A DNA stretch of 64,000 bases. Origin: Pedobacter jejuensis (GTDB lineage: Bacteria; Bacteroidota; Bacteroidia; Sphingobacteriales; Sphingobacteriaceae). The notes beneath the pieces were generated by a model. It made no database searches. It was not told the DNA's origin and saw nothing but the letters and a program-made list of their open reading frames with translations. How positions within the stretch are numbered: position 1 is the first letter of the stretch; every line of letters begins with the position of its first letter. The DNA lies in contig NZ_RBEE01000001.1 in assembly GCF_003725795.1 (NCBI RefSeq), forward strand, positions 62,001-126,000, written 5' to 3'. The translations under genes were made by a program, and so were the position numbers. Positions 1 to 64,000 of the stretch are shown one piece after another.

Positions 1-1
1 G

Positions 2-1210
2 GTTCCTTTCACTTATATCACCAAAGGCAAATTAGATCCGGCAGTAGATTCAGCTGTATTTTCTTTACCGGCAGGAAGTTATTATGGGCCAGCATTATCT
101 GGTAATTCTTACAAAGTGATAAAAGTAGTTGCTACTCGTTTATCTCCAGATTCGGTTAAAGTGAGTCACATTTTAATAGACCCAGCTAAAGTTGGCGGTG
201 AAGATAAAGCTGTAAAATTAGCAGATTCGTTAAAAGGCTTAATCAATAAAGGTGGAAGTTTTGCAGAATTGGCAAAAACCTATAGTGTTGATGGTTCAAA
301 AGATCAAGGTGGTTCTATGCCTGCTTTTGCTCGTGGTGCTATGGTACCAGAATTTGAAAATGCAGCATTTGACGGAAGTGTTGGCGATTTGAAAACAGTT
401 AAGTCTCAGTTTGGTATTCACATTATGAAAATCGAAAAGCAAATCGGTTCATCAAAAGTGGCAAAACTAGCTTATGTAGAAAAATCATTGGCAGCAAGTA
501 GCAAAACTCAGGCATCTGCTTACAAAGCAGCAAGCAATTTCTTAAACGATGTTAAGGGAAATGATTTCGCCAAATTTGCTCAAACTAAAAACTTAAAAAC
601 GGCTGTTGCAGATAAAATTACCGCTACCCAAGGTTTTGCACCTGGTTTAGATAATCCACGTAAATTAATTCAGGATGCATATGCGGCTGATAAAGGTGAT
701 GTTCTTCCAGAAATTTACACCATGGGTGATGGATATGTAGTAGCACGTGTTACCGATATCAGACCAAAAGGTGCTTTACCTTTAGATGCTGTTAAAAAGG
801 AAATTCAACCGATGGTACTTAATGCTGCTAAAGCAAAATTACTAAAAGCTAAATTTGATGGCGCTGGCAAAGTTGGCTTAGCTCAAATCGCTGCTAAAGT
901 TGGTCGCTCAGTGCTTCCGGTTCAAAATATTGTTTTTGCTAACCCAATCATACCTGGTGTTGCACAAGAAAACAAATTGGTTGGTTCTGTATTCGGTTCT
1001 CAGCCAGGAAAAGTTTCTACACCTGTAGAAGGTGAGCGTGGTGTTTACGTATTTTCAGTTGATGGATTTTCTAATCCTGCTCCAATTGCAAATATGTTTA
1101 AACAAAAAGAAACCATGTTGTTGAGTTTAGGTCAGCGTTCTTTAGGTGCAGCTTTCCAAGCTTTACAAGATAATGCCAAGATAAAAGACAATCGCGTGAA
1201 ATTCTATTAA
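2..1210 (+). CDS. Peptidylprolyl isomerase, parvulin/PpiD-SurA type, 5' end outside the window
   Basis: The frame is open from the first bases, so only the C-terminal 402 residues are visible. A parvulin rotamase domain lies at about visible residues 50-146. It starts with VSHILI, has the FAELAKTYSVDGS segment and the GGSMPAF turn, and ends with FGIHIMKIE. These are hallmarks of periplasmic folding helpers that isomerise prolyl bonds in outer-membrane protein precursors. The remaining C-terminal part resembles the second half of PpiD-like proteins and ends in DNRVKFY, an ending I associate with the Bacteroidota version. The membrane anchor expected at the N terminus cannot be seen. A strong terminator follows the stop codon, so this is the end of a transcription unit. 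Family assignment is firm; the choice between PpiD and SurA is not. Confidence 0.9.
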   Translation, partial: VPFTYITKGKLDPAVDSAVFSLPAGSYYGPALSGNSYKVIKVVATRLSPDSVKVSHILIDPAKVGGEDKAVKLADSLKGLINKGGSFAELAKTYSVDGSKDQGGSMPAFARGAMVPEFENAAFDGSVGDLKTVKSQFGIHIMKIEKQIGSSKVAKLAYVEKSLAASSKTQASAYKAASNFLNDVKGNDFAKFAQTKNLKTAVADKITATQGFAPGLDNPRKLIQDAYAADKGDVLPEIYTMGDGYVVARVTDIRPKGALPLDAVKKEIQPMVLNAAKAKLLKAKFDGAGKVGLAQIAAKVGRSVLPVQNIVFANPIIPGVAQENKLVGSVFGSQPGKVSTPVEGERGVYVFSVDGFSNPAPIANMFKQKETMLLSLGQRSLGAAFQALQDNAKIKDNRVKFY

Positions 1211-1231
1211 TTAGAAATTGCGTAATTTTAC

Positions 1232-1266
1232 AACCGTTCTGATGTTCAATCAGAACGGTTTTTTTA
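1232..1266 (+). terminator. Rho-independent terminator after the PPIase gene
   Basis: A perfect 12-bp stem (1232-1243 with 1249-1260) closes a 5-nt loop and runs into a T tract at 1259-1266. It starts 22 nt after the PPIase stop codon and ends about 10 nt before the next start codon. Confidence 0.93.
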
Positions 1267-1276
1267 TTTAATCGCC

Positions 1277-1792
1277 ATGGAAATTCAGGAAAACTTCGTT
1301 AACAAGGTTGCCAATAGTGGTTTAATCACTTTAAATCTGGAAGATTATTATCATCCGGGTGAAAGGGTATTGTATGATATCAAGGATAATCTATTTCATG
1401 GTTTAATGCTTAGGGAAAAAGATTTCCGGGAGTTTATTAAAGGCCATGATTGGAGCCAATATGAAGGTAAAAATGTGGCTATTATTTGCTCGGCAGATGC
1501 GATTGTACCAACTTGGGCCTATATGCTTTTAGCCAATAAATTAAAGCCTTTTGCTAATGAGGTTGTTTTCGGTGGCTTAGATACGCTAGAAGCAGTGATG
1601 TTTGCAAAGGCACTGTCTAAAATAAACACTGAATCCTTTGCTAACGAACGTGTTGTTGTTAAGGGATGCGGAGATATTGAAGTTCCGGTAGCGGCCTATG
1701 TTGAAATTACCAATCTGCTTACGCCAGTTGTAAAAAGCATTATGTTTGGCGAGCCGTGTTCTACTGTTCCGGTTTATAAAAGAAAAGATTAA
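1277..1792 (+). CDS. DUF2480 family protein
   Basis: This 171-residue protein matches the DUF2480 family, small cytosolic proteins confined to Bacteroidota whose function is unknown. Visible family features are the LNLEDYYHPGER segment near residue 20, FHGLMLREKDFREF near residue 40, and the SADAIVPTWAYMLLA stretch in the middle. There is no signal peptide or membrane helix. It starts with ATG just after the upstream terminator and is followed on the same strand by DUF3108 and DUF3109 genes, so it may head a small operon. I cannot assign a biochemical role. Confidence 0.88.
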   Translation: MEIQENFVNKVANSGLITLNLEDYYHPGERVLYDIKDNLFHGLMLREKDFREFIKGHDWSQYEGKNVAIICSADAIVPTWAYMLLANKLKPFANEVVFGGLDTLEAVMFAKALSKINTESFANERVVVKGCGDIEVPVAAYVEITNLLTPVVKSIMFGEPCSTVPVYKRKD

Positions 1793-1882
1793 ATTTTGGT
1801 TTGCTTTTTGCATATCTTGTTGATAAGCTGCAAAGAACCTTATCATGTGGCTAAATAACACAACTGAAACACATTTAAGCAA

Positions 1883-2656
1883 ATGAAAAGGTTATTATTA
1901 ATCATCTCTTATACATTTTTTGCGCTATCTATATCCGCACAAGAGTTGCCTGTAAAAAAGGAAGCCGTGTTTCAGGATGGTGAAATACTAAAGTACAGAT
2001 TGAAGTATGGCTTTATTACTGCTGCCGAAGCTACTATTAAAGTCCAGAATTCTGATTTAAAATTTGATAATAAACCAACCTACAAATTAACGGTTGATGC
2101 ACAGACATCAGGTACGTTTGATGTGTTTTATAAAATCAGGGATCATTACGATTCATATATTGATAAAACGGATTTACTACCATACTTTTATCAGGAAAAC
2201 ATCCGGGAGGCAAGTTACCGAAGGCAGGATAAAGCCCGTTTTAACCAGGATAGTAAAAAAGTTGTATCCAACAGGGGAACTTTTTCTACACCAACTACGC
2301 AAACATTCGATTTGGTTTCTGCATATTATTTTGCCAGGAGTTTAGACATCTCAAAACTTAAAGTTGGGGATAAATTCAAATTAAACTATTTTTTGGGGGA
2401 TGAAATATCTGCTCTTGAAATTGAATATGTAGGTAAGGAAACTGTTAAAAATAAGCTTGGTAATATTCGTTGCTTAAAATTTAGTCCTTCAATTAAGCCT
2501 GGAAGGATTTTTAAGAAGGATAGCCGCTTATATCTTTGGGTTACAGATGATGGAAATCGCGTTCCGGTAAAAGCGCAAGTAGAAATATTGGTTGGTGCAG
2601 TAACTATGGAACTGACATCGGCAGCAGGTTTAAAATACGCTTTAGCAAAAGACTAA
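1883..2656 (+). CDS. DUF3108 domain-containing exported protein
   Basis: This 257-residue protein starts with a cleavable-looking signal peptide (hydrophobic residues 4-18, then SAQ), so it is probably periplasmic or attached to the envelope. The body matches DUF3108, a beta-rich domain found in many Bacteroidota and Proteobacteria without a known role. Recognisable parts are FQDGEILKYRLKYGF near residue 30, the GTFDVFYKIRDHYDSYID segment in the middle, and the C-terminal RLYLWVTDDGNRVPVKAQVE strand pair. Its stop codon overlaps the next start by one base (TAATG), so the two genes are probably translationally coupled. Function is not predictable from sequence. Confidence 0.85.
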   Translation: MKRLLLIISYTFFALSISAQELPVKKEAVFQDGEILKYRLKYGFITAAEATIKVQNSDLKFDNKPTYKLTVDAQTSGTFDVFYKIRDHYDSYIDKTDLLPYFYQENIREASYRRQDKARFNQDSKKVVSNRGTFSTPTTQTFDLVSAYYFARSLDISKLKVGDKFKLNYFLGDEISALEIEYVGKETVKNKLGNIRCLKFSPSIKPGRIFKKDSRLYLWVTDDGNRVPVKAQVEILVGAVTMELTSAAGLKYALAKD

Positions 2657-3222
2657 TGATGATAGAAGTAGAACAGGTGCTGGTGCACGAAGATGTTTTG
2701 AAAGAGAACTTTGTATGTAATTTAAGTAAGTGCAAAGGAATCTGTTGCGTTGAAGGGGATTCAGGTGCACCATTAGATAATGATGAAAAGGCAATTCTGG
2801 AAGAGGTTTATCCGAAGATTAAACATCTTCTAAATGAAAAAGGCATTAAGGCAATTGAGGAGCAAGGTGTTTATGTTGTTGATGAAGATGGCGATTTAAC
2901 GACACCATGTGTAGATGGAAATAAAGAGTGCGCTTATGTACTTTTTGAAGGTGGCATTACGAAATGTGCTATAGAAAAAGCTTATGAACAAGGGATTGTA
3001 GATTGGCAGAAACCAATTTCTTGTCATTTATATCCAATTAGAGTTACCAAATATCCAGAATTTGAAGTACTAAATTACGATAGGTGGCACATTTGTCATG
3101 ATGCATGTACTTTTGGACGAGAATTAAAAGTACCTGTTTATAGTTTTTTAAAAGGTCCACTTATTCGAAAATACGGTGAGGTCTGGTATAAAGAGTTGGA
3201 AGAATCCGTAGCTGCAATGTAG
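2656..3222 (+). CDS. DUF3109 family cysteine-rich protein
   Basis: This 188-residue cytosolic protein belongs to DUF3109, related to the YkgJ-type zinc or iron-sulfur cluster proteins. Cysteines are conserved along the chain: CNLSKCKGICC near residue 22, then TPC, ECAY, KCAIE, ISCHLYPIRV and CHDAC. The pattern strongly suggests a bound metal or cluster, but no reaction has been established for the family as far as I know. ATG at 2656 shares one base with the stop of the DUF3108 gene; a second ATG follows immediately at 2659. After this gene the strand stays empty for about 800 bases. Confidence 0.87.
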   Translation: MMIEVEQVLVHEDVLKENFVCNLSKCKGICCVEGDSGAPLDNDEKAILEEVYPKIKHLLNEKGIKAIEEQGVYVVDEDGDLTTPCVDGNKECAYVLFEGGITKCAIEKAYEQGIVDWQKPISCHLYPIRVTKYPEFEVLNYDRWHICHDACTFGRELKVPVYSFLKGPLIRKYGEVWYKELEESVAAM

Positions 3223-3356
3223 CTCTAATCTAAAATATTCAGCACGCCTTTAAAGGCCCTTAACAGCGACGCGTCTGCGCTTCATCTGCGCTTGATCTAC
3301 GCTTCATCTATCCATAGGGATTGATGGATGAGAAAACGTTAAAGCTTATGCATTAA

Positions 3357-3381
3357 GATTCCCGCATACGCGAGAATGACG
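3357..3381. repeat. REP-like palindrome (GATTCCCGC...GAATGACG type)
   Basis: The sequence GATTCCCGCATACGCGAGAA followed by TGACG forms an imperfect dyad around ATACG. It resembles a palindromic intergenic repeat type found in many bacterial genomes. Only one copy is visible here. Confidence 0.55.
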
Positions 3382-3753
3382 ACTTTGGTATGGGAACCCG
3401 CTTCTACAAGCATAACAGATTTGAACGACTGGCTCTGCACCTTACTGTGCGGCATAGGAACTGATAGAAGGATGGCACATTGAAACTTTTGTAGTGTCAC
3501 TAATATGTTTCTGAACAAGGCATCGTGTCCTGCCCGATTTTTCATCGGGTGCTTGCGATGCAGCAATAGAAGTTTCGGCGAGGATAGCCGACATCAGTTC
3601 CAATCCTTTCAGTTATGCCTGTTGTTAAAGCCTTAAAGGCGGACATGCTTTCGCTACCCTCAGTTTTGATTCTTTTAGATATCAAGAAAAAAAGAAGGAG
3701 CTTCGCGGCGGAGGTGAGCAGAGGCAAGCCTGAGCTGAGGACTTAATTAAACA

Positions 3754-3792
3754 GATTGCCACGGTTGGTGAAAAACCAACCTCGCAATGACG
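3754..3792. repeat. Dispersed palindrome, GATTGCCACGG...CTCGCAATGACG family
   Basis: The outer arms GATTGCCACGG and CCTCGCAATGACG are shared with the copies at 31072-31112 and 31220-31260. Here the centre is a second, perfect inverted repeat (TTGGT, GAAAA, ACCAA), whereas the other two copies have CTCGCTCATGCCAAAG. Conserved ends with a variable middle are typical of REP-like elements. Confidence 0.7.
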
Positions 3793-3973
3793 AATTAGGG
3801 ATTAGACCAGTTTCTGTGCCCTGCTATCTTTTCCATTCAAGGGGGAAGGAGCCCAAAGGGCGGATGGGTGGTGGCACTCTGCTATCCATAGGAATTAGGT
3901 TATTCAACCCACTTAAAAATTTAAATAATTAATAAGCATAGACTTAAATTGTTTATTTGTAATAACTATCTTA

Positions 3974-4003
3974 TTTTAGCGGATTGAAAATCATTTATCT
4001 TTG
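3974..4003 (+). promoter_or_regulatory. Bacteroidota-type promoter of the rfbBCDA operon
   Basis: A TATCTTTG box at 3996-4003 fits the TAnnTTTG -7 consensus. An upstream TTTA at 3974-3977 sits at about the -33 spacing (18-nt gap). The start codon follows 16 nt after the box. Confidence 0.6.
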
Positions 4004-4019
4004 ATTATAAATCTATAAA

Positions 4020-5072
4020 GTGAAAAAAATCCTAATCACCGGTGGTGCCGGCTTCATTGGCTCTCATGTAGTACGCCGTTTTGTAACAAACTATCCTCAA
4101 TACGAAATTGTAAATCTTGATAAGTTAACCTATGCAGGCAACCTTGCAAATTTAACGGATATCGAAAATAAACCAAATTACAGATTTGTTAAGGAGGATA
4201 TCACAGATGCTACTGCTATGTTTGAATTGTTCAAAGCAGAAAACTTTGATGCCGTAATTCATTTAGCAGCAGAAAGCCATGTGGATAGATCTATTTTCGA
4301 TCCAACAGCGTTTGTGATTACAAACGTAATTGGTACGGTAAATTTATTAAATGCCGCCCGCGAATTTTGGAAAGGCGACTATGATAAAAAACGTTTCTAC
4401 CATGTAAGTACCGATGAAGTTTATGGAGCTTTAGGTGAGGAAGGCATGTTTACCGAAACTACTGCTTACGATCCACACAGTCCGTATTCTGCTTCAAAGG
4501 CCAGCTCTGATCATTTTGTTCGGGCTTATCATGATACGTACGGAATGGATTGTGTAATTTCAAATTGCTCAAACAATTATGGTTCGCATCATTTCCCGGA
4601 GAAATTAATTCCCCTTGCTATAAACAATATAAAAAATAATAAGCCTGTTCCGGTTTATGGAAAAGGTGAAAATGTTCGCGATTGGTTATGGGTTGAAGAC
4701 CATGCCCGTGCGATAGACGTAATTTTTCACAATTCTAAAACCGGCGACACTTATAATATTGGTGGACATAATGAGTGGAAAAATATCGATTTGATAAATC
4801 TTCTGTGCAACATCATGGATCAAAAATTAGGTCGCGAAGCCGGGGAATCTGCTAAACTCATCACTTACGTAACGGATAGAGCAGGACATGATTTGCGTTA
4901 TGCAATTGATTCGAGTAAGTTACAAAATCAATTGGATTGGGTACCGAGTTTACAATTTGAAGAGGGCTTGGCTAAAACGGTTGACTGGTATCTTCAAAAT
5001 GAAGACTGGTTGAACAATGTTACTTCAGGCAATTACCAATCTTATTACAATCAACAATACAATAATAAATAA
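4020..5072 (+). CDS. rfbB: dTDP-glucose 4,6-dehydratase
   Basis: RfbB (RmlB) converts dTDP-glucose to dTDP-4-keto-6-deoxyglucose, step two of dTDP-L-rhamnose synthesis. The 350-residue protein has the NAD-binding motif GGAGFIGSH at residues 8-16. The catalytic set is complete: STDE at 130-133, with Asp132-Glu133, and YSASK at 156-160. Length is normal for the family. The start is GTG at 4020; it gives the canonical KKILITGGAGFIGSH opening, and no upstream ATG is available. It is the first gene of a tight operon whose order, B-C-D-A, differs from the enteric B-D-A-C order. It shares one base with rfbC. Confidence 0.96.
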   Translation: MKKILITGGAGFIGSHVVRRFVTNYPQYEIVNLDKLTYAGNLANLTDIENKPNYRFVKEDITDATAMFELFKAENFDAVIHLAAESHVDRSIFDPTAFVITNVIGTVNLLNAAREFWKGDYDKKRFYHVSTDEVYGALGEEGMFTETTAYDPHSPYSASKASSDHFVRAYHDTYGMDCVISNCSNNYGSHHFPEKLIPLAINNIKNNKPVPVYGKGENVRDWLWVEDHARAIDVIFHNSKTGDTYNIGGHNEWKNIDLINLLCNIMDQKLGREAGESAKLITYVTDRAGHDLRYAIDSSKLQNQLDWVPSLQFEEGLAKTVDWYLQNEDWLNNVTSGNYQSYYNQQYNNK

Positions 5073-5614
5073 TGGATATTCAGGAAACAGGCCTAAAGGA
5101 TTGCGTTATTATTAAACCAAGAGTTTTTGAAGACTCAAGGGGATATTTCTTCGAAAGCTTTAATAAAAAAACTTTTGAAGATAAAACTGGTTTATCTGGC
5201 AATTTCGTTCAGGACAACCAATCTTTTTCATCTTATGGCGTAATCAGAGGTTTACATGCTCAATCTGGAGAATTTGCCCAGGCTAAATTGGTGCGTGTAT
5301 TAAAAGGCGAAGTATTGGATGTTGCAGTTGATATCCGTCCTGGTTCTCCAACGTATGGTAAGCACATTTCAGTTAAATTGAGTGCAGAAAATAGGTTACA
5401 GTTATATGTTCCAAGAGGTTTTTTACATGGGTTTTCTGTTTTAAGTGAAACTGCCGAGTTTTTTTACAAATGTGATAACTTCTATGAGAAATCAGCCGAG
5501 GTTGGTGTCATGTATAATGATGCCGATTTAGGTGTCGACTGGATGATCCCTGCTTCAAAGGCTGCGATATCAGATAAAGATTTAGTATTAAACACATTCG
5601 CATCGCTTAAATAA
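5072..5614 (+). CDS. rfbC: dTDP-4-dehydrorhamnose 3,5-epimerase
   Basis: RfbC (RmlC) epimerises C3 and C5 of the 4-keto-6-deoxy sugar, step three to dTDP-L-rhamnose. The 180 residues form the expected single cupin: the N-terminal DCVIIKPRVFEDSRGYFFE, then NQSFSSYGVIRGLHAQ with the catalytic His, KLVRVLKGEVLDVAVDIR, and RGFLHGFSV. The residue after the catalytic RGLH is Ala, where Tyr or Phe is common; this is a minor variation. ATG at 5072 overlaps the rfbB stop by one base, and rfbD follows after one base, so translation is probably coupled. Confidence 0.95.
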   Translation: MDIQETGLKDCVIIKPRVFEDSRGYFFESFNKKTFEDKTGLSGNFVQDNQSFSSYGVIRGLHAQSGEFAQAKLVRVLKGEVLDVAVDIRPGSPTYGKHISVKLSAENRLQLYVPRGFLHGFSVLSETAEFFYKCDNFYEKSAEVGVMYNDADLGVDWMIPASKAAISDKDLVLNTFASLK

Positions 5615-5615
5615 T

Positions 5616-6476
5616 ATGAGCAAAATTTTAATAATCGGTGCTGGCGGTCAGTTGGGGCAATGCCTAAAAACAGTAGCAGAGCGAAGGGGTATTTCAGATA
5701 TCGTTTTTCCAACAGAAAATGAGGGGAATATCTTAGAAGCAGAGTTGCTGAATGCGTTGCTAGAAAGAGAAAAGCCAGCCTATGTCATTAATTGCGCTGC
5801 TTATACTGCCGTAGATAAAGCTGAAGATGAGGTAGAATTATCAAAAGCTGTGAATGAAACAGGAGCAGGCTATCTTGCTTCAGCTTGTAAAGCTAATCAA
5901 GCGATATTGGTTCATGTTTCTACTGATTTCGTTTTTGAAGGTAAGGAAGTGAAATTGCTAAATGAAGATGATGTAGCAAAGCCGATTAATGTTTATGGTG
6001 TTACAAAGTTGGGTGGTGAACAAGCGGTTGCATCTATTTTAGATGAACATTTTATTTTACGTACCAGTTGGTTGTACTCTGAGTATGCGAATAATTTTGT
6101 TAAAACCATGTTGAAGCTTGGCGCTGAACGTGATGAACTGGGTATCATTGCAGATCAGGTAGGTACGCCTACTTATGCGATTGATTTGGCAAATGCTATT
6201 TTTGATATTATTGCATCAGGCAAAAAAAGTTATGGTGTTTATCATTATAGTAATGAAGGGGTGACATCGTGGTATGATTTCGCTAAAGCTATATTTGATA
6301 TCAGCGAAACAGCGGTAAAGGTAAATCCAATTCCGGGTTCAGCTTATCCAACAAAAGCTCAAAGGCCAGCATTTTCGGTGATGGATAAATCAAAAATTAA
6401 AAATGAATTCAATCTAGACATCCCCTACTGGAGAACTAGTTTGGTTGCATGCATATCAAAAATTAACAATAAATAA
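5616..6476 (+). CDS. rfbD: dTDP-4-dehydrorhamnose reductase
   Basis: RfbD (RmlD) reduces the 4-keto group to give dTDP-L-rhamnose, the last step. The 286-residue SDR protein has the nucleotide-binding GAGGQLGQ at residues 8-15, the NCAAYTAVDKAEDE segment typical of RmlD, STDFVFEG, and the catalytic NVYGVTK (Tyr-x3-Lys). The C-terminal RPAFSVMDKSKI stretch is also diagnostic. It sits one base after rfbC. The 69-nt gap to rfbA shows no clear terminator, so all four genes probably form one transcript. Confidence 0.95.
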   Translation: MSKILIIGAGGQLGQCLKTVAERRGISDIVFPTENEGNILEAELLNALLEREKPAYVINCAAYTAVDKAEDEVELSKAVNETGAGYLASACKANQAILVHVSTDFVFEGKEVKLLNEDDVAKPINVYGVTKLGGEQAVASILDEHFILRTSWLYSEYANNFVKTMLKLGAERDELGIIADQVGTPTYAIDLANAIFDIIASGKKSYGVYHYSNEGVTSWYDFAKAIFDISETAVKVNPIPGSAYPTKAQRPAFSVMDKSKIKNEFNLDIPYWRTSLVACISKINNK

Positions 6477-6545
6477 TCTATTAAAACATATTGATGATGG
6501 AAACCGGCTCATGTCTGGAATCCAATATCTAAAATCTGAAATCTA

Positions 6546-7406
6546 ATGAAAGGTATAATTTTAGCTGGTGGCAGCGGAACCCGTTTACATCCATTAACAT
6601 TAGCTTGTAGTAAGCAGATGATGCCGGTTTACGATAAACCAATGATTTATTACCCGCTTTCTACCTTAATGCTTGCCGGGATTAAAGAAATATTAATTAT
6701 TTCTACTCCGCATGATTTACCAAATTTCGAGAAGTTATTGGGTGATGGAACTTCATTGGGTTGTAAATTTAGTTATGCGGTACAGGCCGAACCAAATGGG
6801 TTAGCTCAGGCTTTCGTTATCGGTGAAGAATTCATTGGAAAAGACAAAGTAGCTTTGGTTTTAGGTGATAATATCTTCCATGGTGATGGAATGGCAAAAT
6901 TATTACAAGCCAGTTCAAACCCTGAAGGTGGTGTTGTTTTTGCTTACCAGGTTTCGGACCCTGAGCGTTATGGTGTGGTAGAATTTGATGCCAACAAGAA
7001 AGCGATTTCAATCGAAGAAAAGCCTGAACAACCAAAATCAGACTATGCTGTGCCGGGTTTATATTTTTATGATAATGAGGTTGTTGAAATTGCTAAAAAT
7101 ATTAAGCCATCTCCACGTGGCGAATATGAAATTACCGATATCAATAAGGTTTACTTAGAAAGAGGAACGTTAAAGGTTGGCGTTTTAAGTCGCGGAACCG
7201 CTTGGTTAGACACGGGTACATTTACTTCATTAATGCAGGCAGGTCAGTTTGTGCAAATTATTGAAGAGCGCCAGGGATTAAAAATTGGTTGTATTGAAGA
7301 GATTGCTTACCGCATGGGCTTTATCAATGCAGAACAATTGAAAGCAATCGCTACGCCATTGGTAAAAAGTGGTTATGGAAGTTATCTGCTGAAACAAATA
7401 AAATAA
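6546..7406 (+). CDS. rfbA: Glucose-1-phosphate thymidylyltransferase
   Basis: RfbA (RmlA) makes dTDP-glucose from glucose-1-phosphate and dTTP, the first and feedback-regulated step. The 286-residue protein opens with [17 protein letters not shown], the nucleotidyltransferase signature, followed by [18 protein letters not shown]. Further family landmarks are [24 protein letters not shown], the GLYFYDN strand and GTAWLDTGT near residue 220. Length and motifs are normal. It is last in the operon although it acts first in the pathway. Downstream lies a 1.6-kb spacer dominated by a tandem repeat. Confidence 0.96.
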
Positions 7407-7529
7407 TAGTTAGCCATATTGCCCTAATCGCATTGACATTTATCGGGCTATTTATACCGTAATTGATAAGTTGGTTTTACTATTAGGACATTATAGAAAG
7501 TGAATAATAATTTAATGCCTTCGTGGATT

Positions 7530-8683
7530 TATTTTAAACCATTAAGGCAATAAGGAATAGTTGTTCACGATCGCTTATTTAGGGCAATAAGTAAAAGGTA
7601 TCTTAATGCCTTATTATTTAGGTTTGATTCTAATCATTAAAGTTTTAATTTAAACAATTAAGGCATTAAGAAATAGTTGTTCCAAGATTTATATTCAACC
7701 ATTAAGGCAATAAGTAAAAAGTATCTTAATGTCTAGTGTTTTCAAGATTGTTCCAAAATTTATATTTAACCATTAAGGCAATAAGTAAAAAGTATCTTAA
7801 TGTCTAGTGTTTTCAAGATTGTTCCAAAATTTATATTTAACCATTAAGGCAATAAGTAAAAAGTATCTTAGTGCATAATGTTTTTCAAAATTGTTCCAAG
7901 ATTTATATTTAACCATTAAGGCAATAAGTAAAAAGTATCTTAATGTCTAGTGTTTTCAAGATTGTTCCAAAATTTATATTAACTATTAAGGCAATAAGTT
8001 AAATGCATCTTAATGCCTTGATGTTTTGATGATTGTTCCAAGATTTATATTTAACCATTAAGGCGATAAGTAAAAAGTATCATAATGCCTTGATGTTTTT
8101 CAAGATTGTTCCAAGATTTATATTTAACCATTAAGGCGATAAGTAAAAAGTATCATAATGCCTTGATGTTTTTCAAGATTGTTCCAAGATTTATATTTAA
8201 CCATTAAGGTAATAAGTATCTTAATGCCTTGATGTTTTTCAAGATTGTTCCAAGATTTATATTTAACCACTAAGACAATAAGTAAAAAGTATCTTAATGC
8301 CTTGATGTTTTTCAAGATTGTTCCAAGATTTATATTAACTATTAAGGCAATAAGTTAAATGCATCTTAATGCCTTGATGTTTTCATGATTGTTCCAAGAT
8401 TTATATTAACTATTAAGGCAATAAGTTAAATGCATCTTAATGCCTTGATGTTTTCATGATTGTTCCAAGATTTATATTTAACCATTAAGGCGATAAGTAA
8501 AAAGTATCATAATGCCTTGATGTTTTTCAAAATTGTTCCAGGATTTATATTTAACCATTAAGGCAATAAGTTAAATGCATCTTAATGCCTTAATGTTTTC
8601 ATGATTATTCCATGATTTATATTTAACCATTAAGGCAATAAATAAAAAGTATCTTAATGCCTTAATGTTTTTCAAAATTGATT
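7530..8683. repeat. Tandem array of about fourteen ~72-bp units
   Basis: The marker GTTCCA begins at 7679, 7750, 7821, 7893, 7964, 8035, 8108, 8181, 8247, 8320, 8391, 8462 and 8535, with a degenerate unit near 8607. Spacing is 71-73 bp with one 66-bp unit. Decayed units extend left to about 7530. Each unit contains CATTAAGG, an A-rich stretch, then CTTAATG, so every unit can form a 7-bp stem around an 18-nt loop. Units fall into sub-types that alternate (AGTAAAAAGTAT versus AGTTAAATGCAT centres), which points to unequal crossing-over. There are no unique spacers as in CRISPR and no open frame, because the period is not a multiple of three. Confidence 0.93.
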
Positions 8684-8734
8684 TTAGTTACCCAATGTTT
8701 TATAATATTTTGTATCTAGTAACCTGAATTCGAT

Positions 8735-8885
8735 TCTTAAATTTAAATTTTGCTGTTTTATTGCCGTTTTGCTTATACGGCACGTCTTGCTGAATTTATT
8801 GCAGCATCTTTCCTGGAAATAAGACCCTGAAATAAATTCAGGGTGACGTTAAAAAAAAGCAGCTTATTAATAACGTGAAGGAAAA
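8735..8885 (+). repeat. Composite palindromic repeat A, copy 1
   Basis: This copy carries TTGCTGTTTTATTGCCG, then GCTGAATTTATTGCAGC, TCTTTCCTG, AAATAAGA, the hairpin CCCTGAAATAAATTCAGGG and TGACGTTAA. The same string recurs at 10330-11530 and, inverted, at 38.4-38.9 kb. The two hairpin halves are also inverted relative to each other, like a BIME. Confidence 0.85.
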
Positions 8886-8983
8886 TTTATAATCAAACTC
8901 AGGTTAATTGGTTATTGATTTGATTATATAGGTATTAAATTTGATTATTAAAATTTAGAATAACCATTTTTTATATAAAGGTA

Positions 8984-8991
8984 TATCTTTG
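8984..8991 (+). promoter_or_regulatory. Promoter -7 box upstream of the nucleotide-sugar dehydrogenase
   Basis: TATCTTTG fits TAnnTTTG and lies 17 nt before the ATG at 9009. The matching -33 box is not obvious in the AT-rich run before it. Confidence 0.5.
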
Positions 8992-9008
8992 TTTCTTGTA
9001 GAATTTAA

Positions 9009-10289
9009 ATGGAGAGAATACCGAAAATTGCTATTATAGGATTAGGTTATGTAGGCTTACCGCTTGCTATTGAGTTCGCTAAAAAATATCTGGTTATTGG
9101 TTTTGATACCAATGATGAGCGTATAAGTGAACTTAGTAATGGTATAGATGAAACTAAGGAAGCAAATCTAAGCGAACTTAATACGGTATTAAAGAGCAGT
9201 AATTCTACTAAGGGTTTAAAGTTTAGCTCCAGTCTTGCAGACATAAGCTTATGCAACACTTACATTGTAACTGTTCCGACACCAATCGACCATTTAAAAC
9301 GACCCGATTTAGAACCTTTGCTTACCGCAACGAAGATGCTCGGTATAGTTCTGAAAACGGATGATGTAGTCGTTTACGAATCAACAGTTTATCCTGGTTG
9401 TACAGAAGAAGATTGTGTTCCAGTACTTGAAAAAATTTCTGGGTTAACCTATAATCAAGATTTTTTCTGTGGTTATTCTCCCGAGCGCATCAATCCGGGT
9501 GATAAAATCAATACACTTACAAAAATCAAAAAGGTTACATCAGGTTCTACGCCCGAAATTGCCAATCATATCAACGAATTATATGCCAGCATCATAACCG
9601 CTGGTACTTACCTGGCTCCCAGTATAAAAGTTGCGGAAGCATCCAAAGCCATAGAAAATGCACAACGCGATGTAAATATTTCCTTTGTAAACGAACTTGC
9701 CTTGATTTTCGATAAAATGGGTATAGATACATCAGACGTTCTTGCTGCAGCAGCTACAAAATGGAATTTCTTGAATTACAAACCAGGTTTGGTTGGCGGT
9801 CATTGCATCGGTGTAGATCCATATTATCTGGCACACAAATCAGAAGCTTTGGGTTACAAGCCAGAAGTGATTTTATCCGGAAGAAGGGTAAACGACAATA
9901 TGGGCATGTTTGTAGCCAATAAAGTGATTAAATTGATGGTAGCGCAAGACAAAGCCATCAAGAACGCCAGCGTTTTAATTTTAGGTTTTGCATTTAAAGA
10001 AAATTGCCCGGATGTACGCAATACCCGTGTGGTTGATATTTACAAAGAACTCCAATCATTTTCTATTGACGTGGATGTGTATGACCCTTGGGCCAATGCC
10101 GATGAAGTAAAGGGCGAATACGATATTGAACTTGTTCAAGCATTATCTTCAGAATACGACGCAATAATATTAGCAGTAGCTCATGATTTATTCCTGGAGA
10201 TAGATTACAGCATTTACAAAAATGCAGGTACAATAATTTTTGATACAAAATCTTTCATTCCTCGAGCTTTGGTTGATGCAAGGTTGTAA
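9009..10289 (+). CDS. Nucleotide-sugar 6-dehydrogenase, TviB/WbpA-like (UDP-HexNAc type)
   Basis: This 426-residue enzyme belongs to the UDP-glucose/UDP-N-acetylhexosamine dehydrogenase family, which oxidises C6 of a UDP-sugar to a uronic acid with two NAD. Visible are the Rossmann motif IAIIGLGYVGLPLA at residues 7-20, VPTPID, YESTVYPGCTEE, GYSPERINPGD, and GGHCIGVDPYYL with the catalytic Cys at residue 266. The C-terminal domain has FKENCPDVRNTRV. The YSPERINPGD and AIENAQRDVNI segments fit the TviB/WbpO group acting on UDP-GalNAc or UDP-GlcNAc better than UDP-glucose dehydrogenase. The gene stands alone between two repeat-filled spacers, so it is probably transcribed separately. The exact sugar is inferred. 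Confidence 0.9.
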   Translation: MERIPKIAIIGLGYVGLPLAIEFAKKYLVIGFDTNDERISELSNGIDETKEANLSELNTVLKSSNSTKGLKFSSSLADISLCNTYIVTVPTPIDHLKRPDLEPLLTATKMLGIVLKTDDVVVYESTVYPGCTEEDCVPVLEKISGLTYNQDFFCGYSPERINPGDKINTLTKIKKVTSGSTPEIANHINELYASIITAGTYLAPSIKVAEASKAIENAQRDVNISFVNELALIFDKMGIDTSDVLAAAATKWNFLNYKPGLVGGHCIGVDPYYLAHKSEALGYKPEVILSGRRVNDNMGMFVANKVIKLMVAQDKAIKNASVLILGFAFKENCPDVRNTRVVDIYKELQSFSIDVDVYDPWANADEVKGEYDIELVQALSSEYDAIILAVAHDLFLEIDYSIYKNAGTIIFDTKSFIPRALVDARL

Positions 10290-10329
10290 GAGCAGTTTAT
10301 TTAATTCGTATCGACTTCTAATCTATGGA

Positions 10330-10530
10330 GGTCATTCCCTGTGAATCTGAATTCGATTCTTAAACTTAATTCTTTGCTGTTTTATTGCCGTATTGCTTAT
10401 ACGGCATGTCTTGCTGAATTCATTTCAGCATCTTTCCTGCAAATAAGACCCTGAAATAAATTCAGGGTGACGTTAACTAAAAAAGCAGCTTATTAATAAT
10501 TGAAGAGAAATTGATAATGGAACACAGATT
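10330..10530 (+). repeat. Composite palindromic repeat A, copy 2
   Basis: This near-complete copy runs from GAATTCGATTCTTAAACTTA through TTGCTTATACGGCA, GCTGAATTCATTTCAGC, the CCCTGAA/TTCAGGG hairpin and AGCAGCTTATTAATAA. It aligns with the copy at 8735-8885 over about 150 bases in the same orientation. Confidence 0.85.
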
Positions 10531-10545
10531 TACAATTAGCAAAAT

Positions 10546-10600
10546 CATTGGTCAAAGATCTCTCTGTTCCGCTGTGCTCCAATCGAGATGACGGCAATGC
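10546..10600 (+). repeat. Dispersed repeat B (GATCTCTC...ATCGAGATGACGG)
   Basis: The segment GGTCAAAGATCTCTCT, TTCCGCTG, GCTCCAATCGAGATGACGG is an imperfect palindrome with arms GATCTC and GAGATG. It recurs at 10822-10880 and, inverted, at about 38600-38660. Confidence 0.75.
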
Positions 10601-10627
10601 CCGAAAAGCAACTTACCTTTGTTAAAT

Positions 10628-10705
10628 AAACGTGATTGAAATGGAAAGCCCCAATTTTTCATTGGGCTTGTAATGGAAAGCAGGGCTGAAAAATCAAAAG
10701 GATTA
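10628..10705. repeat. Partial copy of the 303-bp repeat found at 55.9-56.5 kb
   Basis: The stretch from TGATTGAAATGGAAAGCCCC through the ATTTTTCATTGGGCTT hairpin to AAAGCAGG matches the middle of the 303-bp units between dxs and scpA. Similarity fades after about 10700. The hairpin stem pairs 10650-10655 with 10661-10666. Confidence 0.7.
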
Positions 10706-10821
10706 CTGGACTAACGTTTTCAGGGAAAAATAAAATTGACACAGAAACACAGAATTCACAGAAGAGTTGGGATTGTAATTCCGAAAATGGCTGAGAAATT
10801 TTTGTAATAAAAAAACTATTG

Positions 10822-10993
10822 GTTAAAGATCTCTCTATTCCGCTGCGCTCCAATCGAGATGACGGTAATATATGGCGTCATTCGAGCGTAGCCAAATAAG
10901 ACCCTGAAATAAATTCAGGGTGACTTTTATATTCAATCGAGATGAGGGGAATATACGGCGTCATTTCGAGCGTAGCCGAGAAATCTTTGTAAC
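10822..10993 (+). repeat. Repeat B copies with a half copy of repeat A between them
   Basis: A full repeat B (GATCTCTCTATTCCGCTGCG onward) is followed by TTCGAGCGTAGCC, then only the right half of repeat A (AAGACCCTGAAATAAATTCA, GGGTGAC), then a second partial B (ATCGAGATGAGGGGAATATA, CGGCGTCATTTCGAGCGTAG). The mosaic suggests repeats inserted into, or recombined with, each other. Confidence 0.75.
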
Positions 10994-11155
10994 CTAAATT
11001 CGACTCTTAAACTTAATACGTTTTCTTTTATTGCCTTATTGCTTGTACGACACGTCTTGCTGAATTTATTTCAGCATCTTTCCTGCAAATAAGACTCTGA
11101 AATAAATTCAGGGTGACGGTAAAAAAAACAGCTTATTAATAAGTTGAAGGAAAAA
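10994..11155 (+). repeat. Composite palindromic repeat A, copy 3
   Basis: It has the same order of blocks as copies 1 and 2, with the first hairpin intact (GCTGAATTTATTTCAGC) and one change in the second (CTCTGAA against TTCAGGG). It ends in CAGCTTATTAATAA. Confidence 0.85.
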
Positions 11156-11194
11156 TAATATAACTCATCGTGGTTTGTAAGGACACAGACCATG

Positions 11195-11375
11195 GTGTGG
11201 CTGTTTTATCGCCATATTGTTTATACGACACGTCTTGCTGAATTGATTTGAACATCTTTCCTGCAAATAAGACCCTGAAATAAATTCAGGGTGACGTTAA
11301 TATTCCCCTTCGCTCCAATCGGGATGATGGGAATATACGACTTCATTTCGAGCGTAGCTGAGAAATCTTCGTAAC
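11195..11375 (+). repeat. Repeat A copy 4 followed by a partial repeat B
   Basis: GCTGAATTGATTTGAAC is a decayed first hairpin; the second, CCCTGAAATAAATTCAGGG, is perfect. From about 11306 it continues into CGCTCCAATCGGGATGATGG and TTCATTTCGAGCGTAGCTGA, the right part of repeat B. Confidence 0.8.
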
Positions 11376-11535
11376 CTAAGTTCGATTCTTAACCTTAATT
11401 TTGCTGTTTTATTGCCGTATTGCTTATACGGCTGGTCTTGCTGAATATATTTCAACATCTTTCCTGCATATAAGACCCTGAAATAAATTCAGGGTGACGT
11501 TAACTAAAAAAAGCAGTTTATCTAATTCGTATTGA
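11376..11535 (+). repeat. Composite palindromic repeat A, copy 5
   Basis: TTCGATTCTTAACCTTAATT is followed by TTGCTGTTTTATTGCCGTAT, a decayed first hairpin, a perfect second hairpin and AAAAGCAGTTTATCTAATTC. With copies 2-4 it fills the 1.4-kb spacer between the dehydrogenase and gmd, where no gene is visible. Confidence 0.85.
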
Positions 11536-11647
11536 GATTTAATCTATTGTGGTAATTCCCTATGAAAATTAATGTTTCACATTGGATTTTAATAAAAATA
11601 TTTACAGCTTTCACATTTCAGATTTTCCCTACACAAAAATTTATGTG

Positions 11648-11655
11648 TATGTTTG
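11648..11655 (+). promoter_or_regulatory. Promoter -7 box upstream of gmd
   Basis: TATGTTTG fits TAnnTTTG and lies 25 nt before the ATG at 11681. It falls inside a longer open frame starting at TTG 11582, which argues against that upstream start. Confidence 0.55.
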
Positions 11656-11680
11656 CAGGCTTAAAAACTATGAAAAATTT

Positions 11681-12832
11681 ATGAAGGTTGCTCTTATAAC
11701 CGGTGTTACTGGCCAGGATGGTGCTTATTTAGCAGAATTTCTTTTAAAGAAAGGTTATTTTGTTCACGGTATAAAGAGAAGGAGTTCTCTTTTCAATACG
11801 GACAGGATTGATCATTTATATCAGGATCAGCACGAGAAAGATGTTCATTTCAAACTACATTATGGCGATTTGACGGATTCAACCAACCTCATACGTATTA
11901 TTCAAGAGACCCAGCCTGATGAAATTTACAATCTGGGGGCTATGAGTCATGTTATGGTATCTTTTGATTCGCCAGAATATGTTGCTAACGTAGATGGTAT
12001 TGGTACATTAAGGATTTTGGAAGCTGTGAGGATTTTAGGTATGGAAAAAAAGACTAGAATTTATCAGGCATCCACCTCAGAATTGTATGGAGGTTTACCA
12101 GAAAATAAAAATGCAAATGGATTTTATGATGAAAATTCTCCATTTTACCCACGATCACCTTATGGTGTGGCAAAAATATATGGCTTTTGGATAACTAAAA
12201 ACTACCGTGAGGCTTATGGCATGTTCGCCTGTAATGGTATTTTATTTAATCATGAAAGCCCGCTTAGAGGGGAAACTTTCGTAACCCGTAAAATTACAAG
12301 AGCAACAGCTAAAATTGCCTTAGGCTTGCAGAGTTGTCTATACTTAGGTAATCTTTCTGCTCAACGCGATTGGGGTCATGCAAAAGATTATATCGAAGCC
12401 ATGTGGTTGATTTTGCAACAAGAGAAACCCGAAGATTTTGTAATTGCAACGGGTGTAACCACAACTGTACGCGATTTCGTTCGCATGAGTTTTGCTGAGG
12501 TTGGCATTGAGGTTGAATTTTCTGGTAAAGATGACAACGAAAAAGGTGTTATCATCGATGTGGATGAGCAAATTGCACATTCTTTAGGTTTGAATACCCA
12601 AACATTAAAAATTGGTCAAACCGTTATTAAGGTTGATCCAAAATATTTCCGCCCTACTGAAGTTGACTTATTGTTAGGAGATCCTAAAAAATCAAAAACG
12701 CAATTAGGTTGGGAGCCGAAGTATGATTTAGCTGCATTAGTAAAAGATATGATGATTTCTGATCTTCAATTGATGAAAAAGGATGAATATCTAAAAAAAG
12801 GTGGTTTTAAAACTTTAAATTATTTTGAATAA
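11681..12832 (+). CDS. gmd: GDP-mannose 4,6-dehydratase
   Basis: Gmd converts GDP-mannose to GDP-4-keto-6-deoxymannose, the precursor of GDP-L-fucose and related sugars. I use ATG 11681 (383 residues), because the protein then starts [20 protein letters not shown], the family's usual opening; a TTG 33 codons upstream adds unrelated sequence that covers a promoter box. Other landmarks are [45 protein letters not shown] with Tyr161 and Lys165, [17 protein letters not shown] and [16 protein letters not shown]. It heads cluster A. Its pathway partners fcl and manC lie 16 kb downstream in the same orientation. Confidence 0.95.
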
Positions 12833-12869
12833 CTGCAACAGCTTAGTTGTTTATTGCCATAAAATATCT

Positions 12870-15392
12870 ATGAAGCAAAGATTAATTCTATTACTTTCCT
12901 TACTGTTTTTCTGTTTGTTTATTAATACAACAATAAGGGCTCAAAATAATTACGCCAATCAGAAAGTAGATGAGCTTTCGGATGCACAAATTAAAACGCT
13001 CATGCAAAGAGCCGAATCTTTAGGATACAGTGATGCTCAACTGGAGCAAATGGCTGCTGCACAAGGGATGAAGCAAGATGAGGTAATGAAGTTGCGTAAA
13101 AGAGTTGAAACCATCCGCAAAAATGGCTCTTCCGCGACTGGAAATAAACCAACAACCGGAGGAACGTCTCAAAACCGAACGGAAAGGCAATATGTGGGTG
13201 CTACGGATAGTAGCAGTACGATGCAACCTACAAGACAGGAATTAATAGATAAGGCTTTTGATGATTTAAAACCTAAAATTTTCGGTTCTGAATTGTTTAA
13301 AAATCCTAATAGCACTTTCGAGCCTAATTTAAGAATGGCTACGCCTGCAGGTTACATTATCGGTCCAGATGATCAGTTATTGATTGACATCACGGGTGAT
13401 AATGAAGCAAACTATGATTTAAAAGTTAGTCCTGATGGCTCCATACGCATTGAGTATGTTGGCCTGGTTAAAGTAGGTGGATTAAGCATAGAGGCTGCTC
13501 GTGCTAAAATTAAAAATTTAATGGGTGCAACCTACCCAGGTTTACGCAACGGTAGAACTAATCTTGCCATTAACTTAGGGAATATTCGTGGCATAAAAGT
13601 TATTTTAAATGGTCAGGTTACCAAACCAGGCACTTATACACTATCTTCTTTATCAAGTGTATTTAATGCGCTTTATGCTGCTGGTGGACCAAATGATAAT
13701 GGTTCTTATCGTAAGATTCAGGTGGTTCGAAATAACCGGGTGGTTGCTACGGTCGATTTCTATGATTTGATTATCAATGGCATGCAAAAGGGCAATGTTC
13801 GTTTGCAGGATCAGGATGTTATTAATGTTCCGGTTTATGAGAATAGAGTAGAGGTTGTGGGCGAAGTTAAAAACCCTGCAATTTTCGAAACTATAAAAGG
13901 AGAAACCTTTCAAAATGTATTGAACTTTGCGGGTGGATTCTCTAATATCGCCTATCAATCGGCAGTTAAGGTTTTTCAGAATACGGATAGGGAAAGAAAA
14001 ATCAGTGATATTTTCGCTGCTGATTTTAACACCTACATCCCTAAAAATGGAGATAAATTTTTTATTGAGCCCATATTAGATCGATTTGAAAACCGGGTTG
14101 AAATTAATGGAGCGGTTTTTAGACCAGGCTACTTCGAATTGGAAAAAGGCATGACGCTAAAGCAATTGATCCAAAAGGCAGACGGTTTAAAAGAAGATGC
14201 CTTTATGAATCGTGGTTACATCAGCAGATTAAATGCTGACAATACACTCGGGCTAGAATCTTTTGATGTGGCAGCCATTATGAGTGGAAGCCAGGCTGAT
14301 ATTCCTTTAAGAAGAGAAGACAAAATCACCATTTCTTCCATTTTTGATTTAAGAGAAGAATATAAAATCACGGTACAGGGTGAGGTTAGAGAACCCAATC
14401 AATTTGCTTATGCAGAAAACATGAGCATAGAGGATGCTATACAGATGGCTGGTGGTTTTAAAGAAGGCGCTACTCCAAATCGTGTTGAAATTTCGAGAAG
14501 AGTAAGAAATAGTAATGTACAATCGGTAGCGGCCAGTACAGCTGATGTATTTACCATCAATATTGATCGCAATCTTAAACTGGTTACCGATACCATTTTC
14601 AAACTTCAACCATTCGACATCGTTTCGGTAAGAAGCGAAGAAGGTTATGTGGTACAAAAACAAGTTAAAATTGAAGGAGAGGTTTTATATCCTGGAACCT
14701 ATACCATAAAAAGTAAGAATGAACGTATATCTGATTTAGTAAAAAGAGCCGGGGGTTTAACTGCAATGAGTTATACTGATGGTGCATCATTGAAGCGGCC
14801 AGGTAGAAATGCCATATTAATGCAAACGCAAAAAGATTCCTTAGAAAACGAATTTTATAAGGAGCGGAAACAAGAGGAACAAAATAGAATATTAAATCTT
14901 CAGAGAGCTACGCAGTCTGGAGTTGATACAACCTCATTCAGTAAGCAGCCGCAAGTAATTTCATCAGATTTAGTTGGTATTGATTTAACAAGAATATTAA
15001 AAGAACCAGGTAAACGTTTTGATCTTTTATTAGAAGATGGCGATATCATTAAAATACCTAAACAATTACAAACTGTAAGAGTGAGTGGTGAAGTATTAAA
15101 TCCAAATAATATTGTATATAAAGAGGGTAAAGGTTTTAAATCGTATATCAGTGGTGCTGGTGGGTTTACAGCAAGTGCTTTAAAAGGTAGGGCTTATGTC
15201 AAATATGCAAATGGAGCTGTTGAAGGTGCAAAAAGTTTTCTAGTATTTAAAAATTATCCAAAAATCAAACCTGGTGCAGAGATATTAGTCCCTAAACGTG
15301 CGGATAGGGAAAGACTTAACGCGGCTGCCTGGATAGGAATTGGTACTGGATTGGCATCATTAGGGGCGATAATTGTTAGCTTATTAAGATAA
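12870..15392 (+). CDS. Polysaccharide export outer-membrane protein with six SLBB domains (Wza-like)
   Basis: The likely start is ATG 12870, giving 840 residues with a clean signal peptide (KQRLILLLSLLFFCLFIN); a TTG at 12825 overlaps gmd and adds no recognisable sequence. After an N-terminal segment with LSDAQIKTLMQRAESLGYSD comes a Poly_export domain (AGYIIGPDDQLLIDITGDNE ... VSPDGSIRIEYVGLV). Six SLBB-type units follow, each with a GEV/GAV-P-G core and an AGG- or ADG-like turn. A hydrophobic segment ends the protein (WIGIGTGLASLGAIIVSLL). E. coli Wza has about 380 residues and far fewer SLBB units. By family role it forms the outer-membrane exit channel for cluster A polysaccharide, together with the Wzz gene that follows. 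Confidence 0.92.
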   Translation: MKQRLILLLSLLFFCLFINTTIRAQNNYANQKVDELSDAQIKTLMQRAESLGYSDAQLEQMAAAQGMKQDEVMKLRKRVETIRKNGSSATGNKPTTGGTSQNRTERQYVGATDSSSTMQPTRQELIDKAFDDLKPKIFGSELFKNPNSTFEPNLRMATPAGYIIGPDDQLLIDITGDNEANYDLKVSPDGSIRIEYVGLVKVGGLSIEAARAKIKNLMGATYPGLRNGRTNLAINLGNIRGIKVILNGQVTKPGTYTLSSLSSVFNALYAAGGPNDNGSYRKIQVVRNNRVVATVDFYDLIINGMQKGNVRLQDQDVINVPVYENRVEVVGEVKNPAIFETIKGETFQNVLNFAGGFSNIAYQSAVKVFQNTDRERKISDIFAADFNTYIPKNGDKFFIEPILDRFENRVEINGAVFRPGYFELEKGMTLKQLIQKADGLKEDAFMNRGYISRLNADNTLGLESFDVAAIMSGSQADIPLRREDKITISSIFDLREEYKITVQGEVREPNQFAYAENMSIEDAIQMAGGFKEGATPNRVEISRRVRNSNVQSVAASTADVFTINIDRNLKLVTDTIFKLQPFDIVSVRSEEGYVVQKQVKIEGEVLYPGTYTIKSKNERISDLVKRAGGLTAMSYTDGASLKRPGRNAILMQTQKDSLENEFYKERKQEEQNRILNLQRATQSGVDTTSFSKQPQVISSDLVGIDLTRILKEPGKRFDLLLEDGDIIKIPKQLQTVRVSGEVLNPNNIVYKEGKGFKSYISGAGGFTASALKGRAYVKYANGAVEGAKSFLVFKNYPKIKPGAEILVPKRADRERLNAAAWIGIGTGLASLGAIIVSLLR

Positions 15393-15447
15393 TCAAAATT
15401 AATTTGATCTCCATGTTGACAAAAATGGAGAGCTAAAAAAGTAAGAA

Positions 15448-16542
15448 ATGACAACAGAAAGTCAGCAAAATATATATGTGCAGAGCGAAGAAATTTCGTT
15501 GAAACAAATTATTCTTAAAACTTCTGAATGGTGTATATACCTCTTATCTAAATGGTTATTCATTATTTGTTTTGGTTTATTAGGAGGGATTTTAGGATTT
15601 ACATATGCTTATTTTAAAAAACCAGTTTACATAGCGACAACTACATTTGTTTTGGAAGATGATAAAAGTAGTAGCAATTTGGGCGGCTTAGCAGGCTTAG
15701 CTTCAATGGCAGGTTTGGATTTAGGTAGTGGTGGTGGTGTTTTTCAAGGAGACAATATTTTGGGTCTTTATAAATCAAGAACAATGCTCGAACAGACTCT
15801 TTTGACCGAGGTAGACTTTGAGGGTAGAAAACAATTATTGATAGATAGATACATTGATTTTAATAAATTGCGAAAGTCATGGAAGGACACTCCCAAATTA
15901 GTTAATTTACAATTTAAAGCTGGTGAGTTATCGGGCACTAAAACAAATCCGGATCGGTTAAGAGACAGTATTCTTGGAGATATAGTAACTAACCTAAACA
16001 AAAACTATTTAACTGTTTTTAAGCCAGATAAGAAATTGAATTCGTTGCAGGTCGATGTTAAAGCTAAAGACGAAATATTTGCCAAAGCCTTTAACGACGA
16101 ATTAGTTAAAAATGTAAATGAGTTTTACATTAATACAAAAACAAAGAAAAATTTACAAAACGTAAAAATTCTACAGCATAAAACAGATTCTGTTCGTTCA
16201 GTTATGAATGGTGCAATTTACACTGCCGTGGCTGTTACTGATGCTACCCCAAATTTAAACCCAACCAGACAAATTCAGCGAGTTCCTGTAGCTCAGAGAG
16301 CTCAATTTTCTGCTGAAACTAACAAATCTATTTTAGCTGAAATGGTTAAGAATTTAGAATTGACAAAAATGTCTTTACTAAAAGAAACACCGTTGATTCA
16401 AGTGATAGATCAACCTATATACCCACTTGAAAGACAAAAATTTGGCAAAGCAAAAGGTATAGTTCTTGGGGGGCTATTGTTTGGGTTTTTGAGTATAGTT
16501 TATTTATCTATCCGTAAGGTCTACAAAAGTATAATGGCTTAG
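15448..16542 (+). CDS. Chain-length determinant, Wzz type, without kinase domain
   Basis: This 364-residue inner-membrane protein has two transmembrane helices framing a periplasmic domain: WLFIICFGLLGGILGFTYAY near residue 32 and GIVLGGLLFGFLSIVYLSI near residue 338. The periplasmic part starts with the family pattern KPVYIATTTFVLEDDKSS, has a Gly-rich LGGLAGLASMAGLDLGSGGG insert typical of Bacteroidota members, and ends with the PIYPLERQKFG proline motif before the second helix. It stops there, so the tyrosine autokinase domain of Wzc is absent. It probably sets chain length and bridges to the exporter encoded 55 nt upstream. A small hairpin at 15409-15430 lies in that gap. A close homologue is encoded at 38892-39974. 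Confidence 0.92.
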   Translation: MTTESQQNIYVQSEEISLKQIILKTSEWCIYLLSKWLFIICFGLLGGILGFTYAYFKKPVYIATTTFVLEDDKSSSNLGGLAGLASMAGLDLGSGGGVFQGDNILGLYKSRTMLEQTLLTEVDFEGRKQLLIDRYIDFNKLRKSWKDTPKLVNLQFKAGELSGTKTNPDRLRDSILGDIVTNLNKNYLTVFKPDKKLNSLQVDVKAKDEIFAKAFNDELVKNVNEFYINTKTKKNLQNVKILQHKTDSVRSVMNGAIYTAVAVTDATPNLNPTRQIQRVPVAQRAQFSAETNKSILAEMVKNLELTKMSLLKETPLIQVIDQPIYPLERQKFGKAKGIVLGGLLFGFLSIVYLSIRKVYKSIMA

Positions 16543-16649
16543 CGCTTTTGGGTAAGAATAGTTCAGTAAGGATTAACCTTTAATTTACAAGAATAATTCA
16601 ATCAATTTGATAATTAAAGAAAAAAATCAATTAAAAAAAAATATATACA

Positions 16650-18002
16650 TTGCAAAGATTAACTCAACTATTAAAACTAAACGACACAAAAACTAAAACA
16701 GTTTTTAGAAACGTTTTTTTTTCGTTTTTCATCAAAACAATTAATATTGCAGTTAACTTCTTAACAATTCCACTGGTTCTAAGTTTTTTAAGTACTACTC
16801 AATATGGTATTTGGCTAACTTTGACAGCCATACTAAGTTGGTTTTCTTTTTTTGATTTAGGGCTTGGGAACGGACTCAGAAATAAACTGACTACATCTAT
16901 AGCCGATAAAAATTATGAGGATGGAAAGATTTATGTTTCCACTACATATGGCTCGTTGGCTGTGATATTCGGAGTTCTTTTAATCGTTTTTTTGATTGTG
17001 AACCCATTCGTAAACTGGACATTAGTATTTAATGCACCCCCTTCAGCTGCTTCTGACCTCAAAATGGCAGTTACGTATGCAATCAGTTTGTTATTTGTTC
17101 AATTTGTTTTAAGATTGATTATTACTGTTTTATTAGCTCTGCAAAGGTCTGCCCTTGCTGATTTGGTCAATGTAATAGTACAAATTTTGGTTTTTTTTGG
17201 TCTTTATCTACTTAAATTTTATCACTTTAGTACATTAGCGTACGTAGCTTTAGTTTACTCAGTTATACCAGTTTTTGTTTTTCTTATCGTCAGCCTATTT
17301 CTATTTAGTACAACTTATAAACATTTAAGGCCCTCCTTTTCTCATGTAAGATTAGAGCATGCTAAGGGACTTCTGAATATTGGGCTTAATTTCTTCATTA
17401 TTCAGATTGCTGCGTTAGTAATTTATGCTTCAGACAATTTCATCATTTCACAACTGTTTACACCTTCCGATGTAACTACATATAATATTGCTTTTAAATA
17501 TTTCAGTGTAGGAAGTATTTTTTTTACTATTATCTTAACTCCATTCTGGTCCATGACAACCAAAGCATTCGCGGAAAAAGATTTGGATTGGATAAAAAAG
17601 ACAATGAAAAAATTGTTCATTTTTTGGGCTTTTCTGGTTTGCATTTTGATTTTACAACTGTTAATTTCTGAAAAATTATATAGTATTTGGACCAATAATG
17701 CAATTGGTGTGCCTTTAAGTCTTTCAATTATAATGTGCTTGTATTATATTATTATTACTTGGGGAAGTATTTTTAGTAATTTTTTAAATGGAGTAGGAAA
17801 AGTGAAGCTTCAATTATACTTTGCTACGGCAAGTATGATACTTAACATACCTCTTGCAATTACCTTTATTAAAGTTTTCAAGTTTGGTATAATAGGCATA
17901 CCAATGGCAACGATAATAGTCACAGGTATAGCTAGCTTAATATCTTATTTACAGTACAGAAAAATAGTTAACCTGAGTGCAACAGGCATTTGGAATAGAT
18001 AG
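16650..18002 (+). CDS. Oligosaccharide flippase, Wzx type
   Basis: A 450-residue polytopic membrane protein of the MOP/PST superfamily, with about 12-14 hydrophobic helices. It would flip undecaprenyl-linked repeat units across the inner membrane. Family landmarks are the N-terminal TIPLVLSFLSTTQYGIWLTL and SFFDLGLGNGLRNKL. The start is TTG 16650; no ATG lies nearby, and this start gives the expected short cytosolic leader. A run of nine T at 16714-16722 and T8 runs at 17191-17198 and 17518-17525 lie inside the frame. The coding sequence is very AT-rich, like the following 10 kb, which is usual for laterally exchanged O-antigen genes. Confidence 0.9.
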   Translation: MQRLTQLLKLNDTKTKTVFRNVFFSFFIKTINIAVNFLTIPLVLSFLSTTQYGIWLTLTAILSWFSFFDLGLGNGLRNKLTTSIADKNYEDGKIYVSTTYGSLAVIFGVLLIVFLIVNPFVNWTLVFNAPPSAASDLKMAVTYAISLLFVQFVLRLIITVLLALQRSALADLVNVIVQILVFFGLYLLKFYHFSTLAYVALVYSVIPVFVFLIVSLFLFSTTYKHLRPSFSHVRLEHAKGLLNIGLNFFIIQIAALVIYASDNFIISQLFTPSDVTTYNIAFKYFSVGSIFFTIILTPFWSMTTKAFAEKDLDWIKKTMKKLFIFWAFLVCILILQLLISEKLYSIWTNNAIGVPLSLSIIMCLYYIIITWGSIFSNFLNGVGKVKLQLYFATASMILNIPLAITFIKVFKFGIIGIPMATIIVTGIASLISYLQYRKIVNLSATGIWNR

Positions 18003-18008
18003 GCAAAG

Positions 18009-18638
18009 ATGTTAAAAAATATAATTTTAAATATATTTAGAGCAACAAGATTTCATTTACTAATTAACAAAGTAAATGATATTGAAAACATTCAAAGTTG
18101 CAATCGTGGCGTTATAAATAATGGTGCTACATTTTATTCTGAGGCAAAGGTAAATAATCTTGCAAACAACCAAAGTAAAATTGTTTTAGGTAGCAATACC
18201 CATGTTAGGGGAGAATTAGGCGTTTTTAATTATGGTGGTCAGATTAATATTGGAGAAAACGTCTATGTAGGTGAACAAACTAAAATTATGTCTGGTGAAA
18301 GTATTGTAATTGGGAATAATGTTTTAATATCCCACAATGTGAATATTGCTGATTCCTCAGCTCATGAAATAGATTATCTTGACCGTGCACATGCTCATCT
18401 TAAAATGCTAAAATATGGTCACCCGAAAGAAAAGGGATCCGTTCAAACTTCACCAATTGTTATTGAGGATAATGTTTGGATTAATTTTAATTCTATTATT
18501 TTAAAAGGGGTGCATATTGGAAGGGGTTCCATTGTTGCTGCAGGAAGCGTCGTAACAAAAGATGTTCCCGCTTTTTCATTGGTCGCAGGCGTGCCGGCTA
18601 AGGTTATAAAATCCTTAATAAAGAAAGCCGATGATTAG
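18009..18638 (+). CDS. Hexapeptide-repeat acyltransferase (first of an adjacent pair)
   Basis: A 209-residue left-handed beta-helix protein of the CatB/WbbJ acetyltransferase type. It has imperfect hexapeptides from about residue 60 ([40 protein letters not shown]) and the C-terminal signature [48 protein letters not shown]. The likely reaction is O-acetylation of a sugar in the cluster A repeat unit with acetyl-CoA. The His in [20 protein letters not shown] resembles the catalytic position of the family. It begins 7 nt after wzx and overlaps the next acyltransferase by 8 nt. The acceptor sugar is unknown. Confidence 0.85.
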
Positions 18639-19272
18639 AACTCTTATTTCTAAAATGATCTCCCTCTTAAGGAGAAAAAAATTCGATTCATACATTGAAT
18701 CAGTAAGGCCATTTATTGATCTCGGAGAATCATATTTTTATAAAAGCTTTAAAATGCACTCATGTGATGGAGCATTACCAAATAAAAAATTTTTAAAAAT
18801 TGGCAATAATTCCATCCTTGATTGCCAAATAAGCTTTCATGATAAAGATAGCGAATTTATTATAGGTAATAATTGTTGGATTGGGTCCAGTAATATCACG
18901 TGTAAAAATAAAATAGAGATTGGAGATAATGTCTTTATTTCTTGGAATTGCTACATTAGCGATCATAATTCTCACTCAATTAATTATTTAGATAGAAGAA
19001 ATGATATTGAACAACAATTAAGTGACTATCGGAATGACTTTGATTTGCTTGCAACAAAAAATTGGACAACTGTTGCATCGAAGCCAATTAAAATTGAAAG
19101 TGATGCCTGGATTGGAATGAATTGCGTTATATTAAAAGGAGTAACAATTGGTGAAGGTGCCATCGTTGGTGCTGGTAGTGTTGTAACAAAGGACGTTCTG
19201 CCTTGGACTATAGTAGGTGGAAATCCAGCAAAAAAGATAAAAGATATTCCACAAGAATTTAAAAAGAAATGA
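18631..19272 (+). CDS. Hexapeptide-repeat acyltransferase (second of an adjacent pair)
   Basis: A 213-residue protein of the same fold as its upstream neighbour. Hexapeptides run from about residue 50, then [20 protein letters not shown], where the neighbour has [20 protein letters not shown]. The C-terminal block is [48 protein letters not shown]. The shared SINYLDR/EIDYLDR segment suggests both come from an old duplication, or modify similar acceptors. It overlaps the upstream gene by 8 nt and the downstream epimerase by 4 nt (ATGA), so it is translated within the same operon. Probably O-acetylation; substrate not predictable. Confidence 0.85.
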
Positions 19273-20159
19273 AAGTAATAATTATAGGCTCTAAGGGATT
19301 CATTGGTTCACACCTCTTTAAATTTTTCTCTACTTCAAATGAAGTTTGGGGCGCTGACATATCCAGTAGTACCGAAGAAAAATATTTTATGCTTGCACTT
19401 CAAAATACGAGTTTTGAGTCCATTTTTGAAGAAAATGATTTTGATGTTTGCATTAATGCTAGTGGTAATGGAAGTGTACCAATATCGCTTAACAAGCCAG
19501 TTTATGATTACGAGCTCAATGTTACTAATACTATAAAACTATTAGATTCGATAAGGGTGCATAATCCAACATGTAAGTTTATTAATATGTCTTCGGCTGC
19601 AGTTTATGGTAATCCAACAACGTTACCTATAGTAGAATCTAATGTTCTTAAACCTTTATCGCCGTATGGATGGCATAAACTTTATGCTGAGCAATTATGC
19701 AAGGAATATTACTATTTGTATAATATTCAAACAATTAATTTGAGGCTTTTTTCCGTTTATGGAGAACATTTAAAAAAGCAGCTGTTTTGGGATACATATC
19801 AAAAGGCTATAAGGTCAAATCAGATAGAACTTTTTGGTTCTGGAGAAGAAACCAGAGATTTCATATACGTAGAAGATCTATTAAATGCGATAGATTGTAT
19901 AGTTAAGAGGGGACTTTTTAACGGTGAAGCAATAAACATTGCAACTGGTAAAGAGACGAGTATAAAAGAAGCGACTCAAACTTTTTGCGAGTTTATTGAC
20001 CCGAATATAAAGATTTCTTTTAATAATTTAATTAAACCTGGCGACCCTTTGAATTGGAAAGCAGATATAAGTATGTTAAAAAGCTTCGGCTTTGAGCCAA
20101 AAGTTAATATAGAGTTAGGGTTAGAAAATACAGTAAGATGGTTGAAAAAAAACAAATAA
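19269..20159 (+). CDS. NAD-dependent epimerase/dehydratase, extended SDR
   Basis: A 296-residue extended short-chain dehydrogenase acting on a nucleotide-activated sugar. It has the Rossmann motif GSKGFIGSH at residues 7-15, an active-site region [19 protein letters not shown], and the catalytic Tyr-Lys pair in [12 protein letters not shown]. The [20 protein letters not shown] segment is typical of sugar epimerases such as UDP-glucose or UDP-GlcNAc 4-epimerase. The catalytic set is intact. It overlaps both neighbours (4 nt and 22 nt). The product sugar cannot be fixed from sequence alone. Confidence 0.82.
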
Positions 20160-21274
20160 CTTTAATATACTCGTACAACGATAACTGGATTGGTGGAACT
20201 TATTACATATTGAATATAATAAAGTCTTTAAAATTTTTGGGCGAGAACGATCAACCTAGAATTTTGGTAGTTTGCGATATAGGGACTGATAGAACTGAAA
20301 TTTTAAAAATCGGATATAAATTTATCGATTTTCTTGAATTTTCTTTTGAATTTAATATTGGAGAACGAATCATTAATAAGATAGGAAGATTGATATTGGG
20401 CAAACTTTTAGTTAAAAAAAAAATACCTATCAAAGATGTCAAAAATCTTTATCCTGTGTCTGATTTTATAAGTACAACAAATGTTACTGGGTTTTACTAT
20501 TGGATACCTGATTTTCAGGAGCATTATCTGCCTCAATTTTTTTCGAAAGGTGATTTGGCTAGTAGATTTAAAGCTCAGAACAGTTTAGTAAAGGGAAAGT
20601 ATCCTATAGTTTTCAGTAGTCAAAATGCTTATGATGATTATGAGAAATTTTATCCACATAATCAAAATGAAAAGAAGGTTTTGAGATTTGTTAGTATTCT
20701 TGGCGCTAAATATTTGGACATCAATATAGATGTAGTATTAGAAAAATTTAAATTAAAAAAGCCCTATTTTATTGTTCCAAACCAATTCTGGAGGCATAAA
20801 AATCATATTGTAATTCTAAAAGCAGTAAAACTACTTGCACAGAAAAGAAAAGACTTCCACGTTGTTTTTACAGGCAAAGAGCATGATTTTAGGCATCCCG
20901 AACATGTACCTGAACTTAAACAATTTATTAAAGACAACAATCTTGAAGATAGATTTTCATTTTTGGGATTTATAGATAGAAATGAACAATTATGTCTTAT
21001 GAAGCATTCGATATCTATAATCCAACCTTCCCTTTTCGAAGGGTGGAGCACTGTTGTTGAGGATACAAAAGCGATAAATCATTTTATTGTTTTATCAGAT
21101 ATAAATTTGCACAGAGAACAAATAAATCAGAATTGTCTGTTCTTTGATCCTTATAGCGATCAAGCTCTTGCTGATAAAATGGAAGAAGTTCTTCGGGGTG
21201 TAAATATCGTGGAAAATAACTATTCTGATGAAATCATGAAGAGTGGTTTGAAGTTTATATCATTATTTAATTAA
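20138..21274 (+). CDS. Glycosyltransferase, GT4-like (GT-B fold)
   Basis: A 378-residue protein whose C-terminal half has the GT4 donor site: KPYFIVPNQFWRHKNH, VVFTGKEHD, FLGFIDRNEQLCLMKHSISI, and QPSLFEGWSTVVEDTKAINH with the Glu residues of the E-x7-E motif. The N-terminal half (IYSYNDNWIGGTYYILNIIK) fits the acceptor domain. It should transfer one sugar onto the growing lipid-linked repeat unit. The start codon lies inside the upstream epimerase (22-nt overlap). A run of ten A at 20414-20423 lies in frame and could slip during replication. Linkage is unknown. Confidence 0.83.
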   Translation: MVEKKQITLIYSYNDNWIGGTYYILNIIKSLKFLGENDQPRILVVCDIGTDRTEILKIGYKFIDFLEFSFEFNIGERIINKIGRLILGKLLVKKKIPIKDVKNLYPVSDFISTTNVTGFYYWIPDFQEHYLPQFFSKGDLASRFKAQNSLVKGKYPIVFSSQNAYDDYEKFYPHNQNEKKVLRFVSILGAKYLDINIDVVLEKFKLKKPYFIVPNQFWRHKNHIVILKAVKLLAQKRKDFHVVFTGKEHDFRHPEHVPELKQFIKDNNLEDRFSFLGFIDRNEQLCLMKHSISIIQPSLFEGWSTVVEDTKAINHFIVLSDINLHREQINQNCLFFDPYSDQALADKMEEVLRGVNIVENNYSDEIMKSGLKFISLFN

Positions 21275-21340
21275 CATAAGTTAAGATATGGAATTGGTGC
21301 AAGTATCTAGAGTTTTATTAAATTTAATTCTAGCTAATTT

Positions 21341-22063
21341 ATGATAGATACACTTCCTAAAATAACCATCATAACTGTTGTCTTCAATGGGAAAGATAGC
21401 CTGTTGCAAACAATAAATAGCGTATCTAATATTGGCTATAATAATTTAGAATACATTATTATAGATGGAGGCTCTAATGATGGCACGCAGGAAATTATAC
21501 AAGAAAATGAATCTAAAATCACTTATTGGCTTTCAGAAAAAGACAAAGGTATTTACGATGCAATGAACAAAGGATGGGCAAAGGCGGATTCAAATTCTTA
21601 TATACTTTACCTTGGTTCCGGAGATACTATAATCCAGCTACCAGATATGAATCAATATCGAGATATAGATATTATTTATGGAAATGTAAATTTAGGTGAA
21701 AAACATATTTTTCAATCAGAGATTAGCTGGCGGTCGTATTTTGGTAATACCATTCATCACCAGGCGTTGCTTATAAAAAAAGGTATCCATACATCTCCTC
21801 CATTTTCTTTAAATTATAAAATATATGCAGATTTTGATTTTAACCAAAGATTGATGAAAGCCGGGCATAAATTTCATAAAGATGAAAATTTTAGGGGTTA
21901 TGCCTTAGAGGGAGGTGTAAGTGAAGAAATTGCTGTTAAGGAATCTTTACAGGTTGTTCGTGATAATTACGGAGTAGTGGTGAGTGCTATTGCAGCTGTC
22001 TACTATAAAGTGCAAAAAATATATGGGAATAAAAAAATTAATAGCAGTAATAGTTCTATATAA
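21341..22063 (+). CDS. Glycosyltransferase family 2 (WcaE-like subgroup)
   Basis: A 240-residue GT-A enzyme. The N terminus has ITIITVVFNGKDSLLQTINS, then IIDGGSNDGTQEIIQEN and the subgroup signature WLSEKDKGIYDAMNKGWAKA. The metal-binding region reads YLGSGDT rather than the usual NSDD, as in some colanic-acid type GT2 enzymes. HHQALLIKK and ADFDFNQRL complete the pattern. It begins 66 nt after the GT4 gene, the longest gap in this part of the operon, and overlaps the next glycosyltransferase by 41 nt. Donor and acceptor are not predictable. Confidence 0.87.
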   Translation: MIDTLPKITIITVVFNGKDSLLQTINSVSNIGYNNLEYIIIDGGSNDGTQEIIQENESKITYWLSEKDKGIYDAMNKGWAKADSNSYILYLGSGDTIIQLPDMNQYRDIDIIYGNVNLGEKHIFQSEISWRSYFGNTIHHQALLIKKGIHTSPPFSLNYKIYADFDFNQRLMKAGHKFHKDENFRGYALEGGVSEEIAVKESLQVVRDNYGVVVSAIAAVYYKVQKIYGNKKINSSNSSI

Positions 22064-22871
22064 GAGTTCTTTAGAAAATTCTGAAAGCTTTAAAACGTTG
22101 AAGAATTCTCTGATAGATTTCGAGGATGAATTAACTTTGGTAGTTTACAATAATTCGCCTGATTACTGGACATATAATGGTAAAGCTCATAAAAGGGTAG
22201 ACATTAAATATATTGAAGATAACACTAATTCTGGTGTTGGTAGAGCCTATAATGAGGCTTTTAAAATTGCTACAGTATTAGAGAAAGACTACATTATTCT
22301 TCTTGATCAAGATACAACCATTTCAATTGATTTTTTCGATTTATTTCTAAAAATCCTAAATAATCAGCAAAATGTGAAGGTTTCGCTATATTCCCCATTA
22401 ATAACTAATGGTAAGAAACTTATATCGCCATCAAAATTTGTACTTTTTTCTAGTCAGGAGTTACATTATAAACCTAATGGGGTTGTCCCTTTGAAAGGAT
22501 TAGCCGTAATTAACAGTGGATTAATAATTTCAACATCTTTATTTAAAGAAGTTGGAGGCTATAACGAAAAAATTAAGTTAGACTTTAGCGATTTTGATTT
22601 TTTAAAACGCTGCTTAGCTTTTACTCAAGATATTTTTATATTAAACACCGCATTTCATCACTCTCTATCAAGCGAAGAAGCTGTTTCGAAGCAAAGCGCC
22701 GTTACTAGATTCGATTATTATTTAGAAGGCGCCAAACACTACAAAAAAAATAGTGCTGTTGCTTTAGGCCTGTACACATGGATTTTTTTGAGGTCCATTA
22801 AATTGAATATGAAATATAAAACTTTTATCTTTACAAAAAAAACTATTCTTTCTTTAACTAAAATTGCATAA
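22023..22871 (+). CDS. Glycosyltransferase family 2, rhamnosyltransferase-like (RfbF type)
   Basis: A 282-residue protein counted from ATG 22023 (MGIKKLIAVIVLYKSS); a GTG 13 codons upstream is less likely because the family begins at this strand. Features are VVYNNSPDYW, NSGVGRAYNEAF and the LLDQDTTI motif, which is the metal site of the RfbF/WbbL-like rhamnosyltransferases. GGYNEKIKLDFSDFDFLKRC fits the acceptor-side loop. dTDP-rhamnose from rfbABCD at 4-7.4 kb is a reasonable donor, but this is inferred from subfamily resemblance. The stop shares one base with the wzy start (TAATG). Confidence 0.83.
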   Translation: MGIKKLIAVIVLYKSSLENSESFKTLKNSLIDFEDELTLVVYNNSPDYWTYNGKAHKRVDIKYIEDNTNSGVGRAYNEAFKIATVLEKDYIILLDQDTTISIDFFDLFLKILNNQQNVKVSLYSPLITNGKKLISPSKFVLFSSQELHYKPNGVVPLKGLAVINSGLIISTSLFKEVGGYNEKIKLDFSDFDFLKRCLAFTQDIFILNTAFHHSLSSEEAVSKQSAVTRFDYYLEGAKHYKKNSAVALGLYTWIFLRSIKLNMKYKTFIFTKKTILSLTKIA

Positions 22872-24226
22872 TGCAGGATATTGTATTCTCTTTTGATCTC
22901 ACTACCCTGACTTTTCTTTTTTTTGCAGTTTTTGCTATTTATTTCATTTTACTTAGGAAGCAAATATTTTTATGGTTTGATCCATTACTTATATTCATTT
23001 TTTTTAACAGCGTTTCAATAGCGTTTGTTATCTATTTATATTTTTTTGAACACTCTATTAAATTAGAATATTTTTTGAGTTTTATGTCCTGCATAATTGC
23101 TTTTATAGCGGGAATTGCATTAGGTGGTAGAAGGGGCTTACCAAATTTTAGTGAGGTAAAACGTGCCAATACAATCGGTTCTTCTTATAATTATGCACTT
23201 CTCGTTGATGTATTTATGGTAATATGCTTATTAATCATGCTTATATCAAATCTTTTAATGCTTTTAGTTAAAGGAAGTTTGCCTATTTTTTCAGCAAATC
23301 CAAGTGAGGCTAAAATCTTACTCTACACAGGTGGCTGGGGGATTGTCAAAAGGATAAATTTTGCATTATTGAATTTTGTTTTGGCAATTCCACTAATAAA
23401 AATGTTTCATCCTAGTATAAAACTAAAATTTAAACAGAAATCTTTTTATGTAATCTGCTTACTACTATGTGTGATGATTATGGTGACCATGGGCTCAAAA
23501 TCTTCACTTTTAATAATGTTGAATTTATTGTTTGCTATTGCTTTAGTAAATAAATCATTTGGTATTTTGATTGTTGATAAATTAAAAACCAATTTTAATA
23601 AGGCGATTATCTCGAAATGGGCAAAATATTCTTTAATAATTGCTTTATCATTTATGTTAACTATAATCGTTTTATCTGGAGTAGAAACGTCCTCTTTGGA
23701 TTCAGTTATAACTAGATTAGTTGCTTCTGGTGATGCATTTTATTTTTTTTATGTGTTCGATATCTATTCTGATTTTAATCATTCCGCAATAGATTATATT
23801 CCTCATATTTTGAACCCATTCTTAGCAATGATTAGAGCGACAGATTACGAATTTGCTATTGGAGCATATATAATAAACTATTCTATAGGTTTACCACTAG
23901 ACGCATTAAGTACTTTCGGGCCAAATGCACAACATCCCTTGGAAGGCTTAATATATTTTGGAAAATACGGTGCACCTTTTTATTCTTTTAGTGTTGGATA
24001 TATAATTTCTTATATTAGAATTGGTTTTTTAAGAAGAATGGGTCCATATCCAAACAATTTTATTTTAGTTATTTATGTTGTTTTGTCATCAATGATTATT
24101 ACAGCCGCCACAGATGTACCTCTTTTTATGCAGGTCTTTTATGATGTAGTAATTTATGGGGTTATTGTTTTAATAGTATCAATACTTATAAGTGAAGTGT
24201 TGAATAAAGGTAGGAGGTATGTTTGA
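22871..24226 (+). CDS. Oligosaccharide repeat-unit polymerase, Wzy type
   Basis: A 451-residue membrane protein with about 10-12 hydrophobic helices and a long periplasmic loop near residues 270-340 (ATDYEFAIGAYIINYSIGLP). It has no enzymatic motif beyond this topology, which is usual for Wzy. Its place between glycosyltransferases in a cluster that already has Wzx and Wzz supports the role: joining repeat units on the periplasmic side of the inner membrane. It does not resemble the second Wzy candidate at 46847-48253, so the two probably handle different repeat units. A T8 run lies at 22917-22924 within the first helix and another at 23743-23750. Confidence 0.82.
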   Translation: MQDIVFSFDLTTLTFLFFAVFAIYFILLRKQIFLWFDPLLIFIFFNSVSIAFVIYLYFFEHSIKLEYFLSFMSCIIAFIAGIALGGRRGLPNFSEVKRANTIGSSYNYALLVDVFMVICLLIMLISNLLMLLVKGSLPIFSANPSEAKILLYTGGWGIVKRINFALLNFVLAIPLIKMFHPSIKLKFKQKSFYVICLLLCVMIMVTMGSKSSLLIMLNLLFAIALVNKSFGILIVDKLKTNFNKAIISKWAKYSLIIALSFMLTIIVLSGVETSSLDSVITRLVASGDAFYFFYVFDIYSDFNHSAIDYIPHILNPFLAMIRATDYEFAIGAYIINYSIGLPLDALSTFGPNAQHPLEGLIYFGKYGAPFYSFSVGYIISYIRIGFLRRMGPYPNNFILVIYVVLSSMIITAATDVPLFMQVFYDVVIYGVIVLIVSILISEVLNKGRRYV

Positions 24227-24924
24227 AAATTAGTGTCTGTTTAGCAACGTTTAATGGTAGTAAATATATCAAGGAGCAATTAATTTCAATAGCTTCGCAA
24301 ATCAAAAAGGACGATGAGATTATTATTTCTGATGATCAATCATCGGATGATACCATTCAAATTATAGAAAGCTTTAATGACGATAGAATTAAAATCTTTA
24401 TCAATGAAGGTGAACGAGGTTACTCAAAGAATTTCGAAAATGCAATATCAAAATCTTCGGGAGATATTTTATTTATATCTGACCAAGATGATGTATGGAT
24501 GAATAATAAAGTAATCGAAATGGTCGATGCATTAAAGAATGCAACTCTAGTAATGCATGATGCTTTAATTGTTGACGGGGAATTAAATGTCATTAATCAA
24601 TCTCATTTCGAATTATATAAAGTAAAGAGGGGTTTTTGGAACAACTTTTTAAAGACGAGATATATTGGAGCATGCATTGCATTTAGACGTGAAATTCTTG
24701 ATAAAGCGCTGCCCTTTCCTTCTAATCAAAAACTTTGTGCTTATGATTATTGGTTAACAATTATTTCAGAATATTATTATAAAGTAGAGTTATTAGATAA
24801 ACCTTTAATAAGATATAGAAGGCATGGGTCTAATGCATCAACAGGAGGAATGTTAAGCCAAAATTCTACGTATCATAAATTAAAAGTTAGATTTTATTCA
24901 TTATATAATTTGTTAAATAGATAA
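24223..24924 (+). CDS. Glycosyltransferase family 2
   Basis: A 233-residue GT-A enzyme with ISVCLATFNGSKYIKEQLIS at the N terminus, IISDDQSSDDTIQII, NFENAISKSSGDILFISDQD, DVW, and YDYWLTI. The ISDQDDVW motif is typical of GT2 enzymes acting in capsule and O-antigen synthesis, often rhamnosyl- or galactosyltransferases. The start is TTG 24223, supported by a strong Shine-Dalgarno AGGAGG at 24212-24217; such sequences are uncommon in Bacteroidota. It overlaps the wzy stop by 4 nt. Specificity is not predictable. Confidence 0.86.
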   Translation: MKISVCLATFNGSKYIKEQLISIASQIKKDDEIIISDDQSSDDTIQIIESFNDDRIKIFINEGERGYSKNFENAISKSSGDILFISDQDDVWMNNKVIEMVDALKNATLVMHDALIVDGELNVINQSHFELYKVKRGFWNNFLKTRYIGACIAFRREILDKALPFPSNQKLCAYDYWLTIISEYYYKVELLDKPLIRYRRHGSNASTGGMLSQNSTYHKLKVRFYSLYNLLNR

Positions 24925-24932
24925 TTAATAAA

Positions 24933-25538
24933 ATGAGTAATTTATTTAAGAGATATTCCTCTTTTCAACTGATAAAACTTGGTATCAATCTTATAAGGAC
25001 TAAAGCATTATTTCGTAATGCTAAGATCATACGATTTCCATTTGATATAAGGGGGAAAAAGTATATTAAAATTGATAATGGATTTACTACAGGCGTAGGT
25101 TGTAGGATAGAGGCATACCCTATTAATGAGGAAACTGTTTTGACTATAGGTAAGAATGTTCAAATGAATGATTATGTACACGTTACTGCAATGGAAAAAG
25201 TTTCTATTGGAGATAATGTTTTGATGGCTAGCAAAATTTATATATCTGATTGCTCACATGGTAGCTATGCTGGAAATAAATTTGATAGCAGTCCTTTAAC
25301 AACGCCAATGGAAAGAAAAATGCACTCTAAAGAAGTTATAATTGGAAATAATGTCTGGCTCGGAGAGTTTGTCTCCGTATTACCTGGTGTGACAATTGGC
25401 TCAGGAAGTATAATTGGAGCTAATTCAGTTGTATCTAAGAATATACCAAGCAACGTTATAGCTGTTGGTTCTCCTGCTAAACCAATTAAAAAATTTAATT
25501 TTGAAACCCAAAGATGGGATAAGATAGTAACAATATGA
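24933..25538 (+). CDS. Hexapeptide-repeat acyltransferase (third in cluster A)
   Basis: A 201-residue left-handed beta-helix acyltransferase. Hexapeptides start near residue 65 (TIGKNVQMNDYVHVTAMEKV, SIGDNVLMASKIYISDCSHG) and end in NNVWLGEFVSVLPGVTIGSG, SIIGANSVVSKNIPSNVIAV, GSPAKPIKKF. The SDCSHGSYAG segment holds a His at the usual catalytic position of WcaF/CatB-like O-acetyltransferases. Length is normal. It lies 8 nt after the GT2 gene and overlaps the following epimerase by 4 nt. It is more distant from the pair at 18009-19272 than those are from each other. Acceptor unknown. Confidence 0.86.
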   Translation: MSNLFKRYSSFQLIKLGINLIRTKALFRNAKIIRFPFDIRGKKYIKIDNGFTTGVGCRIEAYPINEETVLTIGKNVQMNDYVHVTAMEKVSIGDNVLMASKIYISDCSHGSYAGNKFDSSPLTTPMERKMHSKEVIIGNNVWLGEFVSVLPGVTIGSGSIIGANSVVSKNIPSNVIAVGSPAKPIKKFNFETQRWDKIVTI

Positions 25539-26668
25539 AAAATGTTTTAATTACCGGAGGAGCCGGGTTTATAGGAAGCAATTTGGCGCTAAAATTAATT
25601 AGCAAGGGTTATAATATAACTGTATTAGATAATTTATCTGTCCAGATACATGGCGAGAATGCAGAATCAACATCCCCATTATTTCAAAGTATCTATAATA
25701 AGGTAAAGTTTTTGCGGGGTACTGTTACTTCCAAACAAGATTGGGAAATGGCAATTGCTGGCCAAGATGTGATTGTGCATTATGCTGCAGAAACAGGTAC
25801 TGGCCAATCAATGTATGAAATACAAAAATATGTTGATGTAAATGTGAATGGCACCGCTATTATGTTGGATTTATTAGCAAATACAACCCATCAGGTTAAA
25901 AAGGTAATCATTGCCTCTTCACGTTCTATTTATGGCGAGGGGAAATATATTAATCAAAAAGGTGAAAGCATCTATCCTAAACATCGTACCGCCGAATATA
26001 TGGATAATGGCGATTTTGAAGTTAAATCACCTGGTTCAACAGAATTGCGATTAGTGGCTACGGATGAAGATTCAAAAATTCACCCATCTTCAGTTTATGG
26101 TATAACAAAGCAAAACCAAGAACAAATGATTATGACGGTTTGCCCTACTATTGGCGTTTCGCCTGTTGCGTTTAGATACCAAAATGTTTATGGGCCGGGC
26201 CAATCCTTAAAAAATCCATACACTGGTATATTATCAATTTTTTCGACACAAATAAAAAATGGCAATGGCATTAATATTTTCGAAGATGGAAGGGAAACAC
26301 GCGACTTCGTTTTTATCGATGATGTTGTAGATGCTACAATTTTAGGAATAGAAAAGGAAGAAGCAAATAATGAAATTTTTAATGTTGGTACTGGTGTTCC
26401 TACAGATGTGATTACAGTTGCTAATGGGTTAATTGCAAATTATGGTATACATGTACCCGTTAAAGTTAGCGGTAATTATAGGCTTGGTGATATACGTCAT
26501 AATTATGCAGATTTAACTAAAATTGAGAAATTATTAGGGTTTTCACCTAAAGTAAACTTTACGCAAGGACTAGCGCTATTTGCAAAATGGGTAAATACCC
26601 AAGAGGTGCAGGAAGATAAATATGAAAAATCTATTGAGGAGATGAAAGCAAAAGGGTTATATAAATAA
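25535..26668 (+). CDS. Sugar-nucleotide epimerase/dehydratase, possibly dTDP-L-rhamnose 4-epimerase
   Basis: A 377-residue extended SDR with GGAGFIGSN at residues 8-16, HYAAETGTGQSMYE, ASSRSIYGEG and the catalytic pair in SSVYGITKQNQEQ. The AAETGTGQSMYEI and FRYQNVYGPGQSLKNPYTGI segments remind me of dTDP-L-rhamnose 4-epimerases, which make dTDP-6-deoxy-L-talose. An insert with PGSTELRLVATDEDSKIHPS is also seen in that group. If correct, it would draw on the rfbABCD product. I hold the substrate at moderate confidence; the SDR fold and intact catalytic residues are certain. Start ATG overlaps the acyltransferase stop by 4 nt. Confidence 0.8.
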   Translation: MKNVLITGGAGFIGSNLALKLISKGYNITVLDNLSVQIHGENAESTSPLFQSIYNKVKFLRGTVTSKQDWEMAIAGQDVIVHYAAETGTGQSMYEIQKYVDVNVNGTAIMLDLLANTTHQVKKVIIASSRSIYGEGKYINQKGESIYPKHRTAEYMDNGDFEVKSPGSTELRLVATDEDSKIHPSSVYGITKQNQEQMIMTVCPTIGVSPVAFRYQNVYGPGQSLKNPYTGILSIFSTQIKNGNGINIFEDGRETRDFVFIDDVVDATILGIEKEEANNEIFNVGTGVPTDVITVANGLIANYGIHVPVKVSGNYRLGDIRHNYADLTKIEKLLGFSPKVNFTQGLALFAKWVNTQEVQEDKYEKSIEEMKAKGLYK

Positions 26669-26669
26669 G

Positions 26670-27659
26670 ATGGACAATTTAAAGGGGAAAAGCATTTTAT
26701 TATTATCTCCCAAATTTTTTAACTACGAAATAGAAATCGTAAATGCTTTAAAGGTAGCTGGAGCAAGTGTAGTTTGGATTGATGAACGACCATCAAATAC
26801 GTTTTTTACCAAGGCAATTATAAGATTAAATAAAAATTTTTTAAAACGAAAAATCAAGAATTATTACAATTCAGTTTTAAAACAAATTTCAGATAAACAA
26901 AAACATTTCGATTTCATTTTTATAATAAGTCCTGAAACATTAACTCCAACAATATTAACATCAATTAAAACTCAATACTTAAATGCTAAAGTTATTTTGT
27001 ACATGTGGGATTCGTTTAAGAACAAGGGTGCGCTTGAATTGCTACCATTAGTAGATAGGGCAATAAGCTTTGATAAAAACGATGCACAGCAATATGATTT
27101 AAGCTTTAGAGCGCTTTTTTATATAGATGCATATAAAAAACAATCAATTGCATTTAGATACGATTTGCTATTTACCGGAACAGCCCATAGCGATAGGTAT
27201 AATTTTGTAAAAAGATTAGTTGCTAAAATTCCGGAATTAAATGTTAAGCTTTTTTTCTATTTAAGTAGCAAGAAATTGTTTTGGGCTAAAAAGCTATCTG
27301 ATAAGGAATTTAAATCGATTAAGTTGAGTGATATCTCTTTTATTCCGCTAAACCATAAAACAACAGCAGATTTGGTTCATCGGTCGAAGATTATTTTAGA
27401 TATAAATCACCCTAATCAAGTAGGTTTAACAATGCGAACTTTAGAAACATTGGGTGCGCAAAAAAAATTAATTACGACAAATAGCGATATCGTAAATTAT
27501 GATTTTTATAACGAAAACAATTTTTTATTAATCGACAGAGAAAATCCTGTTATGCCGAATACTTTTATCAATTCTGAATACGTACCTACAGAAAGTGAAT
27601 TACTTATTAAATATAGTATTCATGGATGGGTGTGTGATGTATTTCAGCTTAATCTTTAA
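26670..27659 (+). CDS. Putative glycosyltransferase, GT-B-like
   Basis: A 329-residue protein I recognise only loosely. The N-terminal half has Rossmann-like strands (KSILLLSPKFFNYEIEIVNA, FDFIFIISPETLTPTILTSI, KVILYMWDS). The C-terminal half has LLFTGTAHSDRYNF and HRSKIILDINHPNQVGLTMR followed by TLETLGAQKKLITTN, which matches the donor-site region of CgeB-like or Glyco_trans_1_2 proteins (Arg-Thr-x-Glu-x3-xG). There is no signal peptide. One base separates it from the epimerase. The context supports transfer of a sugar in cluster A; alternatively it could be a non-catalytic relative. Confidence 0.65.
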   Translation: MDNLKGKSILLLSPKFFNYEIEIVNALKVAGASVVWIDERPSNTFFTKAIIRLNKNFLKRKIKNYYNSVLKQISDKQKHFDFIFIISPETLTPTILTSIKTQYLNAKVILYMWDSFKNKGALELLPLVDRAISFDKNDAQQYDLSFRALFYIDAYKKQSIAFRYDLLFTGTAHSDRYNFVKRLVAKIPELNVKLFFYLSSKKLFWAKKLSDKEFKSIKLSDISFIPLNHKTTADLVHRSKIILDINHPNQVGLTMRTLETLGAQKKLITTNSDIVNYDFYNENNFLLIDRENPVMPNTFINSEYVPTESELLIKYSIHGWVCDVFQLNL

Positions 27660-27735
27660 ATTAGTGCTTTATATATTTCAGTTGAAGCACGTTTAAATAT
27701 AAAGAAACTGAACTTTATTTCTTAGAATCACCTTA

Positions 27736-28669
27736 ATGAATAAAACAGATAAAATTCATATCGCAGGCCACCGTGGAATGGTAGGTTCTGCTATTTTAAG
27801 AAATTTGGAAGACAAGGGTTTTGTCAACATCATTATTCGTACTTCAAGTGAATTAGATTTAAGTGATACCGTTGCGGTGGCTAATTTTTTTGGAGTTGAA
27901 AAGGCTAATTATGTTTTTTTTAGCAGCAGCCAAAGTTGGTGGGATTGTAGCAAACAATACTTATCGTGCTGATTTTCTGTATGAAAATTTAATGATCCAA
28001 AATAACGTTATTCATCACGCATATCTAAATAAGGTCTCGAAGTTGATGTTTTTGGGTTCATCTTGTATTTATCCAAAACTTGCACCTCAGCCATTAAAAG
28101 AAGAATACCTTTTGACTGGAGAATTGGAGCCAACTAATGAGCCTTATGCTATTGCAAAGATTGCAGGTATTAAAATGTGCGATGCTTATCGTGCGCAATA
28201 TGGATGCAATTTCATTTCAGTTATGCCAACGAATTTGTACGGACCTAATGATAATTATGATTTAAATAACTCCCATGTACTGCCTGCTATGTTAAGAAAA
28301 TTTATAACAGCAAAGAAAAATGGAGATGCTACAGTTACAATTTGGGGTACAGGTATACCAAAGAGAGAATTCCTACATTCAGATGATTTGGCTAGTGCCT
28401 GCGTGTTTTTAATGGACAACTTTGAACAGGATGGATTTGTTAATATAGGAGTGGGAGAAGATATATCTATAAAGGAACTTGCACATTTGGTAAAAGACGT
28501 TGTTCAATTTGAGGGTGATGTAATTACAGACCATTCCAAACCAGACGGCATCCCAAGAAAATTAATGGACGTACAAAAATTAAATGCTATGGGCTGGAAA
28601 GCATCCATTGATTTGAAAAATGGAATTTCAAGAGTTTATGAAGAAATAAAGTACAATGACTGGAACTAA
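27736..28669 (+). pseudogene. fcl: GDP-L-fucose synthase, interrupted by a +1 frameshift in a T8 run
   Basis: The gene should encode a GDP-4-keto-6-deoxymannose 3,5-epimerase/4-reductase, the last step to GDP-L-fucose. The first frame gives IHIAGHRGMVGSAILRNLED (NADP site) up to VEKANYVF. It then reads [16 protein letters not shown] and stops at 27972. The expected continuation [19 protein letters not shown] is present one frame over and runs to 28669 with [20 protein letters not shown], the catalytic YAIAK and [14 protein letters not shown]. The break lies exactly at eight T (27914-27921); seven would restore the frame. Everything else is intact, so the lesion is recent, a sequencing error, or a slippage switch. 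The second half alone lacks the cofactor site. It overlaps manC by 14 nt. Confidence 0.92.
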
Positions 28670-29756
28670 TAACACATATGTTTTAATAATGGCGGGCGGC
28701 GTTGGCTCCCGTTTTTGGCCGAAAAGCCGAAATCACTTTCCTAAACAATTTATAGACATTTTAGGATTAGGTAAATCTCTGCTTCAGTTAACTTATGAAA
28801 GATTTCTAAATATTTGCTCAAATGAGCAAATCTATATTTTAACCAATGAGAGTTATGCAGGTTTGGTTGCTGAACAACTTCCTGAACTTTTGGAAAATAA
28901 CATTCTTTTAGAGCCAAGCAGAAACAATACTGCTCCATGCATAGCTTATGCCAGTTACAAGATACATCAGCAGAATCCCAATGCGAATATAATTGTTGCA
29001 CCATCTGATCATTTAATACTTAAGGAAGATGTGTTTTTGGGTAAAATAAATCTTGCCCTTAATTTCGCTTCAAAAAATGATGCCCTATTAACCTTAGGAA
29101 TTGAGCCGAGCCGTCCAGATACTGGCTATGGATATATCAAGTATAAACGCATGGATTCAGAATATCAAATTTCTAACGATATTAAAAAAGTTGAAGCTTT
29201 TATGGAGAAGCCTTCTTTAGATAAAGCAAATGAATACCTCAGGAATGGTGACTATCTCTGGAATGCAGGTATATTTATCTGGTCTTCAAAATCTATTATT
29301 AATGCTTTTGAATTACATGCACCATTAATTAGTGAATTATTTAAAGGAGGGCTTTCGATTTATAATACCAATTCTGAACAAAATTTCATCAATGAAAATT
29401 ATCCAAAGTCACCTAATATTTCTATCGATTATGCTATTTTAGAAAAGGCAGATAATGTCTATACTATTCCTGCTGATATTGGCTGGTCAGACTTAGGCAC
29501 TTGGGCATCATTGCATGAAGTTGCAAATAAAGATGGATATGAAAATTCTGTTAACTGTGATATAATAACCTTAAAAAACACTAATAATTGTCTTATTCAG
29601 TTGCCTCCAGGTAAAGCCGCTGTAATCAAAGGCATGGAAAATTTCATTATTGTAGATGATGGGAAGGTATTGTTGATTTATCCAAAATCAGACGAACAAG
29701 AGATTAAGCAAGTTGCAAACGAAATGGTTGCAAATTTCGGGAAAGACTTTCAATAG
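28656..29756 (+). CDS. manC: Mannose-1-phosphate guanylyltransferase
   Basis: ManC makes GDP-mannose from mannose-1-phosphate and GTP. The 366-residue protein opens with [20 protein letters not shown] and PKQFIDI, the complete nucleotidyltransferase signature. It also has [42 protein letters not shown] and the C-terminal [14 protein letters not shown]. It ends without the phosphomannose isomerase domain of the long bifunctional form. Its ATG lies 14 nt inside fcl, so the gene pair for GDP-fucose is coupled; gmd is 16 kb upstream. No phosphomannomutase gene is visible in the window. Confidence 0.95.
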
Positions 29757-29873
29757 TAGGATGACATGTCGGTTTCGTTACGGAATTGCCCCGGTGTATA
29801 TTGCATTGAAGGTTCTGCAAGGTCTTCTTTTTAAATTATTTCTTAGCTTTGGACCAACATTTATAAAATATTG

Positions 29874-30842
29874 ATGACGCTTAATTACCTACTTTTTTTC
29901 GGCCTTTTTTTTCTTATAGAATTACTCTACTTTAAAATAGCAGATCATTTTAATATTATTGATAAACCAAACGCTAGAAGTTCGCATACTGCAGTAACCA
30001 TACGCGGTGGAGGTATAATATTTAGCTTAGCGGCGATATCTTTCTTTTTTGTATTTGGCTTTCAATATCCATGGTTTATTTTAGGCCTGGTTTTAATTAC
30101 TGCCATTAGTTTTTTAGATGACGTGTTTACGCTAAACAATAAAGTTAGACTAAGCATTCATTTAATTTCGGTTTTATTGATGTTCTACCAGTGGGGTCTT
30201 TTCGAATTGGATTGGTTTTGGATTCCCGTTGCGTTAATCTTCGTTATCGGCACTATAAATGCCTATAATTTTATGGATGGTATCAATGGTATAACAGGTT
30301 CATACAGCTTATTAGCCATTTGTACTTTATTGTACATAAATGAATATGTTGTTGGCTTTACTTCTTCCGAATTTTTAATTGTGATTGCACTATCCTTACT
30401 GGTATTTAATTTCTTCAATTTCAGGCATAAGGCTAAGTGCTTTGCTGGTGATGTAGGAAGTGTGAGCATTGCCTTCTTAATTGTTTTTTTTATTGGGCAG
30501 TTGATATTAAAAACACAGAATTTCAATTATATCTTGTTGTTGCTGGTTTATGGTTTGGATGCGGTAGTTACGATTGCATTTCGTTTAGTGAGGAAGGAAA
30601 ACATTTTCGAAGCCCACAGAAGTCATTTTTATCAGTTTTTGGCTAATGAGCGGAAGTGGTCGCACTTGGTGGTTTCAGGTTTGTATTTTATAGTTCAATT
30701 GCTCGTAAATGTGTTGATAGTTGCTTTTATACAAGATTCTTACGGCATAGCTGCTGGTTTTGCCTTGCTATTTGCCGTACTGTTTTTAATTGTACGGTTT
30801 GGAACGGAAGGGAAAAAGAGGTTAATAGGGGGTGTAGGTTGA
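29874..30842 (+). CDS. Polyprenyl-phosphate HexNAc-1-phosphate transferase, WecA/WbpL-like
   Basis: A 322-residue polytopic protein (about 10-11 helices) of the MraY/WecA family. It starts polysaccharide synthesis by moving a sugar-1-phosphate from a UDP-sugar to undecaprenyl phosphate on the cytosolic face. Conserved parts are DKPNARSSHTAVTIRGGGII, the metal-binding FLDD, NAYNFMDGINGITG, FAGDVGS and the basic EAHRSHFYQ loop. WecA itself uses UDP-GlcNAc; WbpL-like members take UDP-FucNAc or UDP-QuiNAc, which the following dehydratase could feed. I prefer ATG 29874 over the TTG just before it. The 117-nt gap upstream holds no clear feature. Confidence 0.9.
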   Translation: MTLNYLLFFGLFFLIELLYFKIADHFNIIDKPNARSSHTAVTIRGGGIIFSLAAISFFFVFGFQYPWFILGLVLITAISFLDDVFTLNNKVRLSIHLISVLLMFYQWGLFELDWFWIPVALIFVIGTINAYNFMDGINGITGSYSLLAICTLLYINEYVVGFTSSEFLIVIALSLLVFNFFNFRHKAKCFAGDVGSVSIAFLIVFFIGQLILKTQNFNYILLLLVYGLDAVVTIAFRLVRKENIFEAHRSHFYQFLANERKWSHLVVSGLYFIVQLLVNVLIVAFIQDSYGIAAGFALLFAVLFLIVRFGTEGKKRLIGGVG

Positions 30843-31373
30843 GGTTGAGGTTAAGGTTGAGATGTTTCCTTCGACAAGCTCAGGATGACACGTTTAATTA
30901 ACCACCTAAGACACTTAAGAAAATCTATGTAAGGTTGAGGTTAAGTTTGAGGCTAAGGCTGAGGTTGAGGTTCAGATCTGTCCTTCGACAAGCTCAGGAT
31001 GACAAGTCTGTGGAGTTTGTAATATCGCATAGCTCCCTCTCTTCAAGGAAAGGGCGGGGGGTGAGGTTATAGATTGCCACGGCTCGCTCATGCCAAAGCC
31101 TCGCAATGACGGTTTTTGATGTCCTTAGACAAGCTCAGGATGACACGTTTAATGTAACCACCTAAGACATTTAAGGAAATCTAAGTAAGGTAAGGCTAAG
31201 TTTTAAGTTTGAGGTTATAGATTGCCACGGCTCGCTCATGCCAAAGCCTTGCAATGACGGTTTATGATGTCCTTTAAAATGCTCAAGAGGGTATAGCTGG
31301 ATTAATGTTGGCATCCTAATTGAAGTAAGTTGTAAAGTAAAGTAATATATATATATTGATATAATTTTTATAT
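30843..31373. repeat. Repeat-filled spacer: GAGGTT hexamers, CCTTCGACAAGCTCAGGATGACA palindromes and GATTGCCACGG palindromes
   Basis: No gene is visible. Hexamer-like GAGGTT/AAGGTT runs occur at 30838-30862 and 30931-30974. Copies of the CTTCGACAAGCTCAGGATGA element lie at about 30868-30892, 30978-31002 and 31119-31145. GATTGCCACGG...CGCAATGACGG palindromes lie at 31072-31112 and 31220-31260. A longer unit containing CGTTTAAT, AACCACCTAAGACA and AAATCTA repeats at about 30888 and 31146, so part of the spacer is an old ~258-bp duplication. Confidence 0.8.
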
Positions 31374-31381
31374 TTATCTTT
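31355..31381 (+). promoter_or_regulatory. Candidate promoter of the dehydratase-wzi group
   Basis: TTG at 31355-31357, a 16-nt gap and TATCTTTA at 31374-31381 approximate the -33/-7 pattern with one mismatch in the -7 box. The TTG start codon follows 24 nt later. Confidence 0.4.
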
Positions 31382-31405
31382 ACATGAAATAAAGCCTATT
31401 GAATT

Positions 31406-33340
31406 TTGTTTACACAAATTAACATTGTTCCTCGCTGGATCATATTCCTGCTGGACATCATCATCTGTACCTTTTCGATGGTATTGGCCTATAGTTTAAG
31501 GTATAACCTCGATTTAACCGCTGTAGATATCCAGGAAATGGCCAGAAATCTGTTGATTTTGGGTGTAATTAATATTGCAGTATTTCTAAATATTAAAACT
31601 TATGCGGGGATCATAAGGTATACAAGTGCTCAAGATTCATTCAGGATTCTATTTTCGGTAATCATTACCAACGGAACATTCTTTGTACTAAACTTAATCG
31701 TAATAACTTTTTTTAGGTCATCTCTAGTTCCAAATACTGTATTAATCACCAATGGCTTAGCGAGTTTTTTATTGCTAATTACCTATAGGGTTTTGATAAA
31801 ATACTTTTTTTTATACATCAAAAATTTAAAATTAGATAAAAAGAAGGTCATTATATACGGTGCCGGTGAGGCGGGTTTGGCAACCAAAAGAACTTTTGAC
31901 CATGATGGAAGTGTAAATAAAAATATTGTAGCTTTTGTTGATGATGATGAACGTAAAGTGGGTAAAACCATCGATGGTGTAAAAATCCTGGATGCTAAAA
32001 ATTTGAAAGATTTGATTCAAAAACACGAATTGGATGAAATCATTTTTGCCTCCTATACCATTCCGGAAGACCGGAAAGATTACGTGATAGATATGTGTCT
32101 GGAGAATGACATCAAAATTTTGAATATTCCACCACCAGATGTTTGGACCAATGGTAAACTGCAAACCGCACAAATTCAAAAATTAAATATTGAAGATTTA
32201 TTAAACCGTAAGTCGATAGATATTGATATTGATGGTATTGGTAAGATGCTGGATAGAAAACGAATTTTGATTACCGGAGCCGCTGGTTCTATTGGTAGTG
32301 AAATTGTGCGTCAGCTATCTAAATTTGATGTTGGCTTAATTATAATCTGCGACCAGGCCGAATCAGCTTTGCATGAATTGTACTTAGAATTAGAAGAGAA
32401 TAACAGAAGCAAAAATTTTCATGCTTTTATTGGTGATGTAAGGGATGAGCAGCGTATGGATGTTTTGTTTGATACGTACAAGCCACATTACGTATATCAT
32501 GCGGCTGCCTATAAGCACGTACCATTAATGGAAGATAACCCAGCGGAAGCCATTAAGGCGAATGTTTTGGGTACCAAAACTATCGCTGATAAATCGGTTA
32601 AGTACGGCGTACAGAAATTCGTCATGATTTCTACCGATAAGGCCGTAAATCCAACCAATGTGATGGGCGCTTCAAAACGTATTGCTGAAATTTATGTCCA
32701 ATCTTTAAATAACTCTTTAAGTCAGGATAAATTTATTTTCAGCAATGGATTAAGTTATATCAATGAGTTAGAAGTAAAGCCCATTACAAAATTTATTACC
32801 ACTCGTTTTGGTAATGTTTTGGGTTCAAATGGTTCGGTAATACCAAGGTTTAAACAACAGATTGAAAAGGGTGGACCAGTAACCGTTACACACCCGGAAA
32901 TTACGCGTTATTTTATGACGATACCCGAAGCTTGCCGATTGGTTTTAGAAGCTGGCTGTATGGGCAAAGGTGGAGAAATTTTCATCTTTGACATGGGGAA
33001 ATCGGTAAAGATTGTAGAATTGGCCAAGAAAATGATTCGCCTTGCCGGTTTGGAACCTAATGTTGATGTAAAAATTGAGTATTCTGGATTAAGACCAGGA
33101 GAAAAATTATACGAAGAATTGCTAAATGATAACGAAAATACCATGCCTACCCACCATCAAAAAATTATGATTGGTAAAGTGAGGGAATATGTGTTTAATG
33201 ATATTGGTGAAGAGATCAACAGGCTTATTTTATCCGCCAAATCAAATAACGACAGGCAGGTTGTCATCAACATGAAAAAATTGGTTCCCGAATTTAAAAG
33301 CAAAAATTCAATTTTCGAAGAATTGGATCACCGGGCTTAA
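31406..33340 (+). CDS. Membrane-bound UDP-HexNAc 4,6-dehydratase, WbpM/CapD/PglF-like
   Basis: A 644-residue protein with four N-terminal transmembrane helices (about residues 10-130). A first nucleotide-binding domain follows (KKKVIIYGAGEAGLATKRTF, near 145), then the catalytic SDR domain (RKRILITGAAGSIGSEIVRQ, near 288). The active site has ISTDKAVNPTNVMGASKR: the usual Tyr of Tyr-x3-Lys is Met420 with Lys424, exactly as in the WbpM group. These enzymes make UDP-4-keto-6-deoxy-HexNAc, the entry to QuiNAc, FucNAc or bacillosamine sugars. The start is TTG 31406; no suitable ATG is present. It is separated from cluster A upstream by the repeat spacer and leads a lipoprotein-wzi-wzi group. Confidence 0.92.
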   Translation: MFTQINIVPRWIIFLLDIIICTFSMVLAYSLRYNLDLTAVDIQEMARNLLILGVINIAVFLNIKTYAGIIRYTSAQDSFRILFSVIITNGTFFVLNLIVITFFRSSLVPNTVLITNGLASFLLLITYRVLIKYFFLYIKNLKLDKKKVIIYGAGEAGLATKRTFDHDGSVNKNIVAFVDDDERKVGKTIDGVKILDAKNLKDLIQKHELDEIIFASYTIPEDRKDYVIDMCLENDIKILNIPPPDVWTNGKLQTAQIQKLNIEDLLNRKSIDIDIDGIGKMLDRKRILITGAAGSIGSEIVRQLSKFDVGLIIICDQAESALHELYLELEENNRSKNFHAFIGDVRDEQRMDVLFDTYKPHYVYHAAAYKHVPLMEDNPAEAIKANVLGTKTIADKSVKYGVQKFVMISTDKAVNPTNVMGASKRIAEIYVQSLNNSLSQDKFIFSNGLSYINELEVKPITKFITTRFGNVLGSNGSVIPRFKQQIEKGGPVTVTHPEITRYFMTIPEACRLVLEAGCMGKGGEIFIFDMGKSVKIVELAKKMIRLAGLEPNVDVKIEYSGLRPGEKLYEELLNDNENTMPTHHQKIMIGKVREYVFNDIGEEINRLILSAKSNNDRQVVINMKKLVPEFKSKNSIFEELDHRA

Positions 33341-33360
33341 TCGGAATCTAAATTCTTACT

Positions 33361-34005
33361 ATGAAAAAACTTATTTATTCTTTACTGCTACTAACTCTTT
33401 TCTCTTCCTGTTCAAAGAATGTCGAAAACGAAGCTGAAGTTTATTTTAACGACTTTGAATCAAAAAACCTCAGTAACATCACATCTGGCGTAATCGAAGC
33501 CTATAACGGCTCTAATGTTATCGGGCGCTACAATTCAGGCGGTTTTGATTTACAATTGGATAATTTACCAAAGCATAAGTTGATTGAGGTATCCTTTGAT
33601 TTATACATTCACGATAGTTGGGATGGTAATAAGACCGGTACAGGCATTGACGGACCAGATATTTGGAAGTTTATTGTTGATGGGAACTTATATGTTAACA
33701 CCACATTTTCTAATGAAGATTGTAATGCTGACTTTTGTCCGCCACAATCTTATCCTCAAGATTACCCCAATTACAACCACAACCCAAAATCGGGTGCTGT
33801 AAATCCAAATTTACCCGGCGTTTGCAATTTGCAAGGTAAGATTGGTGGAACTACCTTATATCGAATTACCAAAACCATTGAGCATTCGAAATCTTCAGCA
33901 TTGATGCAGTTTAGAGATCAATTGGTACAAACCAATACGGCCGATAAAAAGTGTGATGAAAGCTGGTCTGTTGATAACATTAGGGTAAAAGCAATTAGTT
34001 TATGA
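33361..34005 (+). CDS. Hypothetical lipoprotein, probable beta-sandwich
   Basis: A 214-residue protein with a lipoprotein signal: hydrophobic SLLLLTLFSSC with the lipobox Cys at residue 17. The mature part is beta-rich (EAEVYFNDFES, EVSFDLYIHDSWDGN, GPDIWKFIVDGNLYVNTTFS) and resembles jelly-roll or LamG-like sandwich domains that often bind carbohydrate. Three cysteines in CNADFC...C and a late one could form disulfides. I do not recognise a named family. The gene overlaps the first wzi by 4 nt (ATGA) and follows the dehydratase by 20 nt. The context suggests a part in holding or organising the surface polysaccharide, but this is inference. Confidence 0.6.
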   Translation: MKKLIYSLLLLTLFSSCSKNVENEAEVYFNDFESKNLSNITSGVIEAYNGSNVIGRYNSGGFDLQLDNLPKHKLIEVSFDLYIHDSWDGNKTGTGIDGPDIWKFIVDGNLYVNTTFSNEDCNADFCPPQSYPQDYPNYNHNPKSGAVNPNLPGVCNLQGKIGGTTLYRITKTIEHSKSSALMQFRDQLVQTNTADKKCDESWSVDNIRVKAISL

Positions 34006-35690
34006 AAAAAATAATTTTACTCTTCTCTCTTTTCCTGATATTTTTAAATTACGTTGCTAAAAGTCAGTCGCTCCCCGTTGGTACGATGGCTTTAGAGGAT
34101 GCCTACCGCAGAAAGCAATTGTCTGGTGAACTTGATTTATCGATTTCATTTACTGTTAGACCACTTATTCCTTTGAGTGGGTTTAACCAAAAAGATGGGT
34201 TTTATCCTGATTCAACTGAGAAAAGATATAACCTTTTAAATGCCGATATTCGTGGTACCTCCAAAGACGGAAAGTTTAAATGGCAGTTATTGCCACTAAG
34301 TTTACAAATGCAGGTAAATTCTCATCATCCATACGGTTGGAATGATGGCGCAATGCTACCCGCGAAAGGCTTACAAACGGTAGCCAGTGCTGGTATTTAT
34401 GCAGAATATGGTTGGCTTTCTATCCAATTCAGGCCAGAAATAGTCTTGGCTGCTAATGGTGATTTTGATACTTTTGATAAAGATCATTATGATGTAATTG
34501 CTGCCCGTTATTACGATTTTTATAACAATATAGATTTGCCTGCCCGATTTGGAAATGATGGCATAACGCAGGCGTATTGGGGTCAAAGCAGTATCCGAGT
34601 GAATTACAAGGCTATGTCTTTTGGATTGTCCACTGAAAATTTATGGTGGGGACCAGGCATGCGGAATTCGCTTTTGATGAGCAATACTGCTCCCGGCTTT
34701 AAGCATTTAACCTTAAATACCCGTAAGCCCATTTCTACACCGGTAGGTTCTTTCGAAGGACAGATTATAGCAGGCAGATTGGAAAATTCGGGCTATGGTG
34801 TTTTGGAACCAGAGCGGGAATATTTTGGAGAATCCTTATTTGTTCCGAAATATAATGGCTGGAGATACCTGGCGGGCTTGGTACTAACTTATCAGCCTAA
34901 AATTATTCCAGGCTTTTTCATTGGTTTAACCAGAAGCTCTCAAAGCTATGGTTCGAGCATGAATTCTTTTGGAGATTATTTTCCTTTCTTCTCCTCAAAG
35001 AAACAAAGTATGGCAGCAGAAGCCATTAATAAAAGAGATCAAAGAAATTCTTATTTTATGAGGTGGCTGTGGCCCGAAGAAAAGGCAGAGGTTTATTTCG
35101 AATACGGAAGGAACAATTACTCGGGCGATAGCAAAGATTTGCAATTGGAAGCAAATGTTTCCAGGGCTTATATTTTTGGGGTACGTAAATTGTTTCCTTT
35201 TGGTAGAAGACAAAATGAAAGCTTAATGGTAAGCGCAGAAGTAACTCAAATGCAAGAAACCGATGTGACTAAAGTTTTAAATTTAGAGAGTTGGTACACC
35301 AGTAAAAACATCAGGCAGGGATATACCAATAGAGGAGAAGTTTTAGGTGCGGGAATTGGTCCTGGTGGCAATTTGCAATCTGTAGAAGTGAGTTGGGTAA
35401 AAGGTTTGAAACGTTTGGGTTTACAGGTAGAGCGTTTCGTACACAACAACGATTTTTATTATTATGCTTATGTTGATTCGAGAGATTATAGAAGGCATTG
35501 GACGGATTTAAGTCTGGCGGCAAGTGGGGAGTGGGATTACAAAAATTTTATTTTCAATGCTAAACTTCAAGGCATCCAATCTTTAAATTACCAATGGTAT
35601 TTACTTCAAAATCCTGATCAGCCTTATATGACGCCAGGAAAGGATGCATTCAATTTACAAATTCAAGCAGGGATAACTTATAGGTTTTAA
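34002..35690 (+). CDS. Capsule assembly protein, Wzi family (first of tandem pair)
   Basis: A 562-residue outer-membrane beta-barrel with a signal peptide ending near KSQS. The Wzi pattern is clear: PVGTMALEDAYRRKQLSGEL, SHHPYGWNDGAMLPAKGLQT, SIQFRPEIV, YWGQSSIRVNYKAMSFGLST, ENLWWGPGMRNSLLMSNTAP, GFKHLTLNT, and alternating aromatic strands to the C-terminal GITYRF. E. coli Wzi binds group 1 capsule at the surface. It is followed after 9 nt by a paralogue with the same motifs. Synthesis genes upstream and the absence of an O-antigen ligase beside them favour a capsule as the cluster A product. Confidence 0.92.
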   Translation: MKKIILLFSLFLIFLNYVAKSQSLPVGTMALEDAYRRKQLSGELDLSISFTVRPLIPLSGFNQKDGFYPDSTEKRYNLLNADIRGTSKDGKFKWQLLPLSLQMQVNSHHPYGWNDGAMLPAKGLQTVASAGIYAEYGWLSIQFRPEIVLAANGDFDTFDKDHYDVIAARYYDFYNNIDLPARFGNDGITQAYWGQSSIRVNYKAMSFGLSTENLWWGPGMRNSLLMSNTAPGFKHLTLNTRKPISTPVGSFEGQIIAGRLENSGYGVLEPEREYFGESLFVPKYNGWRYLAGLVLTYQPKIIPGFFIGLTRSSQSYGSSMNSFGDYFPFFSSKKQSMAAEAINKRDQRNSYFMRWLWPEEKAEVYFEYGRNNYSGDSKDLQLEANVSRAYIFGVRKLFPFGRRQNESLMVSAEVTQMQETDVTKVLNLESWYTSKNIRQGYTNRGEVLGAGIGPGGNLQSVEVSWVKGLKRLGLQVERFVHNNDFYYYAYVDSRDYRRHWTDLSLAASGEWDYKNFIFNAKLQGIQSLNYQWYLLQNPDQPYMTPGKDAFNLQIQAGITYRF

Positions 35691-35699
35691 GCATAAAAT

Positions 35700-37409
35700 A
35701 TGAAATACATTTATCAACTTATATTTATCGCGATTATAGGCAGCTGCTCTTTACATCTATCGGCGCAAACGATTCCTGTTGGCACACCACTTATTGAAGA
35801 CTATTATCGAAGGGCTCAGTTGTTAGGGAAATTGGATTCTTCCATTTCTTATAGTGTGCGCCCACTATCGGCCGAGGCTTTAAAAACAGACAACATTTTC
35901 GACCCGGAAGGAACATTGGAAGCGGATTCGTGGATAAAATCTTCAGGACCGATTCAATTTGCCAACGGCAAAGGTGTATTTCAAATATTGCCATTTTCGT
36001 GGCAGCAACAATTCAATTCTCATCATCCTTATGGCTGGAATGATGGTGCGATGATTCCGGCGAAGGGTTATCAAACTTTAGTATCTGGGGGCTTTTTCGC
36101 TAAATTTGGTCCTTTGAGTATACAGTTAAAACCTGAGTTTGTGTATGCTCAGAATTCGTCTTTTGAGAGTTTTGGAGATAATAGAAGCGATGCAGAACTT
36201 AGTGCCTATTATGGTGGAAATTATAACCTTATCGATGCGCCAGAACGCTTTGGCAACTCATCTTATCAAAAATTATCGTGGGGGCAAAGTAGCATACGCT
36301 TAACGGTTGGTCCAGCATCTTTAGGATTATCTAATGAGAATATTTGGTGGGGACCAGGTGTTAAGAATAGCTTGATGATGAGTAACAATGCAACAGGTTT
36401 TAAACATGTTACCTTAAATACCGTAAGACCTGTAAAAACTTATATTGGTTCTTTTGAGGCTCAGATAATTGGTGGACGATTGGAAGAATCGGGTTTCTCT
36501 CCTCTAAGTATTACAACGCTATCAACTGGTACCAATATATATTCTAAACCAAGGAGTGACTGGAGGTATCTTGCAGGCTTAAATGTTAACTATCAGCCTA
36601 AATGGATACCAGGATTATTTTTGGGCTTTACCCGTACTTTTATGTCGTACGGACCTGACCTTGACGGTATTGCGAGCTACATCCCTTTCTTTATTCCTTT
36701 TCAAAAAACAAACATAGATAATGGGGGTGGTGATGATGGTTTGGCTAGAGATCAGAGGACATCGTTGTACGCCAGATGGCTATTTACAAAAGCACACGCT
36801 GAAATTTACTTTGAATACGGATTAAATGATAATTCTTTTAATTTTAGGGATTTTATTGGTTCGCCTGATCATTCAAGAGCTTACATCTTTGGCTTACGGA
36901 AATTGGTTCCTTTAAAAGGGAAAACGGATGAATTTATTCAGGTTAATGCTGAAATAACCCAAATGTCTCAAACGATAGATGGTTTGCTTTTGAGGGGTGC
37001 TGGTAGTTTTTATTACCATGGGGAAGCACGTCAAGGTTACACAAATAATGGAGAAGTTTTAGGTGCTGGAAGTGGAACGGGTGGTAATGTTCAATCCATT
37101 GATTTGAGTTGGATTAAGGGAATGAAGAAATTAGGCTTAAGTTTTGAGCGTTACGAACATAACAGAGATTTTTATGACTCAGCTGGTTTTGGAAGTGCAA
37201 AGGGTGGTAGTAGAAGTTGGGTAGACTTTGCTTTCGGGGCACAAGGTGAATGGAATTATAAAAACTTACTTTTTAATGCGAAGCTTCAGGGTATTAAATC
37301 TCTTAATTACCAATGGAGGCAAAAAGATCTTACGGATACGCAATATTACATTCCAAACAACGATGTATTTAATTTTCATGGCGAATTGGGCGTAGCGTTT
37401 AGGTTTTAA
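35700..37409 (+). CDS. Capsule assembly protein, Wzi family (second of tandem pair)
   Basis: A 569-residue paralogue of the preceding gene, with signal peptide (hydrophobic to about residue 20, then SAQ). It has the same landmarks in the same order: PVGTPLIEDYYRRAQLLGKL, SHHPYGWNDGAMIPAKGYQT, SIQLKPEFVYA, WGQSSIRLTVGPASLGLSNE, NIWWGPGVKNSLMMSNNATG, and a final GELGVAFRF. The two copies have clearly diverged outside these blocks, so the duplication is not recent. Downstream the repeat-filled junction with cluster B begins directly after the stop codon. Two Wzi proteins may serve the two polysaccharides of the locus or form a hetero-assembly; neither can be decided here. Confidence 0.92.
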   Translation: MKYIYQLIFIAIIGSCSLHLSAQTIPVGTPLIEDYYRRAQLLGKLDSSISYSVRPLSAEALKTDNIFDPEGTLEADSWIKSSGPIQFANGKGVFQILPFSWQQQFNSHHPYGWNDGAMIPAKGYQTLVSGGFFAKFGPLSIQLKPEFVYAQNSSFESFGDNRSDAELSAYYGGNYNLIDAPERFGNSSYQKLSWGQSSIRLTVGPASLGLSNENIWWGPGVKNSLMMSNNATGFKHVTLNTVRPVKTYIGSFEAQIIGGRLEESGFSPLSITTLSTGTNIYSKPRSDWRYLAGLNVNYQPKWIPGLFLGFTRTFMSYGPDLDGIASYIPFFIPFQKTNIDNGGGDDGLARDQRTSLYARWLFTKAHAEIYFEYGLNDNSFNFRDFIGSPDHSRAYIFGLRKLVPLKGKTDEFIQVNAEITQMSQTIDGLLLRGAGSFYYHGEARQGYTNNGEVLGAGSGTGGNVQSIDLSWIKGMKKLGLSFERYEHNRDFYDSAGFGSAKGGSRSWVDFAFGAQGEWNYKNLLFNAKLQGIKSLNYQWRQKDLTDTQYYIPNNDVFNFHGELGVAFRF

Positions 37410-38390
37410 GTGAGGTTGAGATCGAGGTCAAGGTTGAGATTAACGTTAAGTTGTATCTAGATATTTAGGTTAAAAAAACATTAAGGGCAATAAGAGAAAT
37501 AAGTAATTTGTTGTAAATTTATTCCCTCTAGCCCTTAATGCAATCTTTGAGGAGGATACTTCAACAAGCTTAGGGTGACACGTTAGAAAAAATCTAGACT
37601 ATTTGTTCAAATTTATGTAATACGAGGGTAGTACTTCGATAAGTTAACATCGATAGGTATTACCAGTTATTTCTAAACATTGAGGCATTAAGATAGATAA
37701 GTATTACTCTTAAAATTAAATTCTATATTGTTCTTCATTTAATACTTTTATTAAGTAACTCTTTTATTAAGATCCTTCGACAAGCTCAGGATGACATGAT
37801 AGGAAAACTCTACACCAGGTGTTTAGATTTACTTAATACGAGCATAGTACTTAGATAAGCTAAACATCGATATTCATTTCTAATTTATATTTAGACATTG
37901 AGGCATTTAGAGAGATAAGTGCTACTCTTAAAATTAAATTCTATATCGTTCTTCATTTAATTCTTTTATTAAAGTCCTCCGACAAACTCAGGATGACAAT
38001 AAGAAAACCAAAAGGTTAATGTTCTTGCGAAACATGTTAAAACATTAAGGAATTAAGAAAGGTAATATTCCATATATTCCTATGTAAATCTTTCAAAGAA
38101 AAGTCCTTCGCAATAAAAACTAAAAGGTTAATGTTACTGCGAAACAGATTTTTAAACATTAAGAAAGGTAAGTACTATTCTTAATGTTTAATTCCAAGTG
38201 TTTCTGAACGTAAAGGTCTCAAGAAAGTCCATCGACAAGCTCAAGGATGGCAATAAAAACTAAAAAGTTAATGTTCCAGCGAAACATGTTAAAACATTAA
38301 GGAATTAAGAAAGATAATATTCCATATATTCCTAAGTAAATCTTTCAAAGAAAAGTCCATTGACAAGCTCAGGATGATTATAGTTGGATT
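37410..38390. repeat. Junction between clusters A and B: decayed tandem and dispersed repeats
   Basis: No gene is visible. A unit with ATTGAGGCATT, GATAAGT, CTCTTAAAATTAAATTCTAT and TTCTTCATTTAAT occurs at about 37620-37800 and 37840-38000 (period about 219). Another, from AGTTAATGTT through AAACATTAAGGAATTAAGAA to TCTTTCAAAGAAAAGTCC, occurs at about 38010-38106 and 38262-38358 (period 252), with a partial copy between. Copies of the CTTCGACAAGCTCAGGATGA element lie near 37555, 37772, 37976, 38228 and 38356. The CATTAAGG phrases recall the 72-bp array at 7.5-8.7 kb. Confidence 0.8.
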
Positions 38391-38665
38391 ATTAATTTTC
38401 CTTCACATTATTAATAGGCTGTTTTTTTTAGTTAAAGTCACCCTGAATTTATTTCAGGGTCTTATTTGCAGGAAAGATGCTGAAATAAATTCAGCATGAC
38501 GTGTCGTAAAAGCAATACGGAGATAAAACAGCAATTTATTTATTTCAAGAATCGGACTCAAGTTACAAAGATTTCTCGGCTACGCTCGAAATGACGCCCT
38601 ATATTCCCGTCATCTCGATTGGAGCGCAGCGGGATAGAGAGATCTTTGACCAATGGTTTCGCTAA
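38391..38665 (-). repeat. Repeats A and B, inverted copies
   Basis: The stretch CCTTCACATTATTAATAGGC to AACAGCAATTTATTTATTTC is the reverse complement of repeat A, with both hairpins perfect (CCCTGAATTTATTTCAGGG and GCTGAAATAAATTCAGC). It runs into repeat B, also inverted (AAAGATTTCTCGGCTACGCT ... GATTGGAGCGCAGCGGGATA, GAGAGATCTTTGACC). The A-B order mirrors that at 10.3-11.5 kb. Confidence 0.87.
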
Positions 38666-38684
38666 TTGTAAACCTGAATTCCTT

Positions 38685-38891
38685 TATTAATTTTCCTTCA
38701 CATTATTAATAGGCTGTCTTTTTTTAGTTTACCTCACCTGAATTTATTTAAGGGTCTTATTTGCAGGAAAGATGCTGAAATAAATTCAGCATAACGTGTA
38801 GTACAAGCAATAGGGCGATAAAATAGAAATTTATTTATTTCAAGAATCGGGCTCTCAGGTTAATAGATGCTGAAATAAATTCGGCAAGACG
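38685..38891 (-). repeat. Repeat A, second inverted copy plus a partial third
   Basis: A second inverted repeat A spans about 38685-38855, with a damaged outer hairpin (CACCTGAATTTATTTAAGGG). A remnant of the inner hairpin, GCTGAAATAAATTCGGC, lies at 38869-38885, 6 nt from the stop codon of the Wzz gene of cluster B, where it could act as a transcript end or stabiliser. Confidence 0.8.
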
Positions 38892-39974
38892 TTATGCTTT
38901 TCTACGAACTAAAAGTAATAAACAATAGAATGCACCGAACAATAATCCGCCAATGGCTATACCTGTAGCATAACGCATTCTGTTTTTCTTTAATGGCATT
39001 TCTGGTTCATCTACAATTTGAAATGTAGGTGTTTCCTGCATCAACATCGATCTGCTCACTTCGAGGTTTTTAATAATTTCTGAATAGATGGTTTGCAGCA
39101 CTCTTTTATCGCGTTCTTGCAATTCGGCACCAACTCCGATGGTAGCATAAGCAGGATTGGCATCTAACATTATTGCATTGGCGCCTGCTGCAGCATAGGT
39201 TTTTCTATTCAATAATTTACCAATACTATCCGCACGGCTTTGAAATCTATCTACGTTAATTCGTAATCTTTTTGTTTTGGTTTGCGTGTAAAAAAGGGTT
39301 GCCTCATCTATAAGTCTTTTACAAACCAAAGTCGCCAGCTGCTCGTTTTTCATTGTAGTTGTTAGCGCAAAAAAACCAAGTTTTTTATCAGGTTTGCTTA
39401 CAGCAAGTTCTTTTTCAGTCAACTTAGTGATGATTTCCTGCAATAAACTATCCTGCAAACGGGAATATTTTTTTGTATCAGCAGGAAACATGATTGCTTC
39501 TCTTTTGGGGTTGTCTTTTAAATCTTTCCAGTCTTCTCGAAGTTTATAGGCATCTGCATATTTGTCTGCAAGAGTGTATTTGCCATTGCTGTCTAAAGGC
39601 GTTAAAAGCGTTTGTTTAACCATTTTCTGACTGGTTAATAATTGCAAAACATTATCTCCAGCTAAAACACCACTTGTACCTCCTGCTAAACCGCCAATGT
39701 CTAAACCCATTTGCCCTGCCAATGAAGATAATAAACCACCTCCGCCACCAGATTTGCCTTCTTCTACTACAAAAGTTAGTTTTGCTGTATACGTCACCGG
39801 CCAGAAGTAAGCCAGGGCAATTCCCATTGCACCACCAATTAAACCAATAATCAGAATCCTGAATTTATAATTCCATAGATAGGCAAAATCCTTCTTACGG
39901 GAATCCATCATATTTGTAAAAGAAAATTCTTCTTCTCTATCTATGTATTTGGTTTTCTCTTCTGCAGATTGCAT
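38892..39974 (-). CDS. Chain-length determinant, Wzz type, without kinase domain (cluster B)
   Basis: A 360-residue homologue of the protein at 15448-16542. It has a first helix near residue 37 (ILIIGLIGGAMGIALAYFWP), the pattern VTYTAKLTFVVEEGKSGGGG, the Gly-rich LLSSLAGQMGLDIGGLAGGT segment, DNVLQLLTSQKMVKQTLLTP, and the PEMPLKKNRMRY proline motif before the second helix (GIAIGGLLFGAFYCLLLLV). No kinase domain follows. It probably controls chain length of the cluster B polymer. It is separated by one base from the SLBB exporter gene and is the last gene of the operon. Repeat A remnants abut its 3' end. Confidence 0.92.
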   Translation of the reverse strand: MQSAEEKTKYIDREEEFSFTNMMDSRKKDFAYLWNYKFRILIIGLIGGAMGIALAYFWPVTYTAKLTFVVEEGKSGGGGGLLSSLAGQMGLDIGGLAGGTSGVLAGDNVLQLLTSQKMVKQTLLTPLDSNGKYTLADKYADAYKLREDWKDLKDNPKREAIMFPADTKKYSRLQDSLLQEIITKLTEKELAVSKPDKKLGFFALTTTMKNEQLATLVCKRLIDEATLFYTQTKTKRLRINVDRFQSRADSIGKLLNRKTYAAAGANAIMLDANPAYATIGVGAELQERDKRVLQTIYSEIIKNLEVSRSMLMQETPTFQIVDEPEMPLKKNRMRYATGIAIGGLLFGAFYCLLLLVRRKA

Positions 39975-39975
39975 A

Positions 39976-42294
39976 TTATTTAAATAGGATGGCGATTAAA
40001 CTTACGATGCCTGTTAACGCGGATGCAATTGTTGTTATCTCTGCAAAGCCCAGTTTATTTTTGCCTGTTTTTTCTGGCACCACAATCTGACTTCCGGCTG
40101 TAACTTTTGGATAATTTTTTATAAACAAGAATGTTTTTACAGGCGCATTAATGCCATTAGCGTATTTGATATAAGCACCTTTCAATCTCGCACTTTCTGT
40201 GATACCACCAGCGGCATCTACATAATATTTAAAATTGGAATTTACGTACCTTAATAGCTGTGGATTATTAACCGAACCTGTTACTTCAACGAAAGGAACG
40301 TTTTTGGGGATAAAAAGGCTATCACCGGGCATTAAAACTGTTGCATCTTTACCTTGTTTTTTCCTGTTTCCGGTGAGGTCCATATCAACCCTTAATCCAT
40401 TTCTGTACACCTGTGTGTTTTCTAAAGAACCCATTGGTGTTATCCCGCCCGCACGTTTAATAAATTCCATCCCTGTTTCGTCTCTACGCTGCTGTGCATA
40501 ATCGCCAGGAAATAAAACTTCTCCACGGATTTTAACATTGCCAATCGAACGATAATTAACCAGACGAGGCACATAAATATAATCAAGCGGCTCTAGTAGA
40601 AAATTACCACTTGCTGTTGATAGTGCAGAATCGAGATTTAGGGTAATTATGGTAACCAACTTATTTGATAGCGTATCTGTTAAATCTCTAACCAATCTAG
40701 AGATTTCAATTCTATGATTAGCTGCATCATTCTGAAATCCTTTTGCCATACTCACCACATCTGCCACGCTCATACCTTTTCTGTATTGGAATGTTCCTGG
40801 TGCCCTAACGTATCCACCAATGCTGATGGAACTTTCATCTCTTAAATCTTTGGTTGACATGATAAACACGGAATCTTCACGAACCAGATTGATATCCTGA
40901 TCTTTCCCAGACATGATGTTTCCCAAATTGAAAGAAATCATTTCCTTTTCTAAATCTGGTTTTATTCTTTTGATGTAACCATTACCCATCACAGCATCCT
41001 CTCTTAATCCATCTGCTTTCGCGATTAAAGATTTCAGACTAATACCCTGATTTAATTCGAATGTGCCTGGACGGTAAACAGCACCATCAATAACCACCCG
41101 ATTGGCAAACCTTTCTAAAATGGCACCAAAATAAACCGAATCGGCATTTTTAAGGGTATAGCGGTCGAACATATCAGAAGGAATATCCTTTACGCTTCTT
41201 TCTTTTTCCTCTACTTGTGTAACCTTTGCAATCGCTTTATAAGCTAAATCACTAAAGCCGCCCGCGTAGGTAACCAAATCGCTTAGCGTTTCAGATGGTT
41301 TCAATTCATAAATTCCTGGGCGTTTAACAGAACCATCAATTGCAACACGAGTGGTGTACACAGGAATTCTAATTACATCCTGATCGCGTAAACTAACATT
41401 ATCTGTTTGAATGCCTTTTTGCAAGAAATTATATAAATCAACAACCTGTATTACTTTATTATTTCTGATAAGTTCTATTTTCCTTAATGACCCACGATAC
41501 GTTGGTCCGCCGCTTTGATATAAGGCGTTAAATAATGTAGATAAGGAAGAAACAGTATATGTTCCGGGAGTAGCAACATCGCCAATTATGGTTACCCTGA
41601 TGCTTCTAACAGTTCCTAAATTTACAGTTAGTTTGGTTTGTCCTGATGCCAATGCCGGATAGGCCTTAACCATTTTTGATCTGATTTGTGAGGTGGCCTG
41701 TTCGATACTTAAACCATTAACGTACACTAAACCAGCATAAGGAATTTTTACGGTTCCATCCGGACTTACTTTAGCATTTGTCGTGCTTTCGTTTAAGCCG
41801 GTTAGCATAATGGTTAATTCATCATCAGGGCCTAACACATAACTTTTAGGTGTGGCGATGCGAATATTAGGTTCGAATTTAAGGTTTGGATTGCTAAAAA
41901 ATTCATAACCATAAATTGGACTACTTTTTTTTACAGGTTTTGGATCTGAGAATCTGGTTGTATCTCTAACGGATGGTGTTTTAGGTTGTGCAGCCTGTGG
42001 CGCCGGGTTTGTGTTTTTGGCTGTTTTTCCGCCAGATTTTACCTGCTCTAGGCGCTCTTTGTATTTATCAACTTCTGCGGGATCCATTCCCTTTGCAGTC
42101 AACAATTTAATTGCATCAGCTTCTGAAATGCCCGATGCTTCAAATCTTTTAGATATCTCTAATATTTGAGCATCAGATAGTTGTTCAACTTTAACCTTGC
42201 TGAGGTTATCAGTAGAAATGGTTTGTGCCGACAGGTTTGTAAACAGTAAAGAAAAACCAAAAAGCAAGGCACAAAAGATATATTTAAAGCGCAT
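39976..42294 (-). CDS. Polysaccharide export outer-membrane protein with six SLBB domains (cluster B)
   Basis: A 772-residue protein with signal peptide (FKYIFCALLFGFSLLFTNLS, AQ), an N-terminal LSDAQILEISKRFEASGISE segment like that of its cluster A homologue, a Poly_export domain (SYVLGPDDELTIMLTGLNES ... VSPDGTVKIPYAGLV) and six SLBB units. The units include VAIDGSVKRPGIYELKPSET and VVIDGAVYRPGTFELNQGIS. It ends in a hydrophobic segment (ITTIASALTGIVSLIAILF). It should form the outer-membrane exit for cluster B polymer. A promoter of its own precedes it, so exporter and Wzz may be expressed apart from the glycosyltransferases upstream. Confidence 0.93.
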   Translation of the reverse strand: MRFKYIFCALLFGFSLLFTNLSAQTISTDNLSKVKVEQLSDAQILEISKRFEASGISEADAIKLLTAKGMDPAEVDKYKERLEQVKSGGKTAKNTNPAPQAAQPKTPSVRDTTRFSDPKPVKKSSPIYGYEFFSNPNLKFEPNIRIATPKSYVLGPDDELTIMLTGLNESTTNAKVSPDGTVKIPYAGLVYVNGLSIEQATSQIRSKMVKAYPALASGQTKLTVNLGTVRSIRVTIIGDVATPGTYTVSSLSTLFNALYQSGGPTYRGSLRKIELIRNNKVIQVVDLYNFLQKGIQTDNVSLRDQDVIRIPVYTTRVAIDGSVKRPGIYELKPSETLSDLVTYAGGFSDLAYKAIAKVTQVEEKERSVKDIPSDMFDRYTLKNADSVYFGAILERFANRVVIDGAVYRPGTFELNQGISLKSLIAKADGLREDAVMGNGYIKRIKPDLEKEMISFNLGNIMSGKDQDINLVREDSVFIMSTKDLRDESSISIGGYVRAPGTFQYRKGMSVADVVSMAKGFQNDAANHRIEISRLVRDLTDTLSNKLVTIITLNLDSALSTASGNFLLEPLDYIYVPRLVNYRSIGNVKIRGEVLFPGDYAQQRRDETGMEFIKRAGGITPMGSLENTQVYRNGLRVDMDLTGNRKKQGKDATVLMPGDSLFIPKNVPFVEVTGSVNNPQLLRYVNSNFKYYVDAAGGITESARLKGAYIKYANGINAPVKTFLFIKNYPKVTAGSQIVVPEKTGKNKLGFAEITTIASALTGIVSLIAILFK

Positions 42295-42321
42295 GAATCG
42301 TATTTTATTTTTTTATAACCG

Positions 42322-42350
42322 CAAATATAAAGTATTTAAATTATTACAAT
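42322..42350 (-). promoter_or_regulatory. Promoter of the cluster B exporter-Wzz pair
   Basis: On the minus strand ATTG (42350-42347), a 17-nt gap and TATATTTG (42329-42322) match the Bacteroidota -33 and TAnnTTTG -7 elements. The ATG follows 27 nt after the -7 box. It lies in the only gap over 100 nt in the operon. Confidence 0.65.
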
Positions 42351-42413
42351 CTGATAATTACATTATTGCTTAATTTAAACGCAGGTTTAGTTGATTATTG
42401 CGAGTGTTGTGAT

Positions 42414-43517
42414 TTAATTTATTAGATATTCCATTTCCTTCTTGTAGGCAAGCGTAATATTATCCCAGTTATACTTTTCAGTAAGCCCAGCACTTACTCT
42501 ATTTTTTAAATCAGCAACATGGGAGGCATTTTGTTCTAAATTTTCAATACTAAGTGCAACAGATTCTTCATCTTCAGTGAAAAACATACCAAATTCCCCA
42601 TCGTTAAGCATTTCTCTGTTAAATACGGTATCTAATGCTAAAATAGCGCAGTGATTAGACATGGCCTTAAGCATTGCTGGGTTTGTACCGCCAAATTTAT
42701 GTCCATGGATGTAAGCAAAGGCATTTTGATAGATTGCCATCAGTTCTGCTTGATCTTTAACATATCCAGGAAAAATCAAACGTTCATTTTGTAATGCTTT
42801 CAAACCACTTGCATATTTATCAGCATAGGGTACATCACCCACTATTATAAGCTTTTTGTTCGATTTCGATTTTAGGAAACCTTTAATAATTAGGTCTGCA
42901 TTATTATCAGGGATTAGTCGTCCAACTATTAAATAATAATCGTTGGGTATTAATTTTAGACGTTCGATGAGATGAGGCTCGGCTTCTGCAAATTTGGGTG
43001 CTCCGTATGCAATTACTGTAGAATCTTTATCAAATTCTTTAAGGTAAACTTGCCTCATGCCTTCTGCATCAGTTATAATTTTATCATAAAGCTTTGTTGC
43101 CACTTTTGCTGCCCAATAAAAATATTTAGCACCCAAACCTTTCCATTTAGGTCTTAGCCATTCCAAACCATCAACATTTATCATTGTCTTTTTGCCTGTT
43201 AATTTTGGAATCCATCCCATTGGACCTGCGGCAAGGTTAACCACTAGTAATACATCAGCTTTGCTAAAAAATGTGGCATGAATAATAGAGAGAAAGGAGT
43301 GTACAATTTGATTTAATGATTTTTGGGGAAGCGTTGGGATGTAGTGGAGGTGTATTCCATTTATTCGCAATGGTTTTTCTTTAAAAAGGTTTTTTTGGCA
43401 GTAAACATGAACTTCTACGTCCTGTTTAACCAATCTTTCGCTTAACTCCTTCACGAAGGTTTCGAAGCCTCCATAAACATATGGATAACCCCTTGAACCT
43501 ATAATTGCAATCTTCAT
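42414..43517 (-). CDS. Glycosyltransferase, GT4 with DUF1972 N-terminal domain (rhamnosyltransferase-like)
   Basis: A 367-residue GT-B enzyme. The N terminus is the DUF1972 domain, opening with MKIAIIGSRGYPYVYGGFET and containing NVDGLEWLRPKWKG. The C-terminal half has YYLIVGRLIPDNNADLIIKG, GYVKDQAELMAIYQNAFAYI and HGHKFGGTNPAMLKAMSNHC. Family members include rhamnosyltransferases of streptococcal capsule and rhamnan synthesis, so dTDP-rhamnose is a reasonable donor. It lies 11 nt after the preceding GT4 gene and 119 nt before the exporter. Confidence 0.9.
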   Translation of the reverse strand: MKIAIIGSRGYPYVYGGFETFVKELSERLVKQDVEVHVYCQKNLFKEKPLRINGIHLHYIPTLPQKSLNQIVHSFLSIIHATFFSKADVLLVVNLAAGPMGWIPKLTGKKTMINVDGLEWLRPKWKGLGAKYFYWAAKVATKLYDKIITDAEGMRQVYLKEFDKDSTVIAYGAPKFAEAEPHLIERLKLIPNDYYLIVGRLIPDNNADLIIKGFLKSKSNKKLIIVGDVPYADKYASGLKALQNERLIFPGYVKDQAELMAIYQNAFAYIHGHKFGGTNPAMLKAMSNHCAILALDTVFNREMLNDGEFGMFFTEDEESVALSIENLEQNASHVADLKNRVSAGLTEKYNWDNITLAYKKEMEYLIN

Positions 43518-43528
43518 TCGTTTTTTAT

Positions 43529-44758
43529 TTACAAAGCCGGTATTAACTTTTTTAATCCTTCAAAATGTTTTCTTGGATTAAATAAATTACCTGCATGTTT
43601 CTTTGCATTTTCACCTAATTTATTAATTAATGGTTCGTTATTGTAGAGCAAACTTATTTTTGCGGCCAGGTCAATGTCATTTCCAACTTTAAATAGCAGT
43701 CCTGTTTCATCGTTAATAACTGTCTCTGGTATAGCCCCAATGTCAGCACCTATTACAGGTTTTCCGAATAGCATGGCTTCAACTATTGTAAACCCTAAAA
43801 CTTCATACCATTCTGAAGGGCAAACCAAAAAAGAAGACTGTTTAATATAATTCCAAACCTCAAATTTATCTTTTTTACCTAAAAAATCTACATTATTCAT
43901 TCCATTCTGCGAAGTGTAGGTTTTTAGATCTTCTTCTTGCGTTCCATCACCAATAATTTTAAGCTTAATGTTTGGATGATTTCGCATGGCTTTTAGCAGG
44001 GTATGAACACCTTTTATTTTCTCTAACCTACCAACAAACAACACAAACTTCTCATCACTAAACTTTGAAGACGCGTTTATCGTCTCTATAAATTCATAGC
44101 TATGATAAAGATGATGAAGTTTATCTTTAAAAAAGTTGAATTCTTTATATTTCTGATAAGAGAAAATGGATGGGCATATAAAAAAATCTACATAATTATA
44201 ATATCCATTTATGCGATGGATGTAGTTTTCTGTAGCTGCAGCCAAGCTTGGCAATAAGCTATTTTTTTTGCACTTCTTTAAAATTGCGTTATAGAATTTG
44301 CCTCCTTTACAGGCTTCGCAAATTTTGTCATTACTTATGAAAGTGCTTTGAGGGCAAATGGCAGTATAGTCATGTAAAGTCCAGATAATTGGGATATTTC
44401 TTTGCTTAAGAACTTCTAAGATACTTGGAGTTATGTAATGATGTATTAGATTTAAATGCGCCAAATGGATTTCTACTTCATCCAGCAAGTTGTTGAGATA
44501 TTTCTTTGCCTCATTAGAATAGATGCTTTTAGATAAAACTTTAAACCCTGCGCTAATTTTTTTCTGATTATTTAATGCTTTATAATTTATGTTACTTATA
44601 AAGTATTTTTGGTAAGCAGAAGGAAAGTTTCGGTCATCCTGCATGGAAAATGGAACCACATGATGTCCGTTCGATTCATAAAGCTTTGAAACATTTTCTA
44701 TATAAGTCCAATCACCCCCACTCGGGAACCAAGTCCAGTTTGCAAGCAAAATGTTCAT
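43529..44758 (-). CDS. Glycosyltransferase family 4 with cysteine-rich insert
   Basis: A 409-residue GT4 enzyme. The N terminus MNILLANWTWFPSGGDWTYI is followed by WTLHDYTAICPQSTFISNDK, ICEACKGGKFYNAILKKCKK, a Cys-rich insert known from a subgroup of GT4 proteins. The donor site has LFVGRLEKIKGVHTLLKAMR, DFLGKKDKFEVWNYIKQSSF and SEWYEVLGFTIVEAMLFGKP (E-x7-E). The four insert cysteines may bind metal. It overlaps the methyltransferase by 4 nt. Sugar specificity unknown. Confidence 0.88.
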   Translation of the reverse strand: MNILLANWTWFPSGGDWTYIENVSKLYESNGHHVVPFSMQDDRNFPSAYQKYFISNINYKALNNQKKISAGFKVLSKSIYSNEAKKYLNNLLDEVEIHLAHLNLIHHYITPSILEVLKQRNIPIIWTLHDYTAICPQSTFISNDKICEACKGGKFYNAILKKCKKNSLLPSLAAATENYIHRINGYYNYVDFFICPSIFSYQKYKEFNFFKDKLHHLYHSYEFIETINASSKFSDEKFVLFVGRLEKIKGVHTLLKAMRNHPNIKLKIIGDGTQEEDLKTYTSQNGMNNVDFLGKKDKFEVWNYIKQSSFLVCPSEWYEVLGFTIVEAMLFGKPVIGADIGAIPETVINDETGLLFKVGNDIDLAAKISLLYNNEPLINKLGENAKKHAGNLFNPRKHFEGLKKLIPAL

Positions 44759-45690
44759 GATAGACCTTTATTAACAGCATAATAACGTATTACACCGCCC
44801 TTTTTAAATGTTGCTGCTAAAGATTCTAATATTACAGCAAAAGGTAGCGTAAATGCTAATCCTAACATTAATGACATTGTTTTTTTACGCTTCAGATCAG
44901 CAATTAAAAAGCCCTTATAACCAAACCAACTTAAAATAGTTTGTGCCATTCCGACTATACCCAGATGGAAAGAGAAATAAGATTCACTTTGAACCACGCA
45001 ACCTGATTTTGAAAGTAAGTTTTTTAAACTTAAGGGTGTAAAATGACTTATGTGTCGGGGAACATCTAAATGCAACCATCTATTTCCTACCCATTTAGAC
45101 TGCCAGCTGCTAAAATTCGGCACTTCTACTACCAATAATCCGTTAGTTTTTAGATTATTACTGATTAAGTTTTCTAAAAGATTGTCAGACAGATGTATGT
45201 GTTCTAAAACATGAAACAAGGTTAACACATCGAACTTTTTACCAAAAACGTTACCGTTGGCATAATAATCAGTATTAATATCTAAATCAAAATGCTTTTG
45301 AGCATATTTTGCCCTGGGTAAAGAGCTTTCTATTCCTTTTACATCGTACCCTTTATTTTTAGCGAAATGTAAAAAAAGACCTTTACCAGAGCCAAAATCT
45401 AGCAAAGTGGCAGGTAAAGAATTATACTTTTTAATTTTATCAATTACGATATTGTATTCTAACTTTTGAATCTTAAAGAAAATAGTTTCTTTAGTGTCTT
45501 TAACAACATAATCCTTCTCATCATAATAGCTGGCAATATCTACCTCGTGATCAAAATACGTATAGATGTGTTTACAATTTTGACACTCCCTAATTTGGTA
45601 TAAATCTCCAGAATTTGTTTTAACTGTAAAAATAACCGGATTTAGGTTTGTTTTGTTATCAAGACAAATAGGACAGGTAATGTTAATCAT
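44755..45690 (-). CDS. Class I SAM-dependent methyltransferase with N-terminal zinc ribbon
   Basis: A 311-residue protein. The N terminus carries two Cys pairs, CPIC at residues 5-8 and CQNC near 36, which suggest a zinc ribbon. The methyltransferase core follows: LLDFGSGKGLFLHFAKNKGY (motif I) with DVKGIESS, then FDVLTLFHVLEHI and LLVVEVPNFSSWQSKWVGNR, WLHLDVPRHISHFT. This layout is common in polysaccharide clusters, where such enzymes O-methylate a sugar or cap a chain. A hydrophobic stretch near residues 270-290 may contact the membrane. Its target is not predictable. It is followed by a 4-nt overlap with the GT4 gene. Confidence 0.88.
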   Translation of the reverse strand: MINITCPICLDNKTNLNPVIFTVKTNSGDLYQIRECQNCKHIYTYFDHEVDIASYYDEKDYVVKDTKETIFFKIQKLEYNIVIDKIKKYNSLPATLLDFGSGKGLFLHFAKNKGYDVKGIESSLPRAKYAQKHFDLDINTDYYANGNVFGKKFDVLTLFHVLEHIHLSDNLLENLISNNLKTNGLLVVEVPNFSSWQSKWVGNRWLHLDVPRHISHFTPLSLKNLLSKSGCVVQSESYFSFHLGIVGMAQTILSWFGYKGFLIADLKRKKTMSLMLGLAFTLPFAVILESLAATFKKGGVIRYYAVNKGLS

Positions 45691-45750
45691 AGTGAAATGC
45701 TCAGCAACCCATAAGGTTCTGATTGAATTGTCAAAGTTAATAAAATTAAA

Positions 45751-46854
45751 CTAACGGATTTTTTCAAATTCTGATAGCAAGGATTGCGCCGCCTTTTCCC
45801 AGGAGAAATATTTTAATCTTTCAATGCCTTTATTGATAAGGTCTTTTCGAAGTCCTTCATCTTGTAATACCATTTGTATTTTTTCAGCTATATCATTAAA
45901 ATCAAATGGATTAAAGGTTAACACGGCATTACCACCAACTTCGGGTAAGCTAGTATTATTTGAAACCAGCACCGGTAATTTATATTGGAATGCTTCTAGC
46001 ACAGGAATGCCAAAACCTTCATTTAAAGACGGGAATACATACATCAATGCACTTCTATATAGTCCTGCTAAGTCTTCATCACTTAAATAACCAGTAAAAA
46101 TTATATCATTTTTAAAACCAGAATCTTCAACAGTTCGGTGAATTTCATTATAGTCATCACTGAATTGTTTACGTTCAATTTTACCAACTAAAACTAGTCT
46201 TAAATCGGGATTGTTATTTGCTTTAATCTTTTTGAATGCTTTAATTAAGGCAGGAATGTTTTTTCTTTTATTCATGATTCCTACATGTAAAATGTATTTT
46301 CCTTTTACTAAGCTTTCTTTTTTTTCAACAATGTGTAGAGATTTTGGCCCTTCGTAAATAACAGGCATCTTTTCAATTGGAATCTGTGTGTATTTATGAA
46401 TTTGCTCTCTGGCAAAAATACTTGGCGTGATAACTATTGGTGAGCGTTTGGCGCCGGGAATTGCTGTACCTATTATAAGTTTCAGCCATAGTTTATTAAA
46501 ATGTTCCGGGGTTTCGAAGAAGAAAGCATCATGAAAAACCGGTACAGTTTTGTATCCAAAATGAAGATAAGGCACAACATTATCCGTACAAAAAAGAATA
46601 TCAATTTGATTCAAAGTTGCTTTTACAGGAAGGCTAATTTGTTTCCAGAATTGATATCTAAAATGGCCGAACATCTTAAATATTTTATTATTTCCAGAAT
46701 ATATTGGTATAAGGGTATCGAAAAAGAAGAATTCATACTTATCATCTTTTAAGTTTTTAAATATTATACATAGTTCTTCCAGATAGGTTTTTGTACCCGT
46801 TCTAGCGATTTGTAAATCCCTTATATCAATACCTATTCTTAATGGCTTAGTCAT
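45751..46854 (-). CDS. Glycosyltransferase family 4, mannosyltransferase-like
   Basis: A 367-residue GT-B protein counted from ATG 46854 (MTKPLRIGIDIRDLQIARTG); 21 more codons upstream lie inside the wzy gene and are not family-like. Landmarks are VFHDAFFFETPEHFN, ITPSIFAREQIHKYTQIPIE, YILHVGIMNKRKNIPALIKA, GYLSDEDLAGLYRSALMYVF and PSLNEGFGIPVLEAFQYKLP with the E-x7-E motif. The closest functional relatives I recall are WbaZ- and WbdA-like mannosyltransferases, so GDP-mannose from ManC is a candidate donor. It overlaps wzy by 8 nt, and a 60-nt gap separates it from the methyltransferase. Confidence 0.88.
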   Translation of the reverse strand: MTKPLRIGIDIRDLQIARTGTKTYLEELCIIFKNLKDDKYEFFFFDTLIPIYSGNNKIFKMFGHFRYQFWKQISLPVKATLNQIDILFCTDNVVPYLHFGYKTVPVFHDAFFFETPEHFNKLWLKLIIGTAIPGAKRSPIVITPSIFAREQIHKYTQIPIEKMPVIYEGPKSLHIVEKKESLVKGKYILHVGIMNKRKNIPALIKAFKKIKANNNPDLRLVLVGKIERKQFSDDYNEIHRTVEDSGFKNDIIFTGYLSDEDLAGLYRSALMYVFPSLNEGFGIPVLEAFQYKLPVLVSNNTSLPEVGGNAVLTFNPFDFNDIAEKIQMVLQDEGLRKDLINKGIERLKYFSWEKAAQSLLSEFEKIR

Positions 46855-48253
46855 CTTTAGCTTTTTTAATTTCAATTGATGCAGGTATTGCAACTTTTGT
46901 GGAAATAAGGCTAACAAATAAACCTGATAAAAACCAGGTGACGTACGAGATATAAGAAGAAGATTCTATTTCTGATGTTAAGGATGGCACAATAAAACCA
47001 ACCTTGATAAGCAGTATTGCGAGGCAGATTTTCTTTTCTTTTCCCTCCAGTCTATAAAACCATTTAATGCCTTGTTTTATAAATGCTATGTAAATTACTA
47101 AATATAGAATTAAAGCAACGATACCGGCTTGTACACCTACAATAATAAATTGATTTTCTCCACCAATATTTTCGCCTAAGGTGCCGCCAATTCTTCCTGA
47201 TGAACCGAGCCCTAAACCTAAAGGATTTGCTGCGATCGCTAAAGCACCCTGTATCCATTCTACCAGGTGACCAACACTAGACGGGTTACTAAAATTAAGC
47301 GTATTAATAATAACCATTTGAATACCATCATTCTGATCTTGTTCTTTGGTAAGCAAGTAAATGACATAGATGATAACTACGGCTGCGCCAGCGTGGATGG
47401 TATTGGTTATAAATTCCCTTTTTGTTAGCAATGAATAAGCATAAAGCAGAATGAAATAACTTATAAATGCCGATCTAGAAAATGCAAAAACAATACAGGT
47501 TAATGTTGCTGCCAGTGAAATGTAGCCAAATGTATCTAATTTTAACTTGTATTTATTAGTTGTGTAAAGTGCAGCAAGTACAGAAATGGCGATAATTGTA
47601 GCTGATGCAAATTCTAATGGATTAGCGAAAAAACTAGCAAAACGTTTGTATCCGCCTTCAGATTCAAAGGTCCATGTTAAACCATAGTTTCCGCTTGGTT
47701 CGAAGTTGAATAAATAAAAATTATAGTCTGCATAGCCAGTGATGGTTTGCAAATGCCTATCTGCGGCAATTTCGGTTAACATGACCAGCGCTGCCGCGAT
47801 AGATAGAAGTAATATGTAGTGAAAATACTTACTGATATAAATTTCTTTTGGCTTGTACAATCTACCGCAGGCATAAACTAATACAAAAAACGATAAGCTT
47901 CTAAAAGCCATGATTCTATCTAGAAGCCCTTTCTCACCGATAGGCAGAATTGCATATAACAATGTATAACCAAAAAAAGCTATAATCAAGTAATCAATAC
48001 TATGCAGTTTAATTTTTGTTTTTAAGTTCCAAATACTCATTCCAAGTATCAGTACAATAAAAATTTCTTTGAAAGATTGGAGATAAACAATCATGCTTTT
48101 AAAACCAAGCATAAAGGTTATAGATAATACAGTAGTGTATATCGATAACCCAAAAATAAGGAATATTAAAAAACCATCTTTCTTACCATTTACAACATCT
48201 GAAAGTGCAAGTACAAATGCAAAAATGTAAATTATAGGGAATATCATCATCAT
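46847..48253 (-). CDS. O-antigen polymerase/ligase family membrane protein (Wzy, cluster B)
   Basis: A 468-residue polytopic protein (about 11-12 helices) with a large periplasmic loop near residues 190-330 that contains RFASFFANPLEFASATI and FAFSRSAFISYFI, typical of the Wzy_C/O-antigen ligase superfamily. NPLGLGLGSSGRIGGTLGEN and GGENQFIIVGVQAGI resemble the second conserved loop. In a cluster with its own Wzx, Wzz and exporter the likely job is polymerisation; a ligase role cannot be excluded. I use ATG 48253, which overlaps the GT2 stop as ATGA; further ATGs follow at 48250 and 48247. Confidence 0.87.
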   Translation of the reverse strand: MMMIFPIIYIFAFVLALSDVVNGKKDGFLIFLIFGLSIYTTVLSITFMLGFKSMIVYLQSFKEIFIVLILGMSIWNLKTKIKLHSIDYLIIAFFGYTLLYAILPIGEKGLLDRIMAFRSLSFFVLVYACGRLYKPKEIYISKYFHYILLLSIAAALVMLTEIAADRHLQTITGYADYNFYLFNFEPSGNYGLTWTFESEGGYKRFASFFANPLEFASATIIAISVLAALYTTNKYKLKLDTFGYISLAATLTCIVFAFSRSAFISYFILLYAYSLLTKREFITNTIHAGAAVVIIYVIYLLTKEQDQNDGIQMVIINTLNFSNPSSVGHLVEWIQGALAIAANPLGLGLGSSGRIGGTLGENIGGENQFIIVGVQAGIVALILYLVIYIAFIKQGIKWFYRLEGKEKKICLAILLIKVGFIVPSLTSEIESSSYISYVTWFLSGLFVSLISTKVAIPASIEIKKAKDD

Positions 48254-49170
48254 GGCCAAATCATGCTTTTAGATGTAAATAGTCCTTCTTTTATTCCCTT
48301 GTACAAATACATTACTTTTTTATTTCTACCCCGAATAATTAAGTAGCAAAAAACTGCTCCATAATAAAACGTGTTGATTAAAAAAATTAATATAGCAAAA
48401 AATGGATTTGCATACTTACGCAAAAACCAAATCTTGTTTCTGCTAAGGTAGTAATGTATTATTGGGCTTAATGTACCTTCAGGATTTGCACTTTTAAATT
48501 TTCCGGAAACACCGGCCTCATGGTAAATTTTTGTTGTAGGAATGTAATACAATTCACCACATTCTGCCTTTAATCGAAACGAAAGTTCTACATCTTCATA
48601 GTAAAGAAAAAACTTTTCGTTTAATAAGCCAATTTTTTTCAGTGCTTCGTTTCTAACCAATAAGCAGCATCCGGTTAACCAATCTACTTTTTCTGGGGTA
48701 TCTAATTGCTGTCTGGCTTTGCTATTATTAGAATACGTTATGCCAAAATATGGGTTGAAATAGGAACCGCCATTCCAAAGCTGCTCTTTATTGCCTAGAT
48801 AATAAATAGCAGGTTGCACCGCAACAACATTCTTATTTTTGTCTAAATGGCTTAATAGTGGAGTTAAAAAATCTTCCTCTGTTTCTGTATCATTATTTAA
48901 AAGCAGTGAAAATTCATATCCATTATCTATGCTATATTTTAAAGCGGTGTTATTTCCTCCGGCAAAGCCTAAATTTATTCTATTATCGATGTAGATGTGT
49001 TGAGGAAACGCTGCTTTTAAAATAGCTAGCGAATTATCAGTAGAACCATTGTCTGCAATTATCAAATCATAATCATCAGCTGTGCAATATTTCATTATCG
49101 ATGAGATACAACTTGCTGTATAATCTGGCGTATTCCAATTGAGCAGTATTATGGCTACCTTTTTAGACAT
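48250..49170 (-). CDS. Glycosyltransferase family 2, rhamnosyltransferase-like (WbbL type)
   Basis: A 306-residue GT-A enzyme with VAIILLNWNTPDYTASCISS, IIADNGSTDNS, RINLGFAGGNNTALKY, LLLNNDTETE (metal site), VDWLTGCCLLVRNEALKKIG, and FLYYEDVELSFRL. This set is characteristic of WbbL-like rhamnosyltransferases. Two hydrophobic stretches near the C terminus (FFAILIFLINTFYYGAVFCY) suggest membrane association. It overlaps wzx by 8 nt and wzy by 4 nt. Together with the DUF1972 enzyme it implies rhamnose in the cluster B polymer. Confidence 0.89.
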   Translation of the reverse strand: MSKKVAIILLNWNTPDYTASCISSIMKYCTADDYDLIIADNGSTDNSLAILKAAFPQHIYIDNRINLGFAGGNNTALKYSIDNGYEFSLLLNNDTETEEDFLTPLLSHLDKNKNVVAVQPAIYYLGNKEQLWNGGSYFNPYFGITYSNNSKARQQLDTPEKVDWLTGCCLLVRNEALKKIGLLNEKFFLYYEDVELSFRLKAECGELYYIPTTKIYHEAGVSGKFKSANPEGTLSPIIHYYLSRNKIWFLRKYANPFFAILIFLINTFYYGAVFCYLIIRGRNKKVMYLYKGIKEGLFTSKSMIWP

Positions 49171-50449
49171 ACTTAGATGATGATTTTTTGATTACATATT
49201 CATACATCAGTAGCGCACTTCCTTCAATAATTATGGCATAAATACCAAACCAATGTTGTAAACCCTGGGTTACTAAAATCCATGCAACAAATGTAGAAAT
49301 TGCAAGGAGAATAAGTGCTATTCTAAATATAGATAGGGTATCGTTTTTAAGCAATAAATCTAATACATTTAATACATTTAAAGCAGCGAGTGTTGGTACA
49401 AATGCCATTATTCTCAAAAAATCTATAGCTGTTTGGTTTTGTTCACCTGATAAAACCTGTATTACAAATCCCGGCATAATAAACAAGCCCAAAGATAAAG
49501 CGAAGAACATGAGTGCTACAAGTTTCTTCATCTTAATTTTATAGGCTTTCCAAGCGCCAATACTTTCTTTATAAAGTTGTGCTGCTTTTGGATAAATTGC
49601 ATTCGAAACTGATATTAAAAGCAAACGCGAAGAACCAATAACTTTATCGCATAAAGAATAGGCACCTAACCATAAAGGGTCGCCCCATTTAGCCAGCGAA
49701 AATATCATTAAAGATTGCTGCAAATGAACGGAGATATTATTTATCGTTAAGAAAAAATTATCTACCGTTATTTTTTTCAACTCTGTATTTTGAGGAAATC
49801 GGAATGATAATTTATATTTAATTAAAACGTAAAACATCAAAATGCCATAAGCCAGCATTGTTGCCATGCCCATAATAAAATTTACCCATTCAGAATCTCC
49901 AGGGCCCTTTATAAAAAAAACTACCGAAGCAATGATAACAACTTTGGATATGAGATTAGCAATGTTATAAAGCTTTAGTTTTTCTAATCCTAAAAAGAAG
50001 AAAAGCGGATTTAAAACTTCGGCAAATACCAATGGAATAGACAATATAATATAAGTGTAATAACGAATATTAGCCCATTTCAAGCAAACTACAAAAATGA
50101 TGTAAGCGGCAAAAATTAACAAACGAATCCAAATGGTATTGTTCAATACGTTATTAAGACCTTTTCTGTCGTGGCTGTGTGTAGCGATATCTCTAATGCC
50201 CGATTGGTTTGTGCCGTAATTTATGATGATGCCTGCAAGACCGGAAAATGTATTAGCTAACATTACCAAACCCAAATCGGTTATACCTATGATTCGGGTA
50301 ATGATGGGATACATTAAAAGTATAAGTAAGGTATTAGAAATCTGAATGCTGCTCAGATTTAGAAAATTGGAAACAATTTTAGTTTCTCTTAAACTACTTA
50401 TAAAACTTGTTAAAACTTGCTTCAAAACTTTCTGGCAGATGTTTGGCAA
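49163..50449 (-). CDS. Oligosaccharide flippase, Wzx type (cluster B)
   Basis: A 428-residue MOP/PST-superfamily transporter with about 12-14 helices. The opening SNFLNLSSIQISNTLLILLM followed by YPIITRIIGITDLGLVMLAN is the standard Wzx pattern, and NYGTNQSGIRDIA and FFLGLEKLKLYNIANLISKV follow. It should flip the cluster B repeat unit. No ATG lies near the 5' end; the frame can start at TTG 50449 or TTG 50425, so the first residues are uncertain. It is the first gene of the minus-strand operon and diverges from the WcaJ gene across a 183-nt intergenic region. It shares little with the cluster A flippase. Confidence 0.9.
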   Translation of the reverse strand: MPNICQKVLKQVLTSFISSLRETKIVSNFLNLSSIQISNTLLILLMYPIITRIIGITDLGLVMLANTFSGLAGIIINYGTNQSGIRDIATHSHDRKGLNNVLNNTIWIRLLIFAAYIIFVVCLKWANIRYYTYIILSIPLVFAEVLNPLFFFLGLEKLKLYNIANLISKVVIIASVVFFIKGPGDSEWVNFIMGMATMLAYGILMFYVLIKYKLSFRFPQNTELKKITVDNFFLTINNISVHLQQSLMIFSLAKWGDPLWLGAYSLCDKVIGSSRLLLISVSNAIYPKAAQLYKESIGAWKAYKIKMKKLVALMFFALSLGLFIMPGFVIQVLSGEQNQTAIDFLRIMAFVPTLAALNVLNVLDLLLKNDTLSIFRIALILLAISTFVAWILVTQGLQHWFGIYAIIIEGSALLMYEYVIKKSSSKYV

Positions 50450-50605
50450 ATTTATAATAAATAAAATACAATCTATCCTTTTAATAGTTTTTACAGCGCA
50501 TGGCTTATTGGCTTGTTTTTTGTGCTACGCGAGCTGAATGGCTTTTTACTACCAAAAAAATACTGGCATTAACAAGCAAATTATCCATATTGTAAACAAG
50601 CTGAC

Positions 50606-50613
50606 TATATTTG
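50606..50613 (+). promoter_or_regulatory. Promoter -7 box upstream of the WcaJ-type gene
   Basis: TATATTTG fits TAnnTTTG and lies 19 nt before the ATG at 50633. This divergent region must also serve the minus-strand wzx operon, for which I see no clear box. Confidence 0.55.
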
Positions 50614-50632
50614 GCAAAATTTTACACAATTA

Positions 50633-52024
50633 ATGATTGAAAGTAATAGTACTTATTTTAAGACAATAAGTATTTTAATTGATCTTTTTCTAGTTAACAT
50701 GGCTGGATACTTCGGCTATGTTCTGGCAAATGGCACCTTCGGTATGTTCGATGGTCGTGGTATCAATTTCCTTCATATTTTACTTATTAATTTTGTATGG
50801 TTTAATGTTACCCAAATTACAAAATTGTACCAAGATATGTTTGTTAAGGATGCTATTCCAACCATCAAACAAGCCTTATGGAGTTTATTGCTTTTTGGAA
50901 CGATAATATTTCTCCTAGTAGTTTATCTTAAAGATTTTAGTGTTTCTTATCGATTATTAATTTACACTGGATTACTTTTTGCGCCATTATTTTTAGCAGG
51001 GAAGGTTGTTTTCTTGCTTTTGCGTCGTTCTAGCCGGGCTAAACTCATCAACTATAAAAAGGTAGTAATTGTTGGCGCCGGCCCTTTGGGCTTGGATTTA
51101 AAAAATCATTTGGAAAAAAATACACATCTGGGCTATAAAGTTGTTGGCTTTTTTGATGATGCGCCAGAAAAACGTGCTCAAAGCCATGTTATTGGAAGCG
51201 TTGATGAGTGTATCGATTACGTTAAAGAAAGCAATATTAAAGAAATTTATTGCGCCTTGCCAGATAGAGCATTAAAAAAGATAGATGTTTTAATGCGTCA
51301 GGCGGATAAGGCAATGATTCGTTTTAAGCTTGTACCGGATGTGAAAGATTATTTTAAAAAGAACGTAATGGTGCAATTATACGGTCATTTACCTGTACTA
51401 AGCCCAAGAACAGAGCCTTTAGAAATTTTTAGTAACCAGGTTGTTAAGCGCATTTTTGATGTTGTATTTTCATCCTTAATCATCATTTTTGTAATGAGCT
51501 GGTTGGTTCCTATTATGGCAATTCTAATTAAAATGGAATCCAAAGGTCCTGTTTTCTTTAAACAACTCAGATCAGGTAAGGATAACCACTCTTTCTATTG
51601 CTTAAAGTTTAGGAGCATGTATGTTAATGGCGAGGCAGATACGAAGCAAGCAAGTGCTTTTGATAGCAGGGTTACTAAAATTGGCGCATTTATGCGCAAA
51701 AAAAGTATCGATGAAATGCCTCAGTTTTTTAACGTTTTGTTTGGAGAAATGTCTGTTGTTGGTCCGCGACCACACATGTTGCAGCACACCGCTGAATATT
51801 CTGCTTTGATAGACCAATTTATGGTGCGCCACTTCCTTTTGCCAGGCATTACCGGTTGGGCACAGGTTAATGGACTACGTGGAGAAACTAAAGAAGATGG
51901 TTCTATGGAAGAAAGGGTTGAAGCAGATATTTGGTATCTCGAAAATTGGTCGTTATTGCTTGATTTGAAAATCACTTTTTTAACCATTTGGCAGGTTCTT
52001 GCTGGGCATAATAAGGCGCATTAG
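50633..52024 (+). CDS. Undecaprenyl-phosphate glucose phosphotransferase, WcaJ-like
   Basis: A 463-residue polyisoprenyl-phosphate hexose-1-phosphate transferase. Four helices fill the first 130 residues, then a CoA-binding-like domain (KKVVIVGAGPLGLDLKNHLE), a further membrane segment near 285 (VVKRIFDVVFSSLIIIFVMS) and the catalytic Bac_transf domain: GPVFFKQLRSGKDNHSFYCL, KFRSMYVNGEADTKQ, IGAFMRKKSIDEMPQFFNVL, GEMSVVGPRPHM, and LPGITGWAQVNGLRGET. WcaJ moves glucose-1-phosphate from UDP-glucose to the lipid carrier; close relatives use galactose. Its place beside cluster B makes it the likely initiator for that polymer, while the WecA-like enzyme serves cluster A. Confidence 0.93.
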   Translation: MIESNSTYFKTISILIDLFLVNMAGYFGYVLANGTFGMFDGRGINFLHILLINFVWFNVTQITKLYQDMFVKDAIPTIKQALWSLLLFGTIIFLLVVYLKDFSVSYRLLIYTGLLFAPLFLAGKVVFLLLRRSSRAKLINYKKVVIVGAGPLGLDLKNHLEKNTHLGYKVVGFFDDAPEKRAQSHVIGSVDECIDYVKESNIKEIYCALPDRALKKIDVLMRQADKAMIRFKLVPDVKDYFKKNVMVQLYGHLPVLSPRTEPLEIFSNQVVKRIFDVVFSSLIIIFVMSWLVPIMAILIKMESKGPVFFKQLRSGKDNHSFYCLKFRSMYVNGEADTKQASAFDSRVTKIGAFMRKKSIDEMPQFFNVLFGEMSVVGPRPHMLQHTAEYSALIDQFMVRHFLLPGITGWAQVNGLRGETKEDGSMEERVEADIWYLENWSLLLDLKITFLTIWQVLAGHNKAH

Positions 52025-52122
52025 TAAGATTATACTATACTACTCTGTATAAGAAATTAACAATTCATCTGGCAAATCAAATTATTTTCCGTCCTTTGCG
52101 AAATCATTTTAATAAAAAAACT

Positions 52123-53739
52123 ATGTTAATGAAGAAACTTTTACCTTTTTTGTTTTTTATGGGTGCTGTTGGTCAGGTAATGGCGCAATCGCAATATCAG
52201 CCTCAGTCATATCAATTCTATCAAAAACTAAATAGAGAAGTTTACAATCCAGAAACCCGCTTTCATAGTAGTTTAAGGCCATTTTTTATTGATGATAGTT
52301 TGTTAGTTGAGCATGGTAAGCAACTCTTAAGTGTTGGTGTAGATTCTTCCAGACAATCGTGGGTTGCCAGAAAAATTTTTAATGAGCATTTAATTGATTA
52401 TCAAAACTCTGAATATACATTTTATGCTGATTTTTTGCCAGATTTTCAAATTGGTAAAGATTTTTCTGGTAAGCAAAATACCTGGTTAAACACCAGAGGA
52501 TACCAAGTTGGCGGTACAATTGGTAAAAAATTCTCTTTTTATACAAGTGGGTTTGAAAATCAAGGTCAGTTTGCAAAATATTATACTAATTATGCCACAA
52601 GTAAAAAAGCTGTTCCGGGGCAGGCCTACAATAGAGATTATGGTGCAAACGCAGGGAAAACTTCTTTAGATTGGTCGTACGTTACTGCATTAATTTCTTA
52701 CACGCCGATTAAGTATTTAAATGTTGCGGTTGGTTATGATAAAAATTTTATAGGAGATGGATACCGTTCGATGTTATTATCTGATAATTCAGCTCCGTAT
52801 CCTTTCTTGAAATTAACAGGAAATTTAGGCAACGTACAATACATGGCGATGTGGGCAGCAATGCAAGATCCTAACTCACCAAAACTATCTTACGAAGCCG
52901 GAAATAGAAAAAAAGGAGGTGTGTTTCATTACCTGGATTGGAATGTAAACAATAGATTGTCACTTGGTTTTTTTGATTCGATTATATGGGGTGAAACAGA
53001 TGATTTAGGCAATGAAAGAGGTTTCGACTGGGGTTATGCTAATCCAATAATATTTCTTCGTCCGGTAGAAGCTTCTAGTGGTTCTCCAGATAATTCTTTG
53101 CTTGGGTTAACTGCTAAGTACGAATTGCATAAGCAAATCACTGTTTATGGGCAATTTTCTTTAGATGAGTTTGAAGCTAAAAATTTCTTTTCCAGTAATG
53201 GAAGTTCAAGAAATAAATATGGCTGGCAATTGGGCATACGTGGAGCAGATGTTTTTAAGGTGGAAAACTTAAATTACCTATTAGAATACAATACTGCAAA
53301 ACCATACACTTATACCGGCAGAACAAATATTGTTAATTATGCTGCTCAAGGTGAGCCATTGGCGCATCCGTTTGGTGCTAATTTTAGAGAACTGGTTGGT
53401 ATTGCAAATTATTCTTATAAACGATTTGATTTTACCGGGCAATTAATGTATGCTAAATATGGTTTAGATTTAAACGGGCAGGATTTTGGTAAGAATATAT
53501 TTATTAACTATTTAGAGCCAGCCAAACAACTCGGCAATTATACAACTCAAGGTTTGCGAACGGATTTATATTACGCAGAAGCTAGGGCAGCATACATCAT
53601 CAATCCAAGGTATAATTTACGTTTAGAATTGGGAGCGATTTACAGAAAAGAAAGCAATGCTTTGGGAACCACCAATAATACCGCCTTAATTACCTTTGGC
53701 TTAAGAAGCTCATTCAGAAATCTTTATACCGATTTTTAA
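52123..53739 (+). CDS. Outer-membrane beta-barrel protein, RemB/Wzi-like
   Basis: About 538 residues counted from ATG 52123; a second ATG at 52129 gives the neater signal peptide MKKLLPFLFFMGAVGQVMAQ. The mature protein is beta-rich, with FYADFLPDFQIGKDFSGKQN, NTRGYQVGGTIGKKFSFYTS, ISYTPIKYLNVAVGYDKNFI, GDGYRSMLLSDNSAPYPFLK and a C-terminal strand ending SFRNLYTDF. The GDGYRSMLLSDN region resembles RemB, a Flavobacterium outer-membrane protein linked to gliding and polysaccharide interaction, and the wider Wzi superfamily. It follows the WcaJ gene by 98 nt on the same strand. A role in surface handling of the cluster B polymer is plausible. Confidence 0.75.
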   Translation: MLMKKLLPFLFFMGAVGQVMAQSQYQPQSYQFYQKLNREVYNPETRFHSSLRPFFIDDSLLVEHGKQLLSVGVDSSRQSWVARKIFNEHLIDYQNSEYTFYADFLPDFQIGKDFSGKQNTWLNTRGYQVGGTIGKKFSFYTSGFENQGQFAKYYTNYATSKKAVPGQAYNRDYGANAGKTSLDWSYVTALISYTPIKYLNVAVGYDKNFIGDGYRSMLLSDNSAPYPFLKLTGNLGNVQYMAMWAAMQDPNSPKLSYEAGNRKKGGVFHYLDWNVNNRLSLGFFDSIIWGETDDLGNERGFDWGYANPIIFLRPVEASSGSPDNSLLGLTAKYELHKQITVYGQFSLDEFEAKNFFSSNGSSRNKYGWQLGIRGADVFKVENLNYLLEYNTAKPYTYTGRTNIVNYAAQGEPLAHPFGANFRELVGIANYSYKRFDFTGQLMYAKYGLDLNGQDFGKNIFINYLEPAKQLGNYTTQGLRTDLYYAEARAAYIINPRYNLRLELGAIYRKESNALGTTNNTALITFGLRSSFRNLYTDF

Positions 53740-53762
53740 AGAGTAGTCATACTAGCGAAAAG

Positions 53763-53802
53763 AAAACGCCATCTGATTTTATAGAATCAGATGGCGTTTT
53801 TT
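53763..53802. terminator. Bidirectional terminator between the RemB-like gene and dxs
   Basis: A perfect 16-bp stem (53763-53778 with 53785-53800) closes a 6-nt loop. It carries a T run on the plus strand and, read from dxs, TTTTC on the minus strand. It sits between two convergent genes, 23 nt after one stop and 20 nt beyond the other. Confidence 0.93.
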
Positions 53803-53821
53803 ATTATTTGTGGTTTTGAAA

Positions 53822-55750
53822 TTACCCTACCATTGTATTTGTTGTACGCTTTATAGCTACTTTTCTTACGGCTTCAATTATCGATGCTTTATCATAACCG
53901 CATTCTGCCCAAAGCTCTGCTTGTTCTCCATGATCAATAAATTGATCGGGAATACCTAAGCGAATTACGTTTGCATGATAGCCATTATCGGCCATAAATT
54001 CTAAAATTGCCGAGCCCACGCCACCTTGCAAGGTTCCGTCTTCAACGGTAACAATATGTTTATATTTTGAGCAAACCTCGTGAAGCATTTGCTCATCCAA
54101 AGGTTTTACAAAACGTAAATCGTAATGTGCCGGGTAAATGCCTTCGCTATTGAGTTCTGCTGTTGCTTCAACAGCGAAATTGCCAACATGGCCAATGGTC
54201 AAAAGCGCAACTTCCTCGCCATCACAAATTTTGCGGCCTTTTCCAATTTCTAAAGCTTTGAATGGCCTTTTCCAGTCGGGCATAACACCGTTTCCACGAG
54301 GGTAACGAATAACAAAAGGACCTGCGTTTTCTTGCTGAGCTGTAAACATTAGGTTGCGTAGTTCTTCCTCATTCATTGGTGATGAAACCACTAAATTCGG
54401 AATGCATCGCATAAAAGCAATATCATAAGCACCGTGATGCGTTGCGCCATCAGCACCAGCTAAACCTGCCCTATCTAAACAAAAAACTACGTTTAATTTT
54501 TGGATTGCAACATCATGAATTACCTGATCGTAAGCCCTTTGCATAAAGCTAGAGTAGATGTTACAAAATGGTACTAAACCTTGTGCGGCTAATCCGGCAG
54601 AAAACGTTACAGCATGTTGTTCTGCAATGCCCACATCAAAAGCACGGGTTGGCATTGCTTTCATCATGATATTTAATGATGAACCTGATGGCATTGCTGG
54701 TGTGATACCTACAATTTTATCATTGGCCTCAGCAAGCTCAACCATAGTGTGTCCAAAAACATCCTGGTATTTTGGTGCCTGCGGTTTATCCTGAACACTT
54801 TTTTTAATTTCACCGGTTATTTTATCAAATAAACCTGGTGCATGCCATTTGGTTTGGTCTTTCTCTGCTAAAGCAAAGCCTTTACCTTTTACGGTAACAC
54901 AATGCAGCAATTTAGGGCCCGGAATATCTTTTAAATCTTTAATTATTGCCGCCAAACGCTTCACGTCGTGGCCATCAACAGGACCGAAATACCTGAAATT
55001 TAAAGATTCGAACAAATTGCTTTGCTTTAGCAACGTTCCTTTTATGCTTTTTTCTATCTTTTTAACATACTTATGTGCGTTAGGTCCAAGTTTTGAAAGA
55101 CCGGCAAGTACGTTTGAAATATCATCGCGAAAGCGATTGTAAGATTTTGAGGTTGTAATGTTTGTTAAATATTCTTTTAAAGCCCCAACATTTGGGTCGA
55201 TAGACATACAGTTATCATTCAAAATAACTAAAACATTGCTGTTTTCGATTCCCGCATGGTTCAAACCTTCAAAAGCCAAACCCGCTGTCATTGCGCCATC
55301 GCCAATTACGGCGACATGCTGCCTGTCTTTTTCTCCTTTAATTTGCGAAGCTACGGCCATGCCTAAAGCGGCAGATATAGAGGTTGATGAGTGTCCAACA
55401 CCAAAGGTGTCATATTCGCTCTCGCTTATCTTCGGGAAACCGCTTATGCCTTTATAAATACGGTTTGTATGGAAAAGTTCGCGGCGACCAGTTAAAATTT
55501 TATGACCGTAAGCTTGATGGCCAACATCCCAAACCAATTTATCATAAGGTGTGTTAAGGGCATAATGTAAAGCCACGGTTAACTCAACAACGCCTAAGCT
55601 TGCACCGAAGTGACCGCCATTAACACTCACCACATCGATAATGTATTGACGCAATTCCTGGCTTATTTGCTCTAGGTCAGCTTCACTAAATTGCTTTAAA
55701 TCAGCAGGATAGTTTATTTTTGATAATAGGGGGCCAGCTTTTACTTGCAT
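53822..55750 (-). CDS. dxs: 1-deoxy-D-xylulose-5-phosphate synthase
   Basis: Dxs joins pyruvate and glyceraldehyde-3-phosphate with thiamine diphosphate, the first step of the MEP isoprenoid pathway. It also supplies thiamine and pyridoxal precursors. I use ATG 55750 (642 residues), which gives the usual opening; 29 codons upstream are unlike the family. Key parts are [38 protein letters not shown], the TPP site [18 protein letters not shown]...[12 protein letters not shown], the transketolase segment [20 protein letters not shown], and [18 protein letters not shown]. Length and motifs are normal. Undecaprenyl carriers used by both polysaccharide pathways derive from this route. Confidence 0.97.
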
Positions 55751-55891
55751 TCGGTATTTTGGAAAAGAAACAAGATACAAAGAAAGGCAATTTTGTGCTA
55801 ATATTTTTAAAAAAAAATGTAATAACAACAACCTCAAAGTAGGATTTTGAATCGTTAGTAATCTTAACTGAAGTTTATATTTTATTCAGAA

Positions 55892-56525
55892 GCGCAAGGA
55901 TGGTGCAAGAAACTAAATTTGTTCCCGTTTTTCGCTTTACTACGCTAACAGCTGAAATAGCTGTTGCTACGTGTTCGCTGCAACCGGGGCTATATTGCAA
56001 AAGATATGTTCCATTTTAATGGATTGCATGGTGCACAATCTTCTGTTTGTAAACCTGATTGAAATGAAAAGCCCCAATTTTTCATTGGGCTTGGAATGTA
56101 AAGCAGGACTGCAAACCGCCAAAAGCACTGAATTTTCATTTCCAAAATAATTTTAAACTGGATTAAGATATCCATGCAGTTATAATTTTTAGTAGCGCAA
56201 GGCTTGTGCAAGAAACTAAATTTGCTCCCGTTTTACGCTTTACTGCGCTAACAGCTGAAATGGCTGTTGCTACGTGTTCGCTTCAACCGGGGCTATATTG
56301 CAAAAGATATGTTCCATTTTAATGGATTGCATGGTGCACAATCTTCTGTTTGTAAACCTGATTGAAATGAAAAGCCCCAATTTTTCATTGGGCTTGGAAT
56401 GTAAAGCAGGACTGCAAACCGCCAAAAGCACTGAATTTTCATTTCCAAAATAATTTTAAACTGGATTAAGATATCCACGCAGTTATATTTTTTTGCAGCG
56501 CAAGATTTGTCCAAAAAACTAAAAG
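55892..56525. repeat. 303-bp tandem duplication with a truncated third unit
   Basis: Units begin with GCGCAAG at 55892 and 56195, and a third, cut off after about 28 bases, at 56498, so the period is exactly 303. The two complete units differ mainly in their first ~90 bases and at the end; the middle is almost identical. Each contains a hairpin (AAGCCCCAATTTTTCATTGG, GCTT) at 56068-56092 and 56371-56395 and an inner dyad, AGCTGAAATAGCT or AGCTGAAATGGCT. Part of the unit also occurs at 10628-10705. The 303-bp period keeps a 73-codon minus-strand frame open in both units, but I see no evidence that it is a gene. Confidence 0.9.
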
Positions 56526-56621
56526 TTTACAAACCTAAAAACGTTCCTGTTCTAAATGATTTTTTCTTTCAGTCAGATTTGCAAAAACAGATATTCATTT
56601 TTTATTATGTTTGCTATAACG

Positions 56622-57365
56622 ATGCAAGAAGAAAATTTTGAAATCAAACTACCGGTTTTTGAAGGTCCGTTTGATTTGTTGCTTTTTTTTATTGAGCGTG
56701 ATGAATTGAATATTCAGGATATTGAAATCTCGAAGATTACAAATGATTTTCTGGCATACATACATCAGCTATTGGCCTTAAATGTAGAGGTTGCAAGCGA
56801 GTTTATTTTGGTTGCAGCAACTTTAATGCGCATTAAATCGAAAATGCTTTTGCCAAGAATAGAGGTAGATGATGCAGGGAATGAACTAAATCCTGAACAA
56901 GATTTAATTGCCCGACTGATTGCCTACAAACAATTTAAGTCTGTTGCCGAAGAACTTAAAGTTTTTGAAGAAGCGAGAATGCAGCAAGAGCGGAGAGGAA
57001 ACATTGAATATGATTTGTCTTTAGCCGCAGAATCTTCTACCCATCAGGATGAATTGTTATCGCTGGATTTATACAAGCTATTGATGGTTTATCAAAGAAC
57101 CATACAGAAATATGAAGTCCGTAGTCAGGAAGTAAAGCATACGGTTATTCAATATCCTTACACTATCGAACAGCAGAAGCATTTTATTGCTAATTTGTTA
57201 AACATTAATGAGCAGATTGATTTTGCTTTGGTGATGAAAAACTCCGAAAATAAAGTGCATTTCGTTTACAATTTTTTAGCGATTTTAGAAATGCTTCAAC
57301 AACAAATCGTGGAGATAACCATTGGAAGCGGCTTTAATAACTTTAATGTAAAAGCAACAGCTTAA
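56622..57365 (+). CDS. scpA: Segregation and condensation protein A
   Basis: ScpA is the kleisin that links the SMC dimer to ScpB and helps compact and separate chromosomes. From ATG 56622 it has 247 residues and opens MQEENFEIKLPVFEGPFDLL, the family's standard start; 22 upstream codons are not conserved and overlap a promoter-like box at 56606-56613. Further landmarks are FIERDELNIQDIEISKITND, FLAYIHQL, VASEFILVAATLMRIKSKML and LIARLIAYKQFKSVAEEL. The C-terminal winged-helix part is present (HFVYNFLAILEMLQQQIVEI). No scpB or smc gene is in the window. glyA follows after 63 nt with its own promoter. Confidence 0.94.
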   Translation: MQEENFEIKLPVFEGPFDLLLFFIERDELNIQDIEISKITNDFLAYIHQLLALNVEVASEFILVAATLMRIKSKMLLPRIEVDDAGNELNPEQDLIARLIAYKQFKSVAEELKVFEEARMQQERRGNIEYDLSLAAESSTHQDELLSLDLYKLLMVYQRTIQKYEVRSQEVKHTVIQYPYTIEQQKHFIANLLNINEQIDFALVMKNSENKVHFVYNFLAILEMLQQQIVEITIGSGFNNFNVKATA

Positions 57366-57392
57366 TAGGGCCTTAATTAGCTTCAATTTTCT

Positions 57393-57400
57393 TACTTTTG
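57393..57400 (+). promoter_or_regulatory. Promoter -7 box upstream of glyA
   Basis: TACTTTTG fits TAnnTTTG and lies 28 nt before the glyA ATG in the scpA-glyA gap. TTAATT about 15-20 nt further upstream is a weak -33 candidate. Confidence 0.55.
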
Positions 57401-57428
57401 CCACAAAAAATAACAAACCTATATAAGG

Positions 57429-58700
57429 ATGAAACGCGATAACCAAATTTTTGAACTTATTGATAAGGAATTAGACCGCCAAGAGCATGGTTTAGAGCTT
57501 ATTGCATCAGAAAACTTTGTAAGCAAGCAGGTTATGGAAGCTGCAGGCTCCGTATTAACCAATAAATATGCTGAAGGCTTACCTGGAAAACGCTATTATG
57601 GTGGCTGCCAGGTGGTAGATGTAGTGGAGCAAATCGCTATTGATAGGGCTAAACAATTATTTGGTGCAGCATGGGTAAATGTACAACCTCACTCAGGTGC
57701 GCAAGCAAATGCTGCGGTTATGCTTGCTGTTATCCAGCCTGGAGATAAAATTTTGGGTTTCGACCTTTCTCACGGTGGACATTTAACGCATGGTTCTCCG
57801 GTAAACTTTTCTGGTAAATTGTATCAGCCATTCTTTTACGGTGTCGATAGAGAAACAGGTTTAATTGATTACAAAAAATTAGAAGAAGTTGCACTTGCTG
57901 AAAAGCCGAAGTTAATTATTTGCGGTGCTTCTGCTTATTCTCGCGAATGGGATTATGCTTTCATCCGTTCGGTTGCTGATAAAATTGGTGCATTGGTTTT
58001 GGCTGATATTTCTCACCCGGCAGGTTTGATTGCAAAAGGATTGTTAGCAAACCCGCTTCCACATTGCCATATTGTAACTACTACAACACATAAAACCTTA
58101 CGTGGTCCGCGTGGTGGTATGATTATGATGGGACAAGATTTTGAAAATCCTTGGGGATTAAAAACGCCTAAAGGTGAGCCACGCATGATGAGCAATCTTT
58201 TGGATATGGCTGTTTTTCCAGGCACACAAGGCGGTCCGTTAGAGCATATTATTGCTGCTAAAGCCATTGCTTTTGGTGAGGCATTGAGCGACGAATATGG
58301 AGATTATATTAAACAAGTTGCTGCTAATGCTCAAGCAATGGCAAAGGCATTTATGTCTAAAGGTTATGGTATCATTTCTGGCGGTACCGATAATCACCTA
58401 ATGCTGATTGATTTGCGTAATAAAAACATTACCGGTAAGGTTGCAGAGAACGCATTAGAAAAGGCAGAAATTACGGTTAATAAAAATATGGTTCCGTTTG
58501 ATGACAAATCGCCATTTGTAACTTCAGGAATTAGGGTTGGTACGGCTGCAATTACAACACGCGGTTTAAAAGAAGCCGAAATGGCTAAAATCGTTGATTT
58601 AATCGATCAGGTTTTAACTAACCCAGAAGACGAAGCGAATTTAAGTGCTGTTAAAGCAGAAGTTATTAATTTGGTAAGTGCATTTCCACTATACAAATAA
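57429..58700 (+). CDS. glyA: Serine hydroxymethyltransferase
   Basis: GlyA interconverts serine and glycine using tetrahydrofolate and PLP, supplying one-carbon units. The 423-residue protein has [58 protein letters not shown], the PLP region [10 protein letters not shown] and [15 protein letters not shown] with the Schiff-base Lys at residue 222. Length is as expected. ATG 57429 follows a run of AT and the weak ribosome site AAGG. A terminator follows, so it is probably monocistronic. Confidence 0.97.
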
Positions 58701-58724
58701 TTCTAATTTTTAATAATTATACAG

Positions 58725-58756
58725 AGCCTTGCAATTATTTGTAAGGCTTTTTTTTT
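58725..58756 (+). terminator. Rho-independent terminator after glyA
   Basis: AGCCTTGCAA pairs with TTGTAAGGCT (one G-T pair) around a short loop and is followed by a run of at least eight T. It begins 25 nt after the glyA stop codon. Confidence 0.88.
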
Positions 58757-58865
58757 GGATACAACTTTGGCAAATTATTTCCCTGATGCTGATTAGATTT
58801 GTCAAAGCTTAGTTAACTTTTCAAATCTTGAAAATCTTTTCATCCTAAAATCCTGGTTGAAAAGT

Positions 58866-58906
58866 AAAGGGCCGATATTCTTTTGAAGAAATATCGACCC
58901 TTACCA
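58866..58906. terminator. Possible terminator hairpin between glyA and the beta-helix lipoprotein
   Basis: AAGGGCCGATATTC and GAAATATCGACCCTT form an imperfect stem of about 15 bp around CTTTTGAA. It lies about 70 nt beyond the end of the minus-strand lipoprotein gene. The T run is weak, so its role as terminator is uncertain. Confidence 0.4.
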
Positions 58907-58977
58907 TCTAAATTAACGCTCTCGAATATATAAACGCATTCAATTATTAATTGTTTTGAATAAAATAAAAAAAACAA

Positions 58978-60351
58978 TTAATTTTCATAGCAACCAATTG
59001 TTGAGGGAAAAAACCTTGGTTTATTATTTAGATCTTGATTTAAATAGGAGTTGAAATATGGGTCTTTAGATAAATCTAAACCTTTTTTAATTACAGGACT
59101 TGAAACTAAAACATTATAATTTTCTAAGCCAGGCGAAACAAATAAAGGGTCGGTATTGATGAGGTTTCCGTTAAGGTTATATGTTAAATTGGTTGTTTTA
59201 ATTAAGTTGTTAAAAATATTAAGCTGAAGGATGGCCGAAGTTTTCTTCATAATATCTAATTCATTATTTAAACTTCCCCAAATAATATTGTTTGTTAATT
59301 CTATTTGAAGCTTATTATATACCTTATTATTTAAGTAATCGGAAAAAGTTAATGCTGCTGTTTTTCGTGGAAAATCGGGATTGAAGCCTACAAAGGTATT
59401 TTGTTTAAAATTGTAATTACCACCTCCAATAGCGTAAATTAAGTAGTTGCCGCAATTATAAAATAAATTATTAAAAGCTAAGAATTCGGAGTGATTGCCA
59501 ACATACGCAGCCACCTGCATGTTTTTGATTATGCTATTGCTAACCAAAAGTTTGGGATTTGAATTTGCCGAAAGTGAATCGGATGTTATGCCTACCGATG
59601 CATTTTTTATAGTTGCGTTCTTTATCATACCACCACCAGTTCTACTGATGTAAATGCCTTTCCATTGCCCGGGCTCATTGCTGTAAATGGTTTCTAATCT
59701 ATCACTACAAAATAAAATTGGTTCAGCATGGCTACCACTTGCATTTAAAAATCCATCAATATTCATTTCTGCATCCTTATGAAAATATATTTTTGCTCCA
59801 GGCTGGATGGTTAATGTTGTACCAGATTTAATATTAACTGAACCGTTGATGATGTAAGGCAGATTTTTATTCCAGGTGGTATTGGTATTTATAATTCCAT
59901 TATTAATGAAGACAGCATTTTGACCATAAGCCAAAAGCTGAACGGCTTGTCGGTTGCCATTTGAGGAAATGATTATCGAATCTTGAATCAAAAAAGGTGT
60001 GGTTTTGGCATCCGGGTTAATGGTTACTTTAACAAAGATATTTAGCGAATCTTTGCCATTTAAAATCAAATTATTTTTTGCGGATAGATTTTGTCCATTA
60101 ATATTCAAAGCAAAAGGAGAAGCTGCTCCACCTGAAAGTTTGATTTCAGAAATATTAAGGGCCTCATTATTTTTATTTACAACTTTAATTTTTCTAGTGG
60201 TAGAACCGATGGAAGTAAAAATGGTATCAAATAAAAGAGTGGTATTTGATAAAGTTAGTTTGGTATTAACATCTGTAGAAATGCGCTCATCTTTACGGCA
60301 ACCTGCAGAAATTATTATAATGGTAAATAAGCTGTAGTAAAGTGACCGCAT
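58978..60351 (-). CDS. Lipoprotein with right-handed parallel beta-helix
   Basis: A 457-residue protein with a lipoprotein signal (SLFTIIIISAGC, Cys18). After an N-terminal beta-sandwich-like region (SNTTLLFDTIFTSIGSTTRK, then IKVVNKNNEALNISEIKLSG) come short repeating turns typical of a parallel beta-helix: YIINGSVNIKSGTTLTIQPG, AKIYFHKDAEMNIDGFLNAS, GGMIKNATIKNASVGITSDS, and FNNLFYNCGNYLIYAIGGGN. It ends with a CYEN motif (PSTIGCYEN) after the helix. This arrangement is seen in several Bacteroidota lipoproteins and in pectin-lyase-like folds, but no catalytic residues can be identified. It lies 18 nt downstream of comF on the same strand. Function unknown. Confidence 0.8.
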   Translation of the reverse strand: MRSLYYSLFTIIIISAGCRKDERISTDVNTKLTLSNTTLLFDTIFTSIGSTTRKIKVVNKNNEALNISEIKLSGGAASPFALNINGQNLSAKNNLILNGKDSLNIFVKVTINPDAKTTPFLIQDSIIISSNGNRQAVQLLAYGQNAVFINNGIINTNTTWNKNLPYIINGSVNIKSGTTLTIQPGAKIYFHKDAEMNIDGFLNASGSHAEPILFCSDRLETIYSNEPGQWKGIYISRTGGGMIKNATIKNASVGITSDSLSANSNPKLLVSNSIIKNMQVAAYVGNHSEFLAFNNLFYNCGNYLIYAIGGGNYNFKQNTFVGFNPDFPRKTAALTFSDYLNNKVYNKLQIELTNNIIWGSLNNELDIMKKTSAILQLNIFNNLIKTTNLTYNLNGNLINTDPLFVSPGLENYNVLVSSPVIKKGLDLSKDPYFNSYLNQDLNNKPRFFPSTIGCYEN

Positions 60352-60369
60352 GTATCAAATATGAGAAAA

Positions 60370-61083
60370 TTATTCGGCGAAAGCCAAGGCAGCAATGCTA
60401 ACCTTGCTTGCACCATTTTCAATAAGTGCATTGGCACAAGCTTCGAGCGTAGCACCAGTAGTAATCACATCATCAACCAATAAAATATGTTTGCCGATAA
60501 TGCTTTGGGCATTATTAGTTTTAAATACTGCTTTCATGTTTTCATAACGGCTATACCTGCTTTTTTTAGTCTGGCTTTCAGTAGAAATGGCTCGAATTAG
60601 TACGGATTCATCAAATAAGACATCCATTTTTTCTGCTATTCCTTCGGCAATATAACTGCTTTGGTTGTAACCTCTTAAACGTAGTTTTTTATGATGTAAT
60701 GGAACTGGAATAATTAAGTCTATATCATTGTAAACAGGACTTATTTTTAATCTTTCACCAAGCATATTCCCTAAAAATATGCCAACATCAGTTTTACTAT
60801 TGTATTTTAAGCTATGTATTAAATTTTGAACCTTGGCGCCTTTTCTAAAATAAAGCATTGCCATTGCCGCATTTAGGGGCAATCTTCCCCAAAGTTGTTT
60901 AGCAACCCGATTTTCTGCATGAATGTGGTAATCGGTGAAAGGTAAATCGTATAAACATTTGGTGCAGATAATTTTTTCGTTTTGAAAAAGCGGAATTCCA
61001 CAGGCATTGCAAAAATTTGGGAATAATAATCCAATCAAATCATTACCCCAATGTTTGAATGAAGATCTAACGCTTGCCATCAT
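60370..61083 (-). CDS. ComF family protein, phosphoribosyltransferase domain
   Basis: A 237-residue protein from ATG 61083 (61080 is an alternative). The N-terminal zinc-finger region has CNACGIPLFQNEKIICTKC, four cysteines in two pairs. The C-terminal part is a PRT domain with RGYNQSSYIAEGI and the PRPP loop HILLVDDVITTGATLEACAN. ComF/GntX proteins are needed for natural transformation in some bacteria, where they assist DNA uptake at the cytosolic side; in others the role is unclear. Competence cannot be inferred from this gene alone. The beta-helix lipoprotein follows after 18 nt. Confidence 0.92.
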   Translation of the reverse strand: MMASVRSSFKHWGNDLIGLLFPNFCNACGIPLFQNEKIICTKCLYDLPFTDYHIHAENRVAKQLWGRLPLNAAMAMLYFRKGAKVQNLIHSLKYNSKTDVGIFLGNMLGERLKISPVYNDIDLIIPVPLHHKKLRLRGYNQSSYIAEGIAEKMDVLFDESVLIRAISTESQTKKSRYSRYENMKAVFKTNNAQSIIGKHILLVDDVITTGATLEACANALIENGASKVSIAALAFAE

Positions 61084-61184
61084 AAACAATATTTTATCGA
61101 GCTAATTTTGCTAAATAAATATAATGCCTTTAGAAGGTTATTCAAAATTACGAGCCAAAATGATAGGGGAAAAATAGCAAAAAC

Positions 61185-62246
61185 TTATGCTTGAGCTTCC
61201 TCTTTCACAGCCAATTGGCCACAAGCGGCATCAATATCTTTACCGCGACTACGGCGAATGTTGGTATTGATTCCCTGAGATTTAAGGTAATTTGAAAAGG
61301 CATCAATTTTATCTCCTTCGGCGTTGGTGAAATCTGCAAAAGAAATAGGGTTATATTCTATTAAATTTACTTTGCATGGAATGTGCTTACAAAACTTGGC
61401 TAAATCCATTGCATCAGAAATTTCATCATTGAAATGATTAAATACAATGTATTCGTAAGTAACCGGATTTTTCGTTTTGGCAAAATAATATTTCAATGCA
61501 TCAGCTAATGCTTTTAAAGTATTTGCTTCATTAATAGGCATAATTTCATTACGCTTTTTATCATCAGCAGCATGTAGCGAAAGGGCAAGATTGAACTTTG
61601 CACCATCATCACCCAATTTTTTAATCATTTTTGCGATACCAGCTGTAGAAACCGTAATTCGTTTATAACTCATGTTTAATCCATCTGGAGCGGTTATGCG
61701 TTCGATAGACTTCATTACATTTGCATAATTTAAAAGTGGCTCGCCCATACCCATATACACAATATTGGTAAGCGGGTTATTGTAGTTTTGTTTGGCCTGT
61801 TTATCAATTAAAACAACCTGGTCGTAAATTTCATCGGCATTTAAGTTACGCTTACGATCCATATAACCTGTTGCACAAAATTTACAGGTTAAACTGCAGC
61901 CAACCTGCGAACTCACGCAAGCTGTCATTCGATCTTCCAAAGGAATTAAAACACCTTCAACAATATTTCCATCTGCAAGGCGGAAAGTGTTTTTAATGGT
62001 ATGATCGTTACTAAATTGAGAATTATTTACCTGAACAGCATTAATGGCAAAATTTTCATCTAATGATTTGCGTAAATCTTTAGAAAGATTGCTCATTTCA
62101 TCAAAACTGGTTGCCGATTTCTCCCATAGCCATTGATAGATTTGCTTGCTTCTGAAAGCAGGTTGCTTCATTGCCGTCAATTGCTGTTGCAACTGTTGCA
62201 AATCTAATGAGCGGATATCGGTTTTTTTTGCTGTTTTCTCTAACAT
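61185..62246 (-). CDS. rlmN: 23S rRNA (adenine-2503-C2)-methyltransferase
   Basis: RlmN is a radical SAM enzyme that methylates C2 of A2503 in 23S rRNA and A37 in some tRNAs. I use ATG 62246 (353 residues). The cluster motif GCSLTCKFCATGYM has Cys117, Cys121 and Cys124. Other landmarks are the N-terminal PAFRSKQIYQWLWEKSATSF, YMGMGEPLLNYANVMKSI, STAGIAKMIKKL, LALSLHAADDKKRNEIMPIN and the C-terminal RRSRGKDIDAACGQLA with the methyl-carrier Cys. The start codon is one base beyond the stop of the toxin gene, so rlmN may be translated as the third gene of the toxin-antitoxin transcript. Confidence 0.95.
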   Translation of the reverse strand: MLEKTAKKTDIRSLDLQQLQQQLTAMKQPAFRSKQIYQWLWEKSATSFDEMSNLSKDLRKSLDENFAINAVQVNNSQFSNDHTIKNTFRLADGNIVEGVLIPLEDRMTACVSSQVGCSLTCKFCATGYMDRKRNLNADEIYDQVVLIDKQAKQNYNNPLTNIVYMGMGEPLLNYANVMKSIERITAPDGLNMSYKRITVSTAGIAKMIKKLGDDGAKFNLALSLHAADDKKRNEIMPINEANTLKALADALKYYFAKTKNPVTYEYIVFNHFNDEISDAMDLAKFCKHIPCKVNLIEYNPISFADFTNAEGDKIDAFSNYLKSQGINTNIRRSRGKDIDAACGQLAVKEEAQA

Positions 62247-62247
62247 T

Positions 62248-62529
62248 TTATTTATCACTGTAATGACCCATAGCTGCAATAATGAAAACTGTAACAATGT
62301 TTTCTTCAACTTTATAAATCATTCTATCTTTCTGGTTTATTCTCCTAGCCCACAAGCCTGTTAGCTCATGTTTTAGTAGTTCAGGATTGCCAACACCTTG
62401 ATAGGGTGTTTCTGTAAGTTCAGCAAGAATCTTTTCAATTTTCTTGATACTAGCAATATTGCCTGATTTGTAATGTTTTCGGAGATGAGTTTCTGCTAAT
62501 TCTTCTATTTCAACCCTAAACTTCCCCAT
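62248..62529 (-). CDS. YoeB/Txe family toxin (RelE superfamily)
   Basis: A 93-residue basic protein with the Txe/YoeB pattern: KKIEKILAELTETPYQGVGN, PELLKHELTGLWARRINQKD, RMIYKVEENIVTVFIIAAMG, HYSDK. YoeB toxins are ribosome-dependent mRNA endonucleases. The residues used for catalysis in the family (Glu, Arg and the C-terminal His-Tyr) appear present. Its ATG lies 25 nt inside the antitoxin gene, so the two are translationally coupled. The toxin stop is one base before the rlmN start. It fits a type II module on the chromosome. Confidence 0.9.
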   Translation of the reverse strand: MGKFRVEIEELAETHLRKHYKSGNIASIKKIEKILAELTETPYQGVGNPELLKHELTGLWARRINQKDRMIYKVEENIVTVFIIAAMGHYSDK

Positions 62530-62708
62530 ACATCATTAGGATCAATAGTTTTAAAATTCGCTCTTTTTTCAGCCATCTTAATCATCTTCACAAATTCTGG
62601 ATTATAAGGGCTTTTTTCTGTTTCAGTTTTAACCTTCAAAGCTTTAGCAACGGCTTTTAAAACAGCCATTTGCTCTTTAGTTTCGGGGTATATAATTAAT
62701 GCTTCCAT
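62505..62708 (-). CDS. Antitoxin, DUF2683-like
   Basis: A 67-residue protein opening MEALIIYPETKEQMAVLKAV and AKALKVKTETEKSPYNPEFV. It resembles the DUF2683 group, small partners of YoeB/Txe toxins in Bacteroidota. The N-terminal strand-helix part could dimerise; the polar C-terminal half (KMAEKRANFKTIDPNDVWGS) probably wraps the toxin. It comes first in the operon, as expected for type II pairs. It overlaps the toxin gene by 25 nt. Its upstream region holds a promoter and a palindrome that may serve autorepression. Confidence 0.85.
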   Translation of the reverse strand: MEALIIYPETKEQMAVLKAVAKALKVKTETEKSPYNPEFVKMIKMAEKRANFKTIDPNDVWGSLGLK

Positions 62709-62740
62709 ATTTATCGTTATTTGCTGCCAAACAATTTATA

Positions 62741-62764
62741 CAAAGGTACTAAAAAGCTTTTAAG
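62741..62764 (-). promoter_or_regulatory. Promoter -7 box and candidate operator of the toxin-antitoxin operon
   Basis: On the minus strand TACCTTTG (62748-62741) fits TAnnTTTG and lies 32 nt before the antitoxin ATG. Directly upstream, 62749-62764, is a 16-bp near-perfect palindrome (CTAAAAAGCTTTTAAG, one mismatched pair). A repressor bound there would block the promoter, as in other autoregulated TA operons. Confidence 0.55.
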
Positions 62765-62822
62765 CTGAAAGATATTAGCTTAAAGCAACCGATTGAAAGT
62801 CAGAAATTTACAATTTATTGGT

Positions 62823-63785
62823 TTATCTTCCTCTTTGCCTGCTACTAGATTTTCCTGCTGATTTACCTTTTGGAGGTCGTGTATTTCTATTGGATGAACC
62901 ACTTTTACTAGCTGGCTTGGCAGAAGAATAACCAGTCGTTTTTTTTCCTGCTGATTTTTGAGCGGGTTTAAATGGCTTTTTCGGTTGATCGTTCTTTGTT
63001 TCCGGAATCTCTTCCCAGGAGTTTGTTTTTTTCTTGGTGTTTTTTGGCTTTGAAGCAGCTTCAGAAGATGATTTTTCGACACTTTTCATAATGCCATTCA
63101 TTTCCTCTTCTGTAAGTTCCCTGAATTCTCCTGTTGGGATGCCTTTCAGGTTAATGTTCATAATTCTGGTACGTTCAAGCTTGGTAACTTCATAGCCAAA
63201 ATGTTCGCACATTCTTCTAATTTGCCTATTTAAGCCCTGAATTAAAATGATGTTAAAAACAAAAGGAGCAACCTGCCGAACTTTACATTTACGCGTATTA
63301 ACGCCTAAGATAGGCACGCCATTACCCATTTCGAAAATAAAATCTTCGGTAATTGGTTTATTAACGGTAACCAAATATTCTTTTTCGTGTTTGTTGCCGG
63401 CTCTTAAAATCTTGTTTACAATGTCGCCATTGTTGGTTAAAAATATCAAGCCAGAAGAATCTTTATCTAAACGCCCGATAGGAAAAATACGTTCACTATG
63501 GTTTACATAATCAACAATGTTATCTTTAATATTTGATTCTGTGGTACTGGTTATGCCAACAGGTTTATTAAAAGCAAGTAAAATAAAGTTCGATTCTTCC
63601 TTTGGTTCGATGTTGTGGCCGTTAACCATTACTTTATCTTTTGGAAAAACCTGGTCGCCAATTTTGGCCCGCTTACCATTTATAAAAACTGTACCTTTCT
63701 CGATAAATCTATCTGCCTCGCGACGGGAGCATAATCCGCTTTCGCTGATAAATTTATTTAAACGAGTTGCAGAGTTATTATTCAT
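62823..63785 (-). CDS. rluF: Pseudouridine synthase RluF/RsuA family with a long basic tail
   Basis: RluF-type enzymes convert U2604 (and neighbours) of 23S rRNA to pseudouridine. The 320-residue protein begins with an S4 domain ([40 protein letters not shown]). It continues with the catalytic segment [20 protein letters not shown] carrying the Asp, then [11 protein letters not shown] and [20 protein letters not shown]. The core ends near residue 230. The last ~85 residues are a low-complexity Lys/Ser/Gly/Arg-rich tail ([30 protein letters not shown]), probably disordered and RNA-binding. Assignment to RluF rather than RluB/RsuA rests on overall resemblance. Confidence 0.9.
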
Positions 63786-63852
63786 GCTGCAATTTTACGG
63801 AAATAATTGCTTATTTAACCAAAGACGTTTGGTTAAATGGATTTAAAATATA

Positions 63853-63924
63853 TTGCCACGGAAGCACAGATGAACAAAAAGAGTTTCCAATTTCTTTTAT
63901 TAAACCTCCGTGTTTCTGTGGCAA
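63853..63924. repeat. Imperfect inverted repeat near the right edge
   Basis: The arm TTGCCACGGAAGCACAGA at 63853-63870 matches the reverse complement of 63907-63924 at 15 of 18 positions. The 36-nt centre is AT-rich. Its ends resemble the GATTGCCACGG palindromes elsewhere in the window. No gene is visible between rluF and the window end. Confidence 0.5.
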
Positions 63925-64000
63925 ATTTCGAAACCTATATTCTAGGTTTTCTTTGTAGTTAAAAAAAATTAAAAACTTTGGTCGTCAGCACTTGGTCCGT

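Follow-up and report, generated by a model that had tools for sequence, protein, structure and literature searches.

A pair of inverted CGTC-tagged REP units scattered through the genome of Pedobacter jejuensis

Repeat copies in the window

The window, a stretch of 64,000 nucleotides of the Pedobacter jejuensis genome, carries five full copies of a repeat, all in register, and one half copy between positions 8719 and 11509, in agreement with the five copies that the first-pass annotation had placed here. Copies 2-5 are 71-87% identical to the first full copy. Each copy is composed of two inverted units, and each unit comprises a CGTC tag, an 8-bp stem and a 5-nt loop. Three further places in the window carry related units, and the full set is as follows:

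8783-8848, dimer 1, CGTC-tagged: left unit 8783-8810 (+ strand), right unit 8821-8848 (- strand); mismatch in the left stem (TTGCAG); long form 8719-8858
10407-10472, dimer 2: TGTC tag and TTCAT loop on the left, perfect unit on the right; long form 10343-10482
10898-10925 (- strand), solo right unit: outer tag now AGTC; adjoins part of another repeat; wider match of this half 10893-10934
11053-11118, dimer 3: loops exactly complementary; in the right unit a single T replaces the C of the other copies, giving T-G; long form 10989-11128
11231-11296, dimer 4: degraded stem on the left, perfect unit on the right; long form 11167-11306
11434-11499, dimer 5: GGTC tag and degraded stem on the left, perfect unit on the right; long form 11370-11509
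38436-38501, further dimer with the two unit types in the opposite order
38731-38796, further dimer, partly degraded
38864-38891 (- strand), further single unit

The two hairpins had been described from the sequence as GCTGAA-TTTAT-TTCAGC on the left and CCCTGAA-ATAAA-TTCAGGG on the right, able to pair with one another into a perfect 15-bp stem. The right hairpin is indeed exact in four of the five copies and in the solo unit, and deviates in the fifth, whereas the left one is letter-exact in a single copy (11053) and differs in the other four: the copy at 10407 retains an intact stem with a changed loop and the remaining three have stem mismatches. Because the exactness of the hairpins varies in this way, the perfect 15-bp cross-pairing is limited to one of the five window copies; it is also listed at other places in the genome.

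Architecture of the unit

In an 816-kb sample of the genome the tetranucleotide most often found in front of perfect 8-bp stems with loops of 4-6 nt is CGTC (28 occurrences against 0.27 expected), and GTAG does not occur in this position at all. When one stem mismatch is allowed the count for CGTC rises to 48, and the tag drops to tenth place behind A/T-rich words. The left units of 51 long-form copies in this genome bear CGTC in 37 cases, CCTC in two and TGTC in one. Of 67 partner units found through the GAC[GA] tag and nothing else, 34 form all eight stem pairs, 13 form seven and 20 form five or fewer, so that 47 of the 67 have 7-8 pairs as compared with 0.07% of shuffles. The third stem pair occurs as GC, TA, CG and AT; compensatory change in the stems, on which the first-pass annotation had staked its reading, is thus borne out. 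The two sides of the long form are not equally well preserved, with all eight pairs present in 37 of the 51 right units and in 13 of the 51 left units. Among 23 distinct partners the first pair is A-T in 20 and the second T-A in 20; the C-type unit has C-G as its second pair, and T-T is frequent as the first pair in left units of the long form. The standard 5-nt tip is found in 290 of 307 tagged CTGA-type units and a longer one in 17. The tail in the window copies is CTT and not CCA, and the bases beyond the tags carry 0.03-0.44 bits.

Abundance and genomic setting

The 15-nt core occurs 194 and 178 times on the two strands of the 4.8-Mb genome at up to two mismatches, as against 15 and 10 for the reversed control, and this abundance is not due to chance. 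The genome-wide search for the consensus that had been proposed was carried out with a 148-bp query and found the repeat scattered over 63 separate places with 70-148 matched query bases; its 105 matches comprise these 63, the solo unit and 41 weaker opposite-strand matches at the same places. The same query matches 61 of the 99 genomes of the genus, with at most eight candidates scored per genome. Among the genomes listed, good conservation of the long form of about 150 bp is confined to this one and a single other. In the relatives similarity mostly stops at the outer tags, from CGTC to GACG, a span of 66 bp in the window copies; the commonest match among those listed, genomes G000 and G046 excluded, covers query positions 66-130, that is, tag to tag. 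One-sided extensions beyond the tag are present in other relatives as well, and the tag is therefore not always the limit.

The sample contains 28 dimers with the tags outside, the only order searched for in this count, together with 14 single matches, four of which lie inside ORFs. No tag-inside pairs closer than 127 bp were found among the listed units. By a simple ORF call all 28 dimers are intergenic, with flanking genes in the same direction in 16 cases, convergent in ten and divergent in two. Both of the latter lie in one region, while divergent intervals make up 75 of the 382 intergenic intervals overall.

Comparison with known REP systems

The BIME/REP label originally given to the repeat is right; it is an inverted palindrome pair that occurs genome-wide between genes, and its identity as a CGTC-tagged REP pair is close to certain. 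It is a tag-outside (head-to-head) heterodimer of CGTC-tagged REP units, a non-autonomous element of the REPIN/BIME type, and fits a known but little-studied class. The CGTC-tagged REP superfamily is described by Di Nocera, De Gregorio and Rocco (2013, PMC3733652) as having an unpaired CGTC, TGTC or CCTC end, a stem of 8-9 bp with A-T pairs at positions 1-2, a loop of 4-5 nt and a short unpaired tail that in most but not all cases fits CCA; the units mostly form head-to-head dimers, and that account reports no association with a transposase gene and left the mover open. The Pedobacter repeat shares with this description the outer CGTC, the 8-bp stem, the 5-nt loop, an A-T first pair in many though not all units, the tag-outside arrangement, the heterodimers, the intergenic location and the lack of a dedicated transposase. 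It departs from the description in its CTT tail and in the enlarged form of about 150 bp found in this lineage. The main text of that paper does not name Pedobacter. As in the REPINs and BIMEs described by Bertels and Rainey (2011, PMC3116915) two inverted REPs and a spacer can form a hairpin and are kept and spread as a doublet; unlike the GTAG-type elements treated there, the tag is CGTC and the repeat is not seen on the flanks of any resident RAYT.

Transposase genes

The window contains no Y1 gene, as the first-pass annotation had noted, and two are located elsewhere in the genome; the repeat was not seen beside either. One of them is an intact RAYT on contig C6 (L032; NCBIfam REP_Tyr_transpos, 83.8 bits against a cut-off of 80), a gene whose absence from the genome the annotation had named as refuting its reading. 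The same hairpin, which was expected to flank the gene, is not seen there: no unit is present in the 212 bp upstream, where the contig ends, or in the 1254 bp downstream. By motif only, this RAYT (WQ, YLHDNP) is placed near the Bacteroidetes TnpA-REP subclass 2.6, for which PMC6006769 gives WQ, YIH[QN]NP and NH[LIV]H and genes flanked by atypical structures; it has SHVH where the table of that paper gives NH[LIV]H. The hairpins beside genes resembling this subclass in relatives are not the present repeat, with the exception of one locus (L107).

A scan of 154 Y1 loci, four of which are places counted twice, found some core-like match at 21. Tagged dimers occur only at L107 and L190; a single degraded unit lies at L258 and another at L260, L251 has a tagged hairpin of different sequence and the remaining core-like matches are untagged. 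The scan was restricted to this unit type and to perfect 8-bp stems that follow CGTC or TGTC and could therefore miss other families. Within the genus 2 of 131 Y1 loci have such dimers, and the three dimers concerned compare with 2.5 expected by chance. Hairpins of at least eight pairs lie within 350 bp of 35 of 40 RAYT-type loci, with the present repeat at L107 alone, where at least two such dimers lie directly upstream of the RAYT of one relative. This locus was considered as a CGTC REPtron and set aside because its two repeat types, the dimer and the double hairpin that belongs to the RAYT, occur apart elsewhere in that genome among the matches listed. Y1 genes are more frequent among repeat-rich genomes: the number of cores is higher in genomes with more Y1 genes, with a Spearman coefficient of 0.62 (n=99 genomes, no correction for descent). 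At a cut of 12 cores, which was the analysts' choice, 8 of 53 rich genomes have no Y1 match, one of them with 118 cores; cuts of 20 and 40 cores leave 48 and 29 rich genomes, of which 40 and 26 have Y1 genes.

Variation between relatives

At two intergenic sites the presence of the dimer varies between relatives, and their flanks are too diverged to give exact ends. No site compared yielded a clean empty counterpart with exact ends. At a further site the dimer is found in this genome only, in comparison with two relatives, and at another it is common to genomes G068 and G057 whereas G020 and G074 have about 1.5 kb of other sequence. Between G068 and G057 this orthologous dimer differs by a swapped hairpin tip on an unchanged stem base, and short palindromes occur at the loop edges at several loci. 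Locus L185 lacks a 200-bp dimer-bearing stretch of L190, a difference that is uninformative because the stretch sits in a tandem array. Two dimers are identical including the spacer and have different left flanks; spacer similarity does not differ within genomes (0.78, 16 pairs) and between them (0.76, 75 pairs).

Hairpin loops and alternative folds

The first-pass annotation proposed that the repeat could alternate, as RNA or single-stranded DNA, between a long hairpin and a state with two small ones, which might also form a kissing pair. Such a switch was weighed here as a device with a regulatory role downstream of genes. Both folds of the consensus core are feasible by energy, and the low share of dimers between divergent genes is in line with such a position. 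The long hairpin is, however, simply the lower in energy (-26.7 against -20.4 kcal/mol for two hairpins with RNA parameters, and -17.0 against -13.8 kcal/mol with DNA parameters), an Rfam search of the window matched no family at the repeat, and complementarity between the loops is not maintained: of 47 unselected partners from different genomes, 17 have a loop that is the exact complement, and in 51 long-form copies of this genome the left loop varies (TTTAT in 34) while the right is nearly constant (ATAAA in 46). A switch or kissing role is therefore not supported and is very improbable. The loops match because the two units are inverted copies, which calls for no such function; the matching is a by-product of the inverted halves and the long hairpin an alternative fold of the same strand. 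A terminator role was likewise rejected, as the hairpins are not followed by a long T-run.

How the copies may have spread

Each half of the repeat may fold on single-stranded DNA into its own hairpin beside the CGTC guide. A HUH (Y1-like) transposase encoded away from the element would then cut and join at the tags and move the pair as one. The version of about 150 bp, having taken in flanking DNA, may have been amplified in the lineage of this genome, and the cluster at 8.7-11.5 kb may have been made by local duplication. Taken as a whole, a CGTC REP heterodimer moved in trans by a HUH enzyme, with its long form amplified in this lineage, is a reasonably probable account. It draws on the excess of CGTC before the stems, the tag-to-tag matches, the compensatory stem pairs, the intergenic dimers, the wide occurrence of the exact 26-nt unit, the sites at which relatives differ, the two identical dimers with different left flanks and the correlation of cores with Y1 genes. 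Against it weigh the rich genomes with no Y1 match, the other hairpins at most RAYT-type loci, the lower rank of CGTC when a mismatch is allowed, the failure to obtain a clean empty site, the CTT tail, the equal spacer similarity within and between genomes and the one-sided extensions. That a HUH (Y1-like) enzyme moves the repeat in trans is, judged by itself, quite possible while falling a little short of probable, and the lack of any transposase linked to the element counts against it.

Spread without any HUH transposase, through an enzyme of DDE or another type or through recombination and gene conversion among palindromes, would agree with the lack of Y1 linkage, the repeat-rich genomes that have no Y1 match, the half-element of chimeric look at 10876-10925 in the window, the swapped tip of the orthologous dimer in G068 and G057 and the palindromes at the loop edges. 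Copies that stop at the tags in many unconnected surroundings would nevertheless not be expected of plain recombination, and the conserved unpaired tetranucleotide beside the hairpin resembles the guide of HUH transposases. This route is rather unlikely. Less likely again is a classical REPtron in which the resident RAYT on contig C6 recognises the hairpin and has, or once had, copies of it at its sides. The intact gene, the commoner Y1 genes in repeat-rich genomes and the dimers upstream of the L107 RAYT speak for it; against it stand the unit-free surroundings of the genome's own RAYT, the separate occurrence of the two L107 repeat types, the different hairpins at other RAYT loci and, again, the rich genomes with no Y1 match. 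Movement by an adjacent RAYT, which the repeat's layout had called to mind, is accordingly not supported by either the own RAYT or the 131 in-genus Y1 loci.

The trans-acting HUH enzyme could be extended to the CGTC REP pairs of Bacteroidota in general, although this is a doubtful step: having no dedicated transposase, they may be moved promiscuously by HUH enzymes with different cognate repeats, with tips exchanged between families and the tagged stem base kept, which would leave one ancient 26-nt unit letter-exact across phyla. The number of hairpin cores in genomes of the genus runs from 0 up to 347, and some of these genomes have Y1 genes while others show none; the question of what moves CGTC REPs is therefore testable by genetics and in vitro cleavage. 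A scan of viral contigs found no exact G-type unit. Exact copies of the 26-nt unit occur in Pedobacter and further Bacteroidota, in bins of Delongbacteria and in isolates of an alphaproteobacterium (Sphingorhabdus) and a gammaproteobacterium (Pseudoalteromonas), and its occurrence in isolates of Bacteroidota and of these two proteobacteria shows strong constraint on the unit.

Repeat A as a CGTC-tagged REP

Five copies of the ~140-bp repeat A and one solo right half lie between 8719 and 11509, and copies flank both sides of ORF 9009-10289, which from its sequence we take to encode a nucleotide-sugar dehydrogenase. The REP-type element proposed in the first-pass annotation is real. In the whole genome (4,795,808 bases, 45 contigs) at least 70 bases of the 148-bp query are matched at 63 places by our count, and the 15-nt hairpin core occurs 372 times with up to two mismatches, against 25 occurrences of a control pattern. 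Both hairpins agree with the original description, except that only one of the five copies has the left hairpin letter for letter and two have an intact left stem.

In the common orientation the left unit reads CGTC-TTGCTGAA-TTTAT-TTCAGCAT-CTT and the right unit CGTC-ACCCTGAA-TTTAT-TTCAGGGT-CTT. In each, a CGTC tag is followed by an 8-bp stem with a 5-nt loop and then by a CTT tail; the two are inverted relative to each other with the tags outside. A sample of 816 kb (the window, contig C2 and 400 kb of C12) contains 28 dimers, all intergenic by a simple ORF call, and 14 single matches, four of them inside ORFs. CGTC is the commonest tetranucleotide preceding perfect 8-bp stems in this sample (28 versus 0.27 expected); with one stem mismatch allowed it drops to tenth, behind A/T-rich words. 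Repeat A matches CGTC-tagged REPs in its tag, in the lengths of stem and loop, in the order of its dimers and in having no linked transposase. Its tail departs from theirs, and the first two stem pairs obey the A-T rule only in part.

At least 112 stretches of a genome-contig database contain the exact 26-nt C-type unit, one variant of the CGTC unit; by our arithmetic, chance would yield about 0.0001 hits in 257 billion bases. Among the 80 matches listed, the carriers are mostly Pedobacter and other Bacteroidota, with further exact units in Delongbacteria, Treponema, Marinimicrobia and Sphingomonadaceae bins and in Sphingorhabdus and Pseudoalteromonas isolates; bins may contain contamination, isolates less so. 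Eight contigs of Pedobacter borealis DSM 19626 (L267, L276, L280, L295, L302, L318, L330 and L335) have an almost identical stretch of sequence around a CGTC dimer, in several cases close to a contig end, which suggests a larger repeat.

Constraint on the hairpins

Partners of 94 distinct exact C-type units (seeds, from 112 loci) were sought as GAC[GA] at the right distance, which was present for 67 and absent for 27. The partner pairs at seven or eight of eight positions in 47 of the 67 and at five or fewer in 20; some of these 20 have longer tips or a tag out of place. The 47 comprise 23 distinct partners. In these, the second stem pair occurs as TA, AT or CG and the third as GC, TA, CG or AT, and pairs 1 to 5 show one to three unpaired cases; there is compensatory change inside each hairpin. 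Partner type differs from seed type in 45 of the 47, the two same-type rows being a single Sphingorhabdus dimer read from either side. Seed and partner loops are exactly complementary in 17 of 47 cases, fewer than the 19 in which the partner loop is ACAAG. In 51 long-form copies collected by their left flank alone, all eight pairs are kept in 37 right units and 13 left units, the first pair of the left unit often being T-T. For the consensus, the long fold beats the two hairpins by about 6 kcal/mol with RNA parameters or 3 kcal/mol with DNA parameters. These results show that each unit is constrained to form a hairpin; they do not support such a constraint on the complementarity of the two loops noted for the proposed switch between folds.

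Boundaries and turnover

The query is matched in 61 of 99 genomes of the genus (up to eight candidates scored per genome). In relatives the similarity to repeat A mostly stops at the tags: among the matches listed from genomes other than this one and G046, the most frequent span is query 66-130, which starts one base into the left tag (TGTC in the query) and stops with the last base of GACG; some matches extend further (for example 33-130 and 66-142). When units are located by the exact C-type sequence, information content beyond the tags is 0.03-0.44 bits per position, with T slightly favoured before and A after the element. ATCGC directly follows the outer GACG in six of 14 dimers from five relatives, and a few bases on that side may therefore belong to the element. 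The ~150-bp form (at least 84% over more than 100 bases) is confined, among the matches listed, to this genome and G046, but one-sided matches of 73-75% past the tag in G005, G070 and G101 suggest that the enlargement may be older than these two.

At a first intergenic site compared in seven genomes, G099 has the whole dimer and this genome half; G005, G070 and G079 have neither, and G046 and G101 carry different sequence. At a second site G109 and G088 have the dimer, with altered tips in G088; G068, G074 and G084 carry other repeats that have CGTC or GACG on at least one end, and G020 and G057 have neither. At a third, G068 and G057 have a common dimer in which one G057 tip is swapped for another palindrome, the stem base remaining intact. 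Among tagged units whose inner stem base is CTGA, 17 of 307 have longer tips; six of the 17 contain a palindrome resembling TCCGATAGCTATCGGA, and a few of the 17 simply span neighbouring units. In two pairs of loci the dimers are identical to the letter, including the spacer, and the left flanks differ. In CGTC units of three stem types, a short TCCGATAGCTATCGGA-like palindrome also lies at the edge of the loop.

Sites of the TCCGATAGCTATCGGA-like palindrome at the loop edge
L223:594, forward strand
L275:1002, forward strand
L360:883 and 4793, forward strand
L231:298, reverse-strand coordinates
L293:1511, reverse-strand coordinates

Relation to Y1 transposases

The genome encodes two Y1 transposases. 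L032, near a contig end, is a 181-aa protein that matches the NCBIfam REP-associated tyrosine transposase (RAYT) model at 83.8 bits (cut-off 80), and L031 is a 144-aa IS200-type protein (64.8 bits, cut-off 55). Neither has repeat A in the available flanking sequence. The L031 motif YIKNQEKHH resembles that given for subclass 1.2 in PMC6006769, where genes of this subclass are described as generally without typical terminal structures; in contrast, three variants of a palindrome like CCGTTGGTTTCAACCAACGG lie upstream of L031 (L031:1-360).

Among 131 distinct Y1 loci from 52 genomes of the genus, dimers are found only at L107, with at least two immediately upstream of a RAYT, and at L190, with one ~260 bp upstream of the Y1 domain; uniform placement predicts 2.5, and more if intergenic space alone is counted. 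Elsewhere in the L107 genome, the matches listed show the dimer and the RAYT-flanking double hairpin apart from each other. A hairpin of at least eight pairs lies within 350 bp at 35 of 40 RAYT-type loci, and one of repeat A type only at L107. This extends to Pedobacter the absence of a dedicated transposase for CGTC REPs stated in PMC3733652. Core count correlates with Y1 number across 99 genomes (Spearman 0.62, shared descent uncorrected), and Y1 genes occur in 45 of 53 repeat-rich genomes (at least 12 cores) versus 12 of 46 repeat-poor ones. The other eight repeat-rich genomes, including G102 with 118 cores, have no match to the Pfam model, which may miss divergent Y1 genes.

Other repeats in the window

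Directly ahead of the repeat A region, a ~72-bp unit is repeated about 14 times in tandem (7677-8680). A second repeat type occupies the same spaces as repeat A, and at 10876-10925 part of it lies immediately next to a repeat A right unit.

Sites of the second repeat type
10556-10593, CGTC or GACG at one end
10826-10864, CGTC or GACG at one end
10876-10896, CGTC or GACG at one end
10959-10985, CGTC or GACG at one end
11300-11372, degraded

A 218-bp unit in 1.9 tandem copies (37555-37972) contains CTTCAACAAGCTCAGGATGACA, which looks like another tagged palindrome. Two Flavo-1 RNA matches (56047-56114 and 56350-56417) lie within a 303-bp tandem repeat.
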